From positions 248,001 through 312,000 of the forward strand of contig NZ_JAFCIY020000001.1 of the NCBI RefSeq assembly GCF_020194955.2: a stretch of DNA of 64,000 nucleotides, given 5' to 3'. Position 1 is the first letter of the stretch. The number at the start of each line of letters is the position of its first letter. The position numbers and the translations under genes are program-made. Below the pieces are notes generated by a model. It worked only from the letters and a program-made list of their open reading frames with translations. It was not told the DNA's origin and searched no databases. Positions 1-64,000 of the stretch are shown one piece after another. The DNA comes from Desulfuromonas sp. CSMB_57 (GTDB taxonomy: Bacteria > Desulfobacterota > Desulfuromonadia > Desulfuromonadales > Syntrophotaleaceae).

Positions 1-1
1 G

Positions 2-943
2 CGGGATGAAGTGCTGGCGGCTTTTGATCGCCTGGCGGCGGGCGATTTCACTTTCCGCGCCGCCGGACCCATCCGTGTGCCCCTGCAGCAGGCCAACCTG
101 GCCCTGACGCGCCTGGTGAAACGCATGCGCCAGGCCGGCCATCAGGTTGCCGCCGGCGCGGCGCAGATCGCCCGCACCAGCCAGGAATTGTCCCAGGGGA
201 CCGCCCAGCAATCCCAGGCCTTGCAGGATATGTCCGCCAGCCTTGGAGAAACCGTCGCCCAGGCCCGGCAGAACGCCGAACGCGCGGCCCGCTCCACCAG
301 CCTGGCTGCCGGACTGCGGGATACCGCCCGCAGCGGTCAGGAGCAGATGCAGGACATGGTGACCGCCATGACCGAAGTGCGCGAAGCGGTCCAGGCCATA
401 GCCGGCGTCATGCGCCTGATCGATGACATCGCTTTTCAGACCAATCTTCTGGCCCTCAATGCCTCCGTCGAGGCCGCCCGCGCCGGCCATCACGGCAAGG
501 GCTTCGCGGTGGTGGCGGACGAAGTGCGCAACCTGGCGGTACGTAGTGCCGAAGCCGCCCGGGAAACCGGCAGTCTGATTCAGGATACCCTTCAAAAGGT
601 GGCCTTGGGGGTCGATTCCGTGGCGGATACCGACGAAGCCCTGCGGCATATCGGGCAGGGTGTGGTGGAAGTCGCCGCTCTGGCCGACGAGGTGGCTCTG
701 GCTTCCCAATCCCAGGCCGAAAAGGTGGACGACATCACCCGGTCGGTGGCCCGCATCGATCAGGTTATCGACCGCAATGTCGCCGGCACCGCCAAGGCCG
801 CGGCAGCGGCCGGGGAACTGGCCGCCTGGGCCGAGCAGTTGCATCGGATGCTGGGCACTTTCCAGTTACCGGATACAGTGGCGGAACCGGCACCGGCCGG
901 GAACGATGCCGACCGCCATCACCGTCATCGTCTCAGCGCCTGA
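2..943 (+). CDS. Methyl-accepting chemotaxis protein, C-terminal part (5' end outside window)
   Basis: Cytoplasmic signalling half of a chemoreceptor that would control CheA/CheW. The frame is open to the window edge, so the sensor domain and membrane segments lie upstream; the GTG at 11 is only the first internal start codon. The first ~20 residues look like the end of a HAMP region. A long Ala/Gln-rich coiled coil follows, and the highly conserved hairpin tip is seen as VEAARAGHHGKGFAVVADEV around residues 150-170. The C-terminus is short, with a His-rich tail and no clear NWETF-type CheR pentapeptide. A strong terminator follows at 1057. Family assignment is firm; the ligand cannot be known. 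Confidence 0.93.
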   Translation, partial: RDEVLAAFDRLAAGDFTFRAAGPIRVPLQQANLALTRLVKRMRQAGHQVAAGAAQIARTSQELSQGTAQQSQALQDMSASLGETVAQARQNAERAARSTSLAAGLRDTARSGQEQMQDMVTAMTEVREAVQAIAGVMRLIDDIAFQTNLLALNASVEAARAGHHGKGFAVVADEVRNLAVRSAEAARETGSLIQDTLQKVALGVDSVADTDEALRHIGQGVVEVAALADEVALASQSQAEKVDDITRSVARIDQVIDRNVAGTAKAAAAAGELAAWAEQLHRMLGTFQLPDTVAEPAPAGNDADRHHRHRLSA

Positions 944-1056
944 CGGCGTTCATGCCCGGAATATCGCCCCCGGGAAGTGGCGAATTCCGAATCGTACCAG
1001 TCGCCTCCGAACCGTTGCCGGGTGTCCCGACGCATCCACCAACGGATCGCTCCGTG

Positions 1057-1104
1057 CCCGCCAAACCGCGTTGTCTCTCCCGCGGTTTTGGCGGGAATTT
1101 TTTT
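1057..1104 (+). terminator. Rho-independent terminator after the chemoreceptor gene
   Basis: Arms at 1057-1070 and 1081-1095 pair over about 14 bp with a single bulged base and a 10-nt loop, and are followed immediately by AA and seven T residues (1098-1104). It separates the chemoreceptor gene from the AT-rich effector/immunity pair. Confidence 0.85.
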
Positions 1105-1208
1105 CGGGCTGGTTTTTCGGAATCAATGGGTTTTCCATGCGATATCTGACGCGGACTATTTCGTTGCAGTTGTTACTCGGGTTCTGTGATTTTTCGAAAA
1201 AGCTGCTG

Positions 1209-1583
1209 CTAGCGTGATTCGGAAGCATATTTCTCGATTAAATCAGTCATGGCTGGGGAGGTGGATAAGTCCAGGCACTTCATTATGTGTAAAGGACGAC
1301 CATCCTTGCCTAAGTATGGTACGGAAAGAGTCTTCTCAACCAGGTGAACGGCTTCTTCATAGGCTTCGATGGGCAAGCTTCCGAATTCCATGTAGCCTGC
1401 CGAGGCCGCACGAGCTTCGCATGCAACTTCGCTGTTCGGATAAGCACGTGCAATGCATTGGCTTAGGATAAATTTCCGAAACAGGTTGGCTTCGAGAATA
1501 TCTATATTTCGAGCATTTTTTTGGTGAGAGCAGGCAATTGATACCATTGATAATAGTATAATTATTAATTTTTTTGGTTTCAT
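1209..1583 (-). CDS. tai4: Tai4-family type VI amidase immunity protein (lipoprotein-like)
   Basis: Predicted periplasmic immunity protein that would block the neighbouring Tae4 amidase. The ATG at 1583 overlaps the tae4 stop (ATGA), so the two genes are translationally coupled; an in-frame start further upstream would lie inside tae4. The 124-residue product begins MKPKKLIIILLSMVSIAC, a signal peptide ending in a plausible lipobox cysteine. Mature-domain features match the family: several conserved cysteines and a C-terminal MKCLDLSTSPAMTDLIEKY segment like the MKC-aspartate motif of known Tai4 proteins. The gene is clearly more AT-rich than the flanking chromosome. Assignment rests on recognition of the family pattern plus its position after tae4. 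Confidence 0.8.
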   Translation of the reverse strand: MKPKKLIIILLSMVSIACSHQKNARNIDILEANLFRKFILSQCIARAYPNSEVACEARAASAGYMEFGSLPIEAYEEAVHLVEKTLSVPYLGKDGRPLHIMKCLDLSTSPAMTDLIEKYASESR

Positions 1584-2047
1584 CTCAGTTCCCAAAATAA
1601 GATACGACTGGATTGGGAAAAATAACACCTGTCTGAGCACTGATAACCGTTCCATAGCGTGGCATGTCCTGTTGCATTGTTCCAGATTGGTACCTCAAAG
1701 ATCAAGATTCCTTTTTTGTTTTCTAGTCTGGCATCATTTGTGTTTGATAGTGTTATGTCCGGAGGGCCAAAAGTTTTTCGCAGATATTCTGTCAAGTCGC
1801 GAATACGATAGAGGTATAGAAAGCCATTGTTGTCCGATACTGTGGCACCTGCAGCAGCAGAAATTCGGACTCCGCTCGTATTTAATACAAAGCTCATCCT
1901 CAGGGCACATGCATTTTGAAAAATACCACTCTCGATATTCAATCCGACTCTTCCACCAATATGCTGGCCTACATGATCCAGGGAGCCATCACCATGGACG
2001 CGTGAAAAGGCGTTCCATGCTTGCGTGAAATCAGGTCTGCTGCCCAT
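1580..2047 (-). CDS. tae4: Tae4-family type VI secretion amidase effector (peptidoglycan hydrolase)
   Basis: 155-residue NlpC/P60-like amidase of the Tae4 family, which cleaves the gamma-D-Glu-mDAP bond in the peptidoglycan of rival cells after type VI delivery. Visible family features in order: the N-terminal segment RPDFTQAWNAF, catalytic Cys47 in FQNACALRMSFVLN, catalytic His128 in ATGHATLWNG, and the Cys137/Cys141 pair that forms a disulfide in known members. The start at 2047 is chosen because the domain begins there and GGAG lies 7 bases upstream; the longer frame to 2197 would add an Arg-Glu repeat encoded by the hexamer repeat. No type VI structural gene is in the window, so this is an orphan effector/immunity pair. 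Confidence 0.88.
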   Translation of the reverse strand: MGSRPDFTQAWNAFSRVHGDGSLDHVGQHIGGRVGLNIESGIFQNACALRMSFVLNTSGVRISAAAGATVSDNNGFLYLYRIRDLTEYLRKTFGPPDITLSNTNDARLENKKGILIFEVPIWNNATGHATLWNGYQCSDRCYFSQSSRILFWELR

Positions 2048-2115
2048 TTGCGTCTCCGCTTTGGTTGTTAAATTTAATAATCTGGATATGCACTCCACTC
2101 CGGTTGATTCTGTTC

Positions 2116-2163
2116 GTTCTCGTTCTCGTTCTCGTTCTCGTTCTCGTTCTCGTTCTCGTTCTC
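2116..2163. repeat. Hexanucleotide tandem repeat (GTTCTC)8
   Basis: Eight perfect copies of GTTCTC, preceded by a partial copy. It lies about 60 bp upstream of the tae4 ribosome binding site, in the likely promoter or leader region. Read on the minus strand it encodes an Arg-Glu run in frame with tae4. A related array of GTTCTC and GTACTC units occurs at 48634-48681. Confidence 0.95.
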
Positions 2164-2288
2164 GCCGTGGGATCGCTTGCGATGACGCAAACGACAACCC
2201 TTCCGCTACCGCTTCACGGCCAACGACGGGAACTCCTGGAAGCCTTCGTAAGTTCGACTAATGAATGTGCGGAGCAATATATAATAAT

Positions 2289-2315
2289 ACAAATTAAATT
2301 AAAAATTTAATTTGT
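2289..2315. repeat. Perfect AT-rich palindrome
   Basis: Two 12-base arms, ACAAATTAAATT and its complement, around an AAA loop. It sits in the 2198-2477 spacer between the divergent tae4 and suhB genes and may mark the edge of the AT-rich insert or act as a weak terminator or operator. Confidence 0.6.
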
Positions 2316-2477
2316 CAAGCACGTTTTTGCCGCTGCCGTTTCTGCAGATCTTACTCGGGGGCATTCGGGCTTTTTTCGGCGAGACGACCTCTGTTGCAAT
2401 ATGCTATGTTTCGACCGTTGAAGATGGCCGCATAACACTGCCCTGATCCAACCCCAAAAAGAGACGATCACCCTGCC

Positions 2478-3260
2478 ATGCACGAGATTCTGCGTACCGC
2501 CGAAACCGCCGCCCGCCAAGCCGGCGCCTATATTCTGCAGGCCATGTCCGAGCTGCGCCAGGTGGATTACAAGGGGCGCGTCGATCTGGTCACCAATGTC
2601 GACCGCGGCTCCGAAGCCATCATTCTGGAATGCATCCGCAGGGCCTATCCCGAACACGCCATCCTGGCCGAGGAAACGGGCGATAATCAGCAACGCAGCG
2701 ATTGGCGCTGGATTATCGATCCCATCGACGGCACCACCAATTTTGTCCATGGCTATCCGTTTTTCTGCGTCTCCATCGCCGTGCAGTTCCAGCGGCAAAC
2801 GGTCGCGGCGGTGGTTCTCGATCCGGTGCATGACGAAATGTTTTCGGCTCTGCATGGCCAGGGAGCCTTTCTCAACGGCGCGCCCCTGCGGGTATCGCCG
2901 ACCGCCGAGTTGGGCAAGGCTCTGCTGGCGACGGGCTTTCCCTACGAAATGGGCGACCGCTGGCACCGTTCCATGGATTACTTCAAGCTGTTTTATTACC
3001 GGACGCGCGGCATTCGCCGCGATGGCGCGGCGGCTCTCGATCTGTGCTACGTGGCGGCGGGGCGGTTCGACGGTTTCTGGGAATATGATTTGAAGCCCTG
3101 GGACGTAGCGGCGGGCATGCTGCTGGTGACCGAGGCCGGCGGCAGGGTCAGCGACTATCGGGGCAATCCGGGCAGCATCGATGCCGGTCAGCTGCTGGCC
3201 AGCAACGGTGCCATCCACGATGCCATGCTGGAAGTGCTCAACACCTTGCCGAATCTTTGA
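2478..3260 (+). CDS. suhB: Inositol-1-monophosphatase family protein
   Basis: 260-residue Mg2+-dependent phosphatase of the IMPase/SuhB family, acting on inositol phosphates or related sugar phosphates in the cytoplasm. The metal-site motifs are intact: AEETG near residue 75, [11 protein letters not shown] near 90, and [15 protein letters not shown] near 215. Length is normal for the family. It begins at ATG 2478 and is followed after 44 bp by the PPDK/PEPS regulator, probably in one transcript. Substrate within the superfamily (inositol phosphate, 3'-phosphoadenosine phosphate, fructose bisphosphate) cannot be fixed from sequence alone, although SuhB-type is the closest pattern. Confidence 0.92.
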
Positions 3261-3304
3261 TTCGCTCCTCGGCGCTTGCCGTTCGGCCATTTCCCGGAGG
3301 ATTC

Positions 3305-4111
3305 ATGACCAGTCCGCAAATGATTTACCTGCTTTCCGATGCCACCGGCGAGACCGCCGAAAAGATTGTCAACGCGGTGCTGGTTCAGTTCCGGGACAAG
3401 CCGGTGAGGCGGCGGCGCATCAGCCATGTGCGGGACCAGGCGGCCGTGCTGCATGGGCTCGATGAGATCATGCAAAACCCCGGGATGGTGGTCTATACGG
3501 TCGTCAACCGGGATCTGGCCCAGTTCATTCAGACCGAGTGCGAGGCTCGGGGTCTGATGGCCTTTGACTTGGTGACGCCCTTGTTGTCCCAGTTTGCCAA
3601 ATTTTTCGGGCGGTCGCCGAAACAGACGCCGGGGCTCCTGCACAGCATGGACGCAGATTATTTCCGCCGCATCGAGGCGGTGGAGTTCACCGTCAAGCAC
3701 GATGACGGGCAGTCGGTCCAGCATTTGGCGGATGCCGATATCGTGCTGGTAGGAGTCTCCCGTACCAGCAAAACGCCGCTGTCGACCTATTTGGCTCATC
3801 TCGGCTGGAAGGTGGCCAACGTGCCGCTGGTGTTCGGCATCGACCCACCCAAGGAACTGTTCCACGTCGATCCCCACCGGGTGGTCGGCCTGTATATCGA
3901 ATCGCAACGCCTGGTGGAGTTGCGCATGGCACGGCTGCAACATCTCGGGCAGGATTTTAAAACGGCTTACGCCAATATGGATAAAATCGAAGAAGAGCTG
4001 CGGTATGCCAGAATGCTTTATCGCCGTCAAGGCTGGGTGACGGTCAATGTTTCGGGCAAGGCCCTGGAGGAAACCGCCAACGAGGTGCTGGTCAAGCTGA
4101 AGCTGAAATGA
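3305..4111 (+). CDS. ppsR: PEP synthase / pyruvate phosphate dikinase regulatory protein (DUF299)
   Basis: Bifunctional serine/threonine kinase and Pi-dependent phosphorylase that switches PEP synthase or pyruvate phosphate dikinase on and off by phosphorylating the active-site region, so gating gluconeogenic PEP formation. The 268-residue product starts [17 protein letters not shown] and carries the family P-loop [11 protein letters not shown] near residue 157. The ATG at 3305 is preceded by CCGGAGG, so the longer frame from 3257 is not used. Sequence does not tell whether the partner is PEPS or PPDK, so the symbol is provisional. Confidence 0.92.
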
Positions 4112-4194
4112 AGGTATGGCCAGAGGTTTTTGGCGTCTGTCAGTGAATCCGCAGAGGGCGGAGCAACTCCTTATTTCACAGGAAACCCGCCGGC

Positions 4195-4620
4195 CTATTT
4201 CGGGCCGGGCCAACCGGCTACGCCACCATCCAGTATCGCCACATTGTTCCACCCAGCCGCCTGCGCCAGGTGGGCCGCTACGGTGGCCCGGCGCACCGTC
4301 CGGCAGACGAAAATCAGGGGGATGCCTCGATCCTGCGGCAATTCGTGCAGCCTGTGCGGCAGACTGTCCAAGGGAATCAGCCGCTCACCCAGTCCCAGAC
4401 GGTGGGCCGCGAACTCCTCGGCACTGCGTACATCGATCAAAGCGTGCGGCCCGGCCATCCAAGCCGTTCGCAATTCCTCGGGCGATATCCGTTTCACTCG
4501 TTGCGGCTCCTGCGAAAAGGCCGTGAACGCCTGGATGACCAGAAATAGGGCTGTCAGGGCGCTCATGGCTATCCAACGCCATGCTGTATCCCCTTGGAGT
4601 GGTGCCAACTTAAGCATCAT
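4195..4620 (-). CDS. Membrane-anchored rhodanese-like protein
   Basis: 141 residues. An N-terminal hydrophobic segment (about residues 16-36) should anchor or export the protein, so the rhodanese domain probably faces the periplasm. The domain shows the usual ALIDVRSAEEFAAHR start and an active-site loop FVCRTVRRA with the catalytic cysteine, followed by a C-terminal ILDGGVAGW motif. A sulfur-transfer or thiosulfate-related role is typical of the family. It is convergent with the upstream regulator gene and separated from the UPF0178 gene by 99 bp. Confidence 0.88.
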   Translation of the reverse strand: MMLKLAPLQGDTAWRWIAMSALTALFLVIQAFTAFSQEPQRVKRISPEELRTAWMAGPHALIDVRSAEEFAAHRLGLGERLIPLDSLPHRLHELPQDRGIPLIFVCRTVRRATVAAHLAQAAGWNNVAILDGGVAGWPGPK

Positions 4621-4719
4621 CGCAATCCTAAAATATTCAGGTCTGCTGGGCCATCTATCATGGTCGACCCATCTTCATCCAGTTCCCTCCGAAAGAATAA
4701 TCCAAACTTCAATCCTCTG

Positions 4720-5175
4720 TCACCCAGGTTTCAGCGCCCGGGTTAAAACCTGATCCAGCCGGTTCGAAAAGGCCTGCCGGTCGCTCTGACTCAGGGCCGA
4801 AGGACCCCCGGTCTCGATGCCGCTGCCGCGCAGGGAATCCATGAAATCCCTGATGGCCAGCCGTTCCCCGATGGTGCCGGGGTCATACAGTTCACCGCGT
4901 GGATTGAGGGCATGACCGCCCTTTGCAATGACCTGCGCCGCCAGGGGAATATCCGCCGTGATCACCAGATCGCCGGGGTCGAGGCGTTGGACGATTTCAT
5001 TGTCGGCCACATCCATCCCCGGCGCCACGTGCAGAAAGCGGATATGGGGGGAGGGGGGAAAGCGCATGGCATGGTTGGCGACCAGGGTCAGGATAACGCC
5101 GGTACGCCTTGCCGCTCTGAATAGAATTTCCTTGATCACCGCGGGGCAGGCATCCGCGTCTACCCATATGTTCAT
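4720..5175 (-). CDS. UPF0178 (YaiI/YqxD) family protein
   Basis: 151-residue conserved protein of DUF188, related to PIN-like nucleases but of unknown function. It starts [18 protein letters not shown], the family signature, and holds conserved acidic positions in [22 protein letters not shown]. The length matches the family. It is transcribed toward the rhodanese gene and diverges from the ABC-F leader. Confidence 0.92.
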
Positions 5176-5306
5176 GGCAGAACATTCCTGTTGAAGAGGC
5201 TGAGGGTTACATTCAATCCGGTACCCAAGTTACCTGCAAACAACCGGATATGACAGGTAAATCTTCCTGCGTAGGGGCTTTTTCGCCGAGTTGCACGCAA
5301 AACCGG

Positions 5307-5336
5307 TTGCCGCGGTCCGTTGATCGGTGGTATAAG
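5307..5336 (+). promoter_or_regulatory. Candidate sigma-70 promoter for the ABC-F gene
   Basis: TTGCCG at 5307-5312, an 18-bp spacer and TATAAG at 5331-5336. Transcription would start near 5343, just before the leader hairpin at 5350, leaving about 215 nt of 5' leader before the ABC-F start codon. Confidence 0.5.
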
Positions 5337-5347
5337 GCACGGCTTGC

Positions 5348-5383
5348 ATGAACCCTGGGGAACGTCCCTGCGGTTCTTTTTTT
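5348..5383 (+). terminator. Leader terminator / attenuator upstream of the ABC-F gene
   Basis: GAACC at 5350-5354 pairs with GGTTC at 5372-5376, with an inner GGG(G)/CCC pairing, followed by seven T residues. It lies right after the predicted promoter. A 22-codon frame starting MNPGERPCGSFF (ATG at 5348) runs through the hairpin, and a second mini-frame MNPSLGLG at 5451-5477 has a GAGGG just upstream. The layout suggests ribosome-dependent attenuation. Confidence 0.55.
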
Positions 5384-5420
5384 ATTTCAGATCGGGGTAA
5401 CTTTCAGCCGCTGTAGAGAA

Positions 5421-5523
5421 GGACCTCGCGCCCCCCACGCCGAGGGCCGCATGAACCCATCCCTGGGGCTTGGCTGACGCCATCCGGGCGCCAGACACCC
5501 TCTGCGTGGGCGCCCCGAGGCCC
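5421..5523 (+). promoter_or_regulatory. Long imperfect stem in the ABC-F leader
   Basis: 5421-5440 and 5504-5523 are complementary at 16 of 20 positions, and the distal arm is followed by TTTT. The stem encloses the mini-frame MNPSLGLG (5451-5477) and ends 37 nt before the ABC-F start, the usual place for a second attenuator. Confidence 0.5.
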
Positions 5524-5560
5524 TTTTGTGAACAGTTAGAGACAAGGAAGTATTGCAACC

Positions 5561-7195
5561 ATGATCAGCGCCCACAACGTGGCCCTCGCCTACGGCAAAA
5601 GGGTCATTTTCAAAGACGTCAACATCAAATTCATTCCCGGCAACTGCTACGGTCTCATCGGCGCCAACGGGGCCGGCAAATCGACCTTTCTCAAAATACT
5701 GGCCGGGGAAATCGAAGCGGACAAGGGCGATATCTCCGTCGGCGCGGGCCAGCGCATCGCCATGCTGCGCCAGGATCACTTTGCCTTCGACGAGGAGACG
5801 GTGTTCAACACCGTCATGATGGGGCACCGCCAGCTTTACGAGGTTATGGCCGAACGGGAGGCCATCTATGCCAAGGGGGAATTCACCGAGGCGGACGGCA
5901 TCCGCTCCGGCGAACTGGAGGCTCTGTTCGCCGAAATGAACGGCTACGAAGCCGAGTCGGAAGCGGCGGTGCTGCTCAACGGTCTCGGCATCCCCGAAGA
6001 CCTGCGCGGCAAAAAGATGAAGGAACTCGAAGGCGGGGAAAAGGTCCGCGTGCTGCTGGCCCAGGCCCTGTTCGGCAATCCCGATATCCTGCTCCTCGAC
6101 GAACCGACCAACCACCTTGACCTGAAATCCATCGCCTGGCTGGAGGAGTTCCTCTCCCGGTTCCAGAACACGGTCATCGTGGTCTCCCATGACCGCCACT
6201 TTCTCAACCAGGTCTGCACCCACGTGGCCGATATCGACTTCGGCAAGATCACCGTTTATGTTGGCAATTACGACTTCTGGTACGAAGCCAGCCAACTGAT
6301 GCTGAAGCAAAAGCAGGAAGAAAATCGGAAGGTTACGGAAAAGGCCAACGACCTCAAGGAATTCATCCAGCGCTTCAGTTCCAACGCTTCCAAGGCCAAG
6401 CAGGCGACCTCGCGCAAAAAGCTTCTGGAAAAACTCACCGTCGAGGATCTGCCCGTCTCCTCGCGCAAATACCCCTTCGTGGTGTTCAAGCCGGAACGCT
6501 CCTGCGGCGATATCATCCTGGAGATCAAGGATCTGTCCAAAACCGTTGACGGCGTAAAGGTGCTGGATGATTTCAGCCTGACCGTCAACAAGGGGGACAA
6601 GATCGCTTTCGTCGGCGGCGACGCCCAGACCAAGACCACCCTGTTCCAAATCCTGGCCGGTGAATGCGAACCGGACAGCGGCGGCTTCCGCTTCGGAGTT
6701 ACCATCACCCCGGCGTTTTTCCCCAAGGAGAACCGCCGCTTCTTTGAAAACGATTTGACCCTCATCGATTGGCTGCTGCAATACGCACCGACCGAGGGGG
6801 AGAATTTCGCCCGCGGTTTTCTCGGCCGCATGCTGTTTTCGGGGGAAGAGGCGACCAAAAAATCCAACGTCCTTTCCGGTGGCGAAAAGGTGCGGTGCAT
6901 GCTTGCCCGGATGATGCTGACCGGGGCCAACGTGCTGGTTTTCGACGAACCGACCAACCACCTCGATCTCGAATCCATCACCTCCCTCAACAACGGCCTC
7001 ATCGCCTTTCCGGAAGTGGTGCTGTTTGCCAGCCACGACCACAAGTTCCTGTCGACGGTCGCCAACCGCATCGTCGAGTTTACCCCCGCCGGATTCATCG
7101 ACCGCAGCATGACCTTCGACGAATACCTCGAAAGCGCCGAAGTCGCCATGGTCAGGGAGGAACACTACGGCGAGGAGGCTGCTTTGGCCCTGTAG
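5561..7195 (+). CDS. ABC-F family ATPase (YbiT-like ribosome-associated)
   Basis: 544-residue soluble protein with two ABC nucleotide-binding domains and no membrane part; ABC-F proteins bind the ribosomal E site and modulate translation or confer antibiotic resistance. First domain: Walker A GANGAGKS at 34-41, signature EGGEKVR, DEPTNHLDL. A charged linker (about 245-300) joins the halves and contains the YbiT-like RFSSNASKAKQATSR. In the second domain the signature LSGGEKVR and DEPTNHLDLES are intact, but the Walker A reads GGDAQTKTT (about 352-360), with Thr in place of the Gly before Lys. Overall pattern is closest to YbiT. A terminator follows at 7231. Confidence 0.92.
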   Translation: MISAHNVALAYGKRVIFKDVNIKFIPGNCYGLIGANGAGKSTFLKILAGEIEADKGDISVGAGQRIAMLRQDHFAFDEETVFNTVMMGHRQLYEVMAEREAIYAKGEFTEADGIRSGELEALFAEMNGYEAESEAAVLLNGLGIPEDLRGKKMKELEGGEKVRVLLAQALFGNPDILLLDEPTNHLDLKSIAWLEEFLSRFQNTVIVVSHDRHFLNQVCTHVADIDFGKITVYVGNYDFWYEASQLMLKQKQEENRKVTEKANDLKEFIQRFSSNASKAKQATSRKKLLEKLTVEDLPVSSRKYPFVVFKPERSCGDIILEIKDLSKTVDGVKVLDDFSLTVNKGDKIAFVGGDAQTKTTLFQILAGECEPDSGGFRFGVTITPAFFPKENRRFFENDLTLIDWLLQYAPTEGENFARGFLGRMLFSGEEATKKSNVLSGGEKVRCMLARMMLTGANVLVFDEPTNHLDLESITSLNNGLIAFPEVVLFASHDHKFLSTVANRIVEFTPAGFIDRSMTFDEYLESAEVAMVREEHYGEEAALAL

Positions 7196-7230
7196 TCAAG
7201 GTTCCCAGCTTCCCGGTTGGGACCAGGAAA

Positions 7231-7263
7231 GAAGCCCGGCGCTATAAGGTGCCGGGCTTCTCC
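7231..7263 (+). terminator. Terminator after the ABC-F gene
   Basis: Perfect 10-bp stem GAAGCCCGGC/GCCGGGCTTC with a 10-nt loop, followed by a short TCCTTT run. The rest of the 7264-7503 spacer shows no gene or obvious promoter to me. Confidence 0.75.
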
Positions 7264-7503
7264 TTTGTCATGCTTGGCAAAAGGCCGACAATTGTCCTCC
7301 CATGTTGTCTTGGTCCCCCATATCATTTCTGGGCAAAGACCTTGGCCTTGGGTTCCTTGCCCGCCATGGCGGGGTGGTGGCCAGATGGTTGAGAAACTCA
7401 TCCCTTTTTAGCTATCGACCGAATATGCTACAAAAGAATCTTGCTGACCGTTTCCTTCTCCTGTCGTAAGTTCGAGTGCGGTGCAATCATCCCGGAGAAA
7501 TGA

Positions 7504-8838
7504 ATGACTCTGGACATCCTGGTTATCGACGACGAACCGAATATTTGTAAAACGCTCTCTCTGTGCCTGGAGTCCGAAGGGCACCATGTGGTCAGCGTGC
7601 ACCATGCCGGGGATGGGTTGGCGAGGATATCTCACGCGGTCTTCGACCTTGTGTTTCTCGATCTCAGGCTGGGGGCTGACAATGGCCTCGATCTTTTGCC
7701 CCGATTATTGGCGGAGTTGCCTGGTGCCAGGGTTGTCATCATCACTGCCTTTGCGACCATCGATTCGGCGGTCTCGGCCATCAAGGGGGGCGCCTTCGAT
7801 TATCTGACCAAACCTTTCAGCCCCGACCAGGTTCGCATGCTGGCGCAAAAGGTCGCGGAATTGCGGACCATGGAGGAACAAGTCCGGAGTTTGCAGAACG
7901 ATCTGAATCAATCGCATCCCCCTGGAGATTTATCCAGCACCTGCCCGGCCATGAGCAAAGTCCTGCAGATGGCCAGGCAGGTGGCGGATTCGGAGGCAAA
8001 TATTCTGTTGCGGGGGGAAAACGGGACCGGGAAGACCCTCTTGGCCCGGGCCATCCATTCCTGGAGCCCGCGGGCCCGAAATGCCTTTGCGGTGGTGTCA
8101 TGCCCCTGCCTTTCCCCCGAGTTGCTGGAAAGTGCCCTGTTCGGCCATGTCAGGGGAGCTTTTACCGGGGCCATGCGAGACCAGTCCGGGCGTATTGCGG
8201 CGTGCGATGGAGGCACCTTGTTTCTGGACGAAATCGGCGATCTGAGCCTTGCCCTGCAAGCCAAACTGCTGCGCTTCGTCCAGGATCGGGAATACGAAAG
8301 AGTCGGCGAATCCCGAACCCGCAAAGCCGATGTGCGCATTATTGCGGCGACCAACCTGGATCTTGCTGCTGCCGTGGCCGGGGGGCGGTTTCGGGAAGAT
8401 CTTTACTACCGCCTTAACGTCATCGCCATCGATTTGCCACCACTGCGTGAGCGAACCGAGGACATCGGCAAACTGGCTCGCAGACTGCTGGCCTGGTTCG
8501 GTCGGCAGAGTCGAAAAACCATACAAGATTTTACGCCGGAGGCGATGGATATATTCATGAAGTATTCTTGGCCCGGCAATGTGCGGGAACTTCGGAATGT
8601 CATCGAAAGAGCCGTCATTCTGTGCCGGGCCGACATGATTGGACCGGAACTGTTACCCGAAAACCTGTCCCAAGCAGAGCCCCTGCCACGCTCCGACAAT
8701 TCCATTTCCCTGGCGGTGATGGAGGAACAACACATTCGCCGCATCATCGCTGGTGCTGCAACCCTGCAAGAAGCCGCTGCGACTCTTGGTATCGATCAGG
8801 CAACTCTCTGGCGCAAACGGAAACTTTACCGCATTTGA
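7504..8838 (+). CDS. Sigma-54-dependent response regulator, AlgB-like
   Basis: 444-residue NtrC-class activator. The receiver (1-120) has the acidic pair DDE, phosphoacceptor Asp in LVFLDLRLG and the TKPF lysine. The AAA+ domain (about 140-365) shows Walker A GENGTGKT, the sigma-54 contact motif GAFTGA, Walker B GGTLFLDEIGDL and a WPGNVREL segment. The C-terminal helix-turn-helix ends LGIDQATLWRKRKLY, close to the AlgB-type tail. Two matching palindromes and a -24/-12 promoter lie just downstream, ahead of a KinB-like kinase, so this regulator probably activates the kinase and K+ transport genes at 9065-14222. Confidence 0.93.
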   Translation: MTLDILVIDDEPNICKTLSLCLESEGHHVVSVHHAGDGLARISHAVFDLVFLDLRLGADNGLDLLPRLLAELPGARVVIITAFATIDSAVSAIKGGAFDYLTKPFSPDQVRMLAQKVAELRTMEEQVRSLQNDLNQSHPPGDLSSTCPAMSKVLQMARQVADSEANILLRGENGTGKTLLARAIHSWSPRARNAFAVVSCPCLSPELLESALFGHVRGAFTGAMRDQSGRIAACDGGTLFLDEIGDLSLALQAKLLRFVQDREYERVGESRTRKADVRIIAATNLDLAAAVAGGRFREDLYYRLNVIAIDLPPLRERTEDIGKLARRLLAWFGRQSRKTIQDFTPEAMDIFMKYSWPGNVRELRNVIERAVILCRADMIGPELLPENLSQAEPLPRSDNSISLAVMEEQHIRRIIAGAATLQEAAATLGIDQATLWRKRKLYRI

Positions 8839-8870
8839 CCTTCTCTTTTTTGATCCACCTCTATTTGGTG

Positions 8871-8883
8871 TTGCAAAATGCAA
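8871..8883. promoter_or_regulatory. Candidate activator site 1 (TTGCA-N3-TGCAA)
   Basis: Palindrome TTGCAAAATGCAA, 83 bp upstream of the -24 element. Its centre is 31 bp, three helical turns, from the second copy at 8902, the typical spacing of NtrC-class enhancer sites. Confidence 0.65.
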
Positions 8884-8901
8884 TGCCAAATCGCCTGATT
8901 A

Positions 8902-8914
8902 TTGCACAATGCAA
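8902..8914. promoter_or_regulatory. Candidate activator site 2 (TTGCA-N3-TGCAA)
   Basis: Palindrome TTGCACAATGCAA with the same half-sites as the copy at 8871 and on the same helical face. It ends 51 bp before the sigma-54 promoter. The AlgB-like regulator encoded immediately upstream is the obvious candidate to bind it. Confidence 0.65.
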
Positions 8915-8965
8915 TTCCTTAAATATCTAAACCGCTCTAACTGGCTATAATTGCTATTTTTTTCT

Positions 8966-8981
8966 TGGCACGTCTCTCGCT
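8966..8981 (+). promoter_or_regulatory. Sigma-54 (-24/-12) promoter
   Basis: TGGCACGTCTCTCGCT matches the TGGCACG-N4-TTGCW consensus with one mismatch and exact GG-to-GC spacing. It lies 84 bp before the histidine kinase start and downstream of the paired palindromes. Confidence 0.8.
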
Positions 8982-9064
8982 ATTGAATCAGAGAGTCGTA
9001 TGAGGTGGTACACTTATCTCGGAATGAGCTGTTTCTTTCCACCATTTGAGGATATTGTCCCGGG

Positions 9065-10927
9065 GTGCCGACGGTGAAACTACGAACCAAAATTCTTGGC
9101 GGCTACTGTCTGATTTTGGCGCTGATGATGGTGGTCTGGGCGGTGGCCGTGGTCAACTTGTATCAGCTTGGTCGGGCTGGCGAGGCCATTCTTCAAGAAA
9201 ATCAGCTCAGCGTTCAGGCCGCGGAAAACATGATCCAACACCTTGAGCGGCAGGACAGCGCCGCTTTGCTGTTTTTCCTCGGCGATCCCAATAGCATGGA
9301 GCAGTTCCGGAACAATCAGATTGAATTTGTCCAATGGCTGGGGCGGGCCCGGGACAACCTGACGGAACCGGGCGAAGAGAAGGTCATTGCCGACATCGAT
9401 GCGGCTTACCGTCGTTACATGGCGCTTCTCCAGTCCATGGCTGCTTTGGCATTCGACGACCATCAAGAGGCTCTGAGTTTTTACCATAAAAGGCTTTTTC
9501 CGGGGTTCATGCAGGTGCGCTTATCCTGTCTCACTCTGCGGGAAATGAATCAGAATGCCATGGAAAAAGCCTCCCGCCATGCGCACCGCCTTTCGGTTAG
9601 GACCATCTGGTCCATGACGATCGTGGGAGCCGTGTCCGGTTCGGTTGGGCTGGTGTTCAGTATTATACTTTCAGCCCTTTTGCTGCGCCCCCTGGCTGCC
9701 ATGACCCGTGCCACCGAGCAGCTTGCCGAAGGGGAATACGATGTCAGCCTTGAGGTCTCATCCGGCGATGAACTGGGGCGCCTGGCCAAGCAGATTGTCA
9801 CCATGAGTCAAAAGCTCAAGATCTTCCACGATTTGAATGTCGGGCACCTGATTGCGGAAAAACGCCGGGGTGAAGCCATTCTGCGGAGCATTGGCGACGG
9901 TTTGGTCGTCGTCGACGAAACGTTTCATATCTCCGCCATCAATCCGCAAGCGGCAAAACTCCTGAATCTTTCCTCAACCGAGCCCCAAGGCAAACCGGTA
10001 TCCGAGTTGCTTCCGAATGAGCAGCTTATCGAGGTCATTCGAAAGACCACGGAATCGGGTCAAGCACCCGAGATCCCGCCGGAGCAGGCCGAAATTTGTT
10101 TCGGGAGTGAAGACTCCCGGCAGTTCTTCCGGTATTCCGTCACTCCTATTCGCTCCGAGGGGGGCAAGCAGGTTCAGGGGGCGGTGGTGTTGTTGCAGGA
10201 TATAACCCGGCTCAAAGAGCTGGATCGGCTGAAAAGCGAATTCGTGCTGGCTGCCTCCCATGAGCTAAAAACTCCTCTGACCGGTCTTTCCATGAGCATC
10301 AACCTGTTGCAGGAATTGGCGGACCAGTGGCCTCAGCGAGAACGCGATCTGATCCGCGTAGCCCATGAGGAGACCTCGCGTCTGCGGGCCTTGGTCAGCG
10401 ATCTCCTCGATCTCTCCCGGCTGGAATCGGGGCGGGTTGAGATGGAAATCCAACCTATGAATGTCGCGTATCTGTTTGAACGGATCCTGGCGCCATTTCA
10501 CGACCAGGCCAATGCCAAAGGCATCGAACTGACTACCTCCATCCAACCGGACACCCCCGAGGTTCAGGCCGACCCCACGAAAATTGCCTGGGTTATCAGC
10601 AACCTTGTTTCCAATGCTCTGAGATATACTTCCAAGGGTGGTCATATTCGGGTCACCGCCGAAGGGAGCCTGGACCGGGTCTACCTGACCGTCACAGATG
10701 ACGGTGCCGGGATCCCCGCGGAGTACCGGTCGCGCATTTTCGACAAGTTTGTCCAGGTTAAAGGCGACAGCAAGGCCGGCAGCGGATTGGGGTTGGCGAT
10801 CTGCAAGGAAATCATCAAGGCCCACGGTGGCAGCATTTGGGTCGAATCAACGGTAGGCAGCGGTAGCACTTTTACGTTTTACCTGAAGCCGGCCTCGTCT
10901 TCCGTTGCCATGCACCAAGGAGAATAA
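9065..10927 (+). CDS. Membrane sensor histidine kinase, KinB-like
   Basis: 620-residue sensor kinase. Transmembrane segments near residues 8-28 and 178-203 bound a ~150-residue extracytoplasmic helical sensor domain. HAMP follows (about 204-255), then PAS (about 275-385), a HisKA domain with H-box SHELKTPLTGL, and an ATPase domain with N-box ISNLVSNALRY, G1 DDGAGIP and G2 GSGLGLAICKEI. The order matches KinB. The start is uncertain: GTG at 9065 or GTG at 9071. It ends 2 bp before the receiver-TPR gene and heads the predicted sigma-54 operon with Trk genes, so a role in sensing envelope, osmotic or K+ status is likely. Confidence 0.92.
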   Translation: MPTVKLRTKILGGYCLILALMMVVWAVAVVNLYQLGRAGEAILQENQLSVQAAENMIQHLERQDSAALLFFLGDPNSMEQFRNNQIEFVQWLGRARDNLTEPGEEKVIADIDAAYRRYMALLQSMAALAFDDHQEALSFYHKRLFPGFMQVRLSCLTLREMNQNAMEKASRHAHRLSVRTIWSMTIVGAVSGSVGLVFSIILSALLLRPLAAMTRATEQLAEGEYDVSLEVSSGDELGRLAKQIVTMSQKLKIFHDLNVGHLIAEKRRGEAILRSIGDGLVVVDETFHISAINPQAAKLLNLSSTEPQGKPVSELLPNEQLIEVIRKTTESGQAPEIPPEQAEICFGSEDSRQFFRYSVTPIRSEGGKQVQGAVVLLQDITRLKELDRLKSEFVLAASHELKTPLTGLSMSINLLQELADQWPQRERDLIRVAHEETSRLRALVSDLLDLSRLESGRVEMEIQPMNVAYLFERILAPFHDQANAKGIELTTSIQPDTPEVQADPTKIAWVISNLVSNALRYTSKGGHIRVTAEGSLDRVYLTVTDDGAGIPAEYRSRIFDKFVQVKGDSKAGSGLGLAICKEIIKAHGGSIWVESTVGSGSTFTFYLKPASSSVAMHQGE

Positions 10928-10929
10928 CC

Positions 10930-11598
10930 ATGTCCAAGGCGAAAATTCTGGTCATCGATGATGAAAAGAACATCCTGTTCACCGTTCGGCAAACTCTGGA
11001 AGCCGACGGCTATGAGGTGAGTACCGCGACGACGGGCGAGGCGGGGTTGCGTATGGCCGCCGAAGCGAATTTTGATCTGGTGTTGCTCGATCTGAAACTC
11101 CCCGGTATCGATGGCGTGGAGGTGTTGCGCCAATTGGAGCAACGTCCTCGGCGTTCCCAGGTCATTGTCATTTCGGCCTATGGGACGGTGACCAATGCCG
11201 TGGAAGTCATGAAGCTTGGAGCGCTGGATTTCATTGAAAAACCATTTGCGCCGCGAGAGTTGCGTGAAGCGGTCCTCAAGGTTCTCAGTCGTCCCGAACC
11301 GGGAACGGATCCCGGGAACGATTACAATGGCTGGATCGCCTTGTCCAAGCGTTGCGCCGCGCAAGGCCAACTCGGCAATGCCATTGCCCATGCGCGGCAT
11401 GCCACGGGGCTTGAACCCGACCGGCCGGAGGCGTTCAATCTGCTGGGGGCGTATAGCGAGATGCAGGGCAAAGCCATCGAGGCACAGAAATATTACCGGG
11501 CCGCGCTGGAGTTGAACCCAGGCTACTTGCCCTCTCAAGCCAATCTCAACCGGTTGGTGATGAAAACAAAGGGGCCCCTCCTTCTGGGCCAGGAGTGA
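10930..11598 (+). CDS. Receiver-domain protein with C-terminal TPR
   Basis: 222 residues. A CheY-like receiver (1-120) carries the acidic residues in VIDDEKN, the phosphoacceptor in LVLLDLKLPG and the lysine in EKPF. It has no DNA-binding or output enzyme domain; instead residues 135-215 form two or so tetratricopeptide-like helical repeats. It is probably a phospho-dependent protein-interaction output partner of the adjacent kinase. It starts 2 bp after the kinase gene and is followed after 6 bp by the first TrkA-type gene. Confidence 0.9.
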   Translation: MSKAKILVIDDEKNILFTVRQTLEADGYEVSTATTGEAGLRMAAEANFDLVLLDLKLPGIDGVEVLRQLEQRPRRSQVIVISAYGTVTNAVEVMKLGALDFIEKPFAPRELREAVLKVLSRPEPGTDPGNDYNGWIALSKRCAAQGQLGNAIAHARHATGLEPDRPEAFNLLGAYSEMQGKAIEAQKYYRAALELNPGYLPSQANLNRLVMKTKGPLLLGQE

Positions 11599-11604
11599 TC
11601 AGCC

Positions 11605-12045
11605 ATGCCTCTGAAAAGACAGAACGGATGGCCGCAGTATGTGGTGATTGTCGGTTGTGGCCGGCTCGGCTCCCTGTTGGCCGGGTTGTTGAGCGAGGTC
11701 GGCAGCAGCGTTGTGGTCATTGATATCGAAGAGTCGGCCTTCGATTTGCTGACGGCGGGCTTCAGCGGCTTTCGCATCGTGGGCGATGCCGTTGAAATCG
11801 AGGTTCTCCGCGCCGCCAAAACCCACAAGGCGGATTGCCTGCTGGCGACCACCGAAGAGGACAATGTCAACCTCATGGTTGCCCAGGTGGCTCGCAAAGT
11901 CTTTAATGTTCCAAAAGTTTTGGCTCGGGTGTTTGACCCTCGTCGAGAAGGGGTTTATCGGGAATTCGACATCGAGACGGTCAGTCCGACTAAGTTGATG
12001 GCGGATGCCTTTCTGGCCAGCCTGGAAAATCGGGGGGAAGAGTAA
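11605..12045 (+). CDS. TrkA-N domain protein (single RCK_N)
   Basis: 146-residue cytoplasmic potassium channel-gating subunit with one Rossmann RCK domain: nucleotide-binding GCGRLGSLLAG at 16-26 and an acidic VVIDIEE at the end of beta-2. No TrkA-C domain is present, unlike the next gene. It lies between the receiver-TPR gene and a second TrkA-type gene 3 bp downstream, so the two may form a hetero-oligomeric gating ring for TrkH. Confidence 0.9.
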   Translation: MPLKRQNGWPQYVVIVGCGRLGSLLAGLLSEVGSSVVVIDIEESAFDLLTAGFSGFRIVGDAVEIEVLRAAKTHKADCLLATTEEDNVNLMVAQVARKVFNVPKVLARVFDPRREGVYREFDIETVSPTKLMADAFLASLENRGEE

Positions 12046-12048
12046 GAC

Positions 12049-12714
12049 ATGCGTGTGATTGTGGTGGGCTCCGGCAAACTTCTTTATTATCTTTCCCGGC
12101 AATTTGCCAGTAAAGGGTATGAGGTTTCCTTGATCCTCTCCGATGGCGCCGAGGCACGGATGCTCTCCCGTCGAGTCAAGGCGTTGGTTCTGCACGGCAA
12201 CGGCAGCGATCCTCATATGCTCGAAGAGGCCGGGGTCCGTCGTGCCGACGTGGTGGTGGCGCTGACCTCGAAGGACCAGGATAATCTGGCCGTATGTCAG
12301 ATTGCCCACAAAATGTTTCAGGTGCCGCGGACGGTGGCCCTGGTCAACGATCCGCAAAACGAGGAAGTGTTTCGAAAATTGGGTGTCAGTGTCGCTTTCA
12401 GTTCGACCCAGATCATCGCCCGCATTCTCGAGGAAAGAACAGGATTCGAGGATATCGCCAACCTGATTCCCCTGGCTGAAGGACGCGTAACCGTCTCCGA
12501 AGTAGCCCTGCGGGCGGAGGCTCCCGCCGCGGACAAGGCCTTGCGTGATCTGACCTTGCCCGTCGGAGCGTTGGTCGGCGGGATCATTCGGGACGGCAAT
12601 GTCATCGTCCCGCGCGGAGATACCTGTCTTAGAGGGGGTGACCGCCTCATCCTCATCAGCAGTCCCGACTGTTATGATCGGGTGCTGAAACTTCTGACCG
12701 GGGAAGAAGACTGA
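12049..12714 (+). CDS. TrkA/KtrA-type potassium uptake regulatory protein
   Basis: 221-residue RCK protein with an N-terminal NAD(H)-binding TrkA-N domain (VVGSGKLLYYLS near residue 4) and a C-terminal TrkA-C domain (about 140-220, ending in GGDRLILISSPD). One RCK unit rather than the two of E. coli TrkA, so it is KtrA-like. Its stop overlaps the TrkH start by one base, indicating translational coupling. Confidence 0.92.
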   Translation: MRVIVVGSGKLLYYLSRQFASKGYEVSLILSDGAEARMLSRRVKALVLHGNGSDPHMLEEAGVRRADVVVALTSKDQDNLAVCQIAHKMFQVPRTVALVNDPQNEEVFRKLGVSVAFSSTQIIARILEERTGFEDIANLIPLAEGRVTVSEVALRAEAPAADKALRDLTLPVGALVGGIIRDGNVIVPRGDTCLRGGDRLILISSPDCYDRVLKLLTGEED

Positions 12715-14222
12715 TGAGCCGGCGCAGATATGCGGAATTCATGCGGGAGCGATGGCGCATCATGCTCGGCTATACGGGGTTGGTCAGTGTTCTGGTCGGG
12801 CTCATCATTCTGTTGCCCTGTGTGGGGCTGCCGTTTTTTCCTGGAGAGTCGAACCTGGCTTGGGGAGTGGCCTTGCCCGGCCTGGGTTTAAGTCTGCTGG
12901 GGGGACTGACCTGGGGCGGTTTGCTGCCAAGGGGCGGGGCCACCATTTCCCTCCAGGAAGGGGCTGTAGTCGTGGTTCTTTCCTGGCTGCTGGCCGTTTT
13001 GACGGGGGCGATGCCTTTCATCCTGATCGGCGGACTTGACTTTACCCAAGCTGTGTTCGAAGCCACCAGTGCCTGGACCACCACGGGTCTATCCGTCGTG
13101 GATGTCGAGAATGCATCCCGATTGCTGCTGCTGTTCCGCAGTGTCATGCAGCTTGCCGGCGGGGCCGGCCTGGCCATCATCATGCTCAGCGCCCTGACCG
13201 GTCCCAGCGGCAGCGGACTGAGTGCGGCGGAGGGCCGGGCCGATCAGTTGGTGCCCAATGTGCGCCGCTCTGCCAAACTGGTCATGACCATGTACAGCGG
13301 CTATGTCCTGGTCGGAGGCCTTGCCCTCTATTTCGCCGGCATGGGGTGGTTCGATGCCATCAATCACGCCTTTTGCGCCCTGTCCACAGGGGGATTCTCC
13401 ACCAAGGCGGCGTCCATTGGCTACTGGAACAGTCCGAGCGTAGAAGCCGTAACGATTGTGCTCATGCTCCTCGGTACCATGAACTTTGTCACCGGCTATG
13501 CCCTGATGCATGGCAAGATTCGCGCAGTCTGCAAAAATGGCGAGATCCGCCTTCAGATGCTGCTCCTCCCCGCCGCGGCGTTAATCGCATTCTTCGGCGT
13601 CACGGTGAAGATTTATGCGACGGTAGGTCAACAGGTCAGGGTGGCGGTGTTTGAAACCGTTTCTGCACTGTCGACGACCGGATTTTCCACCGTCGGTTAT
13701 GGGGATTGGAACGGGCTGGGCTGGTTACTTCTGGTCGGGTTGATGATTGTGGGGGGAGGGACGGGATCCACGGCCGGAGGACTCAAGCAATACCGCGTAT
13801 ACGTACTTTACCGTAACCTGACCACGGAATTGCGCAGAATGTTTTTGCCCCGCCATGTGGTAATGGAACCCGATGTTTGGGTGGGCGAACAGCAGCGCTT
13901 TTTGCAAGATAGCGATATCCGGCAGATTGCGGCCTTTACCTTTCTTTATTTTCTGACCCTGGCGCTGGGGACGGGCATCGTCGCGTCCTATGGCTATTCA
14001 CTCAAGGAGAGTTTGTTCGAATTTGCCAGTGCTCTGGGTACTGTAGGTCTTTCCGTGGGCGTAACTGCCGCCGATGCCCCCGCAGGGCTGCTATGGACCC
14101 AAACCATCGGAATGCTTTTGGGCCGGCTGGAATTTTTCGTTGTTTTCGTCGGATTAGGAAGAATCCTCACAGTCCCGCCGATTTTTTTCAAAGGAGCCAA
14201 GCTTCGTACTTTATTGTATTAG
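12714..14222 (+). CDS. trkH: TrkH/KtrB-family potassium transporter
   Basis: 502-residue membrane protein of the superfamily of K+ transporters, with about ten or more membrane segments arranged as four M1-P-M2 units. The selectivity-loop glycines appear in TTTGLSVVD, STGGFSTKA, STTGFSTVG and GTVGLSVGV. It is the transport pore for the two TrkA-type proteins directly upstream. It closes the predicted sigma-54 operon, and no terminator is evident in the following 290 bp, where I see nothing else recognisable. Confidence 0.94.
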   Translation: MSRRRYAEFMRERWRIMLGYTGLVSVLVGLIILLPCVGLPFFPGESNLAWGVALPGLGLSLLGGLTWGGLLPRGGATISLQEGAVVVVLSWLLAVLTGAMPFILIGGLDFTQAVFEATSAWTTTGLSVVDVENASRLLLLFRSVMQLAGGAGLAIIMLSALTGPSGSGLSAAEGRADQLVPNVRRSAKLVMTMYSGYVLVGGLALYFAGMGWFDAINHAFCALSTGGFSTKAASIGYWNSPSVEAVTIVLMLLGTMNFVTGYALMHGKIRAVCKNGEIRLQMLLLPAAALIAFFGVTVKIYATVGQQVRVAVFETVSALSTTGFSTVGYGDWNGLGWLLLVGLMIVGGGTGSTAGGLKQYRVYVLYRNLTTELRRMFLPRHVVMEPDVWVGEQQRFLQDSDIRQIAAFTFLYFLTLALGTGIVASYGYSLKESLFEFASALGTVGLSVGVTAADAPAGLLWTQTIGMLLGRLEFFVVFVGLGRILTVPPIFFKGAKLRTLLY

Positions 14223-14515
14223 TCTGAATTTATTGTGGGGCTCCGGTTGAATAGGGAAAGTTCCTGCGAAGAAAACTAGCTTGTGCTTGTATTCGGGTGG
14301 GCCATGGAGGCAGGGACCCCTCTAGTTAAACCATAAAGAGGTAGCATGGCGGTTGCCGTTGTCGTAATCGCAGGTGGCCTGGGAAGGACTGAGATTACCA
14401 CAACCATTCGCTTTTGCTGGAACCCAGCGTATAAACAGATGCCCTTTTGGTTCCTTGGAAGGGTAAAGGTTTAAAGGTTGAGAATCTTCGCTTTTCGAGC
14501 CTGACCCCGGATAAT

Positions 14516-17179
14516 TCAGCGGTTTCGCTTGCGTCCGGAAAACCAGCGCAGCAGGGCCGGCAGGACCAGCAGATAGCTGAACATGCCGGTCAGCGAGCCC
14601 AGTACCATCACCCCGCCGAGGCTGGCCAGGCCCCGATGATGGGCGAGCAGCAGGCCGCCGAAGCCGATCATGGTGGTCGCGAAGCTCACGGCCACCGCCA
14701 TCGGCGTACTGGTTGCGAACAGATCTCCGGAGGAAATATCTTTCCAACGATGCTGGAGGTTCACGCCGCCATCGACACTGATGGCAATGAGCATGGGGAT
14801 GGCGAAGAAGTTGGCCAGGTTGAAGCTCAGGCCGATCCAGCCCATGATGGACAGCAACCAGACCATGCTGATCGCCAAAGGCAGCAGAGCCATTGCCACG
14901 TAATGGAAGGCCCGCGAAAATCCGTAGAGCAGCAGGCTGACCAGCAGCAGCGTCAGCAGGGCGGCCTTGAGGAAGGTGCGCCGCATCAGCTGGGCTGATT
15001 CGTACACGCTGATCGGCACCCCCGTGATCTGCGGATCCACTTGCCGCAGTTCGGCAATGAAGCGTTCCAATTGTTCGAACTGCCAGATATCGCCGCGCGG
15101 CACGACCTTTACTTGCAGTCGCCCATCGCGCCCGACAAACTGTATGCGTACCGACTCGGGAAGGGTTTCCACCGTCACCGGCGCCGCTGTCAGCCATCGA
15201 CGAAGCAGGCTCTGGGTGTCGGCCGCCTCCCGCTGCAGTTGTGCCTGCAGGCCGGCCAGCCGTTGCGCACGGGCAGGATCCTCGTTAAGTTGCTTGGAAG
15301 CTTTTTCGATCCGGACCAGAACCCTGTCAAGGCGGCCCACATCCTCGCCGGCGCCGGCGGCGAACAACCGTTCCGCCAGTTGCTCCAGGGCTGCTGCCAA
15401 CCGGCGTAAAGCCGGGGCGAGGACCGCACCGTCGACGTCTTCCACCCAAGACGTTGGGCCTGTCTCCGGACCGATGGATGCGGCCGCAGCGGCGAACAGC
15501 TCGGCCTTGCGCTCCTGATCCTGGGGCAGATAATCGGTGAGACTTTCCATGTGTCCCACTGTCGGCAAGGCCGCGAAGCGGCGCTGCAGGTCCCGAGCCT
15601 CGGCCAGATCGTCGGCCACGGCGATGGCATACCAGGTTGATTCGTCGGCCGTATCCACCAGCAACTTTTCGTATGTCACCGATTCCAGGCCGCGGGCTTG
15701 CAGTTCCAACAGGTTGTAACTGAAACGCACCCGCATCAGCCCCGGCAGCAGCACCAGGGTGAAAATCGTCAGCACCGTCAGCAGCCGTTTAGGGTGCGCC
15801 GTCCAGCGGCCGATGAACGGCAATCTCACCATACGCGCAGGTACCTGGTCGCGCCTTTCAACCAGCAGCAACAGGGCGGGCAGAATCACCAGCATGGCTG
15901 CCAGACTCAGCAGAATGCCCGTGCCGCCGATGAGTCCGAGCTGCGCCAGGCCGGAAAAATCCGAGCCCAATACGGAGTAGAAGGCGCACACCGAGGTGAC
16001 GGCGCCCAGGATGACGCCGGGCCCCGTTCGGCTCAAAGCAATTCGCACCGACTCTTTGATGTCCATCCCCTCCTGGCGACACTCTACATAGCGCATGACC
16101 AGGTAGACGCCGAAGTCCTTGCCGATGCCGATGAGCACCAGCACGAAAACGATGGACAGCAGGTTCAGAACCCCCACGCTGAGGGTGGTGAACCCGAAGG
16201 TCCAGGCGATGGCGAGCAGTTGGGCAAGAACCACCAGCACCGGTCGCACCCAGCCGTGCATCACGATCATGAACAAGGTGCCGACCAAAGCGATGGCTAT
16301 CAGGGAGGCACGGGTCATATCCCGATTGGTGGTGGTCATTTCATCGGCCGACAGCACCGGACGACCGGTCAACCCGGCTCGGATCCGCGGAAATTCGGCC
16401 CGCGTCGCCGCCAATTCCTGGCGAATCGCCGCCAACGGCGCGGCAATCACGTCCACCGTGCCGTAATCCTTGACCGGCAGGATGCGCATGATGAGCAACT
16501 GCTGCTCGCCGGCATAAAAATAGTGCTGAAAGCCTTCACGAACATCGAACAACTGCTCGGCTTGAGGCTCTCCCTTGAGGGCATCGTCCATGCGGCGGCT
16601 GAAATCCTCCAGCGCGGCAAGGGCCGGGCCCAGCATCCGCGCATCCAGTCCGACGTCGTTGTCGCCGCCGTCCAGCAGGGCGGCGCTCCGCTCCACCAGT
16701 TCAACCAGGCTGCCGCGCTGCAACCAGGCGCTGAGCTCAGGCCCGAGGGCCGCGACCAGACTACTCAATTCGGCGGCTTCATCCAGGGAGGAATAGTAGA
16801 GAAGGCCGGCTCCCAAATCGTCTGCCGTAATACGATAGTAAAGCGCTTCCACGTGCTCCGGATGAGTCCGCAGGCGCGCGGCCAGGGAAGCGGCAAACGC
16901 TTCCGCATGGATGGTTCCGTCCGGGACGTCCGGCACCTCCACGACCACATACAGATATTCCTGGTCGCCGAAATTTTTCAACGCTTCCAGATAGCGTCGC
17001 TGGTAGGGCACGCGCGGTGAAACCAAGTTGTCCTGATCGCTGTCCAACTGCAGGAAAAGAACCGCAATCACCGTGGAAAAGGCCGCCAGTAATGCTCCCG
17101 CCATTAAAATGCCACGCGGAAAGCGCACAATCAGGCTCCATAAACGGGTCAGGAGGCGATTCACTTGTCCCGATACCAT
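14516..17179 (-). CDS. MMPL/RND-family exporter, HpnN-like
   Basis: 887-residue inner-membrane RND protein: one N-terminal membrane helix, a large periplasmic loop (about 45-255), a block of five to six helices, a second periplasmic domain and a final block of helices. The pattern and length fit the hopanoid-associated HpnN group, which moves lipids to the outer membrane; no hopanoid synthesis genes are in the window, so the substrate is open. ATG 17179 has GGAGG upstream. Convergent with trkH. Confidence 0.85.
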   Translation of the reverse strand: MVSGQVNRLLTRLWSLIVRFPRGILMAGALLAAFSTVIAVLFLQLDSDQDNLVSPRVPYQRRYLEALKNFGDQEYLYVVVEVPDVPDGTIHAEAFAASLAARLRTHPEHVEALYYRITADDLGAGLLYYSSLDEAAELSSLVAALGPELSAWLQRGSLVELVERSAALLDGGDNDVGLDARMLGPALAALEDFSRRMDDALKGEPQAEQLFDVREGFQHYFYAGEQQLLIMRILPVKDYGTVDVIAAPLAAIRQELAATRAEFPRIRAGLTGRPVLSADEMTTTNRDMTRASLIAIALVGTLFMIVMHGWVRPVLVVLAQLLAIAWTFGFTTLSVGVLNLLSIVFVLVLIGIGKDFGVYLVMRYVECRQEGMDIKESVRIALSRTGPGVILGAVTSVCAFYSVLGSDFSGLAQLGLIGGTGILLSLAAMLVILPALLLLVERRDQVPARMVRLPFIGRWTAHPKRLLTVLTIFTLVLLPGLMRVRFSYNLLELQARGLESVTYEKLLVDTADESTWYAIAVADDLAEARDLQRRFAALPTVGHMESLTDYLPQDQERKAELFAAAAASIGPETGPTSWVEDVDGAVLAPALRRLAAALEQLAERLFAAGAGEDVGRLDRVLVRIEKASKQLNEDPARAQRLAGLQAQLQREAADTQSLLRRWLTAAPVTVETLPESVRIQFVGRDGRLQVKVVPRGDIWQFEQLERFIAELRQVDPQITGVPISVYESAQLMRRTFLKAALLTLLLVSLLLYGFSRAFHYVAMALLPLAISMVWLLSIMGWIGLSFNLANFFAIPMLIAISVDGGVNLQHRWKDISSGDLFATSTPMAVAVSFATTMIGFGGLLLAHHRGLASLGGVMVLGSLTGMFSYLLVLPALLRWFSGRKRNR

Positions 17180-17417
17180 GCGGCCTCCAATCTTCTGGGC
17201 CCTACGATTAAACAGCGAAAAAGATTGGTCCTTTCGGGACCGAGGGGCATAACCTAAATGCTTGAATTATACCAAAGGCCTTGGTAATTTTTGCCTGTGC
17301 TGGATGTTCGGAAAAATGGAATCTACTAAACGGGGTCATCTATTAAAAGGCTGTCGGTCAAGGGTGAGGAATTCACCCAAAACATTGGACAAATGTGTGG
17401 TTCTTTCCGGGGGAAAT

Positions 17418-18347
17418 GTGAAAAATAAGAAATTTATTCTTTTCTATAATACGATGTTTAATATGCCTCTCCATTATGACAAGGCGGATATCCCGGAAGA
17501 ATTTGAATTATCCACTGACCGAAAGTTGTTGCCGGAAGCTGATGCTGTCGTATTTCATATTCCCTCGCTCTTTTCTTCATTAGATAAAATCTCGCGATTT
17601 GTTCCTTCCATTTACTCGATGGCTTTAAGATTAGAGCGCCTTCGAAAAAAAAGAAATCAGATTTGGATCGCATGGTTTATGGAATCTGAGGTTAATATCC
17701 CTCATTTCAGAAAATCATCTTTCTTGAAATTCTTTGATTTGATTATGAGCCACCATCTGGATGCAGATATTCTTGCGCCCTATTTTTATTATGAGCTCAA
17801 TGATTTGCTGAGAAGACCAGTCCGCGAAAAAGTTGAAGGGAAAAATGTTTGTGCTTTTATCTCAAGTCCTTTTCATAAGAGCGGCAGGCTGGACTATTTG
17901 AAGGAATTTATGAATTATTTGGATATCCATTCCTATGGGAAGGTTTTACGAAACAAAATTATTGAAAAAGATACCGGACGTCAAACCAAGCTGGATATTT
18001 TGGCTAATTATAAGTTCACCATCGCCTTTGAAAATGCTATCGCAAAAGACTATGTAACCGAAAAATTTTATGATCCATTAATTGCGGGTTCCGTACCGAT
18101 TTATCTTGGCGCTCCTAATATTAATGAATTTGTGCCTGGAGACAAATGTTTTATAAATGTAAGTGATTGGGACGGGCCTGAATCTCTATCAAGATACATA
18201 ATTTCAGTATCTGAAGACGATGATCTATACAATAGCTATTTTTCATGGAAAAAAAAGGACTTAAAACCTTCGTTTATGAATTTGCTAGAAAAGAATAAGG
18301 AACACGCTTTTGTCAGGTTGTGCAGGAAAATTAAAGAAATAACATAG
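17418..18347 (+). CDS. Glycosyltransferase family 10 (fucosyltransferase-like)
   Basis: 309-residue predicted alpha-1,3/4-fucosyltransferase that would add fucose or a related sugar to a surface glycan. The diagnostic acceptor/donor motif FENAIAKDYVTEKFYDPLIA and the following GSVPIYLGAP are present near residues 195-225. The GTG start at 17418 has CCGGGGG four bases upstream and gives the natural N-terminus MKNKKFILFYNT; the open frame to 17262 is not needed. The gene is markedly AT-rich compared with its GC-rich neighbours, which suggests recent acquisition. Confidence 0.85.
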   Translation: MKNKKFILFYNTMFNMPLHYDKADIPEEFELSTDRKLLPEADAVVFHIPSLFSSLDKISRFVPSIYSMALRLERLRKKRNQIWIAWFMESEVNIPHFRKSSFLKFFDLIMSHHLDADILAPYFYYELNDLLRRPVREKVEGKNVCAFISSPFHKSGRLDYLKEFMNYLDIHSYGKVLRNKIIEKDTGRQTKLDILANYKFTIAFENAIAKDYVTEKFYDPLIAGSVPIYLGAPNINEFVPGDKCFINVSDWDGPESLSRYIISVSEDDDLYNSYFSWKKKDLKPSFMNLLEKNKEHAFVRLCRKIKEIT

Positions 18348-18436
18348 AAAATATTTGCCGTTTTTCCTGACAGTCGATTTATTGATATCAGGACCATGTT
18401 GAGCTATCATCCGTGCCCCGGGAGCCGAGGATATCA

Positions 18437-19096
18437 ATGAAGAGGTTGAGAGCAGGAATCCATGTGGACTATGCGCTACAGCTGCTCAACAAGGGCTTCG
18501 TATGCCTGCCCTTGCGCGCCGGCGGCAAGCACCTGGACCTCGCCGCCATGGGCATTGAACCGCTCCATCTTCACACCATGGGCAAGAGGCTGAAGGAAGC
18601 CATGTTTACGGGCATCACCATGTCTTTATCCCTCAAGCCACCCGGAGCAGACGACATCGAGCGCTGGTTCAGTGAATTCAGCGGCAATATCGGCATTTTA
18701 GCAGGCCACGGCAATCTCATCGTGCTCGATTTCGACTGTCCGGCCGCTTTTTTCCGCTGGCGCAAATCACATACCGAGCTGGTTTCACGCACTCCGGTTG
18801 CCCAGACCCCCGGTGGTTTCCACGTCTACCTGAGGTCGACCCAGCCCACGGTGACCTCAAGTCTCTATGGCGGACTGCGCAAAGCCGGTCATATCAAGGC
18901 GCTCAGCGGCTACGTCGTCAGCAGCCCGTCGCGACTTCAGGACGGCTCGACCTATTCCTGGCTTCCCGGACAATCGCCCTTCGACTGCAGCCCGCAGGAA
19001 GTTCCGGACCTTGGAAGCCTGTCGCTGTACGGGGAGTCGCCGCTCAAGCGCGTTTATGATCGCATCCTCAAGCGCGGCTATTTCGACCATCAGTAG
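18437..19096 (+). CDS. Stand-alone bifunctional primase/polymerase (Prim-Pol) domain protein
   Basis: 219 residues matching the N-terminal Prim-Pol (archaeo-eukaryotic primase) domain of plasmid and phage replication proteins. Visible: GNIGILAGHGNLIVLDFDC with the metal-binding D98 and D100, GGFHVY with the conserved histidine near 129, and the GYVVSSPS nucleotide-pocket segment at 158-165. There is no helicase or zinc domain, so it is a single-domain enzyme. ATG 18437 is preceded by GAGG; the GTG at 18413 is less likely. It is embedded between glycosyltransferases, 12 bp before the next one, which is unusual; its role there is unknown. Confidence 0.82.
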   Translation: MKRLRAGIHVDYALQLLNKGFVCLPLRAGGKHLDLAAMGIEPLHLHTMGKRLKEAMFTGITMSLSLKPPGADDIERWFSEFSGNIGILAGHGNLIVLDFDCPAAFFRWRKSHTELVSRTPVAQTPGGFHVYLRSTQPTVTSSLYGGLRKAGHIKALSGYVVSSPSRLQDGSTYSWLPGQSPFDCSPQEVPDLGSLSLYGESPLKRVYDRILKRGYFDHQ

Positions 19097-19108
19097 TCAG
19101 CGAGAGCC

Positions 19109-21307
19109 ATGTCTTCAGCCAGGAAGATATCTGTGGAGATGTCCGACGGAAAGCGATGCGGAACATTACCCTGCGTCAGCGTCGTCATGCCCGTGCGGAA
19201 TGGAGCTGCAACCATCGCCAGGACGTTACGTTCGCTGGTCCCCGACCTCGGATTGATCTGGGAGATTCTGGTCCTGGATGATGGCTCAACGGACCAGACG
19301 CCGGCAATTGCTTCCCGGATGGCGCAGCTCTACGGTCTGCCTCTCGAGGTCATTCCGGTTTGCGCCGGCAGCGCGGGCGGGGCCCGCAATGCCGGCCTCG
19401 CCCAGGCAACCGGGGAGTTTATCTTCCTGCTCGATGCCGATGACGAAGTGGTCGCCGGCGGCTTGTCGCTGCTGCACGAGGCATTGTGTCGGGATAAGCG
19501 CGCGGGACTTTCCATCGGCGCCAACATCCGCCGGACGCAAGGGCGGCCCGATAAGCTGAAGGTTCCGGTGGGCTATGGCGACAATCCGACGGAAAACGCA
19601 CACAACTACCTGCGCAACGGGATATGGCCGATTGCCATGGGCAGTGCGCTGGTCGTCTCCGCACGACTCGGGTCCCTGCGTTTTCCCGAGGCAATCGGAC
19701 TGGACGAGGACACTTGCTTCTGGGCCGCGCTGCTGGCGCGTGAGCGGGTCGCGACCATCGCCTCACCCGTTCTGCTGTACCACCATGACGAAACGCGGAT
19801 GGCCGATCGCTTCCTCCGTGCCCCTCGCCGAACCCTGCTTGCCATTTCCCGCGAATTCAACCGGCTTGCCGCCTTCGGCATCGACGGCGCTACCCTGCAG
19901 TGGCGCAAGGCATGGATTGCCCTGCGCATCGCCCGCCAGCTCCTGATAAGCCGGCGCTATGCCGAAGCGGCATACATCCTGCGCGTTGCGCGGGCCCATC
20001 CTGCGTTCCGTCAGGGCTGGAAGGTTTTCCAGTATCGGCTGCGCATCGGGACGGGCCTTGCTTGGAAAAATTGGCGGTCGGGCATTTCAGCAGAGTCCCA
20101 GCCGCACGGCGGTCCGCGAACCTTGATCCTGACCTACGATCCAGCCTGGCCGCCCGTTTCCGGCGCGGATCTCCGGAATTGGGGCAACGCAAAAGCGGCC
20201 GCACAGAGCGGGCCGGTGCTGCTCGTTTCGGTCCGTCCCCAGGAAGTCTCCGCGCCACCTCCCGAAGCCGCTGTCACCATCGCGTCCCTGGAGCGGGCCG
20301 GGGAGGGTCGAATGCCGAGCCTTGCCCGCCGCCGGACGCGCATCGAGCCGCGCATTTCCGCCGTCGCCCTGCAGCGATTGCTCGATATGGCCGGCACTTT
20401 CCGGCCGGATGCCATGGTGGTGGAGGGTATCCCCCTGTTTCGCCTCATCCCGCCGCTGCGCCGACTCGCGCGGCTGCTGGTTCTCGACATGCATAATGTC
20501 GAGTCCGAGCTGGTCAGCCAGCAGGACGAGCGGGCAACTCCCATGATGCAACTGACGCGGCTCCTGCGGAACGATGCCGCCCGCATCCGCCGACTGGAAG
20601 GCAAGGCCGCGACAATGGTCGATCGCGTCTGGGTCTGTTCGGAGGATGACCGCGAAAGGCTGCTGGCATTTGCCCGGCCCGGGGCGGTCGATATCGTTCC
20701 CAACGGCATCCCCCGCTGCGACGAAATGCCCACCGGCTTGGCGCCGCTGCCGCCCCTCGACGGCGGGTGCCCGACACTGCTCTTCGTCGGCCATCTCGGC
20801 TACTGGCCGAACGTGGAAGCCGCTCAGTGCCTGGCGCAGTCCATCCTGCCGCGGATTCGAAACCGGTTTCCGCGCACTGAACTGATACTGGCCGGCCGTT
20901 ATCCCAAACCCGCGGTGCGAGCCCTGGCCGAACTGCCTGGCGTGCAGCTCGTCGAGGCTCCGCAGGATCTCGCCGCTCTTTATCGCCGCTCCCAGCTCTG
21001 CGTCGCGCCCATCCGGGCCGGCGGCGGCACGCGGATCAAAATCATGGAGGCGATGGCCTGGGGACTGGCCGTGGTGGCCACGCCCCTTGCCGTGGAAGGC
21101 CTCGGTCTGGCCAACGGCATCGACGTTTCCCTCGCCGATACGGACGAGGGGCTGGCGAAACTCGCCTGCGATCTTTGCGCCGATCCGGCACGGTTGGAGC
21201 GGCAGCGCCGATTCGCGCATGCCTTTGTCAGATTGCAGTTCGGGCCACGGGCTATCCATGGCGCCGTGCGGCGCGGCCTGAACATTACCGAGGATGGACG
21301 CCCATGA
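19109..21307 (+). CDS. Fused glycosyltransferase: GT2 domain + GT4 domain
   Basis: 732 residues. Residues ~12-230 form a GT-A family 2 transferase with CVSVVMPVRNGAATI, a VLDDGSTD nucleotide motif and the DADDE metal site. Residues ~335-725 form a GT-B family 4 transferase with an N-terminal DLRNWGNAKAA segment, IVPNGIP and a C-terminal GGGTRIKIMEAMAWGLAVVA donor site. One polypeptide could add two successive sugars to a glycan. Its stop overlaps the next start (ATGA), so the two transferases are co-translated. Confidence 0.88.
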   Translation: MSSARKISVEMSDGKRCGTLPCVSVVMPVRNGAATIARTLRSLVPDLGLIWEILVLDDGSTDQTPAIASRMAQLYGLPLEVIPVCAGSAGGARNAGLAQATGEFIFLLDADDEVVAGGLSLLHEALCRDKRAGLSIGANIRRTQGRPDKLKVPVGYGDNPTENAHNYLRNGIWPIAMGSALVVSARLGSLRFPEAIGLDEDTCFWAALLARERVATIASPVLLYHHDETRMADRFLRAPRRTLLAISREFNRLAAFGIDGATLQWRKAWIALRIARQLLISRRYAEAAYILRVARAHPAFRQGWKVFQYRLRIGTGLAWKNWRSGISAESQPHGGPRTLILTYDPAWPPVSGADLRNWGNAKAAAQSGPVLLVSVRPQEVSAPPPEAAVTIASLERAGEGRMPSLARRRTRIEPRISAVALQRLLDMAGTFRPDAMVVEGIPLFRLIPPLRRLARLLVLDMHNVESELVSQQDERATPMMQLTRLLRNDAARIRRLEGKAATMVDRVWVCSEDDRERLLAFARPGAVDIVPNGIPRCDEMPTGLAPLPPLDGGCPTLLFVGHLGYWPNVEAAQCLAQSILPRIRNRFPRTELILAGRYPKPAVRALAELPGVQLVEAPQDLAALYRRSQLCVAPIRAGGGTRIKIMEAMAWGLAVVATPLAVEGLGLANGIDVSLADTDEGLAKLACDLCADPARLERQRRFAHAFVRLQFGPRAIHGAVRRGLNITEDGRP

Positions 21308-22875
21308 TACCACCGTTGCTGCACCAGACATGGAAAACCGATCACCTTCCCGACCGCTTTGCCGGCTACGTTGAGAGCTGGCAGCGTCATAATCCCGGCT
21401 GGACCCGCATTCTGTGGACGGATCGGATGCTGCTCGAATTTGTCGCCGAACACTATCCGGATTTTCTTTCCACGTTTTGCAGCTACCGCTTTGGCGTCCG
21501 GCGAGCCGATGCCGCCAGATATCTGTTATTGCATCATTTCGGCGGTATTTATGCCGATATCGATTGCCGGTGCGTGGCGCCCTTCGACCCCATCATGGAC
21601 GAAGAGCGAGTCGTGCTGTGCAAGGAGCCTCCATCCCATGCGGATCGGCAGGCAACGCTTCGCGGTCTTCCCTATCTGGTCTTCAACGGTACCATGGCAA
21701 GCCCGCCCGGCCATCCCTTCTGGCCGCACGTCCTCGCTTATCTCCCGGGTCTGGCGCAGGCCAAGGAAACCCTCGACGCCACCGGCCCCTGCCTGCTCAC
21801 ATCCGCCCAACTGAGCTTTCCCAACCAGGCCGGCCTGGTGATCCACCCGTCGCACCTCTTTACGCCCCTGAACAGCAACGGCGCCCGAGAGGCCGGCACA
21901 ACCGGCCGGGTTGAATTGTCCATCCACGACTGGGCCGGTACCTGGTGGTCGCCAAAGCCTGCCGGGAAATGGCACGATCGCCTGCGCCTCGCCTTTTACA
22001 AAACGCGTTATCGCCTGGAACGCGGCGAGCATCTGTGTGAAACCACCGCGCGCCTGTCGGTTGATGCGGCCGCCTTGACGGCGTCGGCACCACGCGGCGA
22101 CAACCTTGCGATCCTGGTGCCGCTGCGCGACGCGGCACAGCATATCGAACCGTTTCTCAAGGCTGTCGGCGGATTGGAACATTCCAAGGAAAAGACCAAA
22201 CTCGTTTTCTGCGAAGGGGACAGCGCGGACGACAGTTGGGAGCGACTCCAGGCAGCGGTTGAGCCGCTGCGGAAAGAATATCGCCATATCGTTCTGTTGC
22301 AGAAGCAGGTAGGTACGCGAATCGACAGGTCAAAACGATGGAAGGCAAAGATACAGCGGGCGCGGCGCGCGGGTATCGCTTCCGTGCGAAATCACCTTAT
22401 CGACCATGGTTTGGATGCTTCCGACGACTGGGCGCTGTGGATGGACATCGACGTCTGGCACTTCCCGGCGGACATGGTCCGGCGTCTTGTAAACACCGGC
22501 GGCCGGATCGTGACCCCCAATTGCGTGAAGGTGCCGGGCGGTCCGAGTTTCGATCTCAATGCCTTCGTAACTCTCCACCCGGAAAAGGATTATCGCTACT
22601 ACCGCGCCACCCGCCGCGGGCTGTATCAACCGCCGGCCAACACCGTCCGCCGCATGCATCTCAGCGACGTTCGCCATCTGGAGCGGATCGATCTCCACTC
22701 GGTGGGGGGTACCATGCTGCTGGTCGACGCCGCGCTTCACCGCGCAGGCCTGCGATTCCCGGAAATTCCCTATTGCGACCTCATCGAAACCGAAGGATTC
22801 GCCGCCCTTGCACGCGATCTGGGCATCATCCCCCTCGGCTTGCCAAAGGTTGAAGTGCTACATGTGCCTTGGTGA
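21304..22875 (+). CDS. Fused glycosyltransferase: GT32 domain + Anp1/GT62-like domain
   Basis: 523 residues. The N-terminal half (1-240) is an OCH1-like GT32 transferase with HQTWKTDHLP, FGVRRADAARYLLLHHFGG and the DXD motif IYADIDCR. The C-terminal half (about 270-520) resembles the Anp1/Mnn9 GT62 family, with a VPLRDAAQHI start, FCEGDSADDSW, ASVRNHLI and the DXD-like LWMDIDVWHFP. Both halves keep putative metal-binding aspartates. The ATG at 21304 overlaps the preceding stop. It ends the glycan cluster. Confidence 0.83.
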   Translation: MIPPLLHQTWKTDHLPDRFAGYVESWQRHNPGWTRILWTDRMLLEFVAEHYPDFLSTFCSYRFGVRRADAARYLLLHHFGGIYADIDCRCVAPFDPIMDEERVVLCKEPPSHADRQATLRGLPYLVFNGTMASPPGHPFWPHVLAYLPGLAQAKETLDATGPCLLTSAQLSFPNQAGLVIHPSHLFTPLNSNGAREAGTTGRVELSIHDWAGTWWSPKPAGKWHDRLRLAFYKTRYRLERGEHLCETTARLSVDAAALTASAPRGDNLAILVPLRDAAQHIEPFLKAVGGLEHSKEKTKLVFCEGDSADDSWERLQAAVEPLRKEYRHIVLLQKQVGTRIDRSKRWKAKIQRARRAGIASVRNHLIDHGLDASDDWALWMDIDVWHFPADMVRRLVNTGGRIVTPNCVKVPGGPSFDLNAFVTLHPEKDYRYYRATRRGLYQPPANTVRRMHLSDVRHLERIDLHSVGGTMLLVDAALHRAGLRFPEIPYCDLIETEGFAALARDLGIIPLGLPKVEVLHVPW

Positions 22876-22897
22876 AGGATGTGTCGAAATCGGAAAT

Positions 22898-22937
22898 GGG
22901 GTCAAATCTGCTGTTGGCTTTTAGTACTCATGACCCC
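22898..22937. repeat. REP-like inverted repeat GGGGTCA-N26-TGACCCC
   Basis: Seven-base arms at 22898-22904 and 22931-22937 in the spacer between the convergent glycosyltransferase and trkA genes. A solo GGGGTCA occurs near 17333. Similar GGGGTCA elements are often dispersed intergenic palindromes. Confidence 0.4.
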
Positions 22938-22976
22938 TTTGGTTCCCTGCCTTCTGCAGGCCGACTGTGTCTCCCC

Positions 22977-24335
22977 TCAGGTGAAATAGCGTTCCATCTT
23001 GGTGAAGACTTCGGGCATGCAGAAAATGATCAGATGATCATCGGCCATCAGCCGGGTATCGCCATCGGGTATGATCACATTCTGCCCCCTGACGATGGTG
23101 CCCACCAGCAGGCCCCGCGGGAAGTTGGCATTGGATATTTTCTTGCCCACCACCGCCGCCGAAGCCGGTAGAACCAATTCCATCGTTTCGGCCATCTCAT
23201 CCTGCAAAAGGGAAAGGGATAGGACATCCTCCCGCATGGTGAACTTCAGGATTTTGGATGCCGTACTCAGATGCGGATTGATGGTATCGCCGATTTCCAA
23301 AGCCTCGTACACGGGGGCGTATCGGATTCTGGTCACCTCGGTGATCATCTTCTTTACACCCAGTTTCCGCCCCAACACCGAAGCCACCAGGTTGATGCGG
23401 TCATCCCCCGTTGCGGCCACCAGTACGTCGGCTTCCGAGATCTCCTCCTCGTTGAAGTAGGAGAGGTCGGTTCCGTCGCCCTGCTGGACGATGGTTCTGC
23501 TCAGTTCGCGATTCAGAACATCGACCCGTGACTCGTTCTTTTCGATGAGCTTGACGAGAAAGGAATGTTCCTGGTCGGCTTCCAAAAGGGTGGCTAGGGT
23601 ATATCCGATATCTCCCCCTCCCAGTATGACCACACGGTCGATTCGGGTAGTGGTGCGGTGCAGGTAACGGCTCGCCTCCTGCATGACCTCCGCCTTGCCG
23701 ATGAGGTAGACCTTGTCGCCCGCGCTTAAGGTGTCCGCTCCACTGGGCAGGAGAAAGTTGCCGTCCGTCCTCCTGATGCCCACGACAATGCACCCTTTGG
23801 GCAGGGACAATGCGTGCAGCGGCTTTTCGACGATTTCGGCGTTCGCGGCCACATGGACGGCCATGTGCATCGCTTTCCCTTCATCATAGTATTCCACTTC
23901 CACGGCATCGGGAAAGTAAATCCGCTTGGCGATTTCCCTGGCCGCGGTCTTTTCCGGACTGATGATCAGGTCAATCCCGAGTTGGGTCTGGGTCAGCCCT
24001 CTGGTGTCCACATCGATGCTGCCGGCGCTTTCCGGCTTTCGAACCCTGGCTACCGTATACTTAACGCCGAAAGTTTTGGCGATCATGCAGGCGATGATGT
24101 TCACCTCATCCGATTCGGTGACCGCGATGAGCATTTGGGCTGATTTAATCCTGGCCTTCTCCAGCACGTCCAGATTGGCCCCGTTGCCGCTTATGACCGG
24201 GAGATCCAGTTGCTGCCCCAGGATCTTCACGGTTTCAGGGTTTTTGTCCACGATCACGATTTTCTGGTTCCTGTGCTTGAGGTTCTTGGCCAGTTCCTGG
24301 CCGACGTCGCCTCCGCCGATGATCACGATGTGCAT
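22977..24335 (-). CDS. trkA: Trk system potassium uptake protein TrkA (two RCK units)
   Basis: 452-residue cytoplasmic gating subunit with two TrkA-N/TrkA-C units. The first starts MHIVIIGGGDVGQELAKNL; the second begins near residue 228 with VVILGGGDIGYTLA. This is the classical full-length TrkA layout, unlike the two single-unit proteins at 11605 and 12049. ATG 24335 has AGGAGG eight bases upstream. It is 78 bp downstream of a Kef-type antiporter on the same strand and may gate that antiporter or the distant TrkH. Confidence 0.94.
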   Translation of the reverse strand: MHIVIIGGGDVGQELAKNLKHRNQKIVIVDKNPETVKILGQQLDLPVISGNGANLDVLEKARIKSAQMLIAVTESDEVNIIACMIAKTFGVKYTVARVRKPESAGSIDVDTRGLTQTQLGIDLIISPEKTAAREIAKRIYFPDAVEVEYYDEGKAMHMAVHVAANAEIVEKPLHALSLPKGCIVVGIRRTDGNFLLPSGADTLSAGDKVYLIGKAEVMQEASRYLHRTTTRIDRVVILGGGDIGYTLATLLEADQEHSFLVKLIEKNESRVDVLNRELSRTIVQQGDGTDLSYFNEEEISEADVLVAATGDDRINLVASVLGRKLGVKKMITEVTRIRYAPVYEALEIGDTINPHLSTASKILKFTMREDVLSLSLLQDEMAETMELVLPASAAVVGKKISNANFPRGLLVGTIVRGQNVIIPDGDTRLMADDHLIIFCMPEVFTKMERYFT

Positions 24336-24413
24336 GCGATACCGCCTCCTCACGGTTCCCGTTTCCGTCCGGAAGTGAAACGCCAAACATCCGAAAAGCA
24401 AAGTAGACGAATG

Positions 24414-25568
24414 TTACCTTCTCCTGAGTCGATCGATCCGGTCGGCGATGGCGGGGGCCATACGAAACAGGTACACGCCGAGGATGGCGGTAACCACGAT
24501 GTAAATCCCCAGGAAAACGCGCAGCACCGTATCGGCCAGGGCCGCGATGACGACCGAGAATTCGCCTCTCTGCGTCAGGGAGAATGCCGCCCTCACGGCC
24601 CCCTTGAAGGAAAGGCCGTACATTCTTCCGCCCCAGAACCCGACGGTCAATTTCGCGACAATGGCCCAGAAAATGAGAACTGCCAGGGCCGCGGGTGAAA
24701 TGACTCCGGTGCCGAAGGTGACGGAGGTTCCGAACCAGAAAAAGAAAAAGGGCAGGCTCAGGTCCTTGATCGGTTCGATCAACTTGCCCATATCTTTGGA
24801 GGTCCCCGTCTCCGAAAGCATGACGCCGGCCAGAAACGCTCCCAGAAGTTTGGAAAGCTCCATCGCCTCCGCGATGCCGGCGAAAACCAGGGCCACGGTC
24901 ATGGCAAAGAGCGGCATGAAGTCTCTGGACATATATCGGTTGACGAATATGTCCAGTCTGCGGAAGCCTTGGTGGGCAATGAGAATGGAGGCCGCCGTGG
25001 CCAGGACGACCTTGAGGAAAATCATGCCCACCGCCCCTGGGGAGATGAGCCCCCGGGTGCTGAGCCCAACCAGGAAGGAGACCATCACCGGGGCGGCGAG
25101 GTCCTCGAAGATCAGGAGCGCAAGCTTGAATTCCCCTTCGGGACTTTTCAAGCGGCCGGTTTCCTCCAGCATCTTCACCGTGATGGACGAGCTGGTCGCA
25201 TAGGCGACGCCACCAATGATCAAAGCGGCCATCAGGTTGAACCCGAACAGATAGGCAATCAGAGAACTGCCGCCGAAATTAAAGCCGATGTCCATGACTC
25301 CGACTTTCCAGATCCGGCGAGAGATATTGAGCAGGCGGTTCAGGGGAAAATGGAGGCCCAGCAGGAAAAAAAGCAGGATAATCCCAAATCTGGAGATCTG
25401 GTCTATGATGGTCAGTTCCGCACCGGTGAGCAGTCCGGACAGGGCGATGCCGAAGAAAATATAGGCCAGCAGGGAAGGGAGTTTGAGTCGTTGAAAAAGG
25501 AAGTTGCCGAGGAAGAACAGAAAAAACATTACCCCGGCAATCAGGAACAGGTGCTCACTATGGGCCAT
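24414..25568 (-). CDS. Kef-type K+/H+ or Na+/H+ antiporter (CPA2 family)
   Basis: 384-residue polytopic membrane protein with about 12 helices, covering only the Na_H_exchanger domain with no C-terminal TrkA-N domain. The helix-5 region shows the CPA2-like LLIFEDLAAPVM. The following trkA gene supplies an RCK protein separately, so the pair may form a two-component regulated cation antiporter. Confidence 0.9.
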   Translation of the reverse strand: MAHSEHLFLIAGVMFFLFFLGNFLFQRLKLPSLLAYIFFGIALSGLLTGAELTIIDQISRFGIILLFFLLGLHFPLNRLLNISRRIWKVGVMDIGFNFGGSSLIAYLFGFNLMAALIIGGVAYATSSSITVKMLEETGRLKSPEGEFKLALLIFEDLAAPVMVSFLVGLSTRGLISPGAVGMIFLKVVLATAASILIAHQGFRRLDIFVNRYMSRDFMPLFAMTVALVFAGIAEAMELSKLLGAFLAGVMLSETGTSKDMGKLIEPIKDLSLPFFFFWFGTSVTFGTGVISPAALAVLIFWAIVAKLTVGFWGGRMYGLSFKGAVRAAFSLTQRGEFSVVIAALADTVLRVFLGIYIVVTAILGVYLFRMAPAIADRIDRLRRR

Positions 25569-25728
25569 TGCGGCATCTCCCGCCTGGATTCAGCCGGTCA
25601 TCCTTGCCCGGCAAGTCCGGTTGAATCTCTTTTTCATTCAGGAACTTAGACCGTACCGTTATGGGGCCGCAAACAGTCGACGAATCCACGCACGGAGGTC
25701 ATGCCTCAATTAAAGCAGAAAGTCACGG

Positions 25729-25965
25729 TTATGACAGGAGCTTCGACGCCTCCTCCAACTTCCCGGCCGGCAAGCCGTCCGTTACCATTCTCCGTTCAAT
25801 ATGGCGTGCTGCCTGCCTGAGACCCGAAAGGTCCCGCCTTAAATACACGGCCAATTCTACCCGCGCCAGGGTTTCACAATGCCTGGCCAGCAACGCCGCC
25901 AGCGCTCTGGCTTCGGCAGCGAGCTGCGCTTTGCCTGGCTGGAGCAGTTCCTGTTCATGAACCAT
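25729..25965 (-). CDS. Small hypothetical protein
   Basis: 78 residues, starting MVHEQELLQPGKAQL, rich in Leu, Ala, Arg and Glu and probably all-helical, possibly a coiled coil. I do not recognise a family, and the start lacks a clear Shine-Dalgarno sequence. It is the only reasonable coding candidate in the 567-bp stretch 25569-26135; the overlapping plus-strand frame has a poorer composition. Low confidence that it is expressed. Confidence 0.35.
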   Translation of the reverse strand: MVHEQELLQPGKAQLAAEARALAALLARHCETLARVELAVYLRRDLSGLRQAARHIERRMVTDGLPAGKLEEASKLLS

Positions 25966-26135
25966 GCGGGCTTGTATTGCCCATTGGGTCTGTTATGGTT
26001 TTTTTGTGACGACAGAATCGGGTCATTGTCTGGTCGGTAATCGTCCTGGATTTGTCGACAGTTCGCCAATGAATGTCGAGGATGATGCCTTGAAAATGGT
26101 TTCGGCTCCTCAGCCCTTTTCCCGGACCATTTCGA

Positions 26136-26861
26136 ATGATCCTTCCGGCTGTCCTATCATCCCTGCTGGGTGGGCTGTTGCTGCTTTGGGCCTGCGAGGT
26201 GGCTGCCACGCCCCCCGAATTGGCGCCGTTCGATGTGGGCACTGTTGTCGCGAGGATGGCCGCAGCCTTCCAACAGATGGACGCCTACCAGGCCGAGATT
26301 GAGACCAGCGAATATCAGGATGGCCGGATCGTGACGACCCGGCGCTTTCGCTTTTCCTTCCGAAAACCGGACCTGCTGCGAATCGACATGGAAACCCCTC
26401 ATCCGGGCATGCGCCTGGTCTATCCCGATGAAACCGGGCGGGTGTTCGTTCAATTCGGCGGCTGGAAGGGGTTTTTGAAGTTGCGTCTGGCGCCGGACAA
26501 TCCTCTACTTGCAACCCGGTCCGGGCAACGGATCGATCAGTCCGACCTCGGTCTGCTGATCCGCAACATCGCCCGCAGCGTCGGCGAGCCAAGCCGCGGC
26601 GAACCGCAGCTGGTGGAAAAAGACCGGCAGTTGCTGCTGGAGGTGGTGGCTGCCGACCATTTCCTGCCCGGGGTGGTGACTCGTTACCGGTTCGTCATCG
26701 ACAAGACACTCTGGCTGCCCGTGGCGGTCGATGAGTTGACCCCCGATGGCCGGATGAAAAGAACCGTCCGTTTCCGCAACCTGAATATCTCCCCCCAGTT
26801 GCCGGAGGATTTCTTTGCCATCGATGGAAAAACGGGCAGCCATGGACCGGCAGCCCCATAG
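26136..26861 (+). CDS. LolA-like periplasmic outer-membrane lipoprotein sorting family protein
   Basis: 241 residues with an N-terminal hydrophobic signal (about 1-24, ending near VAA). The mature part has the LolA/LppX-like pattern: an amphipathic ARMAAAFQQMDAYQAEIET opening, an FRFSFRKPDLLRIDM beta-strand pair, and a lipid-binding half-barrel style C-terminus with LNISPQLPEDFFAIDG. It overlaps the UbiA-like gene start, suggesting one operon with prenyl-lipid genes. It could carry a lipid or isoprenoid rather than lipoproteins. Confidence 0.75.
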   Translation: MILPAVLSSLLGGLLLLWACEVAATPPELAPFDVGTVVARMAAAFQQMDAYQAEIETSEYQDGRIVTTRRFRFSFRKPDLLRIDMETPHPGMRLVYPDETGRVFVQFGGWKGFLKLRLAPDNPLLATRSGQRIDQSDLGLLIRNIARSVGEPSRGEPQLVEKDRQLLLEVVAADHFLPGVVTRYRFVIDKTLWLPVAVDELTPDGRMKRTVRFRNLNISPQLPEDFFAIDGKTGSHGPAAP

Positions 26862-27576
26862 CGAGGGGGGCTCCCGGAGAGGCGAATGGTTCGTCCCCCA
26901 ATGGGGTTCGGCCCGGTTCCGCACCTTTGTCGGACTGCTGTTTCTGCCCTATACCGGCATGGTCCTCTCCTTTGCCGTTATCGGCTCGGTGCTGGCCCGA
27001 GAGGTTTTTTACGGCCGCCTGCTGGCCATCGTGCTGGTCTATTTTTTCGGCCTGGGGATCGCCGCTCACGCCCTCGATGCCCTGGGCAGTCGGGGGGTGA
27101 AGCCCTGGGGTACGGTTTTCAGCCGGATTCAGCTGTGGGGGATGGCCCTTGCCGCGCTGGCTGCGGCCTACGGCATCGCCGGCTACTACATGGTGCGCTA
27201 CGTGCCGTGGTTGTGGTGCATCGCCCTGCTCGAGGGATTCTTTGTCTTCGCCTACAACCTCGAACTGTTTTCCGGCCGCTTCCACACCGACGGCTGGTTC
27301 GCCTTTTCCTGGGGCGCGTTGCCGGTACTGGCCGGGTACGTCATGCAGACCAACCGCATCTCCCTTGCCGCCCTGCTGTTGGCCGCTGCCATGGCGCTTT
27401 TCAGCCTGGTCGAGATCAAAGCTTCCCGCCCATACAAAGAATTGCGCAGGAAAGGTCCCGTCCTTGCCGGTGAGGAACAGGCCCTGTTGCGGCGCTACGA
27501 AACCCTGCTCAAATGTATCAGCCTGGGAACGATTCTGTTGGCGGCGGGGTTGCTCCTCGGGCGGTCTGCCGGATAA
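26815..27576 (+). CDS. UbiA-like polytopic membrane protein
   Basis: 253 residues (from a TTG at 26815 that has GGAGGA at ideal spacing; ATG at 26824 or 26842 are alternatives). Seven to eight membrane helices start near residue 35. An aspartate motif like that of UbiA prenyltransferases could be GIAAHALDALGSRG near residue 85, but the full NDxxDxxxD pattern is not complete and the second motif is weak. Next to a polyprenyl synthase and a UbiE-like methyltransferase, a divergent quinone or lipid prenyltransferase role is plausible but unproven. Confidence 0.6.
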   Translation: MPSMEKRAAMDRQPHSEGGSRRGEWFVPQWGSARFRTFVGLLFLPYTGMVLSFAVIGSVLAREVFYGRLLAIVLVYFFGLGIAAHALDALGSRGVKPWGTVFSRIQLWGMALAALAAAYGIAGYYMVRYVPWLWCIALLEGFFVFAYNLELFSGRFHTDGWFAFSWGALPVLAGYVMQTNRISLAALLLAAAMALFSLVEIKASRPYKELRRKGPVLAGEEQALLRRYETLLKCISLGTILLAAGLLLGRSAG

Positions 27577-27598
27577 CGTCCAAGCGAGAGGATTGCCC

Positions 27599-28600
27599 AT
27601 GTTCGCCGATTTTCAGGAGTATGCCGCCGGCGTGAAACCGGCGTTGGATGCCGCCTTCGACCAGCGGGTCATCCACCTGCTGGGGGAGATCGGTTCTCGG
27701 CCGGAGATGGCCGCCGGCCGCTGTCTGACCGGCGGCAAGAAGATCCGCGGGATATTGCTCTGCCTGGTCACCACTGCCCTTGGAGGCCGTCTTGAAGCTG
27801 CTTTGCCCCGGGCGGTGGCGGTGGAGCTAATCCAGGCCGCCACCCTGATTCACGACGACTTCGTCGATCAACACCCAAGCCGCAGGCTTCAGCCGGCCCT
27901 CTGGACGCTGGTGGGAGCCCGCCGGGCCGTTCTGCTGGGCGATGTCATCTTTTCCTCGGCGATTCACATGATGAGCGAACTGGGCAGGCGGGATTGCGAG
28001 ATCGTCTCCAAGGCCATCGCCGATCTGGCCCGCGGGGCCTGGCATGAACCTCTCGATGCCGGTGCCCTGCTGGCGGCCTGCCTTGGGCCTGGGGAGAACG
28101 GGCTGGATTATGAGCGAATCATTGCCCTTAAAACCGGTATCCTGTTTGCCGCGGCCTGCGAACTGGGGGCCCTGGCCGCCGTCGTCCCGGTTGCCCTGCA
28201 GCGGAGTTGGCGCCGTTACGGCCAGAAGATCGGCGAGGCTTATCAGATTACCGACGATCTCCAGGAAATGACGGGGGCCATAGGTCGGGAGGCACAGAAC
28301 CTCGACCAACTGGCCGACCTCGCTCCCGCGTTGCTGTATTTCGTCCCCCAAAGTCGGGACCTGCTGCGTCGGGCGCTCCTGGCCGAAACCGCCGTCGCCG
28401 CTCGGGAGTTGTCACCCTATTTGCTGCAGGCGAGGGCGGCGATGGCGGCGGAGCGGGAGCGTCGCCTGATTGCAGCGGTCGCCGAATTGGAAGGCATGGT
28501 GCCCGAGGGTCCCTTGGGCCGACTGGCCCGCCGGGCTCCGCGGGATCTGCTGGACATGTTCGATGCGGAGGCCGTACGTGCCCGAAATTGCACCGTATAG
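27599..28600 (+). CDS. Polyprenyl synthetase family protein
   Basis: 333-residue isoprenyl diphosphate synthase fold that condenses IPP with allylic diphosphates. The first aspartate-rich motif is intact as LIHDDFVDQHPSRR; the second appears as QITDDLQEM, with Glu in place of the last Asp. A GGKKIRG element near residue 41 is the IPP-binding start. ATG 27599 is preceded by GAGAGG. It follows the UbiA-like gene by 22 bp, so the enzyme probably makes the chain used by that gene product. Confidence 0.88.
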   Translation: MFADFQEYAAGVKPALDAAFDQRVIHLLGEIGSRPEMAAGRCLTGGKKIRGILLCLVTTALGGRLEAALPRAVAVELIQAATLIHDDFVDQHPSRRLQPALWTLVGARRAVLLGDVIFSSAIHMMSELGRRDCEIVSKAIADLARGAWHEPLDAGALLAACLGPGENGLDYERIIALKTGILFAAACELGALAAVVPVALQRSWRRYGQKIGEAYQITDDLQEMTGAIGREAQNLDQLADLAPALLYFVPQSRDLLRRALLAETAVAARELSPYLLQARAAMAAERERRLIAAVAELEGMVPEGPLGRLARRAPRDLLDMFDAEAVRARNCTV

Positions 28601-28616
28601 AAGGACTGCTCTGGAT

Positions 28617-29330
28617 TCAGGGGCGTGGCTTTTGAGCCGTAACGATCGCCGAGGTGCCGAAAGTCAGTGATGTGCAGGTGATGGCGGTGAAGCCCAATTC
28701 CTCCAACAGGGAAAGGGTTTCGGGCAGCCAGCGGGTTTCCTGCAAAAAGCCCGGCAATTCATGAAACACTGTCCGCCACTCGGGGAAAAGGCGGCCGCCG
28801 ACGGTCTGCATCAGGCGAAACCAGGCCTTCCAGAGGGCAAGGAACAGGGGGTGGGTCGGGTAGGTGAAGTCGTGCAGGATGATTCGGCCCCCTGGCCGCA
28901 GGAGCCCGGCGGCGTTGACCAGCAGCGGCCGCAGATCGGCATATTTGGCCAGGTAGGAGGAGGTGATGCAGTCGAAATGCTCCCCCGGATCCACCTCTTC
29001 GGCCCGACCGAGCAGCCACCGGACGTTGGAAGCCCCTGTCTGGCGGGACTTGGCCTGGGCGAGAGCAAGGTATTCGTCCCGCAGTTCGACCCCCGTGACT
29101 CGGCAGCCGGGCAAGGCGCGGGCGATTTTCAGGGTAAGGATGCCTGTGCCGCAGGCCTGATCAAGCACTGCACCTGCACCGACGGGAATGAGACCCATAA
29201 TCCGTCTCTTCCAGTAGCAGTCAAAACCACAGGTCCAGAGGTTGACCACCCTGTCGTAGGAAAAACCGGTGTCGGAGAAAAAACGGTGGACCACATCCAG
29301 TTTCGAGCCCTGATTCCGCATTTGATGCAA
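28617..29330 (-). CDS. Class I SAM-dependent methyltransferase (UbiE-like)
   Basis: 237 residues with the SAM-binding motif I VLDQACGTGILTLKIA near 60, an acidic VTGVELRDEY strand end and LRPGGRIILHDF as motif III. The N-terminal layout VVHRFFSDTGFSYDRVVNLWT resembles UbiE/MenG enzymes of quinone synthesis. It is convergent with the polyprenyl synthase gene, 16 bp apart. A quinone or prenyl-lipid methylation role is an inference from context. Confidence 0.83.
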   Translation of the reverse strand: MHQMRNQGSKLDVVHRFFSDTGFSYDRVVNLWTCGFDCYWKRRIMGLIPVGAGAVLDQACGTGILTLKIARALPGCRVTGVELRDEYLALAQAKSRQTGASNVRWLLGRAEEVDPGEHFDCITSSYLAKYADLRPLLVNAAGLLRPGGRIILHDFTYPTHPLFLALWKAWFRLMQTVGGRLFPEWRTVFHELPGFLQETRWLPETLSLLEELGFTAITCTSLTFGTSAIVTAQKPRP

Positions 29331-29379
29331 GCTCCTTTTTCGGCTTTCGCCATATCCAACCAGGAAAGCCAGGGAGTCA

Positions 29380-29997
29380 TCAGGGGAAAATACCGGCTCC
29401 CTTGGGGCATTCCCCGGGTCTCGGCAGACCCCGGCTTTCCGCTTCCAGCACCTTGAGCAGGCATTGGAATTGGGGCGACGCCAGCAACAGCCTGGGACCG
29501 ATGTTGACCAGCTTTTCTACCTGTTCCGCACTCAGCGAGAAGGAAGTGGGCAGATCAAGATAATAGCGCGGATCTTCATCCGGAAGCAGGGCTGCGGCCT
29601 CGAAATTGATCTCAATGACGTACGGGTCCACCTCGGCGGCAAAGGCAACAGGCCTGGGTGCGTCGGGGCAGTGCTCAGCCAGAAGGTCGATGCAGGCCCG
29701 TTCGTCCCTCTGGGTCTGGACCCGGGCATATAGCGCCTCGCGCAGGCTCGCCACGCTTTCATGGCTGTAATTGTCCATGGCCACAGTGGCGGTCTTGGCC
29801 GCCGCGGTAAAAAATCCGGATGGCCTTTGCCTGGTGCTCAGGCGGTCCTCGCTTTTGGTCCGGGCATTGACCACGATCAATACCAGTGGGTCAATCTCGC
29901 CCTGGTTGATCCGGGTCCGGATGAAGCCCCGGTCGAATGCCTCCAGGACCGCCCTGGCGCCGATATTGCTACTGTCCCCCAGGGGTTCGACTGTCAA
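29380..29997 (-). pseudogene. C-terminal remnant of a patatin-like phospholipase
   Basis: The frame keeps only the tail of the family: a degenerate SSNIGARAVLEAFDRG where DGG-x-DN-x-G is expected, LVLIVVNA, a YVIEINF strand and LPTSFSLSAEQVEKL plus LLLASPQFQCLLKVLE, which match the C-terminal part of bacterial patatin-like proteins. The N-terminal oxyanion glycines and the GXSXG nucleophile are missing, and a stop in another frame (at 29994) precedes it. A 60-codon open frame upstream (29994-30176) is not recognisable. I take it as a decayed gene. Confidence 0.6.
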
Positions 29998-30294
29998 ATC
30001 CCGCCGTAATACATGACCCGGTAGTGGCGTTCAGCACTGCTCTTCAGCCTGGCGTTCTGCATCGCATCCATGAACCCCCACCCGCCCTGATCCGCATATT
30101 CCGTATTCGATGCTGGATTAATGCTCAGATGGAACCGGTATTGCAAAGCAGTATGGATATTTTCGCTGGCCTGCAATCGGACCGGCGCTCAAGTCTTTTG
30201 AATCGTTCAAAAACGGCCGATGCGCCAGCGTGAAACGCAACTGTTATGGAGAATATCATGATATGCGCCCCTTGGGGCTTTGCAAGGAGGAGAG

Positions 30295-31584
30295 ATGGAA
30301 AACGATGCCGGGATGTTGTCACATCTGCGTCAATTACGTGACTCGAAGCTGCTCAAAGCTCTGGGACCAGGCATCCTGGTGGCCTGCGCCGCCGTGGGCG
30401 GTTCCCATCTTGTCTGGTCGACCCGAGCCGGCGCCCAGTACGGCTGGAGCCTGGTAGGACTGGTGCTGCTGGCCAATCTGCTCAAGTACCCCTTCTTTCT
30501 TTACGGACAACGCTACACGGCCGCCACCGGCGAGAGTCTGCTGGCCGGGTACTACCGGCACGGCAGGAGCTATCTGGCGATTTTTCTGCTCATCAATATC
30601 CTCACCGGCACCATTAATGTGGCGGGGGTTGCCATGCTCAGCGCAGCGCTGCTTGGCGGCTACGGCCTGATTCCGCTGAGCGTTCCGCACCTGACCGTGG
30701 CCATGCTGCTCGGCTGCGCACTGCTGCTGCTCCTGGGGAGCTATCGGCTGCTTGACACGTTGGCCAAGTGGATCATCTGCCTGCTCGGCATCGGCACCAT
30801 AGCGGCCGTTTTTTTCGCCTGGCAGCATCAGTCACCGCTGGCGGCCGGCTTCGTCCCCCCATCGCCCTGGGAGTGGAGCACCCTGGCCTTTCTAGTCATG
30901 CTGCTCGGGTGGATGCCGGCCCCGGTGGATCTTTCGGCCTGGTCCTCCCTGTGGATCTTCAGCCGGGAGCAGCAGACCGGGCATTTCGCCACCGTCCGCG
31001 AGACCAGTATCGACTTCTACCTCGGCTACGTATCGGCGGTGGTGCTGGCGGTGGTTTTTCTGGCTTTGGGCAAATTGGTCCTGTTCGGCTCCGGCGAAGC
31101 GTTTTCCGCCAGCGGTATCGCCTTTTCCCAACAACTGGTCAGCCTCTACACAGCGACCATTGGCGAATGGTCCCGGCCGCTGATCCTGACCATGGCCTTC
31201 ATCACCATGTTCAGCACCACCATCACTGCCTTGGACGGTTATCCCCGGTCCCTGGCGGCCTGCTGTGCCTTGTTCGGCAACTTCGATGCCCGCCGGTTCA
31301 AGCAGATCCACCAGATTTGGATCCTGCTGACGACCGTCAGCGGCGCCCTGATCGTGCTGTCCTTCGTCGCCAATCTCATCCAGTTGCTGTCTTTCGCCGC
31401 CGTCGTCTCCTTCCTCACCTCTCCGGTGCTGGCCTACATCAACTACCGGGTGATGAACGGCCCGAACGTTCCGCAGGAAGAACGTCCCGGTCCCCTGCTC
31501 AAATTACTGACCTGGACCGGACTGCTGTTTTTCGTTCTGATGAGCGTCGGTTACGTCTACGTGACCTTTTTTCGCATTCCTTGA
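30295..31584 (+). CDS. NRAMP-like transporter lacking the canonical metal-binding motif
   Basis: 429-residue membrane protein with 11 or so helices in an NRAMP/LeuT-like arrangement. The first helix reads GPGILVACAAVGGSHLVWST where metal-transporting NRAMPs have DPGN; the sixth-helix MPH motif is replaced by GWMPAPVDLSAW. This places it in the NRAMP-related group whose substrates are not established. ATG 30295 has AAGGAGGAG upstream. Genes for an SSS symporter and a CodA-like deaminase follow closely, suggesting organic solute uptake rather than Mn/Fe uptake. Confidence 0.85.
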   Translation: MENDAGMLSHLRQLRDSKLLKALGPGILVACAAVGGSHLVWSTRAGAQYGWSLVGLVLLANLLKYPFFLYGQRYTAATGESLLAGYYRHGRSYLAIFLLINILTGTINVAGVAMLSAALLGGYGLIPLSVPHLTVAMLLGCALLLLLGSYRLLDTLAKWIICLLGIGTIAAVFFAWQHQSPLAAGFVPPSPWEWSTLAFLVMLLGWMPAPVDLSAWSSLWIFSREQQTGHFATVRETSIDFYLGYVSAVVLAVVFLALGKLVLFGSGEAFSASGIAFSQQLVSLYTATIGEWSRPLILTMAFITMFSTTITALDGYPRSLAACCALFGNFDARRFKQIHQIWILLTTVSGALIVLSFVANLIQLLSFAAVVSFLTSPVLAYINYRVMNGPNVPQEERPGPLLKLLTWTGLLFFVLMSVGYVYVTFFRIP

Positions 31585-31606
31585 AACGGGGAGGGAGAAT
31601 TTATTT

Positions 31607-33019
31607 ATGCTCGAACTGACTCTGATCGACCAGATGACCATCATCCTCTATCTCGGCTGTGTGCTGGGCCTCGGGCTCTGGGCCGGGAGGCGGGTGAACG
31701 ACTTGGAGGAGTATGCAGTGGCCGGCCGCAACTACACCGCGCCGATCATCGCCGCGACCCTGTCCGCGTCCTTCATCGGCGGCGGTTTTACCATGGGGAA
31801 TGCCGAAAAAGTTTTCACCATGGGCATTGTGAACATCATGGCGCTGTGGGGTTTCAGCCTCAAGGAAATGCTGGTGGCCCGCTTCATCGCGCCCCGATCA
31901 AGGCGTTTTCCCACGGCGATTTCCGTCGGCGACGTCATGGAGGTGAATTACGGCAAAACCGGCAAGTTCGTCACGGGGATCTTTTCGGTGCTGCTGTGCG
32001 CAGGGATTCTCGGAGCTCAGATAGGCGGCATGGGCTATCTGTTCAACCTGTTCCTGGGTCTTTCGGTGCCCACCGGCATCATGATCGGCATGGGGATCAT
32101 CATCCTGTACGACACCGTCGGCGGCATGCGGGCGGTGGTGTCCACCGACGTATTGCAGTTCGCCATACTGGCCGTCGGCATGCCCCTGGTGCTGATTTTC
32201 GGCATCTCCCAGCTCGGCGGGCTCGGTGAAGTTCTTGATCGGGTGCCTGCCGGCCATCTTGAAGTATTCAGCAAGATGACCCCGATGCAGTTCGGCTCAC
32301 TGTTCCTGACCTTCATGCTGGGGGAAACCCTGGTGCCCCCTTATGTGCTACGGCTGTTCATCAGCCGGGACACCAAGGCCGTTTCCCGGGGCACCCTCTG
32401 GAGCGGTCTGTTCTCGGTGCCGTTTTTCGCCATTTCCGGAGGCATCGGCCTGGTGGCGCTGGTGCTTAAGCCCGACCTCAACCCCAATCTGGCGATCCCC
32501 TTCGTCGTGGAAAGCGTGCTGCCGATCGGGATGCGGGGCCTGGTGATCGCGGGAATCCTGGCTGTGGTCATGTCTTCGGCCGACTCCTTTCTCAACAGCG
32601 CCTCCGTTGCCTTCGTCAACGATATCGTCAATCCTCTTCGCAGAGAGAAACTCAGCAACCGCACCGGCCTGCTCTGGGCCCGCCTGGCGACCCTGATCAC
32701 CGGCTTCCTGGCGATCGTCATTGCCATCCGTATTCAGAGCCTGCTCGATATTTTGCTGTTCGCTTACAACTTCTGGTCGCCCATCATCCTGGTGCCGCTT
32801 GCCGCCACCCTGCTGGGATATAAAGCCACCCCCCGGGCTTTCATCTCCGGAGCCGCGGCCGGCCTCATCGGCGTCTTCGGCTGGAGCCGGCTACTCGGCG
32901 CGCCGGGCGGCTTCGACGGCCTGATCATCGGGGTCTTTGCCAATTTCCTGGTTTTCTGGGTTGTCAACCGCGTGCAAAGTGCTGAACCCGAGTGCGCCCA
33001 AGTTCTTGCCCGCGATTGA
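31607..33019 (+). CDS. Sodium:solute symporter (SSS/SLC5 family)
   Basis: 470-residue inner-membrane protein with about 13 helices. Family features include EEYAVAGRNYTAPIIAATL near the start, where Na+ and substrate sites form, and a helix-5 segment YDTVGGMRAVVSTDVLQF. GGGAGG stands upstream of ATG 31607. The gene lies 22 bp after the NRAMP-like gene and 11 bp before codA, so all three are probably one operon. The solute may be the deaminase substrate, for example a pyrimidine base or creatinine. Confidence 0.92.
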   Translation: MLELTLIDQMTIILYLGCVLGLGLWAGRRVNDLEEYAVAGRNYTAPIIAATLSASFIGGGFTMGNAEKVFTMGIVNIMALWGFSLKEMLVARFIAPRSRRFPTAISVGDVMEVNYGKTGKFVTGIFSVLLCAGILGAQIGGMGYLFNLFLGLSVPTGIMIGMGIIILYDTVGGMRAVVSTDVLQFAILAVGMPLVLIFGISQLGGLGEVLDRVPAGHLEVFSKMTPMQFGSLFLTFMLGETLVPPYVLRLFISRDTKAVSRGTLWSGLFSVPFFAISGGIGLVALVLKPDLNPNLAIPFVVESVLPIGMRGLVIAGILAVVMSSADSFLNSASVAFVNDIVNPLRREKLSNRTGLLWARLATLITGFLAIVIAIRIQSLLDILLFAYNFWSPIILVPLAATLLGYKATPRAFISGAAAGLIGVFGWSRLLGAPGGFDGLIIGVFANFLVFWVVNRVQSAEPECAQVLARD

Positions 33020-33030
33020 CAGGAGGCGGC

Positions 33031-34326
33031 ATGTTCGACTTGATCGTACGCCAGGCCCGGCTTTTGGGAAAACATGAGCTGCAGGACATCGCCTGCAGCA
33101 ACGGATGCATCGTCGATGTGAGGCCCCGCATCGAGGCCGAGGCGGTCGAGGCGGTCGAGGCGCGCGGCTACCTGGTTTCGCCGGGATTCGTCGACAGTCA
33201 TTTCCATATGGATGCGACCTTGAGTCTCGGCCGGCCCCGCCTCAACCGGAGTGGCACCCTGCTGGAGGGGATCGCCCTCTGGAACGAGCTGAAGCCCGAA
33301 CTGACCCTGGAATCGCTCCGCGACCGGGCCTTGCAGTGCTGCCGCATGGCCGTCGCGCGCGGCACCCTGCACATTCGCAGCCATGTGGACGTTTGCGACG
33401 AGCGGCTGCTTGCCGTTCAAGCGTTGCTGGAAGTCCGGCGGGAGATGGCCCCCTATCTCGATCTGCAGCTAGTCGCCTTTCCCCAGGACGGCTACCTGCG
33501 TTCTCCCGGCGCCCGGGCGAACCTTCTCCGGGCGCTGGACATGGGCGTGGATGTGGTGGGGGGAATCCCTCATTTCGAACGCACCATGGCCGACGGCGCC
33601 GCCAGTGTTCGCGAACTCTGTGAACTGGCTGCGGCGCGGGGGCTGCGGGTCGATATGCATTGCGATGAAAGTGACGATCCTTTGTCGCGCCACGTCGAAA
33701 CCCTGGTCGCTGAAATCTGCCGCCTCGGACTGCAGGGAAGGGCGGCCGGCTCCCATCTGACCTCCATGCACTCCATGGACAACTACTATGTCAGCAAGCT
33801 TCTGCCGCTGATGGCCGAGGCGCAACTGCACGCGGTGGCCAATCCCCTGATCAATATCACATTGCAGGGCCGTCACGACAGCTATCCCCGGCGGCGGGGG
33901 ATGACCCGGGTGCCGGAGTTGCTGGAGGCGGGAGTCAATGTCGCCTTCGGCCACGACTGCATCATGGATCCCTGGTACAGCCTCGGTTCCTACGACATGC
34001 TCGACGTCGCCCACATGGGGCTCCATGTCGCGCAGATGACCGGGCTGGAGCAGATGCGGGAATGCTTCGCCATGGTTACGACGCGCGGCGCGCGGGTGTT
34101 GGGATTGGATGGCTACGGTTTGGAGCCGGGCTGCTTCGCCGACATGGTGCTGCTGCAGGCCCGGGGGCCGATCGATGCCCTGCGGCTGCGCCCGGCGCGA
34201 CTCGCGGTCATCCGCCGCGGCCGGGTCATCGCCAGCACCCCGGAGGTCCGGCCCAGGCTGCTTCTCCATGGGGAAAGGGAACTGGATTTGACCAGCGATG
34301 TTTATGAAAGGAGAGAAAAAAACTAG
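33031..34326 (+). CDS. codA: Cytosine deaminase-like amidohydrolase
   Basis: 431-residue metal-dependent deaminase that aligns along its length with E. coli CodA as I know it: metal site GFVDSHFHMD, SGTLLEGIALWNELK, HIRSHVDVCDE, LQLVAFPQDG, MHCDESDD, SHLTSMHS, NPLINITLQGR and the catalytic aspartate in GHDCIMDPWY. Reaction: cytosine to uracil and ammonia; CodA relatives also act on creatinine, isocytosine or related bases, so substrate is not certain. ATG 33031 follows AGGAGG by six bases, better than the upstream frame. Last gene of the transporter operon. Confidence 0.9.
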   Translation: MFDLIVRQARLLGKHELQDIACSNGCIVDVRPRIEAEAVEAVEARGYLVSPGFVDSHFHMDATLSLGRPRLNRSGTLLEGIALWNELKPELTLESLRDRALQCCRMAVARGTLHIRSHVDVCDERLLAVQALLEVRREMAPYLDLQLVAFPQDGYLRSPGARANLLRALDMGVDVVGGIPHFERTMADGAASVRELCELAAARGLRVDMHCDESDDPLSRHVETLVAEICRLGLQGRAAGSHLTSMHSMDNYYVSKLLPLMAEAQLHAVANPLINITLQGRHDSYPRRRGMTRVPELLEAGVNVAFGHDCIMDPWYSLGSYDMLDVAHMGLHVAQMTGLEQMRECFAMVTTRGARVLGLDGYGLEPGCFADMVLLQARGPIDALRLRPARLAVIRRGRVIASTPEVRPRLLLHGERELDLTSDVYERREKN

Positions 34327-34336
34327 TTCCGAAATC

Positions 34337-34359
34337 AAAAGCCGATTTTAGCTTTTTTT
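34337..34359 (+). terminator. Weak terminator after codA
   Basis: AAAAGC (34337-34342) pairs with GCTTTT (34351-34356) and continues into a run of seven T residues. The stem is short, so read-through into the cupin gene is possible. Confidence 0.45.
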
Positions 34360-34416
34360 CAACAAGTTATCAGTAATTAGCGCCAAATTTTCAGGAATTT
34401 TTCAAGGAGGGAAACC

Positions 34417-34833
34417 ATGATCAGACTGCTTGCGGTCCTAGTGTTCTATGCGGCCCTCTCCGGTCCCGCATTCGCCCTGGATAATCCCGGTATCGAGGTG
34501 GAAACCCTGGTCCAGGGGAACGCCAGCTGGGATGGAACCCTCCTGCCGGCCTATCCCGACAGCCAACCCCAAATCACCATCCTGCGCATCGGCATTCCGC
34601 CGGGTACCACCCTTCCTTTGCACAAGCATCCGGTGATCAATGCCGGAGTACTGGTCCGGGGCGAGTTGACCGTCGTCACCGAGCAGGACGAGACCCTGCA
34701 GCTGAAGGCCGGAGATCCCATCATCGAAGTGGTGGACAAGTGGCACTACGGCAAAAACGAAGGGGCGGAAACGGCTGAAATTATAGTGTTTTACGTCGGC
34801 ACTGCAGATCTTCCGCTGACAGTTAAGCAATAG
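34417..34833 (+). CDS. Exported cupin-domain protein
   Basis: 138 residues: a signal peptide (1-20, ending AFA) and one cupin fold. Motif 1 reads PPGTTLPLHKHPVINAGVLVRGEL and motif 2 GDPIIEVVDKWHYGKNEG; the two His of motif 1 could bind a metal. Probably periplasmic; small exported cupins of this type are of uncertain function. It has AAGGAGG upstream and precedes the autotransporter by 30 bp. Confidence 0.85.
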   Translation: MIRLLAVLVFYAALSGPAFALDNPGIEVETLVQGNASWDGTLLPAYPDSQPQITILRIGIPPGTTLPLHKHPVINAGVLVRGELTVVTEQDETLQLKAGDPIIEVVDKWHYGKNEGAETAEIIVFYVGTADLPLTVKQ

Positions 34834-34863
34834 CTTTATCATATCGACCACTGCGGAGACTCA

Positions 34864-37800
34864 ATGAAATTCACACTGCTGACCTGCCTGTCCGCCATCC
34901 TGTTGTCTGGTGGCGTGGTCCATGGCCTCGACCTGCCTTCCTCCTTTGACCTGAGAAATATCGACGGCCGCAGCTACATCGGCCCGGTCCGGGACCAGGA
35001 CCAATGCGGAAGCTGCTGGTCCTTTGGCACTTTGGCGTCGGCGGAAAGCGTCTGGAACCGGACCCATAACCGGTACGACGGTCAGGCGGTCGATTTTTCC
35101 GAAAGCTTTCTGGTCTGGAGCGTGAGTCCCCTTTATGAGAACCTGATGGGATGCGACGGGGGAGGGCTCGACCTTCCGCAGAATGATGCCCTGATCGAGC
35201 ATGGCGTGCCTTTGGAATCGGACTTTCCCTACACCATCGAAGATCCCGGCGACGATCTTCGTTGGGACGCCCAACGTTACACGTTTCTCGACTGGTACCG
35301 CATCCCGGCCGGCGACATCGAGACCATGCGCCGCGTGCTCTACGAGGTGGGGGCGGTGACTACCGGGGTATATGTCGAGGACGATTTCTATGCCTATGAA
35401 GAGGGGATTTTCGAGAATCAGCGCACTACCATCAGTCATTCGGTCCCTTATTACTCCGACGCCAACCATCTGATCTCCCTGGTGGGCTGGGAGGACGAGC
35501 CTGGGGACGACGGTCTCGGTTACTGGATTCTGCGCAACAGCTGGGGGCCCGATGTCTGGGGGGAAGAGGGGTACATGCGCATCCGCTACACCTCCGCCAG
35601 GGTCGCCCTGTTCGGATCCTATATGACTCTGCAGGAATGGGACGGCGCAAGCGCCGCACTGGAGAACGATGGGGAAATTTCTGCCGTCCCCTGGAGCGCC
35701 GGCGGCACCCTCAACGCCCACGGCGTGGATCTTTGGGGCGGGGCCGCGAGCAGCGTGGCGAATCGCGGCCTGATCCTGGCCCAGGCGATGAGCGACACGG
35801 AACTGGCTACCGCCCGGGGGGTCTATCTCTGGGGCGGCCCCGAGGGACAGGTGATCAACGAGGGGGGCATCGGCGGGCTGGCCATAAGCGAAAATCAGCA
35901 GGCCTATGCCTATGGCATCTGTCTGCAGGGAGGCCGGATCGACAACAGCGGTCAAGTGGTGGCCGCTGCCCTCAGTGGGACGGATCAGGCCATGGCCTTC
36001 GGCATCTGGGCAGGCAACGGCGGCAATCCCCTTGAAATCGTCAACAGCGGATCGATTATTTCGGTGGCCAGGGGCAATGTCCTGAACGCTGCCTATGGCA
36101 TCTGGGCAGACAATCGAGAGACATTAAGAGTGAATAACAGCGGTCATATCGGTGCCTTCGCCGACGATTACGCCGTCGGCGTGCTGCTCAGCGGAAGGTT
36201 CTCCGTACTGGAGAACAGCGGCGTCATCGAATCCGCGGCGTCCTTTACAGACCCGGAACTGATTTCGGGTCACAGTGCGGGCGTCAGGGTATCATCGACC
36301 GGGACCATTATCCGGAACAGCGGCACCATCAGCGGGGCTTCCTACTCGATCTATTCTTCCGAAAGCACATTCCTCAGTCTTGAAACGGGCTCCGACCTGG
36401 TCGGCCCCGCCCGTTTCAATGGGGACAACGATGTGCTGGCGTTGTTCGGCACCGGCACTGAAGAGATCGATTTTCATGGAGTAGAAACACTGGTCGTGGC
36501 CGGGTCGGACTGGACCTTGAGCGGCGATTCCTCTTTCGATTCCATTCAGGTGGTTTCGGGGCGTCTGGGAGCGGACGGCTCTCTGGCCGGGCAAACCAGC
36601 GTCCTGTCCGGCGGCACTCTCGGCGGCAACGGCTCGCTGACTGGAAACGTGGCCAGCGTCGGGAAGGTGGCGCCGGGAGCCTCTGTCGGGCATTTGACTA
36701 TCGACGGAGATTTCACCCAATCCGCCGACGGTACTCTGGAGATCGAGATCGGCGACGGCGTCGCCGATCTGCTGACCGTCACCGGCACCGCCGATCTGGC
36801 CGGAACCCTTCTGCTCCTGCCGGACGGCTATGCCACCGGTGGCAGTTACACCTTCCTGGAGGCCGGTGCCATCATCGGCGGCTTCGACACCCTGTCCGCC
36901 GCTGCTGTTTTTAGCTTCAGCCTTCTGAGCGCCGCGGACAGCCTGACCCTGGACGTGACGCGCAACAGCTATGCTGACCTGGCGGCCACCCATAACCGGG
37001 GCCTGTCGGCCTTGCTTGATCAGGAGAGGGCAGGCTCCGAAGGGGATTTCGCCGTTCTTCTCAACAGCCTCGATATGTCCCTGAACCTTGAGGCCCTGAA
37101 CGACAACCTGGAGACTCTGACCCCCCGCATTCATGGGGCGGCCAGCATCGTGGTGCTGGACGATGCCCAGGCACGGCTGGCCGATTTGCGCCGTCACTTG
37201 CGCCGGATGGATGGGGAGGTGAAATCCCCGAGTGTGACCGGCTGGCTGGAATTGCTCGGCCGGGATGCCGATTATCGCCGGGCCGGCGCCTATGACGCCA
37301 TGCATGCCAATCTGCACGGGCTGATGCTGGGCGTGGAACGGACCGCCAGGGGGTTGACTTTGGGGGTGGCGGCGTCCGTGACCGAAAACCGCTACGAGTC
37401 CCGGCATTCCCGCGACAAAGGGAAGAGCGACAGCCAGCAGGGTTATCTTTATGCCTCCTGGCGGGATTCCCGCCGCTCCGGCGGATGGCACCTGAATGCC
37501 GTCTTGGGCGGCGGATTGGTCCAACTTGAAGCCGACCGGAACATCCCCTTTGCCGGCAGGCAGGCGAAGAGCGAGCATGACGGCACCCTCTTCGGCGCCG
37601 CAATCAGCGGGGGCCGTGTGCTGAATCTGGGGAGCTGGATTCTCGACCCGGCCGTGGGGCTGAGCTACGTTCACCTGCGCGAGGAAAGTTTCCGGGAAAA
37701 AGGGGCCGACAGCGCCGATCTCGAGGTCGGCACGCGGGATAACGCCTCCCTGCAAAGCCTGGTGGGGCTTCGGCTCAGTCGTCCCGTTTCTCTGTCACGG

Positions 37801-38067
37801 GTGCGGCTGGTTCCGGAACTGCAGGCCGAGTGGCGGCACGAGTTCGACCGCCGGACCGAGGATCTGTGGGCGGGCCTGGCAGGGGGGGGCGGACGTTTCC
37901 ATACTCCCGGCCGGGATCTGGCCTCGGACAGCATGCTGCTCGGCGTTTCCCTGGGAGCCTGGATGTCGGAAAGATTCCATGCCGGTTTGGGTTACAACTG
38001 TGATCTGCAGGGCAGCGGCGGCTCCACCCGCCACTCGCTGAATCTGACAATTGCTGCAAGTTTTTAA
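34864..38067 (+). CDS. Autotransporter with papain-family (C1A) protease passenger
   Basis: 1067-residue type V secreted protein. Signal peptide 1-21; residues ~23-255 are a C1A cysteine protease domain with oxyanion Gln and catalytic Cys in DQDQCGSCWSFG, catalytic His in DANHLISLVGWED and Asn in LRNSWGPDVWGEEGYMRI. There is no obvious propeptide. Residues ~260-700 form a beta-helix-like passenger with repeated NSG and WGG segments. The autotransporter beta-barrel occupies about 790-1067 and ends in the outer-membrane signature LNLTIAASF. The protease should be displayed or released at the cell surface. A long hairpin lies 122 bp downstream. Confidence 0.9.
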   Translation: MKFTLLTCLSAILLSGGVVHGLDLPSSFDLRNIDGRSYIGPVRDQDQCGSCWSFGTLASAESVWNRTHNRYDGQAVDFSESFLVWSVSPLYENLMGCDGGGLDLPQNDALIEHGVPLESDFPYTIEDPGDDLRWDAQRYTFLDWYRIPAGDIETMRRVLYEVGAVTTGVYVEDDFYAYEEGIFENQRTTISHSVPYYSDANHLISLVGWEDEPGDDGLGYWILRNSWGPDVWGEEGYMRIRYTSARVALFGSYMTLQEWDGASAALENDGEISAVPWSAGGTLNAHGVDLWGGAASSVANRGLILAQAMSDTELATARGVYLWGGPEGQVINEGGIGGLAISENQQAYAYGICLQGGRIDNSGQVVAAALSGTDQAMAFGIWAGNGGNPLEIVNSGSIISVARGNVLNAAYGIWADNRETLRVNNSGHIGAFADDYAVGVLLSGRFSVLENSGVIESAASFTDPELISGHSAGVRVSSTGTIIRNSGTISGASYSIYSSESTFLSLETGSDLVGPARFNGDNDVLALFGTGTEEIDFHGVETLVVAGSDWTLSGDSSFDSIQVVSGRLGADGSLAGQTSVLSGGTLGGNGSLTGNVASVGKVAPGASVGHLTIDGDFTQSADGTLEIEIGDGVADLLTVTGTADLAGTLLLLPDGYATGGSYTFLEAGAIIGGFDTLSAAAVFSFSLLSAADSLTLDVTRNSYADLAATHNRGLSALLDQERAGSEGDFAVLLNSLDMSLNLEALNDNLETLTPRIHGAASIVVLDDAQARLADLRRHLRRMDGEVKSPSVTGWLELLGRDADYRRAGAYDAMHANLHGLMLGVERTARGLTLGVAASVTENRYESRHSRDKGKSDSQQGYLYASWRDSRRSGGWHLNAVLGGGLVQLEADRNIPFAGRQAKSEHDGTLFGAAISGGRVLNLGSWILDPAVGLSYVHLREESFREKGADSADLEVGTRDNASLQSLVGLRLSRPVSLSRVRLVPELQAEWRHEFDRRTEDLWAGLAGGGGRFHTPGRDLASDSMLLGVSLGAWMSERFHAGLGYNCDLQGSGGSTRHSLNLTIAASF

Positions 38068-38189
38068 GGCAGTTTTTACGAGAGGCGTGACGTTGGTTGT
38101 CGAATCCAACCTGAATTTTAATCAGAAAATATGCTGGCAATTTCATTATAGGAAAGCGTTTCAACCCAGTATCTGTGGGAGTATCTTTG

Positions 38190-38230
38190 GGTAGAGTAGA
38201 GGGCAGGAAATACCTGCCCTCTACTCTACC
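38190..38230. terminator. Perfect 18-bp stem hairpin between convergent genes
   Basis: Arms 38190-38207 and 38213-38230 are exact complements around a 5-nt loop. No strong T-run follows on either strand. Its position between the autotransporter gene and the minus-strand cassette-like genes fits a bidirectional terminator or an insertion boundary. Confidence 0.6.
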
Positions 38231-38253
38231 TACTGCTCTACGATTAGAAGCAT

Positions 38254-39087
38254 TTACATCTGAGCCAAATTGGTAATGAGGTTGTATGTAAACCAACCAT
38301 CACCTGTCTGGAATGACTGCGGTTTGGCTGTTTGCGCATCCCTTTGCACCCCAATTCCATCAGAAAAAGGCTCAAAGGTAACAATCTTGTTGTAAGCAAT
38401 GCGAAACCGCTTTGATGGTCCGGCAAAGTAAATGTGCTTATTTGTGACACCCAACAAGCCCGTATCTGCGTGCACGGTTTCAGACGTCTGAACGCGCTCT
38501 CCTTTAAAGACACCAGTTCGATAATACAGTCCTCGTGCAATACGAACGCTTACACCTTGAGACCCACCAACATAACGGGTTCTGGTCTTCTCTTCATAGT
38601 ATTTGACGCCCTGGAACACCCATACGACTTTTTCTGATTTCTGCAAATTGAATGGTAAGCCGCCATCAATTTTCATTCTTTCTGGCAAGTTACCATCCAT
38701 TATGTCGCGCAGAACAGCACCCTTTACCAGTTTTGAGTACGCACCATTTCTATCAAGAATCTGCTGCGGCAATGAAAAGTGCTCCTTCAATTCACTGAGT
38801 GCAGATTCTTCTTCCTCGGAAAGCAGGCCGTTGTCAAAAGCAATATCTACCGCTCTTTCCCAACCAGACGCCACTAGAGAATCCAAGGTATCTTTATCTA
38901 TAAAACTTGTTGAGGCAACGTGCTCAATTGAATTTTCCAATCGGTGTAAGTCACCACCTTCAGCACCGATTTTGCCGACAAGAGAGATAACTTCAAATTT
39001 TCCCTGTTCGTGTCGTTGTTTGCACTCTTTGTGTGTTTTCTTCAAAAAACCGGCGGCTTTTCCGCAGTAAATGCATTGCCCCATCAT
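38254..39087 (-). CDS. Zinc-ribbon and PH-like (GRAM-type) domain protein
   Basis: 277 residues of no firmly named family. The N-terminus holds a short putative zinc-binding cluster (Cys5, Cys8, His19, Cys22). The middle is helical and acidic. Residues ~195-275 look like a small beta-rich PH/GRAM-like domain, with LLGVTNKHIYFAG, RIAYNKIVTFEPFSDGIGV and a final DGWFTYNLITNLAQM. ATG 39087 overlaps the channel gene stop and has AAGGAG upstream, so it is co-translated with the ion channel and probably acts with it, for instance as a sensor or membrane-recruited partner. Confidence 0.6.
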   Translation of the reverse strand: MMGQCIYCGKAAGFLKKTHKECKQRHEQGKFEVISLVGKIGAEGGDLHRLENSIEHVASTSFIDKDTLDSLVASGWERAVDIAFDNGLLSEEEESALSELKEHFSLPQQILDRNGAYSKLVKGAVLRDIMDGNLPERMKIDGGLPFNLQKSEKVVWVFQGVKYYEEKTRTRYVGGSQGVSVRIARGLYYRTGVFKGERVQTSETVHADTGLLGVTNKHIYFAGPSKRFRIAYNKIVTFEPFSDGIGVQRDAQTAKPQSFQTGDGWFTYNLITNLAQM

Positions 39088-39794
39088 TCATTCTCCTTCT
39101 GTTCTTCTGATCTTGCTTTGGAAAGTGCGGACGCAAGCAGCCCGGCCGGGACAGCTACTATCCCAAGGCCTATCATAAGAATCAAAAATGTGAAGATTCT
39201 TCCTCCAACAGTGATAGGGTAGACATCTCCATAACCAACCGTAGTCAGCGTGGCGACAGCCCACCAGAAACTATGAAATATGCTCTTAAACTGTTCCGGC
39301 TGTGCTTCATTCTCGAAGTAGTAAATTCCAACTGCGGACAAATAGAGCAACATCATTGTTACAACTCCGAATATTACAATCTCTTCTTTTGCTATGAAAA
39401 AGGCTCTGCTAAAGCGCCGCATTGCGCTGTTGTATCTGATAAGCTTGAATGATCGAAAAAGACGCAGCATCCTCAGGATTCGGAGAGACCTCAGATCGAT
39501 GCCGAGCGATAAATAGAAGGGAGCGATTGCGATGAAATCTACTATGCCGTAGAAGCTAAGAATATAGTCAACCTTCCTATCGGAGACGTATATTCGTACA
39601 ATGTACTCAAGCGTGAATATCGAAACAATAACCGTCTCAGTGAGTGACAGTAACCGAGTTGTTGCGTCACTGAGATTTGGTACGGTTTCAGTTGAAAAGG
39701 TGATTACTGAGGCAACTATCAAACACTGAATGGTCAAATCAAAGATTCGCCCAGCCTTTGTGTCACTTCCCTCAATTATCGTCTTCAAGTTCAT
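39084..39794 (-). CDS. Voltage-gated potassium channel-like protein (6TM)
   Basis: 236-residue ion channel: S1-S6 with the arginine-rich S4 segment RSLRILRMLRLFRSFKLIRY and the K+ selectivity filter TVGYGD before S6. It lacks an N-terminal assembly domain and has only a short charged tail. The ATG at 39794 is chosen because the protein begins naturally there; an upstream start at 39866 would run into the attC-like fold. It overlaps the zinc-ribbon/PH-like gene (ATGA). AT-rich, within the putative cassette region. Confidence 0.85.
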   Translation of the reverse strand: MNLKTIIEGSDTKAGRIFDLTIQCLIVASVITFSTETVPNLSDATTRLLSLTETVIVSIFTLEYIVRIYVSDRKVDYILSFYGIVDFIAIAPFYLSLGIDLRSLRILRMLRLFRSFKLIRYNSAMRRFSRAFFIAKEEIVIFGVVTMMLLYLSAVGIYYFENEAQPEQFKSIFHSFWWAVATLTTVGYGDVYPITVGGRIFTFLILMIGLGIVAVPAGLLASALSKARSEEQKENE

Positions 39795-39819
39795 TTGCTG
39801 CGCACTTTTCTTGGTTTCT

Positions 39820-39879
39820 AACGTGGGCGTAACCGGTTGCTTTTGGAGCGCCAGCGGAAAAAGCAATCCGAGTTAACGC
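39820..39879 (-). repeat. attC-like fold next to the group II intron
   Basis: On the minus strand CGG-A-TTGCTTTT pairs with AAAAGCAA-CCG, leaving an unpaired A as expected for an extrahelical base, inside a TAAC/GTTA outer pairing. The core boxes deviate from the RYYYAAC/GTTRRRY consensus, so this is a weaker attC candidate than the one at 43853. The intron begins about 5 bases away. Confidence 0.45.
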
Positions 39880-39883
39880 ATTG

Positions 39884-41788
39884 GTGTACGCCCGGCATGG
39901 GCGTGAACTTATGGGGTGCAAGTCCCCTGTACGGTGAATCCAATCCCGTCTTGAGACGGGGTCACGAAAGTACTAGCCTACGGCAAGGGCGTCTCCGCGA
40001 GGAGGGGTCGGAGGAAGCCCGAGCGCAAAGCTATGAGCCGACGAACAGAAACAGAATACAAGGCCGGTTCTCCGGGCCAGTCAGCACAACATGACGAAGC
40101 CCGCGGATTCAGGAGTCCAGGTAAATGCTGCGGTTGTGTAGCGACAGTTCACGTTCTTATCCGGGGAGACCTGTCCGGCTGGCCGCTTTCGATCCTTGGA
40201 AGCTGCGCCCTGCATGGCAACATGCCGGGTGACCGGGCAGGAGTCAGCAGAGGCCATAGTAGGCGCAGGACGTTGCCGTCCGCGATCCGGCAACTGGAAA
40301 CAAGCCGGGGAAGAACCCCGGAAGCCTTACCCCGCCGAAGGGCCGAACACAGAACAGGAAAGGAGCCCCTATGAGCTTTCAGGACACGACGAACCCGACC
40401 GGGGGAGTGCCCATGGAGCGCGTCACGGACCGGCCAATTCCGGAGCATCACCTATTGGAGCGGATTCTCTCCCGCGAGAACATGGAATGGGCGTGGAAAC
40501 GGGTCAGGGCCAACAAGGGCGCACCCGGCGTCGATGGCATTACCATCGATCAGTTCCCCGCCCAGACCAGACCCTTGTGGGCCGAAATCCGCGCATCGCT
40601 GACGACAGGCCGTTACCTGCCGCAGCCGGTTCTCAGGGTGGAAATACCGAAACCCACGGGCGGAATGCGTCCGCTGGGTATTCCCATCGTGCTCGACCGG
40701 CTGGTCCAACAGTCCATCGCCCAGATCCTGACGCCGATCTTCGATCCGGAGTTTTCCGAGTCGAGCTTCGGTTTCAGGCCGGGCCGCTCAGCACAGGATG
40801 CGGTGCGGCAGCTGCGGGAGTATCTCCGACAAGGGTACCGATTTGCCGTGGACATCGACCTTGCCAAGTTCTTCGACACGGTCAATCACGACCTGCTCAT
40901 GCAGTGTGTGAGCAGGAAGGTTCACGACAAGCGGGTGTTATCCCTGATCGGCCAATACCTCCGGGCCGGGGTAGTGGTGAACGGGCGGCTGGAAAAGACC
41001 ACCATGGGCGTCCCCCAGGGCGGGCCTCTTTCACCGCTGCTCGCCAATATCCTGCTGGACAATCTGGACAAGGAGCTTGAGCAGCGCGGACACCGCTTCG
41101 TCCGTTACGCCGACGACTTCGTCATTCTGGTGAAGAGTCCGCGTGCCGGGCAGCGGGTCATGCAGAGCGTCAGGCACTATCTGACGCGCACACTCAAGCT
41201 CACGGTCAACGAAGACAAGAGTCGGGTCGCCAAAAGCGACCGCCTCCGCTTTCTTGGATTCGCCTTCAAGGGAACCCGCATCCTCTGGTCGGACCAGGCG
41301 TACCAGGAATTCCGTCGCCGGGTCAGGAAGTACACCGGAAGAAGCTGGTTCGTCTCCATGAAGTACCGGTTGCACAAGCTGTCTACGTACCTCCGGGGCT
41401 GGATGGGCTACTTCGGTATCTCCGAACAGTACCGCGACATCCCGGAAATAGACGGTTGGATCAGGCGGCGGGTGCGGATGTGCTACTGGAAACAGTGGCG
41501 ACGGTGCCGCACCAAGATTCGGGAGTTACTCAAACTCGGTACCCTCCTGGGTACCGCCATCCGCGCGGGCCTGAACAGAAGCGGCCCGTGGGCGATGGCC
41601 CGAAGACTGGCCGCCCAGTCCGGTATGACCAACCAATGGCTGAAGGAACAAGGTCTCATCTCTGTCAAAGAACTGTGGGTGAAGATCCATTGCCCGGCTA
41701 CGGCCCGGTAACTCTGTGAACCGCCCGGTGCGGACCCGCATGCCGGGTGGTGTGGGGGCTGGGGGTTAAAAACCCCCGGCTACCCGAT
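39884..41788 (+). mobile_element. Group II intron (class C-like) with encoded maturase
   Basis: A self-splicing retroelement of about 1.9 kb. The 5' end reads GTGTACGCCCGGCATGGGCG and the 3' side shows a domain V hairpin (41718-41753, GAACC...GGTGT pairing around GGACCCGCAT) followed by a domain VI hairpin of G and C runs with TTAAAA loop, ending CCCGAT. The reverse transcriptase gene lies in domain IV. Both ends are estimated from motif position, within a few bases. Insertion beside an attC-like site resembles C-attC introns. Confidence 0.85.
40371..41711 (+). CDS. ltrA: Group II intron-encoded reverse transcriptase/maturase
   Basis: 446-residue intron-encoded protein that splices and retro-homes the intron RNA. 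Reverse transcriptase blocks are intact: GVDGITIDQF, VEIPKPTGGMRPLGIP, FRPGRSAQDAV, VPQGGPLSPLLANILLD and catalytic RYADDFVIL. A maturase (GIIM-like) domain follows from about residue 330, with LRGWMGYFGI. There is no HNH endonuclease domain, in line with class C introns. Start at ATG 40371 with GGAAAGGAG upstream. Confidence 0.93.
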   Translation: MSFQDTTNPTGGVPMERVTDRPIPEHHLLERILSRENMEWAWKRVRANKGAPGVDGITIDQFPAQTRPLWAEIRASLTTGRYLPQPVLRVEIPKPTGGMRPLGIPIVLDRLVQQSIAQILTPIFDPEFSESSFGFRPGRSAQDAVRQLREYLRQGYRFAVDIDLAKFFDTVNHDLLMQCVSRKVHDKRVLSLIGQYLRAGVVVNGRLEKTTMGVPQGGPLSPLLANILLDNLDKELEQRGHRFVRYADDFVILVKSPRAGQRVMQSVRHYLTRTLKLTVNEDKSRVAKSDRLRFLGFAFKGTRILWSDQAYQEFRRRVRKYTGRSWFVSMKYRLHKLSTYLRGWMGYFGISEQYRDIPEIDGWIRRRVRMCYWKQWRRCRTKIRELLKLGTLLGTAIRAGLNRSGPWAMARRLAAQSGMTNQWLKEQGLISVKELWVKIHCPATAR

Positions 41789-41819
41789 TGGGTGGATATT
41801 TTTACTTTAATTGCCAGGC

Positions 41820-43820
41820 TTACCCTAAAAAGTCGTTAAGTGACTTTTCGATGCTTTGAATGCTTAGCCTAAAGTACTGCATTTCATCTTTGTTGATTTC
41901 TTTCGCATGAGCATCCGCTCTTAATTTATTGATTGCCCTCAATTTTGCTAACAAATCATCCTTGTCAGGACCAAAAGCATTTTTAAAACAGTCCCAGTGC
42001 TTACTTATTATTTTTTCGAAATCCGAAAACAATATCCCTGAGAGGTTGCCATTAAAAAGATCCTTATATGCTAAAGCAGAGCATTTACTTTTTCGAGGTT
42101 CTCCAAAAATTTGCAGGACGCAGTTCCGTGCTTGCTCCCCGCCTAAGTGTGATTGAATTTGAATGCGACAGAGCGTTCTCAGTTGTTTTTCAAGAGAATT
42201 TCTGCGCTCGGACACTTCTGCCCACATTTCCTCTTGGGTTTGATTAAGTTTCTGGTATTTGGATTTCGCTAAAAGGTGCTCTTTTATAGCCTCAATTTGA
42301 AAACAGAAACGTCCTTGATTTTCACCTAAGATTCCATAGCCCAGAAGGTGGTTTGTGTAAAGCGGACTAAGTTGTGCGAAATCGTCAAATGTTTTTGTGT
42401 CCCCGCATGCGAGATACCGGAGCATTTCGTACTCATCTGGGAAAAACTCATTGAGAACATTTAAAATCATCTCTAGAAAGTGATTGTAATCGCGGAGGAA
42501 AATGTCTTTTGCCCTAGCGTATAGAGTTTTGTCTATGGTTGCCGGACGCTCGGAGCCACATATTGAGTTGATAACGCTACATAAATGGCGTATCAGGTAC
42601 GGATGACCACCAAAGTCTTCTGTAAGTTTTGAATAAATTACCTCGTCAAATTGAAGCCCCATAATGCGACCAAGTCTTCTCACCATTTCCCTGGTTTGGG
42701 GCACATCGAATCTTGGTATGTATTCGATAGGTATTTGACCAAAAATTGGGTTGTCTTTACCGTGAACTCTTTCCAATTCAACACAAAGTGGGTTTGTCCC
42801 GACAAGTAAATAGGAAAAAACCTTTTCAAGTTTTTGAAATAATGACCGTAAGGTTTGCCAGAAGTAAACAAAGTCCATATCTTCTGACCAGTGTTTTGAT
42901 GGTGAAACTCCTGGCGTAATATTCTCAATTTCATCGAAAATAATTAATATATTCGAGTTGTTGACCTCTTTAGAAAACTTCGTAATGCATTCTTCAAAAT
43001 ATATTGAGGCCTTTTCTTCCGTATACTGATCTTCTGGCCTAATTCGTTGATTTAGTTTGAGTTGTCGTTTTATTTCACTTAAAACATAGTACAAAGCCAT
43101 ATTCCATTTAGATCGATGAAAAGCAGGGTTTTGACAATCAACAAAGACCGATTTAGCACCAATTCGTTCTAAGGCCCTTTGAACACCGAAAATAACAGAT
43201 GTTTTCCCGGTCTTACGTAAGCCAAAAAGCCCTGAAACTTGGTTGCTCCGATGTCTATTGACTAATTCATGGACTAAGTCGGTACGGCCGAAGAAATAAA
43301 GGTCCTTCTTTAGTGGGGCCTCAGATGCAAAAAGATCTCTTGTATAAAAATGCCTTTTAAATCGATTTCTAAAAAAGAAATCGTCAGCATTGCTTTTAAG
43401 AAGTTCATGGTATGTGAATGGTATGACTATTTGTGATTCTTGATCGTTTTTAAGAAGTTCTGTAAGTTTTGCTTCTATGTCTTTGTCTTTACTAACGACT
43501 ATAGCACAAATTCTTTCTAAGCGAAGTGCCTGGTGTAATTTGAAGGCAGCTGATATTGCATCAAGTGTTCTTGGTTCAAAATTTTCATAAGAACTAAATA
43601 TTAATACCATTTCCCTTTCAATATTGAACATCTGCTGAAAGTGGTCTACGGGTTTAATTAGAATGTACCTATAGGAACTTGATGGTCCCAGCTTTAGTTC
43701 AGTTCCACCGTTTGTTACATACCACTCTTTCCCCAAGCGTTCTATGATCCTCCTTTCTTCTTCAGGGAAGTCAAACAACCTTATTTGCGGGTGTATTCCT
43801 GGCGTTACGCGATCTTCCAT
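41820..43820 (-). CDS. STAND-type P-loop ATPase of unknown role, possible HEPN-like C-terminus
   Basis: 666-residue AT-rich gene product. Residues 1-160 form an uncharacterised alpha/beta domain. Residues ~170-450 form an ORC/Cdc6-related ATPase: Walker A GLRKTGKTS (200-208), Walker B ILIIFDEIEN (291-300) and a GGHPYLIRHLCSVIN segment typical of such NTPases, followed by a winged-helix-like part. The C-terminal 170 residues are helical and end with LRADAHAKEINKDEM, a short Arg-x3-His pattern that could be a divergent HEPN ribonuclease-type motif. Flanked by attC-like sites, so probably a cassette gene. A nucleotide-triggered defence or toxin role is a hypothesis only. Confidence 0.7.
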   Translation of the reverse strand: MEDRVTPGIHPQIRLFDFPEEERRIIERLGKEWYVTNGGTELKLGPSSSYRYILIKPVDHFQQMFNIEREMVLIFSSYENFEPRTLDAISAAFKLHQALRLERICAIVVSKDKDIEAKLTELLKNDQESQIVIPFTYHELLKSNADDFFFRNRFKRHFYTRDLFASEAPLKKDLYFFGRTDLVHELVNRHRSNQVSGLFGLRKTGKTSVIFGVQRALERIGAKSVFVDCQNPAFHRSKWNMALYYVLSEIKRQLKLNQRIRPEDQYTEEKASIYFEECITKFSKEVNNSNILIIFDEIENITPGVSPSKHWSEDMDFVYFWQTLRSLFQKLEKVFSYLLVGTNPLCVELERVHGKDNPIFGQIPIEYIPRFDVPQTREMVRRLGRIMGLQFDEVIYSKLTEDFGGHPYLIRHLCSVINSICGSERPATIDKTLYARAKDIFLRDYNHFLEMILNVLNEFFPDEYEMLRYLACGDTKTFDDFAQLSPLYTNHLLGYGILGENQGRFCFQIEAIKEHLLAKSKYQKLNQTQEEMWAEVSERRNSLEKQLRTLCRIQIQSHLGGEQARNCVLQIFGEPRKSKCSALAYKDLFNGNLSGILFSDFEKIISKHWDCFKNAFGPDKDDLLAKLRAINKLRADAHAKEINKDEMQYFRLSIQSIEKSLNDFLG

Positions 43821-43852
43821 GATTTATATTCCTTTGATTTATAAATTTTTAC

Positions 43853-43908
43853 ACCCAACGTTTTAGAGTTTTTGCGGCGCGAAGCCGCCGCCAAAACTCA
43901 TGTTGGAC
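43853..43908 (-). repeat. attC-like recombination site
   Basis: 56 bp. The outer boxes ACCCAAC (43853-43859) and GTTGGAC (43902-43908) fit RYYYAAC and GTTRRRY exactly. Inside, GAGTTTT pairs with AAAACTC and a GC-rich stem closes on GCGAA. It lies 33 bp upstream of the ATPase gene, in the 43821-44189 spacer, and its right end is also the left copy of the inverted repeat around the IS91-type module. Confidence 0.65.
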
Positions 43909-44189
43909 TGAACCGCTGGGTCTTGGCGACCCTCGTGTCCCTATGGTAATTCAACGGTGCTTCATTGGGACTTTCGCCGAAAATGTTAATACTTTTTGGT
44001 CTGCTTGGCAATGAATGAGTGACAACACATCGGATTTTGCGCCATTGGAAGGGAGAATTATGGCTAATCGGGAGCCGTATTCTTGTCTGGTTCTCGCTTC
44101 CCGACGTACCTCCGGATGTCCGTCGGGGAGTGTCCCGCGAGTCAAAGGCCGCCCCTGCTCGGCGGTATCTGCCGGACTGCGGACCTGTT

Positions 44190-45287
44190 TCATGGCGGCG
44201 CTCTGGGCAATCTGGGCAAAAGGCCGATGACGATCATCCAGCCTTCACTGCATTTGGGACAGGGCCGGGCCATTTCCCTTTTGGGTCCATCCTCTTGAGC
44301 GGCCGGATTTTCCCCCTTGCGACGCTTCTCCGGCCGGTTCAGCAACAGCTGCACCCGTCTCAGCAGATGGCGGTTGGTCGGACTGAGCAGCCCGTAATAG
44401 CGGACCTTGTTGAATCCTGGCGGCAGGACATGCTGCAAAAACCGCCGCATAAACTCCAGGGGGGCCAGGCTGGTGTTCCGCCATTTTTGGCTGAGGGCGT
44501 CTTTGTAGCCGAACCCGATCCGGTCCTGGCTGACCGTGGTGATCCGGCGGTTGCTGATGGCCACCCGATGCACGTAACGCCCCAGATAGCGCAGGACCTG
44601 TTGGCCGCCGTGGGGCGCCGGTTTGCAGTAGACCACCCAGTTCTTCTCCCACAGGGACGGCGGAAAGACCAACTCGGGATGGGCTTTGCGAGCAAGGGCC
44701 ATGAATTTGGCGCGGAAAATCCGGGACAAGGCCTGGACCGGGACCAGATAGCCTTTTCGGGCGACTCGCCACTTCCCTTCCGCGCTCAAGCCCCCGGCCG
44801 GGATCAGGCAATGGACATGGGGATGGAAGACCATGGCTCCGCCCCAGGTGTGCAGCACGGCGAGCAGGCCGATCCGGCCGCCGACATAGTGAGGGTCGGC
44901 CGCCAGTTCGATCAGCGCCTCGGCCGCCGCCTTCATCAACACGCCGTAGAGGCTTTTCTGGTGGCGGCGCACCGTCTCCCGCAGGGCCTCGGGCAGGGTG
45001 AAGATGGCATGGGCATAGGGGACCGGCAGCAGCTCGGCCTGTCGCTGTGTCAACCACCGGGCGGTGTCGGTGGCATGGCACTTGGGGCAGCAGCGATGGC
45101 GGCAGGAGTGATAGACCCGGTGCCGGTGTCCGCAATGCCGGCACTCGGTCACTTGGCCGCCAAGACACTCGGTACGGCAAGCCGCAATGTCCCGCAGGGC
45201 GCGGTGATGACTGGCCGGCATGCGCCGACCGAACCGCTCCAGATAGTCTCCCCCAAAGAGACGGAAGACGTCTGCCAACTCGGGCAT
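44190..45287 (-). CDS. IS91-family transposase
   Basis: 365-residue rolling-circle (HUH) transposase. The N-terminal zinc-binding region reads CRHCGHRHRVYHSCRHRCCPKC, split over about residues 57-80; the HUH metal site appears as FHPHVHCLIPAGGL near 155. A C-terminal arginine-rich region follows. Intact length. It lies 12 bp downstream of the tyrosine recombinase gene, the typical order for the integrase-carrying IS91 subgroup. Confidence 0.92.
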   Translation of the reverse strand: MPELADVFRLFGGDYLERFGRRMPASHHRALRDIAACRTECLGGQVTECRHCGHRHRVYHSCRHRCCPKCHATDTARWLTQRQAELLPVPYAHAIFTLPEALRETVRRHQKSLYGVLMKAAAEALIELAADPHYVGGRIGLLAVLHTWGGAMVFHPHVHCLIPAGGLSAEGKWRVARKGYLVPVQALSRIFRAKFMALARKAHPELVFPPSLWEKNWVVYCKPAPHGGQQVLRYLGRYVHRVAISNRRITTVSQDRIGFGYKDALSQKWRNTSLAPLEFMRRFLQHVLPPGFNKVRYYGLLSPTNRHLLRRVQLLLNRPEKRRKGENPAAQEDGPKREMARPCPKCSEGWMIVIGLLPRLPRAPP

Positions 45288-45299
45288 GGCCGGTCTCGG

Positions 45300-46142
45300 C
45301 TACAGATCGGCCATGAGATGGTCAAGCTTCCGGTTCAGGTTGCCCATCACCTTCTCCGTCAGGTGTGCATAGACGGTGGTGGTCTGGGCGCTATCATGGC
45401 CGAGCAGGGTCTGGATCACCCGCAGGTCGACAGCGTGTTCCAACAGGTGTGTGGCATAGGAATGCCGCAGGGTATGCACCGAGGCTTTCTTGGGAATGCC
45501 GCTGGACAGCAAAGCCATTCTGAAGGCTTTTTGCAAGGCGCTGATACTGATGGCGCCCCGCCGGTCCCGGCCGGGAAACAGCCAAGGTGAATGCCTTTGG
45601 GCGCGACGGTAGCGCTGCAACAGTTTCAAGGTCTGTTGCGGCAGGGGCACCGAACGGTCCTTGCCGCCCTTGCCGTTGCGCACCCAGACCAGCATCCGCT
45701 CGCTGTCGATATCCTGAGGTTGCATGCGCACCCCTTCGGAAATCCGCAGGCCACAGCTGTAGATCAAGGTCAAGGCCATCTTCACGATGGGGTTGTAAAT
45801 ATAACTGAGGATCGATTGCACTTCCCCGAAGGAGAGGACCACGGGGAGTTTTTTGCGCTTGGCCGGCCGCACCAGGTTGAACAGGGTCCAGGGCCGTTCA
45901 AGGGTCTTCTCGTAAAAAAACCGGATGCCGCTCAGGTGGATGGTGACGGTACTGCGGGCGGCCTTTTTTTCGTTGATCAGATGGAGAAAGAACTGCCGGA
46001 TCTCCTCTTCGTTCAGCAAATCCGGTGAGCGCCGCCAAAACTTGGCCAGAGCCTTTACCGCTGCCACATAGCATTCCTGGGTCTTGCCCGCCAGACCGTG
46101 CAGCTGCATGTCCTCGATCATTCGACGCCGAAGCTCGCTCAT
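45300..46142 (-). CDS. Tyrosine recombinase (phage integrase family) of the IS91-type element
   Basis: 280 residues. N-terminal SAM-like core-binding domain (about 5-90) and catalytic domain with the RKHRHY set: first Arg in YSCGLRISEGVRM, HTLRHSYATHLLEHAVD for His and Arg, GHDSAQTTTVYAHL with the second His and the nucleophile Tyr. It resembles XerC/XerD and IntI but lacks the IntI-specific insertion as far as I can see. ATG 46142 has AAAGGAGG eight bases upstream, favoured over 46172. Confidence 0.92.
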   Translation of the reverse strand: MSELRRRMIEDMQLHGLAGKTQECYVAAVKALAKFWRRSPDLLNEEEIRQFFLHLINEKKAARSTVTIHLSGIRFFYEKTLERPWTLFNLVRPAKRKKLPVVLSFGEVQSILSYIYNPIVKMALTLIYSCGLRISEGVRMQPQDIDSERMLVWVRNGKGGKDRSVPLPQQTLKLLQRYRRAQRHSPWLFPGRDRRGAISISALQKAFRMALLSSGIPKKASVHTLRHSYATHLLEHAVDLRVIQTLLGHDSAQTTTVYAHLTEKVMGNLNRKLDHLMADL

Positions 46143-46271
46143 GACATCCTCCTTTGTTGGGGTTTCCAACAACGCTACCAGGAGGATCGGAGGACACAGC
46201 CCCTATGAAAAAAGACAGCATGAATATGCTGCCTTTCAGGCTACCGCGAAGCGGTTTAGTTCAACAGTTTG

Positions 46272-46330
46272 GATAAGTGGAAAATTTTCCGCCATATCAA
46301 CCCTATAGCAGGCAAAATTTTCCACTTATC
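46272..46330. repeat. Inverted repeat with 17-bp perfect arms
   Basis: GATAAGTGGAAAATTTT (46272-46288) and its exact complement (46314-46330), with a further AAGTGGAAAATT copy near 46348. It begins seven bases after the right end of the IS91-type module. The rest of the spacer to serB (46331-46681) is AT-rich and holds no gene I can support. Confidence 0.8.
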
Positions 46331-46681
46331 GCGATATTAAAGGGGAAAAAGTGGAAAATTGCTGCCAAACTTTTCCATGTACTGTTACTATAAAAATTTC
46401 CAAGAATGTATGAGCCAAAAATTCTACCAGGGCAGCAATATAACCCATGTCCCAAATTCTCACAGTCAACCGTGCGTCTCATGCACCCCAGCAACCCCCA
46501 TAAAATGAAAGGCCACGTATTTTTATAGACCTTAACCTCCGCCCCGTCAATCCCTTTTAATGTTTATACGTTTGCCAACCCGACACCCGCCACCCAACAA
46601 CAAATTCCCCATCCAACTGTTGTCCCCAGCCGGGTTTTGGGAGTAGAATGACGGCCATTTTCCAGCAGAAAGAGGTTTGCC

Positions 46682-47881
46682 ATGTCCAACAAGATGGTGC
46701 TGGTCACCATGATCGGGCCGGACCGGGCCGGAATCATTGCCGCCGTGGCCGGTTGCATTGCCGCCGCCGGGGCCCGCATTCGGGATATCGAACAGAGCGT
46801 CGCCCATACCATGGTCTCCCTGGCCGTGCTCATCGAATTTGCCGACGCCGCCAGCGATCAGCAGCCGCTGCTCAAGGATTTGCTGTTTCTGGCCAAGGAA
46901 CTGGGGCTGGATCTCGATTTCGAGGTGGTGGACAGCGCCGCCTACCAGTCCCGCACCGCGACCTGCGACAGTTATGTGCTGACCATGCTCGGCGCCGAAG
47001 TCAACGCCGCCGTGCTGGCCCGGGTCGGGGCCATCCTGGCCGCCGACGGGGTCAACATTCAGCGCATCAACAAGCTGACCCGCGGCCGGTTGCGCTGCGT
47101 GGAGTTCGTGATTCAGGTGCCCGAGGGGCTGAGCATCCAGTCCCTGACCCGGGAATTGCTCAACGCCGGCGCCGGGCTCGGCATCGACATCGCCCTGCAG
47201 CAGGAGAATCTCTATCGCCGCGCCAAGCGTTTGGTGGTGATGGACATGGATTCGACCCTGATCCAGGTCGAGGTCATCGACGAGTTGGCCGCCCTGGCCG
47301 GCATCGGCGAGCAGGTGGCGGCCATCACCCGGCGGGCCATGAACGGCGAACTGGATTTCCAGCAGGCCCTGCGTGAGCGGGTGGCGCTGCTGGCCGGGCT
47401 CTCCAGCGAAGCCCTGGAGGAAGTCTACCGGCAGCTGCCCCTGACCCCCGGTGCCCGCAACCTGGTGAATATCCTGCGCCGGTTGGGATTCAAGACCGCC
47501 GTCATCTCCGGCGGCTTCAGCTTCTTCACCGATCGCCTGCAACAGGAACTGGGCCTCGACTACGCCTTTGCCAACGACCTGGTGGTGGAAAATGGCCGGG
47601 TCACGGGCGAGGTGCGCGGCCCGATTGTCGACGGGCAGCGCAAGGCCCAGCTGCTGGAGGAGATCGCCGAACGCGAGGGCATCGCCCTGAGCCAGGTCAT
47701 CGCCATCGGCGACGGCGCCAACGACCTGCCCATGCTCGGCAAGGCCGGGCTGGGGGTGGCCTTCAACGCCAAGGCCCGGGTGCGGGAGCAGGCCAGCTAC
47801 CAACTCAACCAGCCGAATCTCGATTCCATCCTCTATCTGCTCGGCATCGCCGAATGGGAGATGGCGGAGCTGGGCCGGTGA
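46682..47881 (+). CDS. serB: Phosphoserine phosphatase with N-terminal ACT domains
   Basis: 399 residues. Two ACT regulatory domains (about 1-85 and 95-175) precede a HAD phosphatase: nucleophile motif VVMDMDSTLIQ near 183-193, a VISGGFSFF motif II near 275 and IAIGDGANDLPML motif IV. It catalyses the last step of serine synthesis, and the ACT domains likely bind serine or another amino acid. The longer ACT-containing form is common. Its stop overlaps the sfsA start (GTGA). Confidence 0.95.
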   Translation: MSNKMVLVTMIGPDRAGIIAAVAGCIAAAGARIRDIEQSVAHTMVSLAVLIEFADAASDQQPLLKDLLFLAKELGLDLDFEVVDSAAYQSRTATCDSYVLTMLGAEVNAAVLARVGAILAADGVNIQRINKLTRGRLRCVEFVIQVPEGLSIQSLTRELLNAGAGLGIDIALQQENLYRRAKRLVVMDMDSTLIQVEVIDELAALAGIGEQVAAITRRAMNGELDFQQALRERVALLAGLSSEALEEVYRQLPLTPGARNLVNILRRLGFKTAVISGGFSFFTDRLQQELGLDYAFANDLVVENGRVTGEVRGPIVDGQRKAQLLEEIAEREGIALSQVIAIGDGANDLPMLGKAGLGVAFNAKARVREQASYQLNQPNLDSILYLLGIAEWEMAELGR

Positions 47882-48573
47882 AACTGCCCCAGCCGTTGCT
47901 GCCTGGCCGCCTGGTGCGGCGTTACCAGCGCTTTCTGACCGATGTCGAACTGGACGACGGCCGTCTGGTGACGGCCCATACCCCCAACACCGGCAGCATG
48001 CGCCAGTGCGCCGTGCCCGGGCATCGGGTGCTGGTGTCGCCCAGCAGCAATCCGAATCGCAAGCTGGCCTATACCCTGGAACTCATCGAGGTGGGGGGCT
48101 TCTGGGTGGATACCCACACCCAGCGCAGCAACCGGGTGGTGGAGGAAGGCCTGCGCGCGGGCGTCATCCCGGAGCTGGCCGGAGCCGCCGTACGGCCCGA
48201 ATATCCCTTCGGCGACAGCCGCATCGATTTTCTGCTGGAATGGCCGGAACGGCGCATGCTGCTGGAGGTGAAGAACGTCACCCTGCTGTGCGACCCGACC
48301 ACGGCCTGCTTTCCCGATGCCGTCACCACCCGCGGCCAGAAGCATCTGCGCACCCTGACGGCGGCGGTGGAGCAGGGCTGGGAGTCGGCGGTGCTGTTTT
48401 TGGTTCAGCGCGGCGAGGCCCAAGCCTTTACCCCGGCCGACGCCATCGACCCCGAGTACGGCCGCCTGCTGCGCCTGGCGGCGGCCAACGGCGTGCTCCC
48501 CCTGGCCTGGCAGACCCATGTCAGCCCCAAGGAAACGGTGCTGGCGCGACCTTTGCCGGTTTGCCTGGACTGA
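47878..48573 (+). CDS. sfsA: SfsA family DNA-binding/nuclease-like protein
   Basis: 231 residues with the SfsA layout: an N-terminal OB-fold-like segment with RYQRFLTDVEL and HTPNTGSM, and a nuclease-like C-terminal domain with SRIDFLLE, EVKNVTL and FPDAVTTRGQKHL. Originally named for sugar fermentation stimulation; molecular role still poorly defined. GTG 47878 overlaps the serB stop, showing coupling. Length agrees with the family. Confidence 0.94.
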   Translation: MKLPQPLLPGRLVRRYQRFLTDVELDDGRLVTAHTPNTGSMRQCAVPGHRVLVSPSSNPNRKLAYTLELIEVGGFWVDTHTQRSNRVVEEGLRAGVIPELAGAAVRPEYPFGDSRIDFLLEWPERRMLLEVKNVTLLCDPTTACFPDAVTTRGQKHLRTLTAAVEQGWESAVLFLVQRGEAQAFTPADAIDPEYGRLLRLAAANGVLPLAWQTHVSPKETVLARPLPVCLD

Positions 48574-48633
48574 CCCCTTCACCGGCGGCAGAAGACTACC
48601 TGTTCAGTCTCCCGGTTCCAAAAGAGGCCAAAG

Positions 48634-48681
48634 GTTCTCGTACTCGTACTCGTTCTCGTTCTCGTACTCGTACTCGTACTC
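48634..48681. repeat. Hexanucleotide tandem repeat of GTTCTC/GTACTC units
   Basis: Eight hexamers in a row: three GTTCTC and five GTACTC, between sfsA and tmcAL, about 55 bp before the tmcAL ribosome binding site. It is the second array of this type in the window (compare 2116-2163). Confidence 0.9.
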
Positions 48682-48749
48682 GGTCCCAAAAACAAACACG
48701 ACAACCAAACCCCGCTCCTCAACAATCCGCCGGACGGAGGATATGCCGA

Positions 48750-50003
48750 ATGCGCGCCGTCGGCCTGATCACCGAATACAATCCCTTTCATAACGGCCAC
48801 CTGCATCACCTGCGGGCCAGCCGCGAGGCGGCCGGCGCCGAGGTAGCGGTGGCGGTCATGAGCGGCCATTTTCTGCAGCGCGGCGAACCGGCCCTGCTCG
48901 ACAAGTGGCGGCGGACGGAAATAGCCCTGCGCTGCGGCGTGGACCTGGTGCTGGAACTGCCCTTCGTGTTCGCCTGCGCCAGCGCTCCCGATTTCGCCCG
49001 CGGCGCCGTGGCCTGCCTCGACGCCCTGGGAGTCGAGGCCCTCTGCTTCGGCAGCGAGGGGGGCGACCTGGAGGGTCTGCAACGCTGCGCCGCTTTCCTC
49101 GACGAGCGGGCGGCGGACATCGAGACCGGCAGCGCCGCCCTGCTGCGCCAGGGACTGAGTTTTCCCGCCGCCCGGACCCGGGTGGTGGCGCAGCTGGCGG
49201 ATGGTGCGGTCGACGGCGAGCTGCTGGCGACCCCCAACAACATCCTCGGCATCGCCTACCTGCGTGCCCTGCGCTCCCTGGGCAGCGCCATCACCCCCCT
49301 GACCATTCCGCGCCTCGGCGCCGGCTACCACGACCTGACGGTCGGTGCCGGCAACATCGCCAGCGCTACGGGCATCCGCCGCCGTCTGGCCGACGGCGAA
49401 GCGGTAACCGGTCTGCTGCCGGCGGCGGCGGAAGAGAGCGTCCGTCAAACGCTGGCGGCGGGCCTGAGCCCCGATTATGATCTGCTGCACCGCCTGCTGC
49501 TGGCCCGGCTGTTCCAGGGCCGGGACGCCCTGCGCTCCCTGCACCAGGTGGAGCACGGCCTGGAGGGGCGCCTGTTCAAGGCCGCCATGGCCAGCCGCAG
49601 CTGGGAGGACCTGGTGCAAGGGGTGAAATCCCGTCAGTTCACCCGCACCCGCATCCAGCGTCTGCTCATCTATCTGCTCAATGCCGTACCGGCCGACGAG
49701 GCCGCGGGGTTGCTGGCCGGCGGCCCGCGCTACCTGCGCCTGCTCGGCAGCAGCGAACGCGGCCGCCGCTATCTGGCGACGGTGCGCCGCCGCGCCCGCC
49801 TGCCGCTGCTGGCCAACCTGTCGCGCGCTCGCGCCCAAATGCTGCGCCATTACGGCGGCGAGACGGAAGCCTTCCGCCAGGCCCGGAGCATGCTCGATCT
49901 CGATGTGCGGGCGACCTGCAATTATACGTTGCTGCTGCCGGGCTGGCAGGGGGAGCGAAGGGATCGGGATTATTTTGAAACAGCAAGGCAGACTGAAGGC
50001 TGA
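48750..50003 (+). CDS. tmcAL: tRNA(Met) cytidine acetate ligase (TmcAL/YlbM family)
   Basis: 417-residue nucleotidyltransferase-fold enzyme that activates acetate with ATP to acetylate the wobble cytidine of elongator tRNA(Met). Start MRAVGLITEYNPFHNGHLHHL with the HxGH-type motif, VMSGHFLQRGEPA and LELPFVFACASAPDFARGAV are family hallmarks. ATG 48750 has GGAGG nine bases upstream; the long open frame before it is not coding for this protein. The last codons run into the repeat array that starts at 49991, so the C-terminus has been extended or replaced by repeat sequence. Confidence 0.93.
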   Translation: MRAVGLITEYNPFHNGHLHHLRASREAAGAEVAVAVMSGHFLQRGEPALLDKWRRTEIALRCGVDLVLELPFVFACASAPDFARGAVACLDALGVEALCFGSEGGDLEGLQRCAAFLDERAADIETGSAALLRQGLSFPAARTRVVAQLADGAVDGELLATPNNILGIAYLRALRSLGSAITPLTIPRLGAGYHDLTVGAGNIASATGIRRRLADGEAVTGLLPAAAEESVRQTLAAGLSPDYDLLHRLLLARLFQGRDALRSLHQVEHGLEGRLFKAAMASRSWEDLVQGVKSRQFTRTRIQRLLIYLLNAVPADEAAGLLAGGPRYLRLLGSSERGRRYLATVRRRARLPLLANLSRARAQMLRHYGGETEAFRQARSMLDLDVRATCNYTLLLPGWQGERRDRDYFETARQTEG

Positions 50004-50250
50004 AGTCCGAAGGCTGAAGGCTGAAGAAAAGCAGGCTGAAGTCCGAAGGCTGAAGGCTGAAAAGAGGCAGGCGGAAGGCTGAAGTCCGAAGGCTGAAGGG
50101 AGGGCAAAAGCGTTCTAACACAGAGGTAAGACGCAAGGGGTAAAAATACGCCTCACAAAAAGATTTTCCTTCAGTCTTCAGCCTTCGGACTTCAGTCTTC
50201 TATCCTTCAGTCTTCAGCCTTTCTCTATTCAGCCTTCGGACTTCAGTCTG
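49991..50250. repeat. Clustered inverted CTGAAGTCCGAAGGCTGAA repeats between convergent genes
   Basis: Degenerate heptads and octads (GAAGGCT, GAAGTCC) run from 49991 to about 50099 and recur in inverted orientation from 50166 to 50250. The core CTGAAGTCCGAAGGCTGAA is present in both arms, so a very large stem can form around a 65-bp centre. Both flanking genes stop inside the repeats. A shorter relative lies near 61017. Confidence 0.85.
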
Positions 50251-50884
50251 CTCTTTCCACAATCAAATTCGGCAGTTCGTCGCGGTTGTCGGGGCGGGGC
50301 GGGAAGCTTTCGGCGAGGAGATCGCCGCAGCGTTCGATGGCGCGGCACAGGGCGTCGCAGGCCTGGCCGCGATGGATGCCTTCGCTGATGACGGTGACGA
50401 TTTCATCCCAGGTGTCCTGCGGCACCACGGCGTTGATGCCGCGATCCGCCAGCACCTGGACGCGGTGCTCGAACAGGCAGATGAGGATCAGGATGCCGGT
50501 GGCATCGCGGGTGTGATGCAAGCCGCGCTCGACGAAGGCGGCCAGGGCCTTGTTGGTCACCGCGGCGTCGATTTCCGCCGCGGACAGCAGGGAGCGCTTG
50601 ACCGCCGGCAACCATCGCAGCAGCCAGCGGCAGGGCAGGTAGAGCAGCAGGAAGGCCGGTAGAAAATACCACAGGGAGGCGTTCCACAGCTGCCAGCTGA
50701 GCAGGGCCGCCGTGGCCAGGGCGAAACAGCCGCCGGCCACCACCTCGGCCTGGGCGTAGTCGTCGGCGGCGCCGACCAGCATGGGGACGATTTCGCCGCT
50801 GGTGCGCTGTTCCACGCTCTGCACCGTTTCCACGATGCGCTGCCGCTCTTCGGGGGTGAAAAAGCGTTCCGCCCGGTTTTTCAT
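50243..50884 (-). CDS. TPM-domain membrane protein
   Basis: 213 residues with an N-terminal acidic helix (FTPEERQRIVETVQSVEQRTSGEIVP), the start of a TPM domain, interrupted by two membrane helices (about 45-85), then the rest of the domain with ILILICLFEHRVQVLADRGIN and a cysteine pair near the end. ATG 50884 has GGAGGAA upstream. Third gene after lemA and a secreted TPM gene; such trios are common and of unclear function, possibly envelope maintenance. Confidence 0.85.
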   Translation of the reverse strand: MKNRAERFFTPEERQRIVETVQSVEQRTSGEIVPMLVGAADDYAQAEVVAGGCFALATAALLSWQLWNASLWYFLPAFLLLYLPCRWLLRWLPAVKRSLLSAAEIDAAVTNKALAAFVERGLHHTRDATGILILICLFEHRVQVLADRGINAVVPQDTWDEIVTVISEGIHRGQACDALCRAIERCGDLLAESFPPRPDNRDELPNLIVERAD

Positions 50885-50921
50885 GCCCGGTTCCTCCTTG
50901 CCTGCACCTGAATCACAGAAT

Positions 50922-51626
50922 CTACCAACGCCCGGAGGCGCCGCCGCCGCCGAAACTCCCGCCGCCGCCGCTGAAGCCGCCGCCACCGCCCCCAAAACCG
51001 CCGCCGCCGAAGCCGCCGCCGTACCAGATACCGCCGCGTCGGCCGCGTCGGGCACGGCTGGTCAGGGCCAGCCAGGGGCCGAGAAACAGCAGCAGCACCA
51101 GCCAGCCGAAGCGGTCCGGCTGGTCGCCGCTGCGGCCGCTGCCCTGGTACTCGCCGCGCACCGCCTGGATCATGGCGGCCACCCCGGCCTGCACGCCGCC
51201 GTCGAAATCGCCGCTGCGAAAACGCGGAATGATTTCATCGTCGATGATGCGCCCCGCCAGCAGATCGGTGAGCCGCCCCTCCAGGCCGTAGCCGACCTCG
51301 ATGCGCATGGCCCGATCCTGCGCGGCGATGAGCAGCAGGGCGCCGTTGTCGCGGCCGCGCTGGCCGATGCCCCAGCTTTGGGCCACCCGCAGACTGTATT
51401 CCTCCAAAACCTCACCCTGCAGGCTGGGTACCGTCAGCACCACGAGCTGAGTCGAGTCGCTGGCCTCGAAGTCGCGCAGTTGCCGCTCCAGATCGCGCAC
51501 CGTGGCGGCGGACAGGATGTTGGCCCGATCGTTGACGTAGCCGGTCGGCGCCGGCACCTCCAGGGCCGCCGCCGGGCCGCACAGGAACAGGACCAGGACG
51601 ACGGCGATGGTCAGAAAGCGCTGCAT
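50922..51626 (-). CDS. Exported TPM-domain protein with Gly-rich tail (YgcG-like)
   Basis: 234 residues: signal peptide (1-21, ending AAA), a periplasmic TPM domain (about 25-165) with VNDRANILS, LVVLTVPSL and IEVGYGLEGRLTD, one membrane helix near 172-190 and a tail of glycine repeats ending GGASGRW. Located one base after lemA and upstream of the second TPM gene. The TPM fold is reported to act as a phosphatase in photosystem maintenance in plants; in bacteria the role is unknown. Confidence 0.9.
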   Translation of the reverse strand: MQRFLTIAVVLVLFLCGPAAALEVPAPTGYVNDRANILSAATVRDLERQLRDFEASDSTQLVVLTVPSLQGEVLEEYSLRVAQSWGIGQRGRDNGALLLIAAQDRAMRIEVGYGLEGRLTDLLAGRIIDDEIIPRFRSGDFDGGVQAGVAAMIQAVRGEYQGSGRSGDQPDRFGWLVLLLFLGPWLALTSRARRGRRGGIWYGGGFGGGGFGGGGGGFSGGGGSFGGGGASGRW

Positions 51627-51627
51627 G

Positions 51628-52215
51628 TCAGAACCTGACCTGAGGGGCCTGGGCCGCGCCGGGGTCGGCCTGGAACGGGGTCTTGCGCTCCAGCTTGAGC
51701 AGGAATTTGTTGGTCAGGTTGTTGGGGAAGGTGCGGATGGAGGTGTTGAACACCTGCACCGCCGTATTGTAACGCTGGCGGGCGACGTTGATGCGGTTTT
51801 CCGTGCCTTCCAGCTGGTGCTGCAGGTCGCGGAAGTTCTGGTTGGCCTTCAGGTCGGGATACTGCTCGGCCACCGCCAGCAGCCGGGACAGGGCGCCGGA
51901 CATGTTCTGCTGGGCCGCCTGGAAGCGGGCCAGGGCCGCCGGATCGTTGAGCTGTTCGGCGCTCAGCTGGATGCGGCCGACCTGGGCGCGGGCCTCGGTG
52001 ACGGCCTGCAGGGTTTCCCGCTCGTGGGCGGCATAGGCCTTGACCGTTTCCACCAGATTGGGGATGAGGTCGGCGCGCCGCTGGTAGGTGGCTTCGACAT
52101 CGGCCCAGGCGGCGGTCACCGCCTCTTCGTTGGCCTGGATGCGGTTATAGCCGCAGCCGGGCAGCAGCATCACGCAGAGCAGCAGCAGAGGCAGCCAGGA
52201 AGTTTTCGCACGCAT
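51628..52215 (-). CDS. lemA: LemA family protein
   Basis: 195 residues with an N-terminal lipoprotein-like signal (LLLLCVMLLPGCGYN) and a four-helix LemA bundle with YNRIQANEEAVTAAWADVEA, RADLIPNLVETVKAYAAHE, YPDLKANQNF and the C-terminal FPNNLTNKFL. First gene of the lemA-TPM-TPM operon, with AAGGAGA upstream of the ATG. Confidence 0.94.
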   Translation of the reverse strand: MRAKTSWLPLLLLCVMLLPGCGYNRIQANEEAVTAAWADVEATYQRRADLIPNLVETVKAYAAHERETLQAVTEARAQVGRIQLSAEQLNDPAALARFQAAQQNMSGALSRLLAVAEQYPDLKANQNFRDLQHQLEGTENRINVARQRYNTAVQVFNTSIRTFPNNLTNKFLLKLERKTPFQADPGAAQAPQVRF

Positions 52216-52342
52216 GAGGGTCTCCTTTGCAAGGAAGGGAAAATTCGTCGGGTTCCAGTGTAATGGAGGGGCGGGCCGATGTAAAGGCCGGAGGGTTTGA
52301 CAACCTTGGGCGGCCCGTTATGCTCAACGCAGGAGGTCAGCC

Positions 52343-53473
52343 ATGGGCAAACATCTGGTATTGGCGGGCGGCGGTCACGCCCACATGACGGTCATGCGCA
52401 ACCTGGAGCGCTTTCGCCAGCTCGGCCACCGGGTCACCTTGGTGAGTCCCGACCCCTATCACTATTACTCCGGCATGGGGCCCGGGCTGCTGGGCGGCAC
52501 CTACCGGCCGCAGCAGGTGCGGTTTCACGTGCGACGCATGGTCGAAGATCGGGGCGGTACCTTTCTGGCCGACCGGGTGGTGCGCATCGATGCGGCCCGT
52601 CGCGAGCTGCTGCTGGCTTCCGGGACCCTGCTGCCCTACGATGTGGCCTCCTTCAATACCGGCAGCGGCGTGCCCCTGGCGGCCCTGGACGCCGGTCCGG
52701 GAGTGACGGCGGTCAAGCCCATTCATCAACTGCTGGAGGTGCGGCAACAGATCCGGCAAGCCCTGACCGCCGGGGCCCTGCGGCTGCTGGTGGTGGGCGG
52801 CGGCCCGGCGGGGGTCGAACTGGCCGGCAATCTCTGGCGGCTGGTGGACCAGGCCGGCGGGGCGGCCGACATCATCGTGCTGGCGGGCCGGCGCCTGCTG
52901 GGCGCCTTTCCCGAGGGGGTGCGCCGCCGCGCCCTGGCCTCCCTAATGCAGCGCGGTATCGCGGTCCGCGAGGGGCTGCACGTCACCAGTCTCGCCGGCC
53001 GGCAGGCGCTGTTGTCCGACGGCAACCGACTGCCCTTCGATTTCGCCCTGGTCGCCACCGGCGTCCAGCCGTCCACCATCTTCCGCGATTCCGGTCTGCC
53101 GGTTGGCCCGGACGGCGGCCTGCTGGTCAACCGGCAGCTGCAAGCCGACGGTCGGCCCGAACTGTTCGGCGGCGGCGACTGCATCAGCTTCCAGCCCCGG
53201 CCCCTGGCCAAGGTTGGCGTCTATGCCGTGCGCCAGAATCCCATCCTGTTCGCCAACCTCATGGCGGCTCTGGAGAGCCGGGCCCTGCAGCCCTTCCAGC
53301 CCCAGCAGGCCTATCTGTTGATTCTCAACCTGGGCGACGGCCGGGGCGTTTTCAACCGCGGCCGCCTGACCTTCGGCGGCCAATGGGTGTTTGCCCTCAA
53401 GGATCGCATCGATCGGGCGTTCATGGCGCGCTTTCAGGTGAGCGGCGAACTCACGGAAGCGGAAACTGAGTGA
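52343..53473 (+). CDS. FAD-dependent pyridine nucleotide-disulfide oxidoreductase (SelD-fusion type)
   Basis: 376 residues. FAD-binding motif LAGGGHAHMTVMRNL, then HYYSGMGPGLLGGTYRP, an NAD(P)-binding GGGPAGVELAGNL near 155 and a C-terminal FGGGDCISF. The pattern matches the flavoprotein domain that in many organisms is fused to the N-terminus of selenophosphate synthetase SelD; here it stands alone and no selD follows. A quinone- or sulfur-linked reductase activity is possible. ATG 52343 has AGGAGG upstream. Confidence 0.88.
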   Translation: MGKHLVLAGGGHAHMTVMRNLERFRQLGHRVTLVSPDPYHYYSGMGPGLLGGTYRPQQVRFHVRRMVEDRGGTFLADRVVRIDAARRELLLASGTLLPYDVASFNTGSGVPLAALDAGPGVTAVKPIHQLLEVRQQIRQALTAGALRLLVVGGGPAGVELAGNLWRLVDQAGGAADIIVLAGRRLLGAFPEGVRRRALASLMQRGIAVREGLHVTSLAGRQALLSDGNRLPFDFALVATGVQPSTIFRDSGLPVGPDGGLLVNRQLQADGRPELFGGGDCISFQPRPLAKVGVYAVRQNPILFANLMAALESRALQPFQPQQAYLLILNLGDGRGVFNRGRLTFGGQWVFALKDRIDRAFMARFQVSGELTEAETE

Positions 53474-53544
53474 AATTCATAGGATGTGCCGAGGGGCCGG
53501 ATTAGGTCCGCCCCTCCGTGATCCCTTTCAAGGAGACGCATACG

Positions 53545-54387
53545 ATGGGTATTCTCGACTATTTCAAGCCCGTGGAAACCTGGGATGCGGACCAGGTGCG
53601 GCAATTTCTGCAGGAGCACAAGCCTGATGAATACAACCTGGTGGACGTCCGCCAGCCCGGCGAATACGAGGACGGCCATCTGCCCGGGGCGCAGCTGATC
53701 CCGGTCAAGGACCTGGAGGAGCAACTGGAGCAATTGGATCCCGACAAGACGACCATCACCTATTGTGCCGCCGGGGTGCGCAGTCGCGCCGGGGCCACGG
53801 TTCTGGCCCGAGCCGGCTTCCGCCAAGTGGTCAGCATGAGCGGCGGCATCCGGGCCTGGGAAGGGCTGGTCGCCGAGGGCGAACCGGAACTCGGTGCCAC
53901 CTGGTTCGCGCCCGGCCAGACCGTCGCCGAGCACCTGGCCCTGGCCTGGTTGCTGGAGGACGGCACCCGGCAGTTCTACGCCGCCCTGGCCGCGGGCCGC
54001 ACCGACCCGGGCGAGGTCGATCTGTTCCGGCGCCTGAGCGCCGTCGAGGAGCAGCATCAGGCCACCCTGCGCGCCTTGCTGCGGGACCTGGCGGGCAAGG
54101 CGGAACCGCCGGCGCAGATTCTGGAAGAGCGGGGCGGGACTACGGTTCTCGAGGGCGGCATCACCCTGGAACAGGCCTTAAACTGGGTGATGGGCAAGGA
54201 TCTGCGCCGCATCCTGGAATTGGCCATGGGTTTGGAAACCAACGCCTGGGACCGCTACCTGCTCATGCAGCGGGCGGCGGACTCGGCGCCGAGTCGGGAA
54301 GCCTTCGGGCGCCTGGCGGAGGAGGAAAAGCGCCATCTGGGTCTGCTGGGGGCCGAACTGGACCGGGTGCTGGTCCGAGAACGGTAG
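53545..54387 (+). CDS. Rhodanese fused to a ferritin-like (rubrerythrin-type) domain
   Basis: 280 residues. Residues ~12-115 are a rhodanese with NLVDVRQPGEYEDGHLPGA and the active-site loop YCAAGVRSRAG. Residues ~130-280 form a four-helix ferritin-like domain with candidate di-iron ligands in EEQHQ (about 172-176) and EEEKRH (near the end), although the first-helix Glu is less clear. Sulfur transfer combined with peroxide or iron handling is a reasonable inference. ATG 53545 has AAGGAGA upstream. Ends just before a bidirectional terminator. Confidence 0.88.
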   Translation: MGILDYFKPVETWDADQVRQFLQEHKPDEYNLVDVRQPGEYEDGHLPGAQLIPVKDLEEQLEQLDPDKTTITYCAAGVRSRAGATVLARAGFRQVVSMSGGIRAWEGLVAEGEPELGATWFAPGQTVAEHLALAWLLEDGTRQFYAALAAGRTDPGEVDLFRRLSAVEEQHQATLRALLRDLAGKAEPPAQILEERGGTTVLEGGITLEQALNWVMGKDLRRILELAMGLETNAWDRYLLMQRAADSAPSREAFGRLAEEEKRHLGLLGAELDRVLVRER

Positions 54388-54421
54388 CCGGCGGTTGAGC
54401 AGGCGCCGGCCGCTTTTGAGA

Positions 54422-54465
54422 AAAGATGAGGGGCGCGTTGCCGGGCAACGCGCCCCCCCATCTTT
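54422..54465. terminator. Bidirectional terminator between the rhodanese fusion and hflC
   Basis: AAAGATG at 54422-54428 pairs with CATCTTT at 54459-54465 outside a GC-rich GGGGCGCGTTG/CAACGCGCCCC stem. The A-run and T-run allow it to terminate transcripts from both directions. The hflC stop codon overlaps its right edge. Confidence 0.85.
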
Positions 54466-55393
54466 ACGGTGTCTGCTGCAGGATGCGGTAGAAATCGCTG
54501 TCGGTGGAAATCACCAGGCGACCGTTCTCCCCGGTGCTCTTGCGATAGGCTTCCAAGCTGCGCAAAAAGGCGTAGAACTGCCGGTCCTGATTGTAGGCCG
54601 CAGCATAAATGGCCGCCGCCGTGGCGTCGGCCTTGCCGCGAATCTCCACGGATTGGCGGTAGGCGTCCGAGGTGATGCTTTTCAGCTCCTTTTCCATCTG
54701 GCCGAGGATGTCGGCCTTCTCGCCTTCCCCTTCGGAGCGGAACTGGGCGGCGACCTTTTTGCGTTCCGAGATCATGCGTTCATAGACCCGCTGCCGGACC
54801 TGGTCGACGTAATTGATGCGCTTGATCTGCACGTCGATGAGTTCGATGCCGTATTCCGGCATGCTGGTTTTGGCCTTGGCCAGGATGCCGGCCAGGAGTT
54901 CCTCGCGGCCCACCAACTGATCCGTGGCGATGGGCGTGCCCTCCAGTTCGATGACCTCGACGCTGTCGCCGGGCGCCTGGTAGCCGCTGCCGCGCACCAG
55001 TTCCACCAGCAGGTGGCCGGAGACGGCGTCGCGTACCACGGAATCGATGATGTCATCCAGGCGGCTCAGACCGCCTCTTTCGGTGGCGACGCTCCGGTAA
55101 AACTGCAGGGGGTCGACAATGCGCCAACGGGCCGTGGTGTCGACCCAGATGAAACGCTTGTCCTTGGTCGGAATCTGGTTGGGGTCGCCGTCCCATTTCA
55201 GGATGCGCTTTTCAAACCGGTGGACGGTCTGGATGAGGGGCAGTTTGACGTGCAGGCCGGCCTGGCGGACGCCGCCGACGGGGCGGCCGAACTGGGTGAC
55301 CAGAGCCTGCTCGCCCTCCTGGACGACGAAGAAGGCGCTCAGGCTGAGGAAGGCCGCCAGCAGCAGGATGGGTGCCAGGATCTTTTTCATCAC
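54464..55393 (-). CDS. hflC: HflC, membrane protease modulator
   Basis: 309-residue SPFH/prohibitin protein with an N-terminal membrane helix (about 5-27); with HflK it forms the large periplasm-facing cage around FtsH. Seen: VVQEGEQALVTQFGRPV opening, SPFH domain with TTARWRIVDPLQFYRSV and a coiled-coil stretch ERMISERKKVAAQFRSEGEGEKADI. Its start overlaps the hflK stop (ATGA). Confidence 0.95.
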   Translation of the reverse strand: MMKKILAPILLLAAFLSLSAFFVVQEGEQALVTQFGRPVGGVRQAGLHVKLPLIQTVHRFEKRILKWDGDPNQIPTKDKRFIWVDTTARWRIVDPLQFYRSVATERGGLSRLDDIIDSVVRDAVSGHLLVELVRGSGYQAPGDSVEVIELEGTPIATDQLVGREELLAGILAKAKTSMPEYGIELIDVQIKRINYVDQVRQRVYERMISERKKVAAQFRSEGEGEKADILGQMEKELKSITSDAYRQSVEIRGKADATAAAIYAAAYNQDRQFYAFLRSLEAYRKSTGENGRLVISTDSDFYRILQQTP

Positions 55394-56439
55394 GGTTGTC
55401 CCCCTTTCGGTTCGCCGCGCAGGGGCAGCAGGGGCAGGGCGCCTCCGGTTTTGCGATCCATGACATAGATCTCCTTCAACTTCGGCAGAATCTCCTCCAT
55501 GGTTTCCAGGTACAGGCGCTGTTTGGTGACCTCCGGCGCCTTGCGGTATTCGGCCAGCAGGGCGCTGAAGCGGCTGCTTTCGCCGCGCGCCTGGTTGATG
55601 CGCTCCAGGGCATAGCCTTCCGCCTCGAGAATGGTCCGGCGGGCGACGCCGCGGGCTTTGGGCACTTCTTTGTTGTACTGTTCGCGGGCCTGGAAGATCA
55701 GGCTTTCCTTCTGCTGTTCGGCTTCGTTGACCTCGTTGAAGGCGTTTTTCACCGGGTTGGGCGGGGTCACGTCCTGGAACTTGACGGTGACGATGCGCAC
55801 CCCGATGTCGTACTGGTCGAGCAAGACCTGCAGATCCTTCTCAATGAGGGTCGAAAGCATGGCCCGGTCGGTGGTCAGCACCTCGTTGACGTTGGAAGAG
55901 CCGATGACCTTGCGCACCATGGCTTCGGCCAGGTCGCGGATGGCCTCAACCGGGTCGTGGATGTGAAACAGGAACTTGAAGGGGTCGGCGATGCGATACT
56001 GGACGATCCACTCCACGTCGGTGACGTTGAGATCGCCGGTCAGGGTCAGGGATTCATCCTCGTAACCCTTCTTGGCGTAGGTGCTGCGCACCCCGGTCTG
56101 CAGGGTACGGAAGCCGAACTCCTCCTTGTTGACGCGGCCGGTAGCGGCCCGGTAGACCCGATCGATGCCGAAGGGCAGCTTCAGATGCAGGCCCGGTTCG
56201 GCATAGCCGGCGAATTCTCCGAAGCGCAGCAGGACGCCGGTCTCCTCCGTGTCGATTTTGTACAGGGAGGTGAACAGGGCGAGGATGACCAACAGGCCGA
56301 TGAGGATGGCCGGCCAGGGGCGCCGGCCGGGACTGGGTCCGGTGCGCGGGCCGGCGGCCTGCCGGCCGCGCAGCCGGGCCAGCAGGCGGAGCAACTCCTC
56401 GACAGGGTTGCCGGGCTGTTGCCGGTCAGGTGGGGACAT
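55390..56439 (-). CDS. hflK: HflK, membrane protease modulator
   Basis: 349 residues. Proline- and arginine-rich cytoplasmic N-terminus, a membrane helix (about 38-58), then the SPFH domain with TEETGVLLRFGEFAG and VEWIVQYRIADPFKFLFHI, and a helical C-terminus with EAEGYALERINQARGE. The ATG at 56439 has AAGGAGG seven bases upstream, preferred over 56472. Partner of HflC in regulating FtsH proteolysis; first gene of the pair. Confidence 0.95.
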   Translation of the reverse strand: MSPPDRQQPGNPVEELLRLLARLRGRQAAGPRTGPSPGRRPWPAILIGLLVILALFTSLYKIDTEETGVLLRFGEFAGYAEPGLHLKLPFGIDRVYRAATGRVNKEEFGFRTLQTGVRSTYAKKGYEDESLTLTGDLNVTDVEWIVQYRIADPFKFLFHIHDPVEAIRDLAEAMVRKVIGSSNVNEVLTTDRAMLSTLIEKDLQVLLDQYDIGVRIVTVKFQDVTPPNPVKNAFNEVNEAEQQKESLIFQAREQYNKEVPKARGVARRTILEAEGYALERINQARGESSRFSALLAEYRKAPEVTKQRLYLETMEEILPKLKEIYVMDRKTGGALPLLPLRGEPKGGQP

Positions 56440-56646
56440 GGTTCCTCCTTGTGGGTTGACGGTTGGGTCCAAGAGGTGTCGATGCAGGGAAAGATAACAG
56501 GTTTTTCATCCATTGACGAGCAAAACCGGTTGCTTTTGGTCCCTTCGCAGCCTGTTGGCTCCCCGTCGGAAGTTGTGATACCATTCAAAAAAAGCGTTGA
56601 ACCCAGCGGTCGGCACCAATCGGCAACCCTAAAGGACCATCAGGCA

Positions 56647-56961
56647 GTGGGCGACAAGAAGACTATCAACGAAACCGGATCCGAAGAGCAGAGCGCGGTG
56701 CGCACCCGGCAACCGTCCCTGTTCAGGGTGTTGATGCACAACGACGATTACACCACCATGGAATTCGTTGTGCAGGTTCTCGAGACGGTATTCCACAAAC
56801 CGGCCGCCGAGGCCAACCGCATCATGCTCAACGTGCATGCCCAGGGGGTCGGTGTTTGCGGAACCTATCCCCATGAGGTTGCCGAAACCAAGGTCTATCG
56901 CGTCCACAAGATGGCGCGCAGCGCCGGTTATCCGCTGCGCTGCAGCCTCGAGGAGGCGTAA
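56647..56961 (+). CDS. clpS: ClpS, ATP-dependent Clp protease adaptor
   Basis: 104 residues. ClpS delivers N-degron substrates to ClpAP. The conserved SLFRVLMHNDDYTTMEFVV substrate-pocket start, the histidine in ETVFHKPAAEAN and the GVCGTYPHEVAETKV segment are all present. GTG 56647 gives the usual flexible N-terminal tail; the open frame upstream has no family similarity. It lies 11 bp before clpA, and aat, which makes Leu/Phe N-degrons, follows, so this is an N-end rule operon. Confidence 0.93.
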   Translation: MGDKKTINETGSEEQSAVRTRQPSLFRVLMHNDDYTTMEFVVQVLETVFHKPAAEANRIMLNVHAQGVGVCGTYPHEVAETKVYRVHKMARSAGYPLRCSLEEA

Positions 56962-56972
56962 AGGAGGCGGTT

Positions 56973-59207
<2,235 letters not shown>

Positions 59208-59230
59208 CAGGCTGTCAACAGGGTTTCCAC

Positions 59231-59920
59231 ATGCCGGTCTACCAACTCGTGGATGAACTGATTTTTCCTCCGACGGAGCGGGCCGAACCCTGCGGCCTGC
59301 TCGCCCTGGGCGGCGATCTGAGCCCGCGCCGCCTGCTGCTGGCCTACAGCCTCGGCATCTTCCCCTGGTACAACGACGGCGAGCCCATTCTGTGGTGGGC
59401 ACCGGAACCCCGTTGCGTGCTCGACCCGGCCGCATTGCGCTATTCCCGCAGCCTGCGCCGGAGCCTGCGGGGGCATGATTTCCGGGTCACCTTCAACCAG
59501 GCCTTTGCCGCGGTGATGAGGGCCTGCGCGACCATGCCGCGCACTGTCGGGCCCGGGACCTGGATCACGGCGGACATGGAGCAGGCCTACCTGCGGCTGC
59601 ATGCCATGGGCTATGCCCATTCGGTGGAAAGCTGGCTCGGGGACGAGTTGGTCGGCGGACTCTACGGCGTCGGTTTGGGACGGTGCTTTTTCGGCGAGTC
59701 CATGTTCCGCTTCCGGTCCGGCGCTTCCCGGGTGGCCCTGGTCGCCCTCTGCCGGCGCCTGGTGGAGGTCGGGGTCGGCCTGTTCGATTGTCAACAGCCC
59801 TCGCCGCACCTGTTGGCCCTCGGCGCCCGCAATATTCCCCGACGCGAATTCATGGCACGGCTGCGCGCTCTCGAGGTCCGCCCTTCAACCTCCCCCCGTC
59901 CCATGCCCGCCTTGGTGTAA
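59231..59920 (+). CDS. aat: Leucyl/phenylalanyl-tRNA-protein transferase
   Basis: 229 residues. Transfers Leu or Phe from tRNA to N-terminal Arg or Lys of proteins, creating degrons read by ClpS-ClpA. Hallmarks: GLLALGGDLSPRRLLLAYS, GIFPWYNDGEPILWWAPEPR, YGVGLGRCFFGESMF and DCQQPSPHLLALGA. ATG 59231 lies 24 bp after clpA. No standard Shine-Dalgarno is evident, so translation may depend on coupling. Confidence 0.95.
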   Translation: MPVYQLVDELIFPPTERAEPCGLLALGGDLSPRRLLLAYSLGIFPWYNDGEPILWWAPEPRCVLDPAALRYSRSLRRSLRGHDFRVTFNQAFAAVMRACATMPRTVGPGTWITADMEQAYLRLHAMGYAHSVESWLGDELVGGLYGVGLGRCFFGESMFRFRSGASRVALVALCRRLVEVGVGLFDCQQPSPHLLALGARNIPRREFMARLRALEVRPSTSPRPMPALV

Positions 59921-60284
59921 GTCCCATTTCCGCCGCCTGCAATGGCCTTTTCAGACCGACGGTTGCTGCATAAAAATTATGCAAAATGCCACAAATCCGC
60001 CAGCGACGGGGGATCGCGAGGTTCATCCGGCATGTTCCCCACAGGGTTTTCCACGAACCTGTGGATGAATCGAGAAAAGCACTATAAATCAATGTGTTGT
60101 GGATTTGTTTCGAGGGGATTTACGGGGCCCGGCAACAATGTGCCACCGGGCGGATGCGGGTTTCGCGGAAAAAAGCTAATCGTGTTCTAACCTTATGCGA
60201 ACCATCGGGGGCAGTCGGCCATCGTGGTGAAATGACCGTCTGCCCCCGGTGTTTTCACGGCGCCGGGCAAGGGCTTGATCCGGG
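59921..60284. other. Non-coding spacer between aat and the PilZ gene
   Basis: 364 bp. It contains several TCCACA-like words, among them CCTGTGGATGA near 60058 (one mismatch to a DnaA box on the minus strand) and TTTTCCACG near 60047, and no open frame I would support. No terminator with a clear T-run was found. Confidence 0.5.
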
Positions 60285-60989
60285 TCACCGTGGCGCGCTG
60301 CGCTGCCGCTCGCGAATGAAGCGTTCGATGCGTTCCTGATCCCGAGCCAGAATTTTGGCGAATTGCAGTCCGGCCGTGCAGGTGCCCGTCTCATGCTTTT
60401 CGACCCAGACGGTTTCGGCCAGGGTGCAGATGGGGGGCGTGGCCGGTTCGAACTGCAGCAGCATGAGGCACAGGTCGGCCACCTGCAGCGGGTTTTTAAA
60501 GCCCAGGCGAATGCCTCCGGTGCTGAGGTTGACCAAGCCGCGGGGCAGGGTCGGCGGCGGCCCGGCGGGGGACTCGACGATGGCGGCCAGTTGCCTGGAC
60601 CATTGCAGTCGCGCGGCGGACAGGGGGGCTACGGCACGGCTGAAACGGATGCCGATGGTGGCATTGAGGCGCTGCCGGGGTCGCCGCTGGAACAGGTTGA
60701 GATCGCCGTTCAGACGAAATCGCAACAGGCCGGGTTCCACCTGCCGCTCCAGGGTGGCCGCGGCGCGCAGACCGAGACCGCGGTTATCGGAAAACAATTC
60801 GACGGGGGTGCCGGGTTTCCACAGCAGGGGTTCGTCGGCCGCACAGGGATAGGGCAGGGCGATGAGGCAGAGTCCTTCGTGGATTTCCTGGCAGTAGCCG
60901 GTCAGGGTTTCCAGTCGATCATCGCCCCGGGCCGGACTGGCCAGGCAAAGTTGGACTTTCTGTCCCGGTCGAAAATAGCGTTTGAACAT
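60285..60989 (-). CDS. PilZ-domain protein (YcgR-like, c-di-GMP binding)
   Basis: 234 residues. An N-terminal YcgR-like beta domain (about 5-100) is followed by a PilZ domain with the c-di-GMP site RRPRQRLN near 100-107 and NLSTGGIRLGF near 155-165. It probably links cyclic di-GMP to motility or surface behaviour. ATG 60989 has GGGAG upstream; the frame to 61091 crosses a CTGAAAGCTGAAG repeat fragment and is unlikely. Confidence 0.88.
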   Translation of the reverse strand: MFKRYFRPGQKVQLCLASPARGDDRLETLTGYCQEIHEGLCLIALPYPCAADEPLLWKPGTPVELFSDNRGLGLRAAATLERQVEPGLLRFRLNGDLNLFQRRPRQRLNATIGIRFSRAVAPLSAARLQWSRQLAAIVESPAGPPPTLPRGLVNLSTGGIRLGFKNPLQVADLCLMLLQFEPATPPICTLAETVWVEKHETGTCTAGLQFAKILARDQERIERFIRERQRSAPR

Positions 60990-61105
60990 GAACTCTCCCG
61001 GTTGGTTCAGGCTGGTGAAGACTGAAAGCTGAAGGGCGTTGAGGGAATTCGCAGCCGGTAACCCGGGACTCAAAAGCAAATCCTGTACCATTGTTTAATT
61101 GGATA

Positions 61106-62005
61106 TTATTTATCGTCCGGTTCCGCCAAGCCCAGGCGTCCGGTCAGGTCATCCATGAATTGACGGGCCACCCGGCCGGAGCGGGCGCCGCGTGACAGGG
61201 CCCAGCGCAGGGCGGCGGTGGTCAGTTGCGGTTCGTCCATGGCCAGGTTGCGCTTGGCGGCCAGATGCCGGCAGATGGCCAGGTAGGTGTCCTGATCCAT
61301 GGGGTAGAAGCCGATGGTGAGGCCGAACCGATCGGACAGGGAGATTTTTTCCGCCACGGTTTCTTCCGGATGAATCTCCTGATCGGCGAGCACGTCCTGA
61401 AAATGCTCCGGCAGCAGATGGCGCCGGTTGCTGGTGGCGTAAACCAGGATGTTGGCGGCCCGCGATTCCAGACTCCCTTCGAGGAGAGCCTTGAGTTCCC
61501 GATAGTTGTGCTCGGCGTCGGCAAAGGCCAGATCGTCGCAGAACAGGATGAACCGGAAGGGCTGTTGGCGCAGCAGGGCGGTGATGCGCGGCAACTGGTA
61601 CAGGTCGTCCTTCTGCACCTCAATCAATCGCAGGCCGCGCTTGGCGAATACCGGCAGCAGGCTTTTCACCGCCGACGACTTGCCGCTGCCCCGCTCGCCC
61701 CAGAGCAGGACGTTGTTGGCCGGCAGCCCGCGCACGAACTGTTCGGTGTTGCGATGCAGGCGGCGCAGGGCGCCGTCGATGCCGAGCAGATCCGTGTGGT
61801 CGGGCAGATCGGGAAATGCGACTCCTTCCAGCACGCCGCCTTCGCCACGCGAGCGCCAGCGCAAGGCGATGAATTCCTGAAAGATGCCCGCCTCCAGTTC
61901 ATAGAGGGCCAATTGGCGGGTCAGGTATTCCTCGCCCAAATCGAGCATGCGGTCGAGGCGTTCCAGCAGGTATTCCCAATCGATTTCCACGGTATCGTTG
62001 ATCAT
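61106..62005 (-). CDS. DUF815 family AAA-type ATPase
   Basis: 299 residues. Conserved ATPase with Walker A LLWGERGSGKSSAVKSLL near 98-115 and Walker B FILFCDDLAFA near 150, plus sensor-like VYATSNRRHLLPEHF. The family is widespread and of unknown cellular role. It precedes the PilZ gene on the same strand by 116 bp and diverges from the RlmL-like gene. Confidence 0.92.
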   Translation of the reverse strand: MINDTVEIDWEYLLERLDRMLDLGEEYLTRQLALYELEAGIFQEFIALRWRSRGEGGVLEGVAFPDLPDHTDLLGIDGALRRLHRNTEQFVRGLPANNVLLWGERGSGKSSAVKSLLPVFAKRGLRLIEVQKDDLYQLPRITALLRQQPFRFILFCDDLAFADAEHNYRELKALLEGSLESRAANILVYATSNRRHLLPEHFQDVLADQEIHPEETVAEKISLSDRFGLTIGFYPMDQDTYLAICRHLAAKRNLAMDEPQLTTAALRWALSRGARSGRVARQFMDDLTGRLGLAEPDDK

Positions 62006-62158
62006 GACATGCGACTCCTTGCAAAGATAGCCCGGCGGGCCCTGCCATCATAGCAGAATCCGGGCGACCGGACCCGGGAAAAGATGTATGAAGGCCCTGG
62101 CCTGGCCACGAAGTTTGTGCTACAACCCCGGTTGTCCGGCGTGACAGGAAGGAATTAC

Positions 62159-63274
62159 ATGGCAAAGCCAATCATGCAGATGTTTGCGGTAACGGCGCCC
62201 GGCCTGGAGTCGGTCTGTGCCGGCGAATTGCAGGAGCTCGGTCTGCCGGGAGTGTACATGGAGTCCGGCGGGGTGGCCTTTGAGGGCGGACCGGCCGAGC
62301 TCTATCGGGCCAATCTGTGGCTGCGCAGCGCCGGTCGGGTGCTGGTCCGGCTGGGGGAATTCCGCTGCCGGGATTTTCCCGAGCTGTATCGCAAGGCCCT
62401 GCGCCTGCCCTGGGGGCGTTTCATCCGGCCGGCCACCCCGGTGCGGCTGCGGGTCACCAGTCATGCTTCCCGCTTGATGCATACCGACCGCATCGCCGCA
62501 ACCCTGCAGGAGGCCCTGCAACGGGTCCTGAATGCGCTCCCGGCGGCGGCGGGCGACCCGCAATTGCTGGTAGTGCGCCTGGATCAGGATGTCTGCCAGG
62601 TATCCGTGGACAGCAGCGGCGATTTGCTGCACCGGCGGGGCTACCGCGAGGCCGTTGGGGCGGCCCCCTTGCGGGAAACTTTGGCTGCCGGGGCCCTGCT
62701 GCGCCTGGGGTGGGATGGGCGTGGTCCCCTGGTGGATCCCATGTGCGGGTCGGGAACCCTGGTCATCGAGGGAGCCCTGTTGGCCCGGCAGCGGGCGCCG
62801 GGCCTGTTGCGGTCCTTCGCCTTCATGCACTGGCCCCATTTCCGGCCCGGCTTGTGGGGCGCGCTGATGGAGCAGGCCCGTCGGTCTGAAAGGGTCGGGC
62901 AGAGCCTGCCGTTGCTGTTGGGCCGGGACCAGGACGCCGAGGTGCTGGCCGCGGCCCGCGCCAACGCCGCGCGGGCCGATGTGGCCGCCCAGGTCGTCTG
63001 GCAGCAGGCGGCCATCGAACAGGGCGATGCGGTGGCCGGGCCGGGCCTGGTGATCTGTAATCCTCCCTATGGCGCCCGCCTCGGCGATGCGGCCGGGCTG
63101 GTAACCCTTTATCAGCAGATCGGCCAAGCCTATCGCCGTGACTTTAAAGGCTGGCGGGGCGCTCTGCTGTGCCCCGGGGGAAGCTTGCTGGCAGCCACCG
63201 GTCTGCCCTGGCGGCAGCTGGAGCGGCTCCACAACGGCGGCATCGAAATCGGTCTGTACCAGACGGAACTGTAA
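62159..63274 (+). CDS. THUMP-domain rRNA/tRNA methyltransferase (RlmL N-terminal-like)
   Basis: 371 residues. THUMP and ferredoxin-like RNA-binding part (about 1-160) followed by a Rossmann methyltransferase with VDPMCGSGTLVIEGAL (SAM motif I) near 198 and the catalytic CNPPYGARL near 300, the N-P-P-Y motif of m2G enzymes. Corresponds to the N-terminal half of E. coli RlmKL, which makes m2G2445 in 23S rRNA. ATG 62159 has AGGAAGGA upstream. Confidence 0.92.
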   Translation: MAKPIMQMFAVTAPGLESVCAGELQELGLPGVYMESGGVAFEGGPAELYRANLWLRSAGRVLVRLGEFRCRDFPELYRKALRLPWGRFIRPATPVRLRVTSHASRLMHTDRIAATLQEALQRVLNALPAAAGDPQLLVVRLDQDVCQVSVDSSGDLLHRRGYREAVGAAPLRETLAAGALLRLGWDGRGPLVDPMCGSGTLVIEGALLARQRAPGLLRSFAFMHWPHFRPGLWGALMEQARRSERVGQSLPLLLGRDQDAEVLAAARANAARADVAAQVVWQQAAIEQGDAVAGPGLVICNPPYGARLGDAAGLVTLYQQIGQAYRRDFKGWRGALLCPGGSLLAATGLPWRQLERLHNGGIEIGLYQTEL

Positions 63275-63361
63275 CCAACCTGCGGGGAACGTCATCGCTT
63301 CGGGACCGGCCGCGGGCAGCGTCCGGGCGGGCGCCAATGGTGAAATATAGCGAATTTTTCC

Positions 63362-63390
63362 TTGATTTTTTGACAATTGGAACATATAAT
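63362..63390 (+). promoter_or_regulatory. Sigma-70 promoter of rpsU
   Basis: TTGATT at 63362-63367, a 17-bp spacer and a perfect TATAAT at 63385-63390, 62 bp before the rpsU start codon. Confidence 0.75.
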
Positions 63391-63451
63391 CACGCTCCTT
63401 GCCATGCTTGCACGGCGAGGAGATGAAACGGGGAAAGCGAGGTGAAGTTCC

Positions 63452-63646
63452 GTGGAAATACAGGTTGTCGACAACAACGTTGAAAAAGCCATCCGGGTGC
63501 TCAAGCGCAAGCTGCAACAGGAAGGGCTGTTCCGTGAAATGAAACAGCGGAAATTCTATGAAAAGCCCAGCGTCAAGCGTAAGCGCAAGGAAAAAGAAGC
63601 GCAGCGGCGTTTGCGGAAGAAGCTCCGCCTGATGAAGAAATCCTGA
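63452..63646 (+). CDS. rpsU: 30S ribosomal protein S21
   Basis: 64-residue basic protein with the bS21 pattern: IQVVDNNVEKAIRVLKRKLQ, GLFREMKQRKFYEKPS and a Lys/Arg-rich C-terminal helix. It acts in the 30S platform near the anti-Shine-Dalgarno. GTG start with an AGCGAGG sequence upstream. It has its own promoter and terminator and appears monocistronic. Confidence 0.97.
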   Translation: MEIQVVDNNVEKAIRVLKRKLQQEGLFREMKQRKFYEKPSVKRKRKEKEAQRRLRKKLRLMKKS

Positions 63647-63675
63647 TACCTCGCAGGACTTTTTCGACAAAATTG

Positions 63676-63712
63676 AAGGGCCGGTCACCTTGTGTTGACC
63701 GGCCCTTTCTGT
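63676..63712 (+). terminator. Rho-independent terminator of rpsU
   Basis: Twelve-base-pair stem AAGGGCCGGTCA/TGACCGGCCCTT (63676-63687 with 63696-63707), 8-nt loop, followed by TTCTGTTGTT. Confidence 0.88.
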
Positions 63713-63715
63713 TGT

Positions 63716-63878
63716 TAGTGTCCCGTGCGGTCAGTCCGGTCTTCAAATTCCGGCCCTTTTGGTCGCTGGCTGCGTTCCGCCTTCTCGGCTTAACTCTGGC
63801 TAGGCCTGCGTCGGCGCGCCTTGCCAGCAACCAAAATCTCTCGGAATTTCTTGACACGACTAACCGCAAGAGACACTA
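63716..63878. mobile_element. MITE-like long palindromic element
   Basis: 163 bp. Terminal inverted repeats 63716-63731 (TAGTGTCCCGTGCGGT) and 63863-63878 match at 14 of 16 positions. Interior arms are also complementary over long stretches (AAATTCCG and TTTTGGT-GCTGGC blocks), so the whole element can fold into one stem. It carries no gene; possible TA target duplication. Confidence 0.7.
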
Positions 63879-63880
63879 GG

Positions 63881-63915
63881 TGCCGGCATCCGAAGGATGC
63901 CGGCATGGGTATTTT
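63881..63915 (+). terminator. Hairpin with T-run at the window's 3' end
   Basis: Perfect 11-bp stem TGCCGGCATCC/GGATGCCGGCA with a GAA loop (63881-63905), then ATTTTT a few bases downstream. It stands between rpsU and the convergent gene at the window edge. Confidence 0.65.
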
Positions 63916-63936
63916 TACGGTGCCGGGAAAGATTGG

Positions 63937-64000
63937 CTATGCCGGGATGACCGGCAGTTCCAGTCCGGCGATCTTTTGCAGCAGCCGCACCACCTGGGAT
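63937..64000 (-). CDS. Unidentified gene, 3' end only
   Basis: The minus strand has a TAG at 63937-63939 preceded by an open frame to the window edge whose last 20 residues read SQVVRLLQKIAGLELPVIPA. Codon use looks coding and it is oriented toward rpsU. Too short to name a family. Confidence 0.55.
   Translation of the reverse strand, partial: SQVVRLLQKIAGLELPVIPA

Follow-up and report, generated by a model that had tools for sequence, protein, structure and literature searches.

The window, i.e. the whole stretch of 64,000 nucleotides that was analysed, comes from an anaerobe that lives freely and is a relative of Pelobacter. The autotransporter gene described below and the genes upstream of it lie on its + strand. 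At positions 34864–38067 we found, as the earlier note had proposed, a gene for a C1A-peptidase autotransporter, here of 1067 amino acids (aa). It is one ATG-to-TAA open frame with whole-length orthologues. Sequence inspection revealed a GGAG ribosome-binding sequence a few nucleotides 5′ of the start. By inspection alone, the protein seems to begin with a Sec-type signal peptide (aa 1–21, MKFTLLTCLSAILLSGGVVHG; 34864–34926), which comprises a lysine, a hydrophobic core and small residues where cleavage is expected. The orthologues show the same pattern. We also considered whether the invariant Cys8 could mark a lipoprotein, and rejected this reading because merely seven residues precede it.

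The Peptidase C1A domain occupies aa 24–243 (34933–35592) and matched the Pfam model PF00112 (Peptidase_C1) with an E-value of 3.5e-36 and 125.8 bits against a cut-off of 20.7. The genome has no other PF00112 match. The oxyanion-hole Gln45 (34996–34998), the catalytic Cys51 (35014–35016; in QCGSCW, aa 47–52) and the catalytic His202 (35467–35469; in ANHLISL, aa 200–206) were invariant in a 35-row C1A alignment. The catalytic-triad Asn225 (35536–35538; in RNSWG, aa 224–228) was invariant in the orthologues and present in at least 90% of that alignment. The intact triad previously read from these three motifs was thus confirmed. An N-terminal propeptide is usual in the C1A family but not required. 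In this protein the domain starts three residues past the apparent signal peptide, and therefore there is no propeptide, in agreement with the earlier note.

The C1A domain is followed by a modelled beta-helical stem of regular strands (aa ~265–600; 35656–36663), an autochaperone-like C-terminal part of the passenger that overlaps the end of the stem (aa ~541–700; 36484–36963), and a putative helical linker (aa ~703–780; 36970–37203), whose helices were predicted with low confidence in the position known from classical autotransporters. The beta-barrel (aa 794–1067; 37243–38064) ends in a C-terminal Phe. The Autotransporter profile PF03797 matched it full-length at aa 794–1045 (E 4.3e-50; 171.3 bits, cut-off 26). 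Type Va autotransporters have a C-terminal, 12-stranded translocator barrel, and their passengers are typically, not universally, beta-helical. A C-terminal PF03797 barrel with a final aromatic residue, a Phe invariant in the orthologues, supports placing this protein in type Va.

Four further genomes of the family (G001, G007, G008 and G011) carry full-length intact orthologues, with 59–68% identity to the window protein. The identity was 63–68% for G007, G011 and G001 (63% for G001), and 59% for G008, whose copy has an insertion within the beta-helix. Gln45, Cys51, His202, Asn225, the C-terminal Phe and long stretches of the barrel were invariant among them. Counting the window, five genomes have copies in which the architecture is uninterrupted; of these genomes, G001 and G007 are near-closed. 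All four segments of the gene had dN/dS values of about 0.09–0.42 (NG86 method; some dS values were near saturation), and they are under purifying selection. For the window copy, this evidence rules out two fused genes as well as a dead barrel, and neither of the two circumstances that the earlier note had named as fatal, a frameshift joining two genes or a non-functional barrel, applies. The copy of G009 has one frameshift and that of G079 is broken in the middle; either could be a draft-assembly error. In G004 (L080, C10, positions 340–540), we observed a remnant of the barrel, decayed and interrupted by stop codons, immediately 5′ of an intact symporter gene. The remnant indicates that G004 lost the autotransporter gene and, together with the two broken copies, that the gene is dispensable in some lineages.

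A sodium:solute symporter gene (31607–33019; PF00474, E 3.3e-37) lies upstream on the same strand as the autotransporter gene. Symporter orthologues with at least 72% identity were present in all six carriers of the fusion and in G004, and absent from the other seven genomes of the family. The difference between 6/6 carriers and 1/8 non-carriers gave P = 0.005 in a Fisher test that was uncorrected for kinship. The symporter adjoins the autotransporter in G008 and G009 and lies 6–8 kb off in G001 and G011. In G007 a cupin separates the two genes, and in the window a deaminase plus a cupin. That deaminase is a cytosine-deaminase-like amidohydrolase (33031–34326 or 32992–34326; NF005748, 752 bits), which was not seen beside the autotransporter in the orthologous loci. 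The small, secreted-looking cupin (34417–34833; PF07883, E 2.6e-11) ends 30 bp 5′ of the autotransporter gene and is likely co-transcribed with it. Among the orthologous loci, only G007 has this upstream cupin. Scans for promoters and terminators yielded no informative signal.

On the other side, a 277-aa protein without a Pfam match is encoded directly downstream of the autotransporter (38254–39087, − strand) and is adjoined by an ion-channel gene (39084–39866). A group II intron reverse transcriptase/maturase (40371–41711, + strand; TIGR04416, 416 bits) lies a few kb downstream.

We modelled the C1A domain from the 35-row alignment and the whole protein from five rows only. The C1A model took a papain fold (mean pLDDT 80, pTM 0.83). 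In a Foldseek search against the PDB it matched papain-family structures, with cathepsin C (dipeptidyl peptidase I) at the top (E 9e-19, 35% identity). A sequence search also placed cathepsin C first among solved catalytic domains (E 1.1e-28). Compared with it, the window protein has no exclusion domain, no propeptide and fewer cysteines, and it is fused to a barrel. The exclusion domain is what makes cathepsin C a dipeptidyl peptidase. As the signal peptide alone stands ahead of the C1A domain, the protein would be expected to act as an endopeptidase and not as a dipeptidyl peptidase.

The whole-protein model was confident solely in the beta-helix, at aa ~290–600 (pLDDT mostly 60–92), which agrees with the beta-helix-like region followed by a barrel that had been noted earlier. 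The best PDB matches of this helix were the autotransporter passengers EspC, Ssp and UpaB, all with weak E-values; the match to the Ssp passenger, over 195 columns, had a probability of 1.0 but an E-value of 0.12. The NCBIfam model of EprS matched aa 543–1057 (E 8.7e-35), with a score of 120 that is far below its cut-off of 1700. The autochaperone-like part was assigned from this Ssp match and from the start of the EprS match at aa 543. Ssp and EprS are subtilisin-type autotransporters. The window protein has the autochaperone and barrel chassis in common with them, but its catalytic domain belongs to C1A and theirs to S8. No S8 match was found in it with Pfam or NCBIfam.

Within the order, PF00112 was found in 8 of 136 genomes: the six carriers of the fusion, G079 with its broken orthologue, and G083, whose C1A domain is of another kind than the fused ones. 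Of 395 genomes sampled across the phylum, 105 had C1A. A PF03797 search of 54 genomes with C1A from this phylum gave no C1A-barrel fusion outside G079. A candidate in G411 was rejected, because its neighbouring C1A and PF03797 domains belong to separate genes. Within the phylum genomes sampled, the fusion appears to be confined to the order Desulfuromonadales. A scan of the genome collection with a single C1A sequence gave no confirmed relative. The alignment-based scan gave four loci, three of them in genomes already seen. The new one, L032, is a 5-kb contig labelled Planctomycetota with a frame of 1125 aa that holds both domains (C1A at 300–986, + strand); it is plausible that this contig was mis-binned. 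None of the plasmid records covers both C1A and barrel domains.

Related genomes also encode paralogous autotransporters (L008 259–3285, + strand; L019 1486–4497, − strand; L009 1–3009, + strand), which have the autochaperone and barrel in common with the window protein at 34–38% identity. Their passengers bear zinc-protease-like HExxH motifs (HEIFHGLGI, HEILHGFGI and HEILHAMGV). These passengers matched no Pfam model, and that of L009 had no match among PDB sequences either. In addition, a barrel in G083 (C152, ~3719–4477, − strand) lies inside an open frame of 7133 codons, a giant autotransporter in the same order.

The fused C1A domains differ from the unfused ones in their cysteines. The 27 unfused C1A domains of the phylum had 5–9 cysteines (mean 7.4), and the unfused group whose motifs most resemble those of the fused domains had 5–7. 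Comparatively, seven of the eight fused domains hold three: the catalytic one and a pair equivalent to Cys22 and Cys63 of papain. In the window protein this sole retained pair is Cys48 (35005–35007) and Cys97 (35152–35154; assigned from the C1A alignment). Both partners are gone in L032, which keeps the catalytic Cys alone. All the fused domains formed one clade with full support and a long stem (1.24 changes per column). Therefore, they represent one evolutionary event and one later loss, not eight independent cases, and the P value of 1e-5 from a Mann-Whitney test of the cysteine counts overstates the contrast. The segment before the domain differs as well. Among 26 unfused C1A genes, 24 have 66–285 aa before the domain, and in many of these a short stretch resembling a propeptide can be recognised. 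The window protein has 23 aa there, nearly all of them signal peptide.

Autotransporter passengers are usually cysteine-poor, because disulfide loops that arise in the periplasm can obstruct their translocation (PMC9769942). The few cysteines and the missing N-terminal segment would fit, as expected, a passenger that crosses the outer membrane unfolded. Selection may have caused the loss of cysteines. Alternatively, the fused domains may descend from a cysteine-poor C1A lineage outside the sampled genomes.

Proteins of this kind are not new. The orthologue in G001 is, we presume, very probably Pcar_0046 of Pelobacter (Syntrophotalea) carbinolicus, since the position of its gene at 53–56 kb fits the locus tag. 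If so, Pcar_0046 is 63% identical to the window protein and shows no difference in architecture. A paper of 2012 described part of the Pcar_0046 passenger as a predicted cysteine peptidase (PMC3543383); what it says of this protein comes without a family, a triad, a comparison or an experiment. A text search did not find Pcar_0046 in other papers. An autotransporter census of 2018 listed C1 cysteine peptidases and M10 metallopeptidases among the protease autotransporters (PMC5767081). By the name of that category, its C1 entries combine type Va and a C1 peptidase as the window protein does. The literature searched contained no record of an experiment on C1A autotransporters. Thus, the kind was already known and, as far as that literature shows, is uncharacterised. 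The earlier note was fair in stating that autotransporter passengers are usually subtilisin-, chymotrypsin- or lipase-like, but C1 passengers had already been listed. It also called the design unusual. The design is indeed rare, and restricted to this one order among the phylum genomes sampled, but this was not its first sighting. What is new in this analysis is that the fused C1A domain has no pro-segment and few cysteines.

The domain content, the domain order, the catalytic residues and the conservation support the reading that a classical (type Va) autotransporter carries a C1A protease as its passenger and would expose it at the surface as a working enzyme. Taken as a whole, we give a probability of about 0.82 to a cell-surface papain-like cysteine endopeptidase with type Va export; its route, topology and activity are drawn from knowledge of the families. 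The precursor would be exported by Sec and its signal peptide removed. The C-terminal barrel would be inserted into the outer membrane by Bam, and the passenger would cross this membrane C-terminus first. Once outside, the autochaperone-like part and the beta-helix would fold and carry the papain-like domain on their distal tip. If the C1A domain folds only there, it would need no inhibitory propeptide and few structural cysteines; the single pair that it retains, Cys48-Cys97, lies next to the active site. The most likely role, although speculative, would be the cutting of environmental or biomass protein for uptake. The linked sodium:solute symporter suggests import of a product of the protease, with the assignment of its substrate also speculative.

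A rather unlikely alternative is that the main target is not external protein but the passenger itself or surface proteins nearby, so that the protease would serve self-release or the processing of other envelope proteins. Hap, NalP and other protease autotransporters process themselves or other surface proteins, and the window genome offers other autotransporter barrels, in two PF03797 genes besides the window gene. However, we identified neither a candidate cleavage site nor a partner, and the linkage to the symporter suggests a nutritional role. Still less probable is a C1A domain that has the shape of a protease but no activity, and that serves for binding (as an adhesin or scavenger) on an autotransporter stalk. 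Catalytically dead relatives such as TINAG exist in the C1A family, the residue after the catalytic Cys varies between W and Y, and L032 has neither of the non-catalytic cysteines. But every member, even L032 and the broken copy of G079, has kept the Gln, Cys, His and Asn without change, and the C1A segment had the lowest or near-lowest dN/dS in most orthologue pairs; both observations speak against this reading. The decayed or broken copies in G004, G079 and G009 might suggest two genes joined by a sequencing error or a decaying pseudogene, but for the window copy the orthologues, with their uninterrupted architecture and purifying selection, refute this very improbable account.

The window protein seems to combine parts of different histories. 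Its C1A domain was nearest to those of G001, G011 and G009 (72–73% identity to G011 and G001 versus 62% to G007). Beyond aa ~550 the protein was nearest to G007 (77% versus 55–66% to G011 and G001), and the neighbouring symporter likewise pairs the window with G007 (88%). The tree of the C-terminal part grouped the window with G007 at a support of 100/100, and the alternative was rejected (P = 1e-37). The tree of the C1A part placed the window with G011, G001 and G009 at a support of 87/95 to 91/91. For this part, the grouping with G007 was only marginally rejected (P = 0.04; P = 0.053 for aa 22–540). Thus, the window gene is likely, though not firmly, a mosaic whose catalytic half would have been exchanged on a shared chassis. 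Part of this signal could come from a G007 copy that diverged faster. We consider it an even bet that a papain domain was refitted for autotransport, by giving up its propeptide and all structural cysteines but one pair (in L032 that pair too) so as to cross unfolded and fold outside, and that alleles also swapped catalytic modules on an export chassis that they share.

The C1A family normally has several disulfides and a propeptide, and therefore the fused proteins offer a good natural test of the rule that passengers are cysteine-poor. The fused family reveals which cysteines were kept and which were lost, and it includes a member with a single Cys (L032). As cultivable members exist, it can be tested directly how a papain is translocated and folds when an autotransporter carries it. 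The fused protein also suggests a ready-made chassis for cysteine-protease display.
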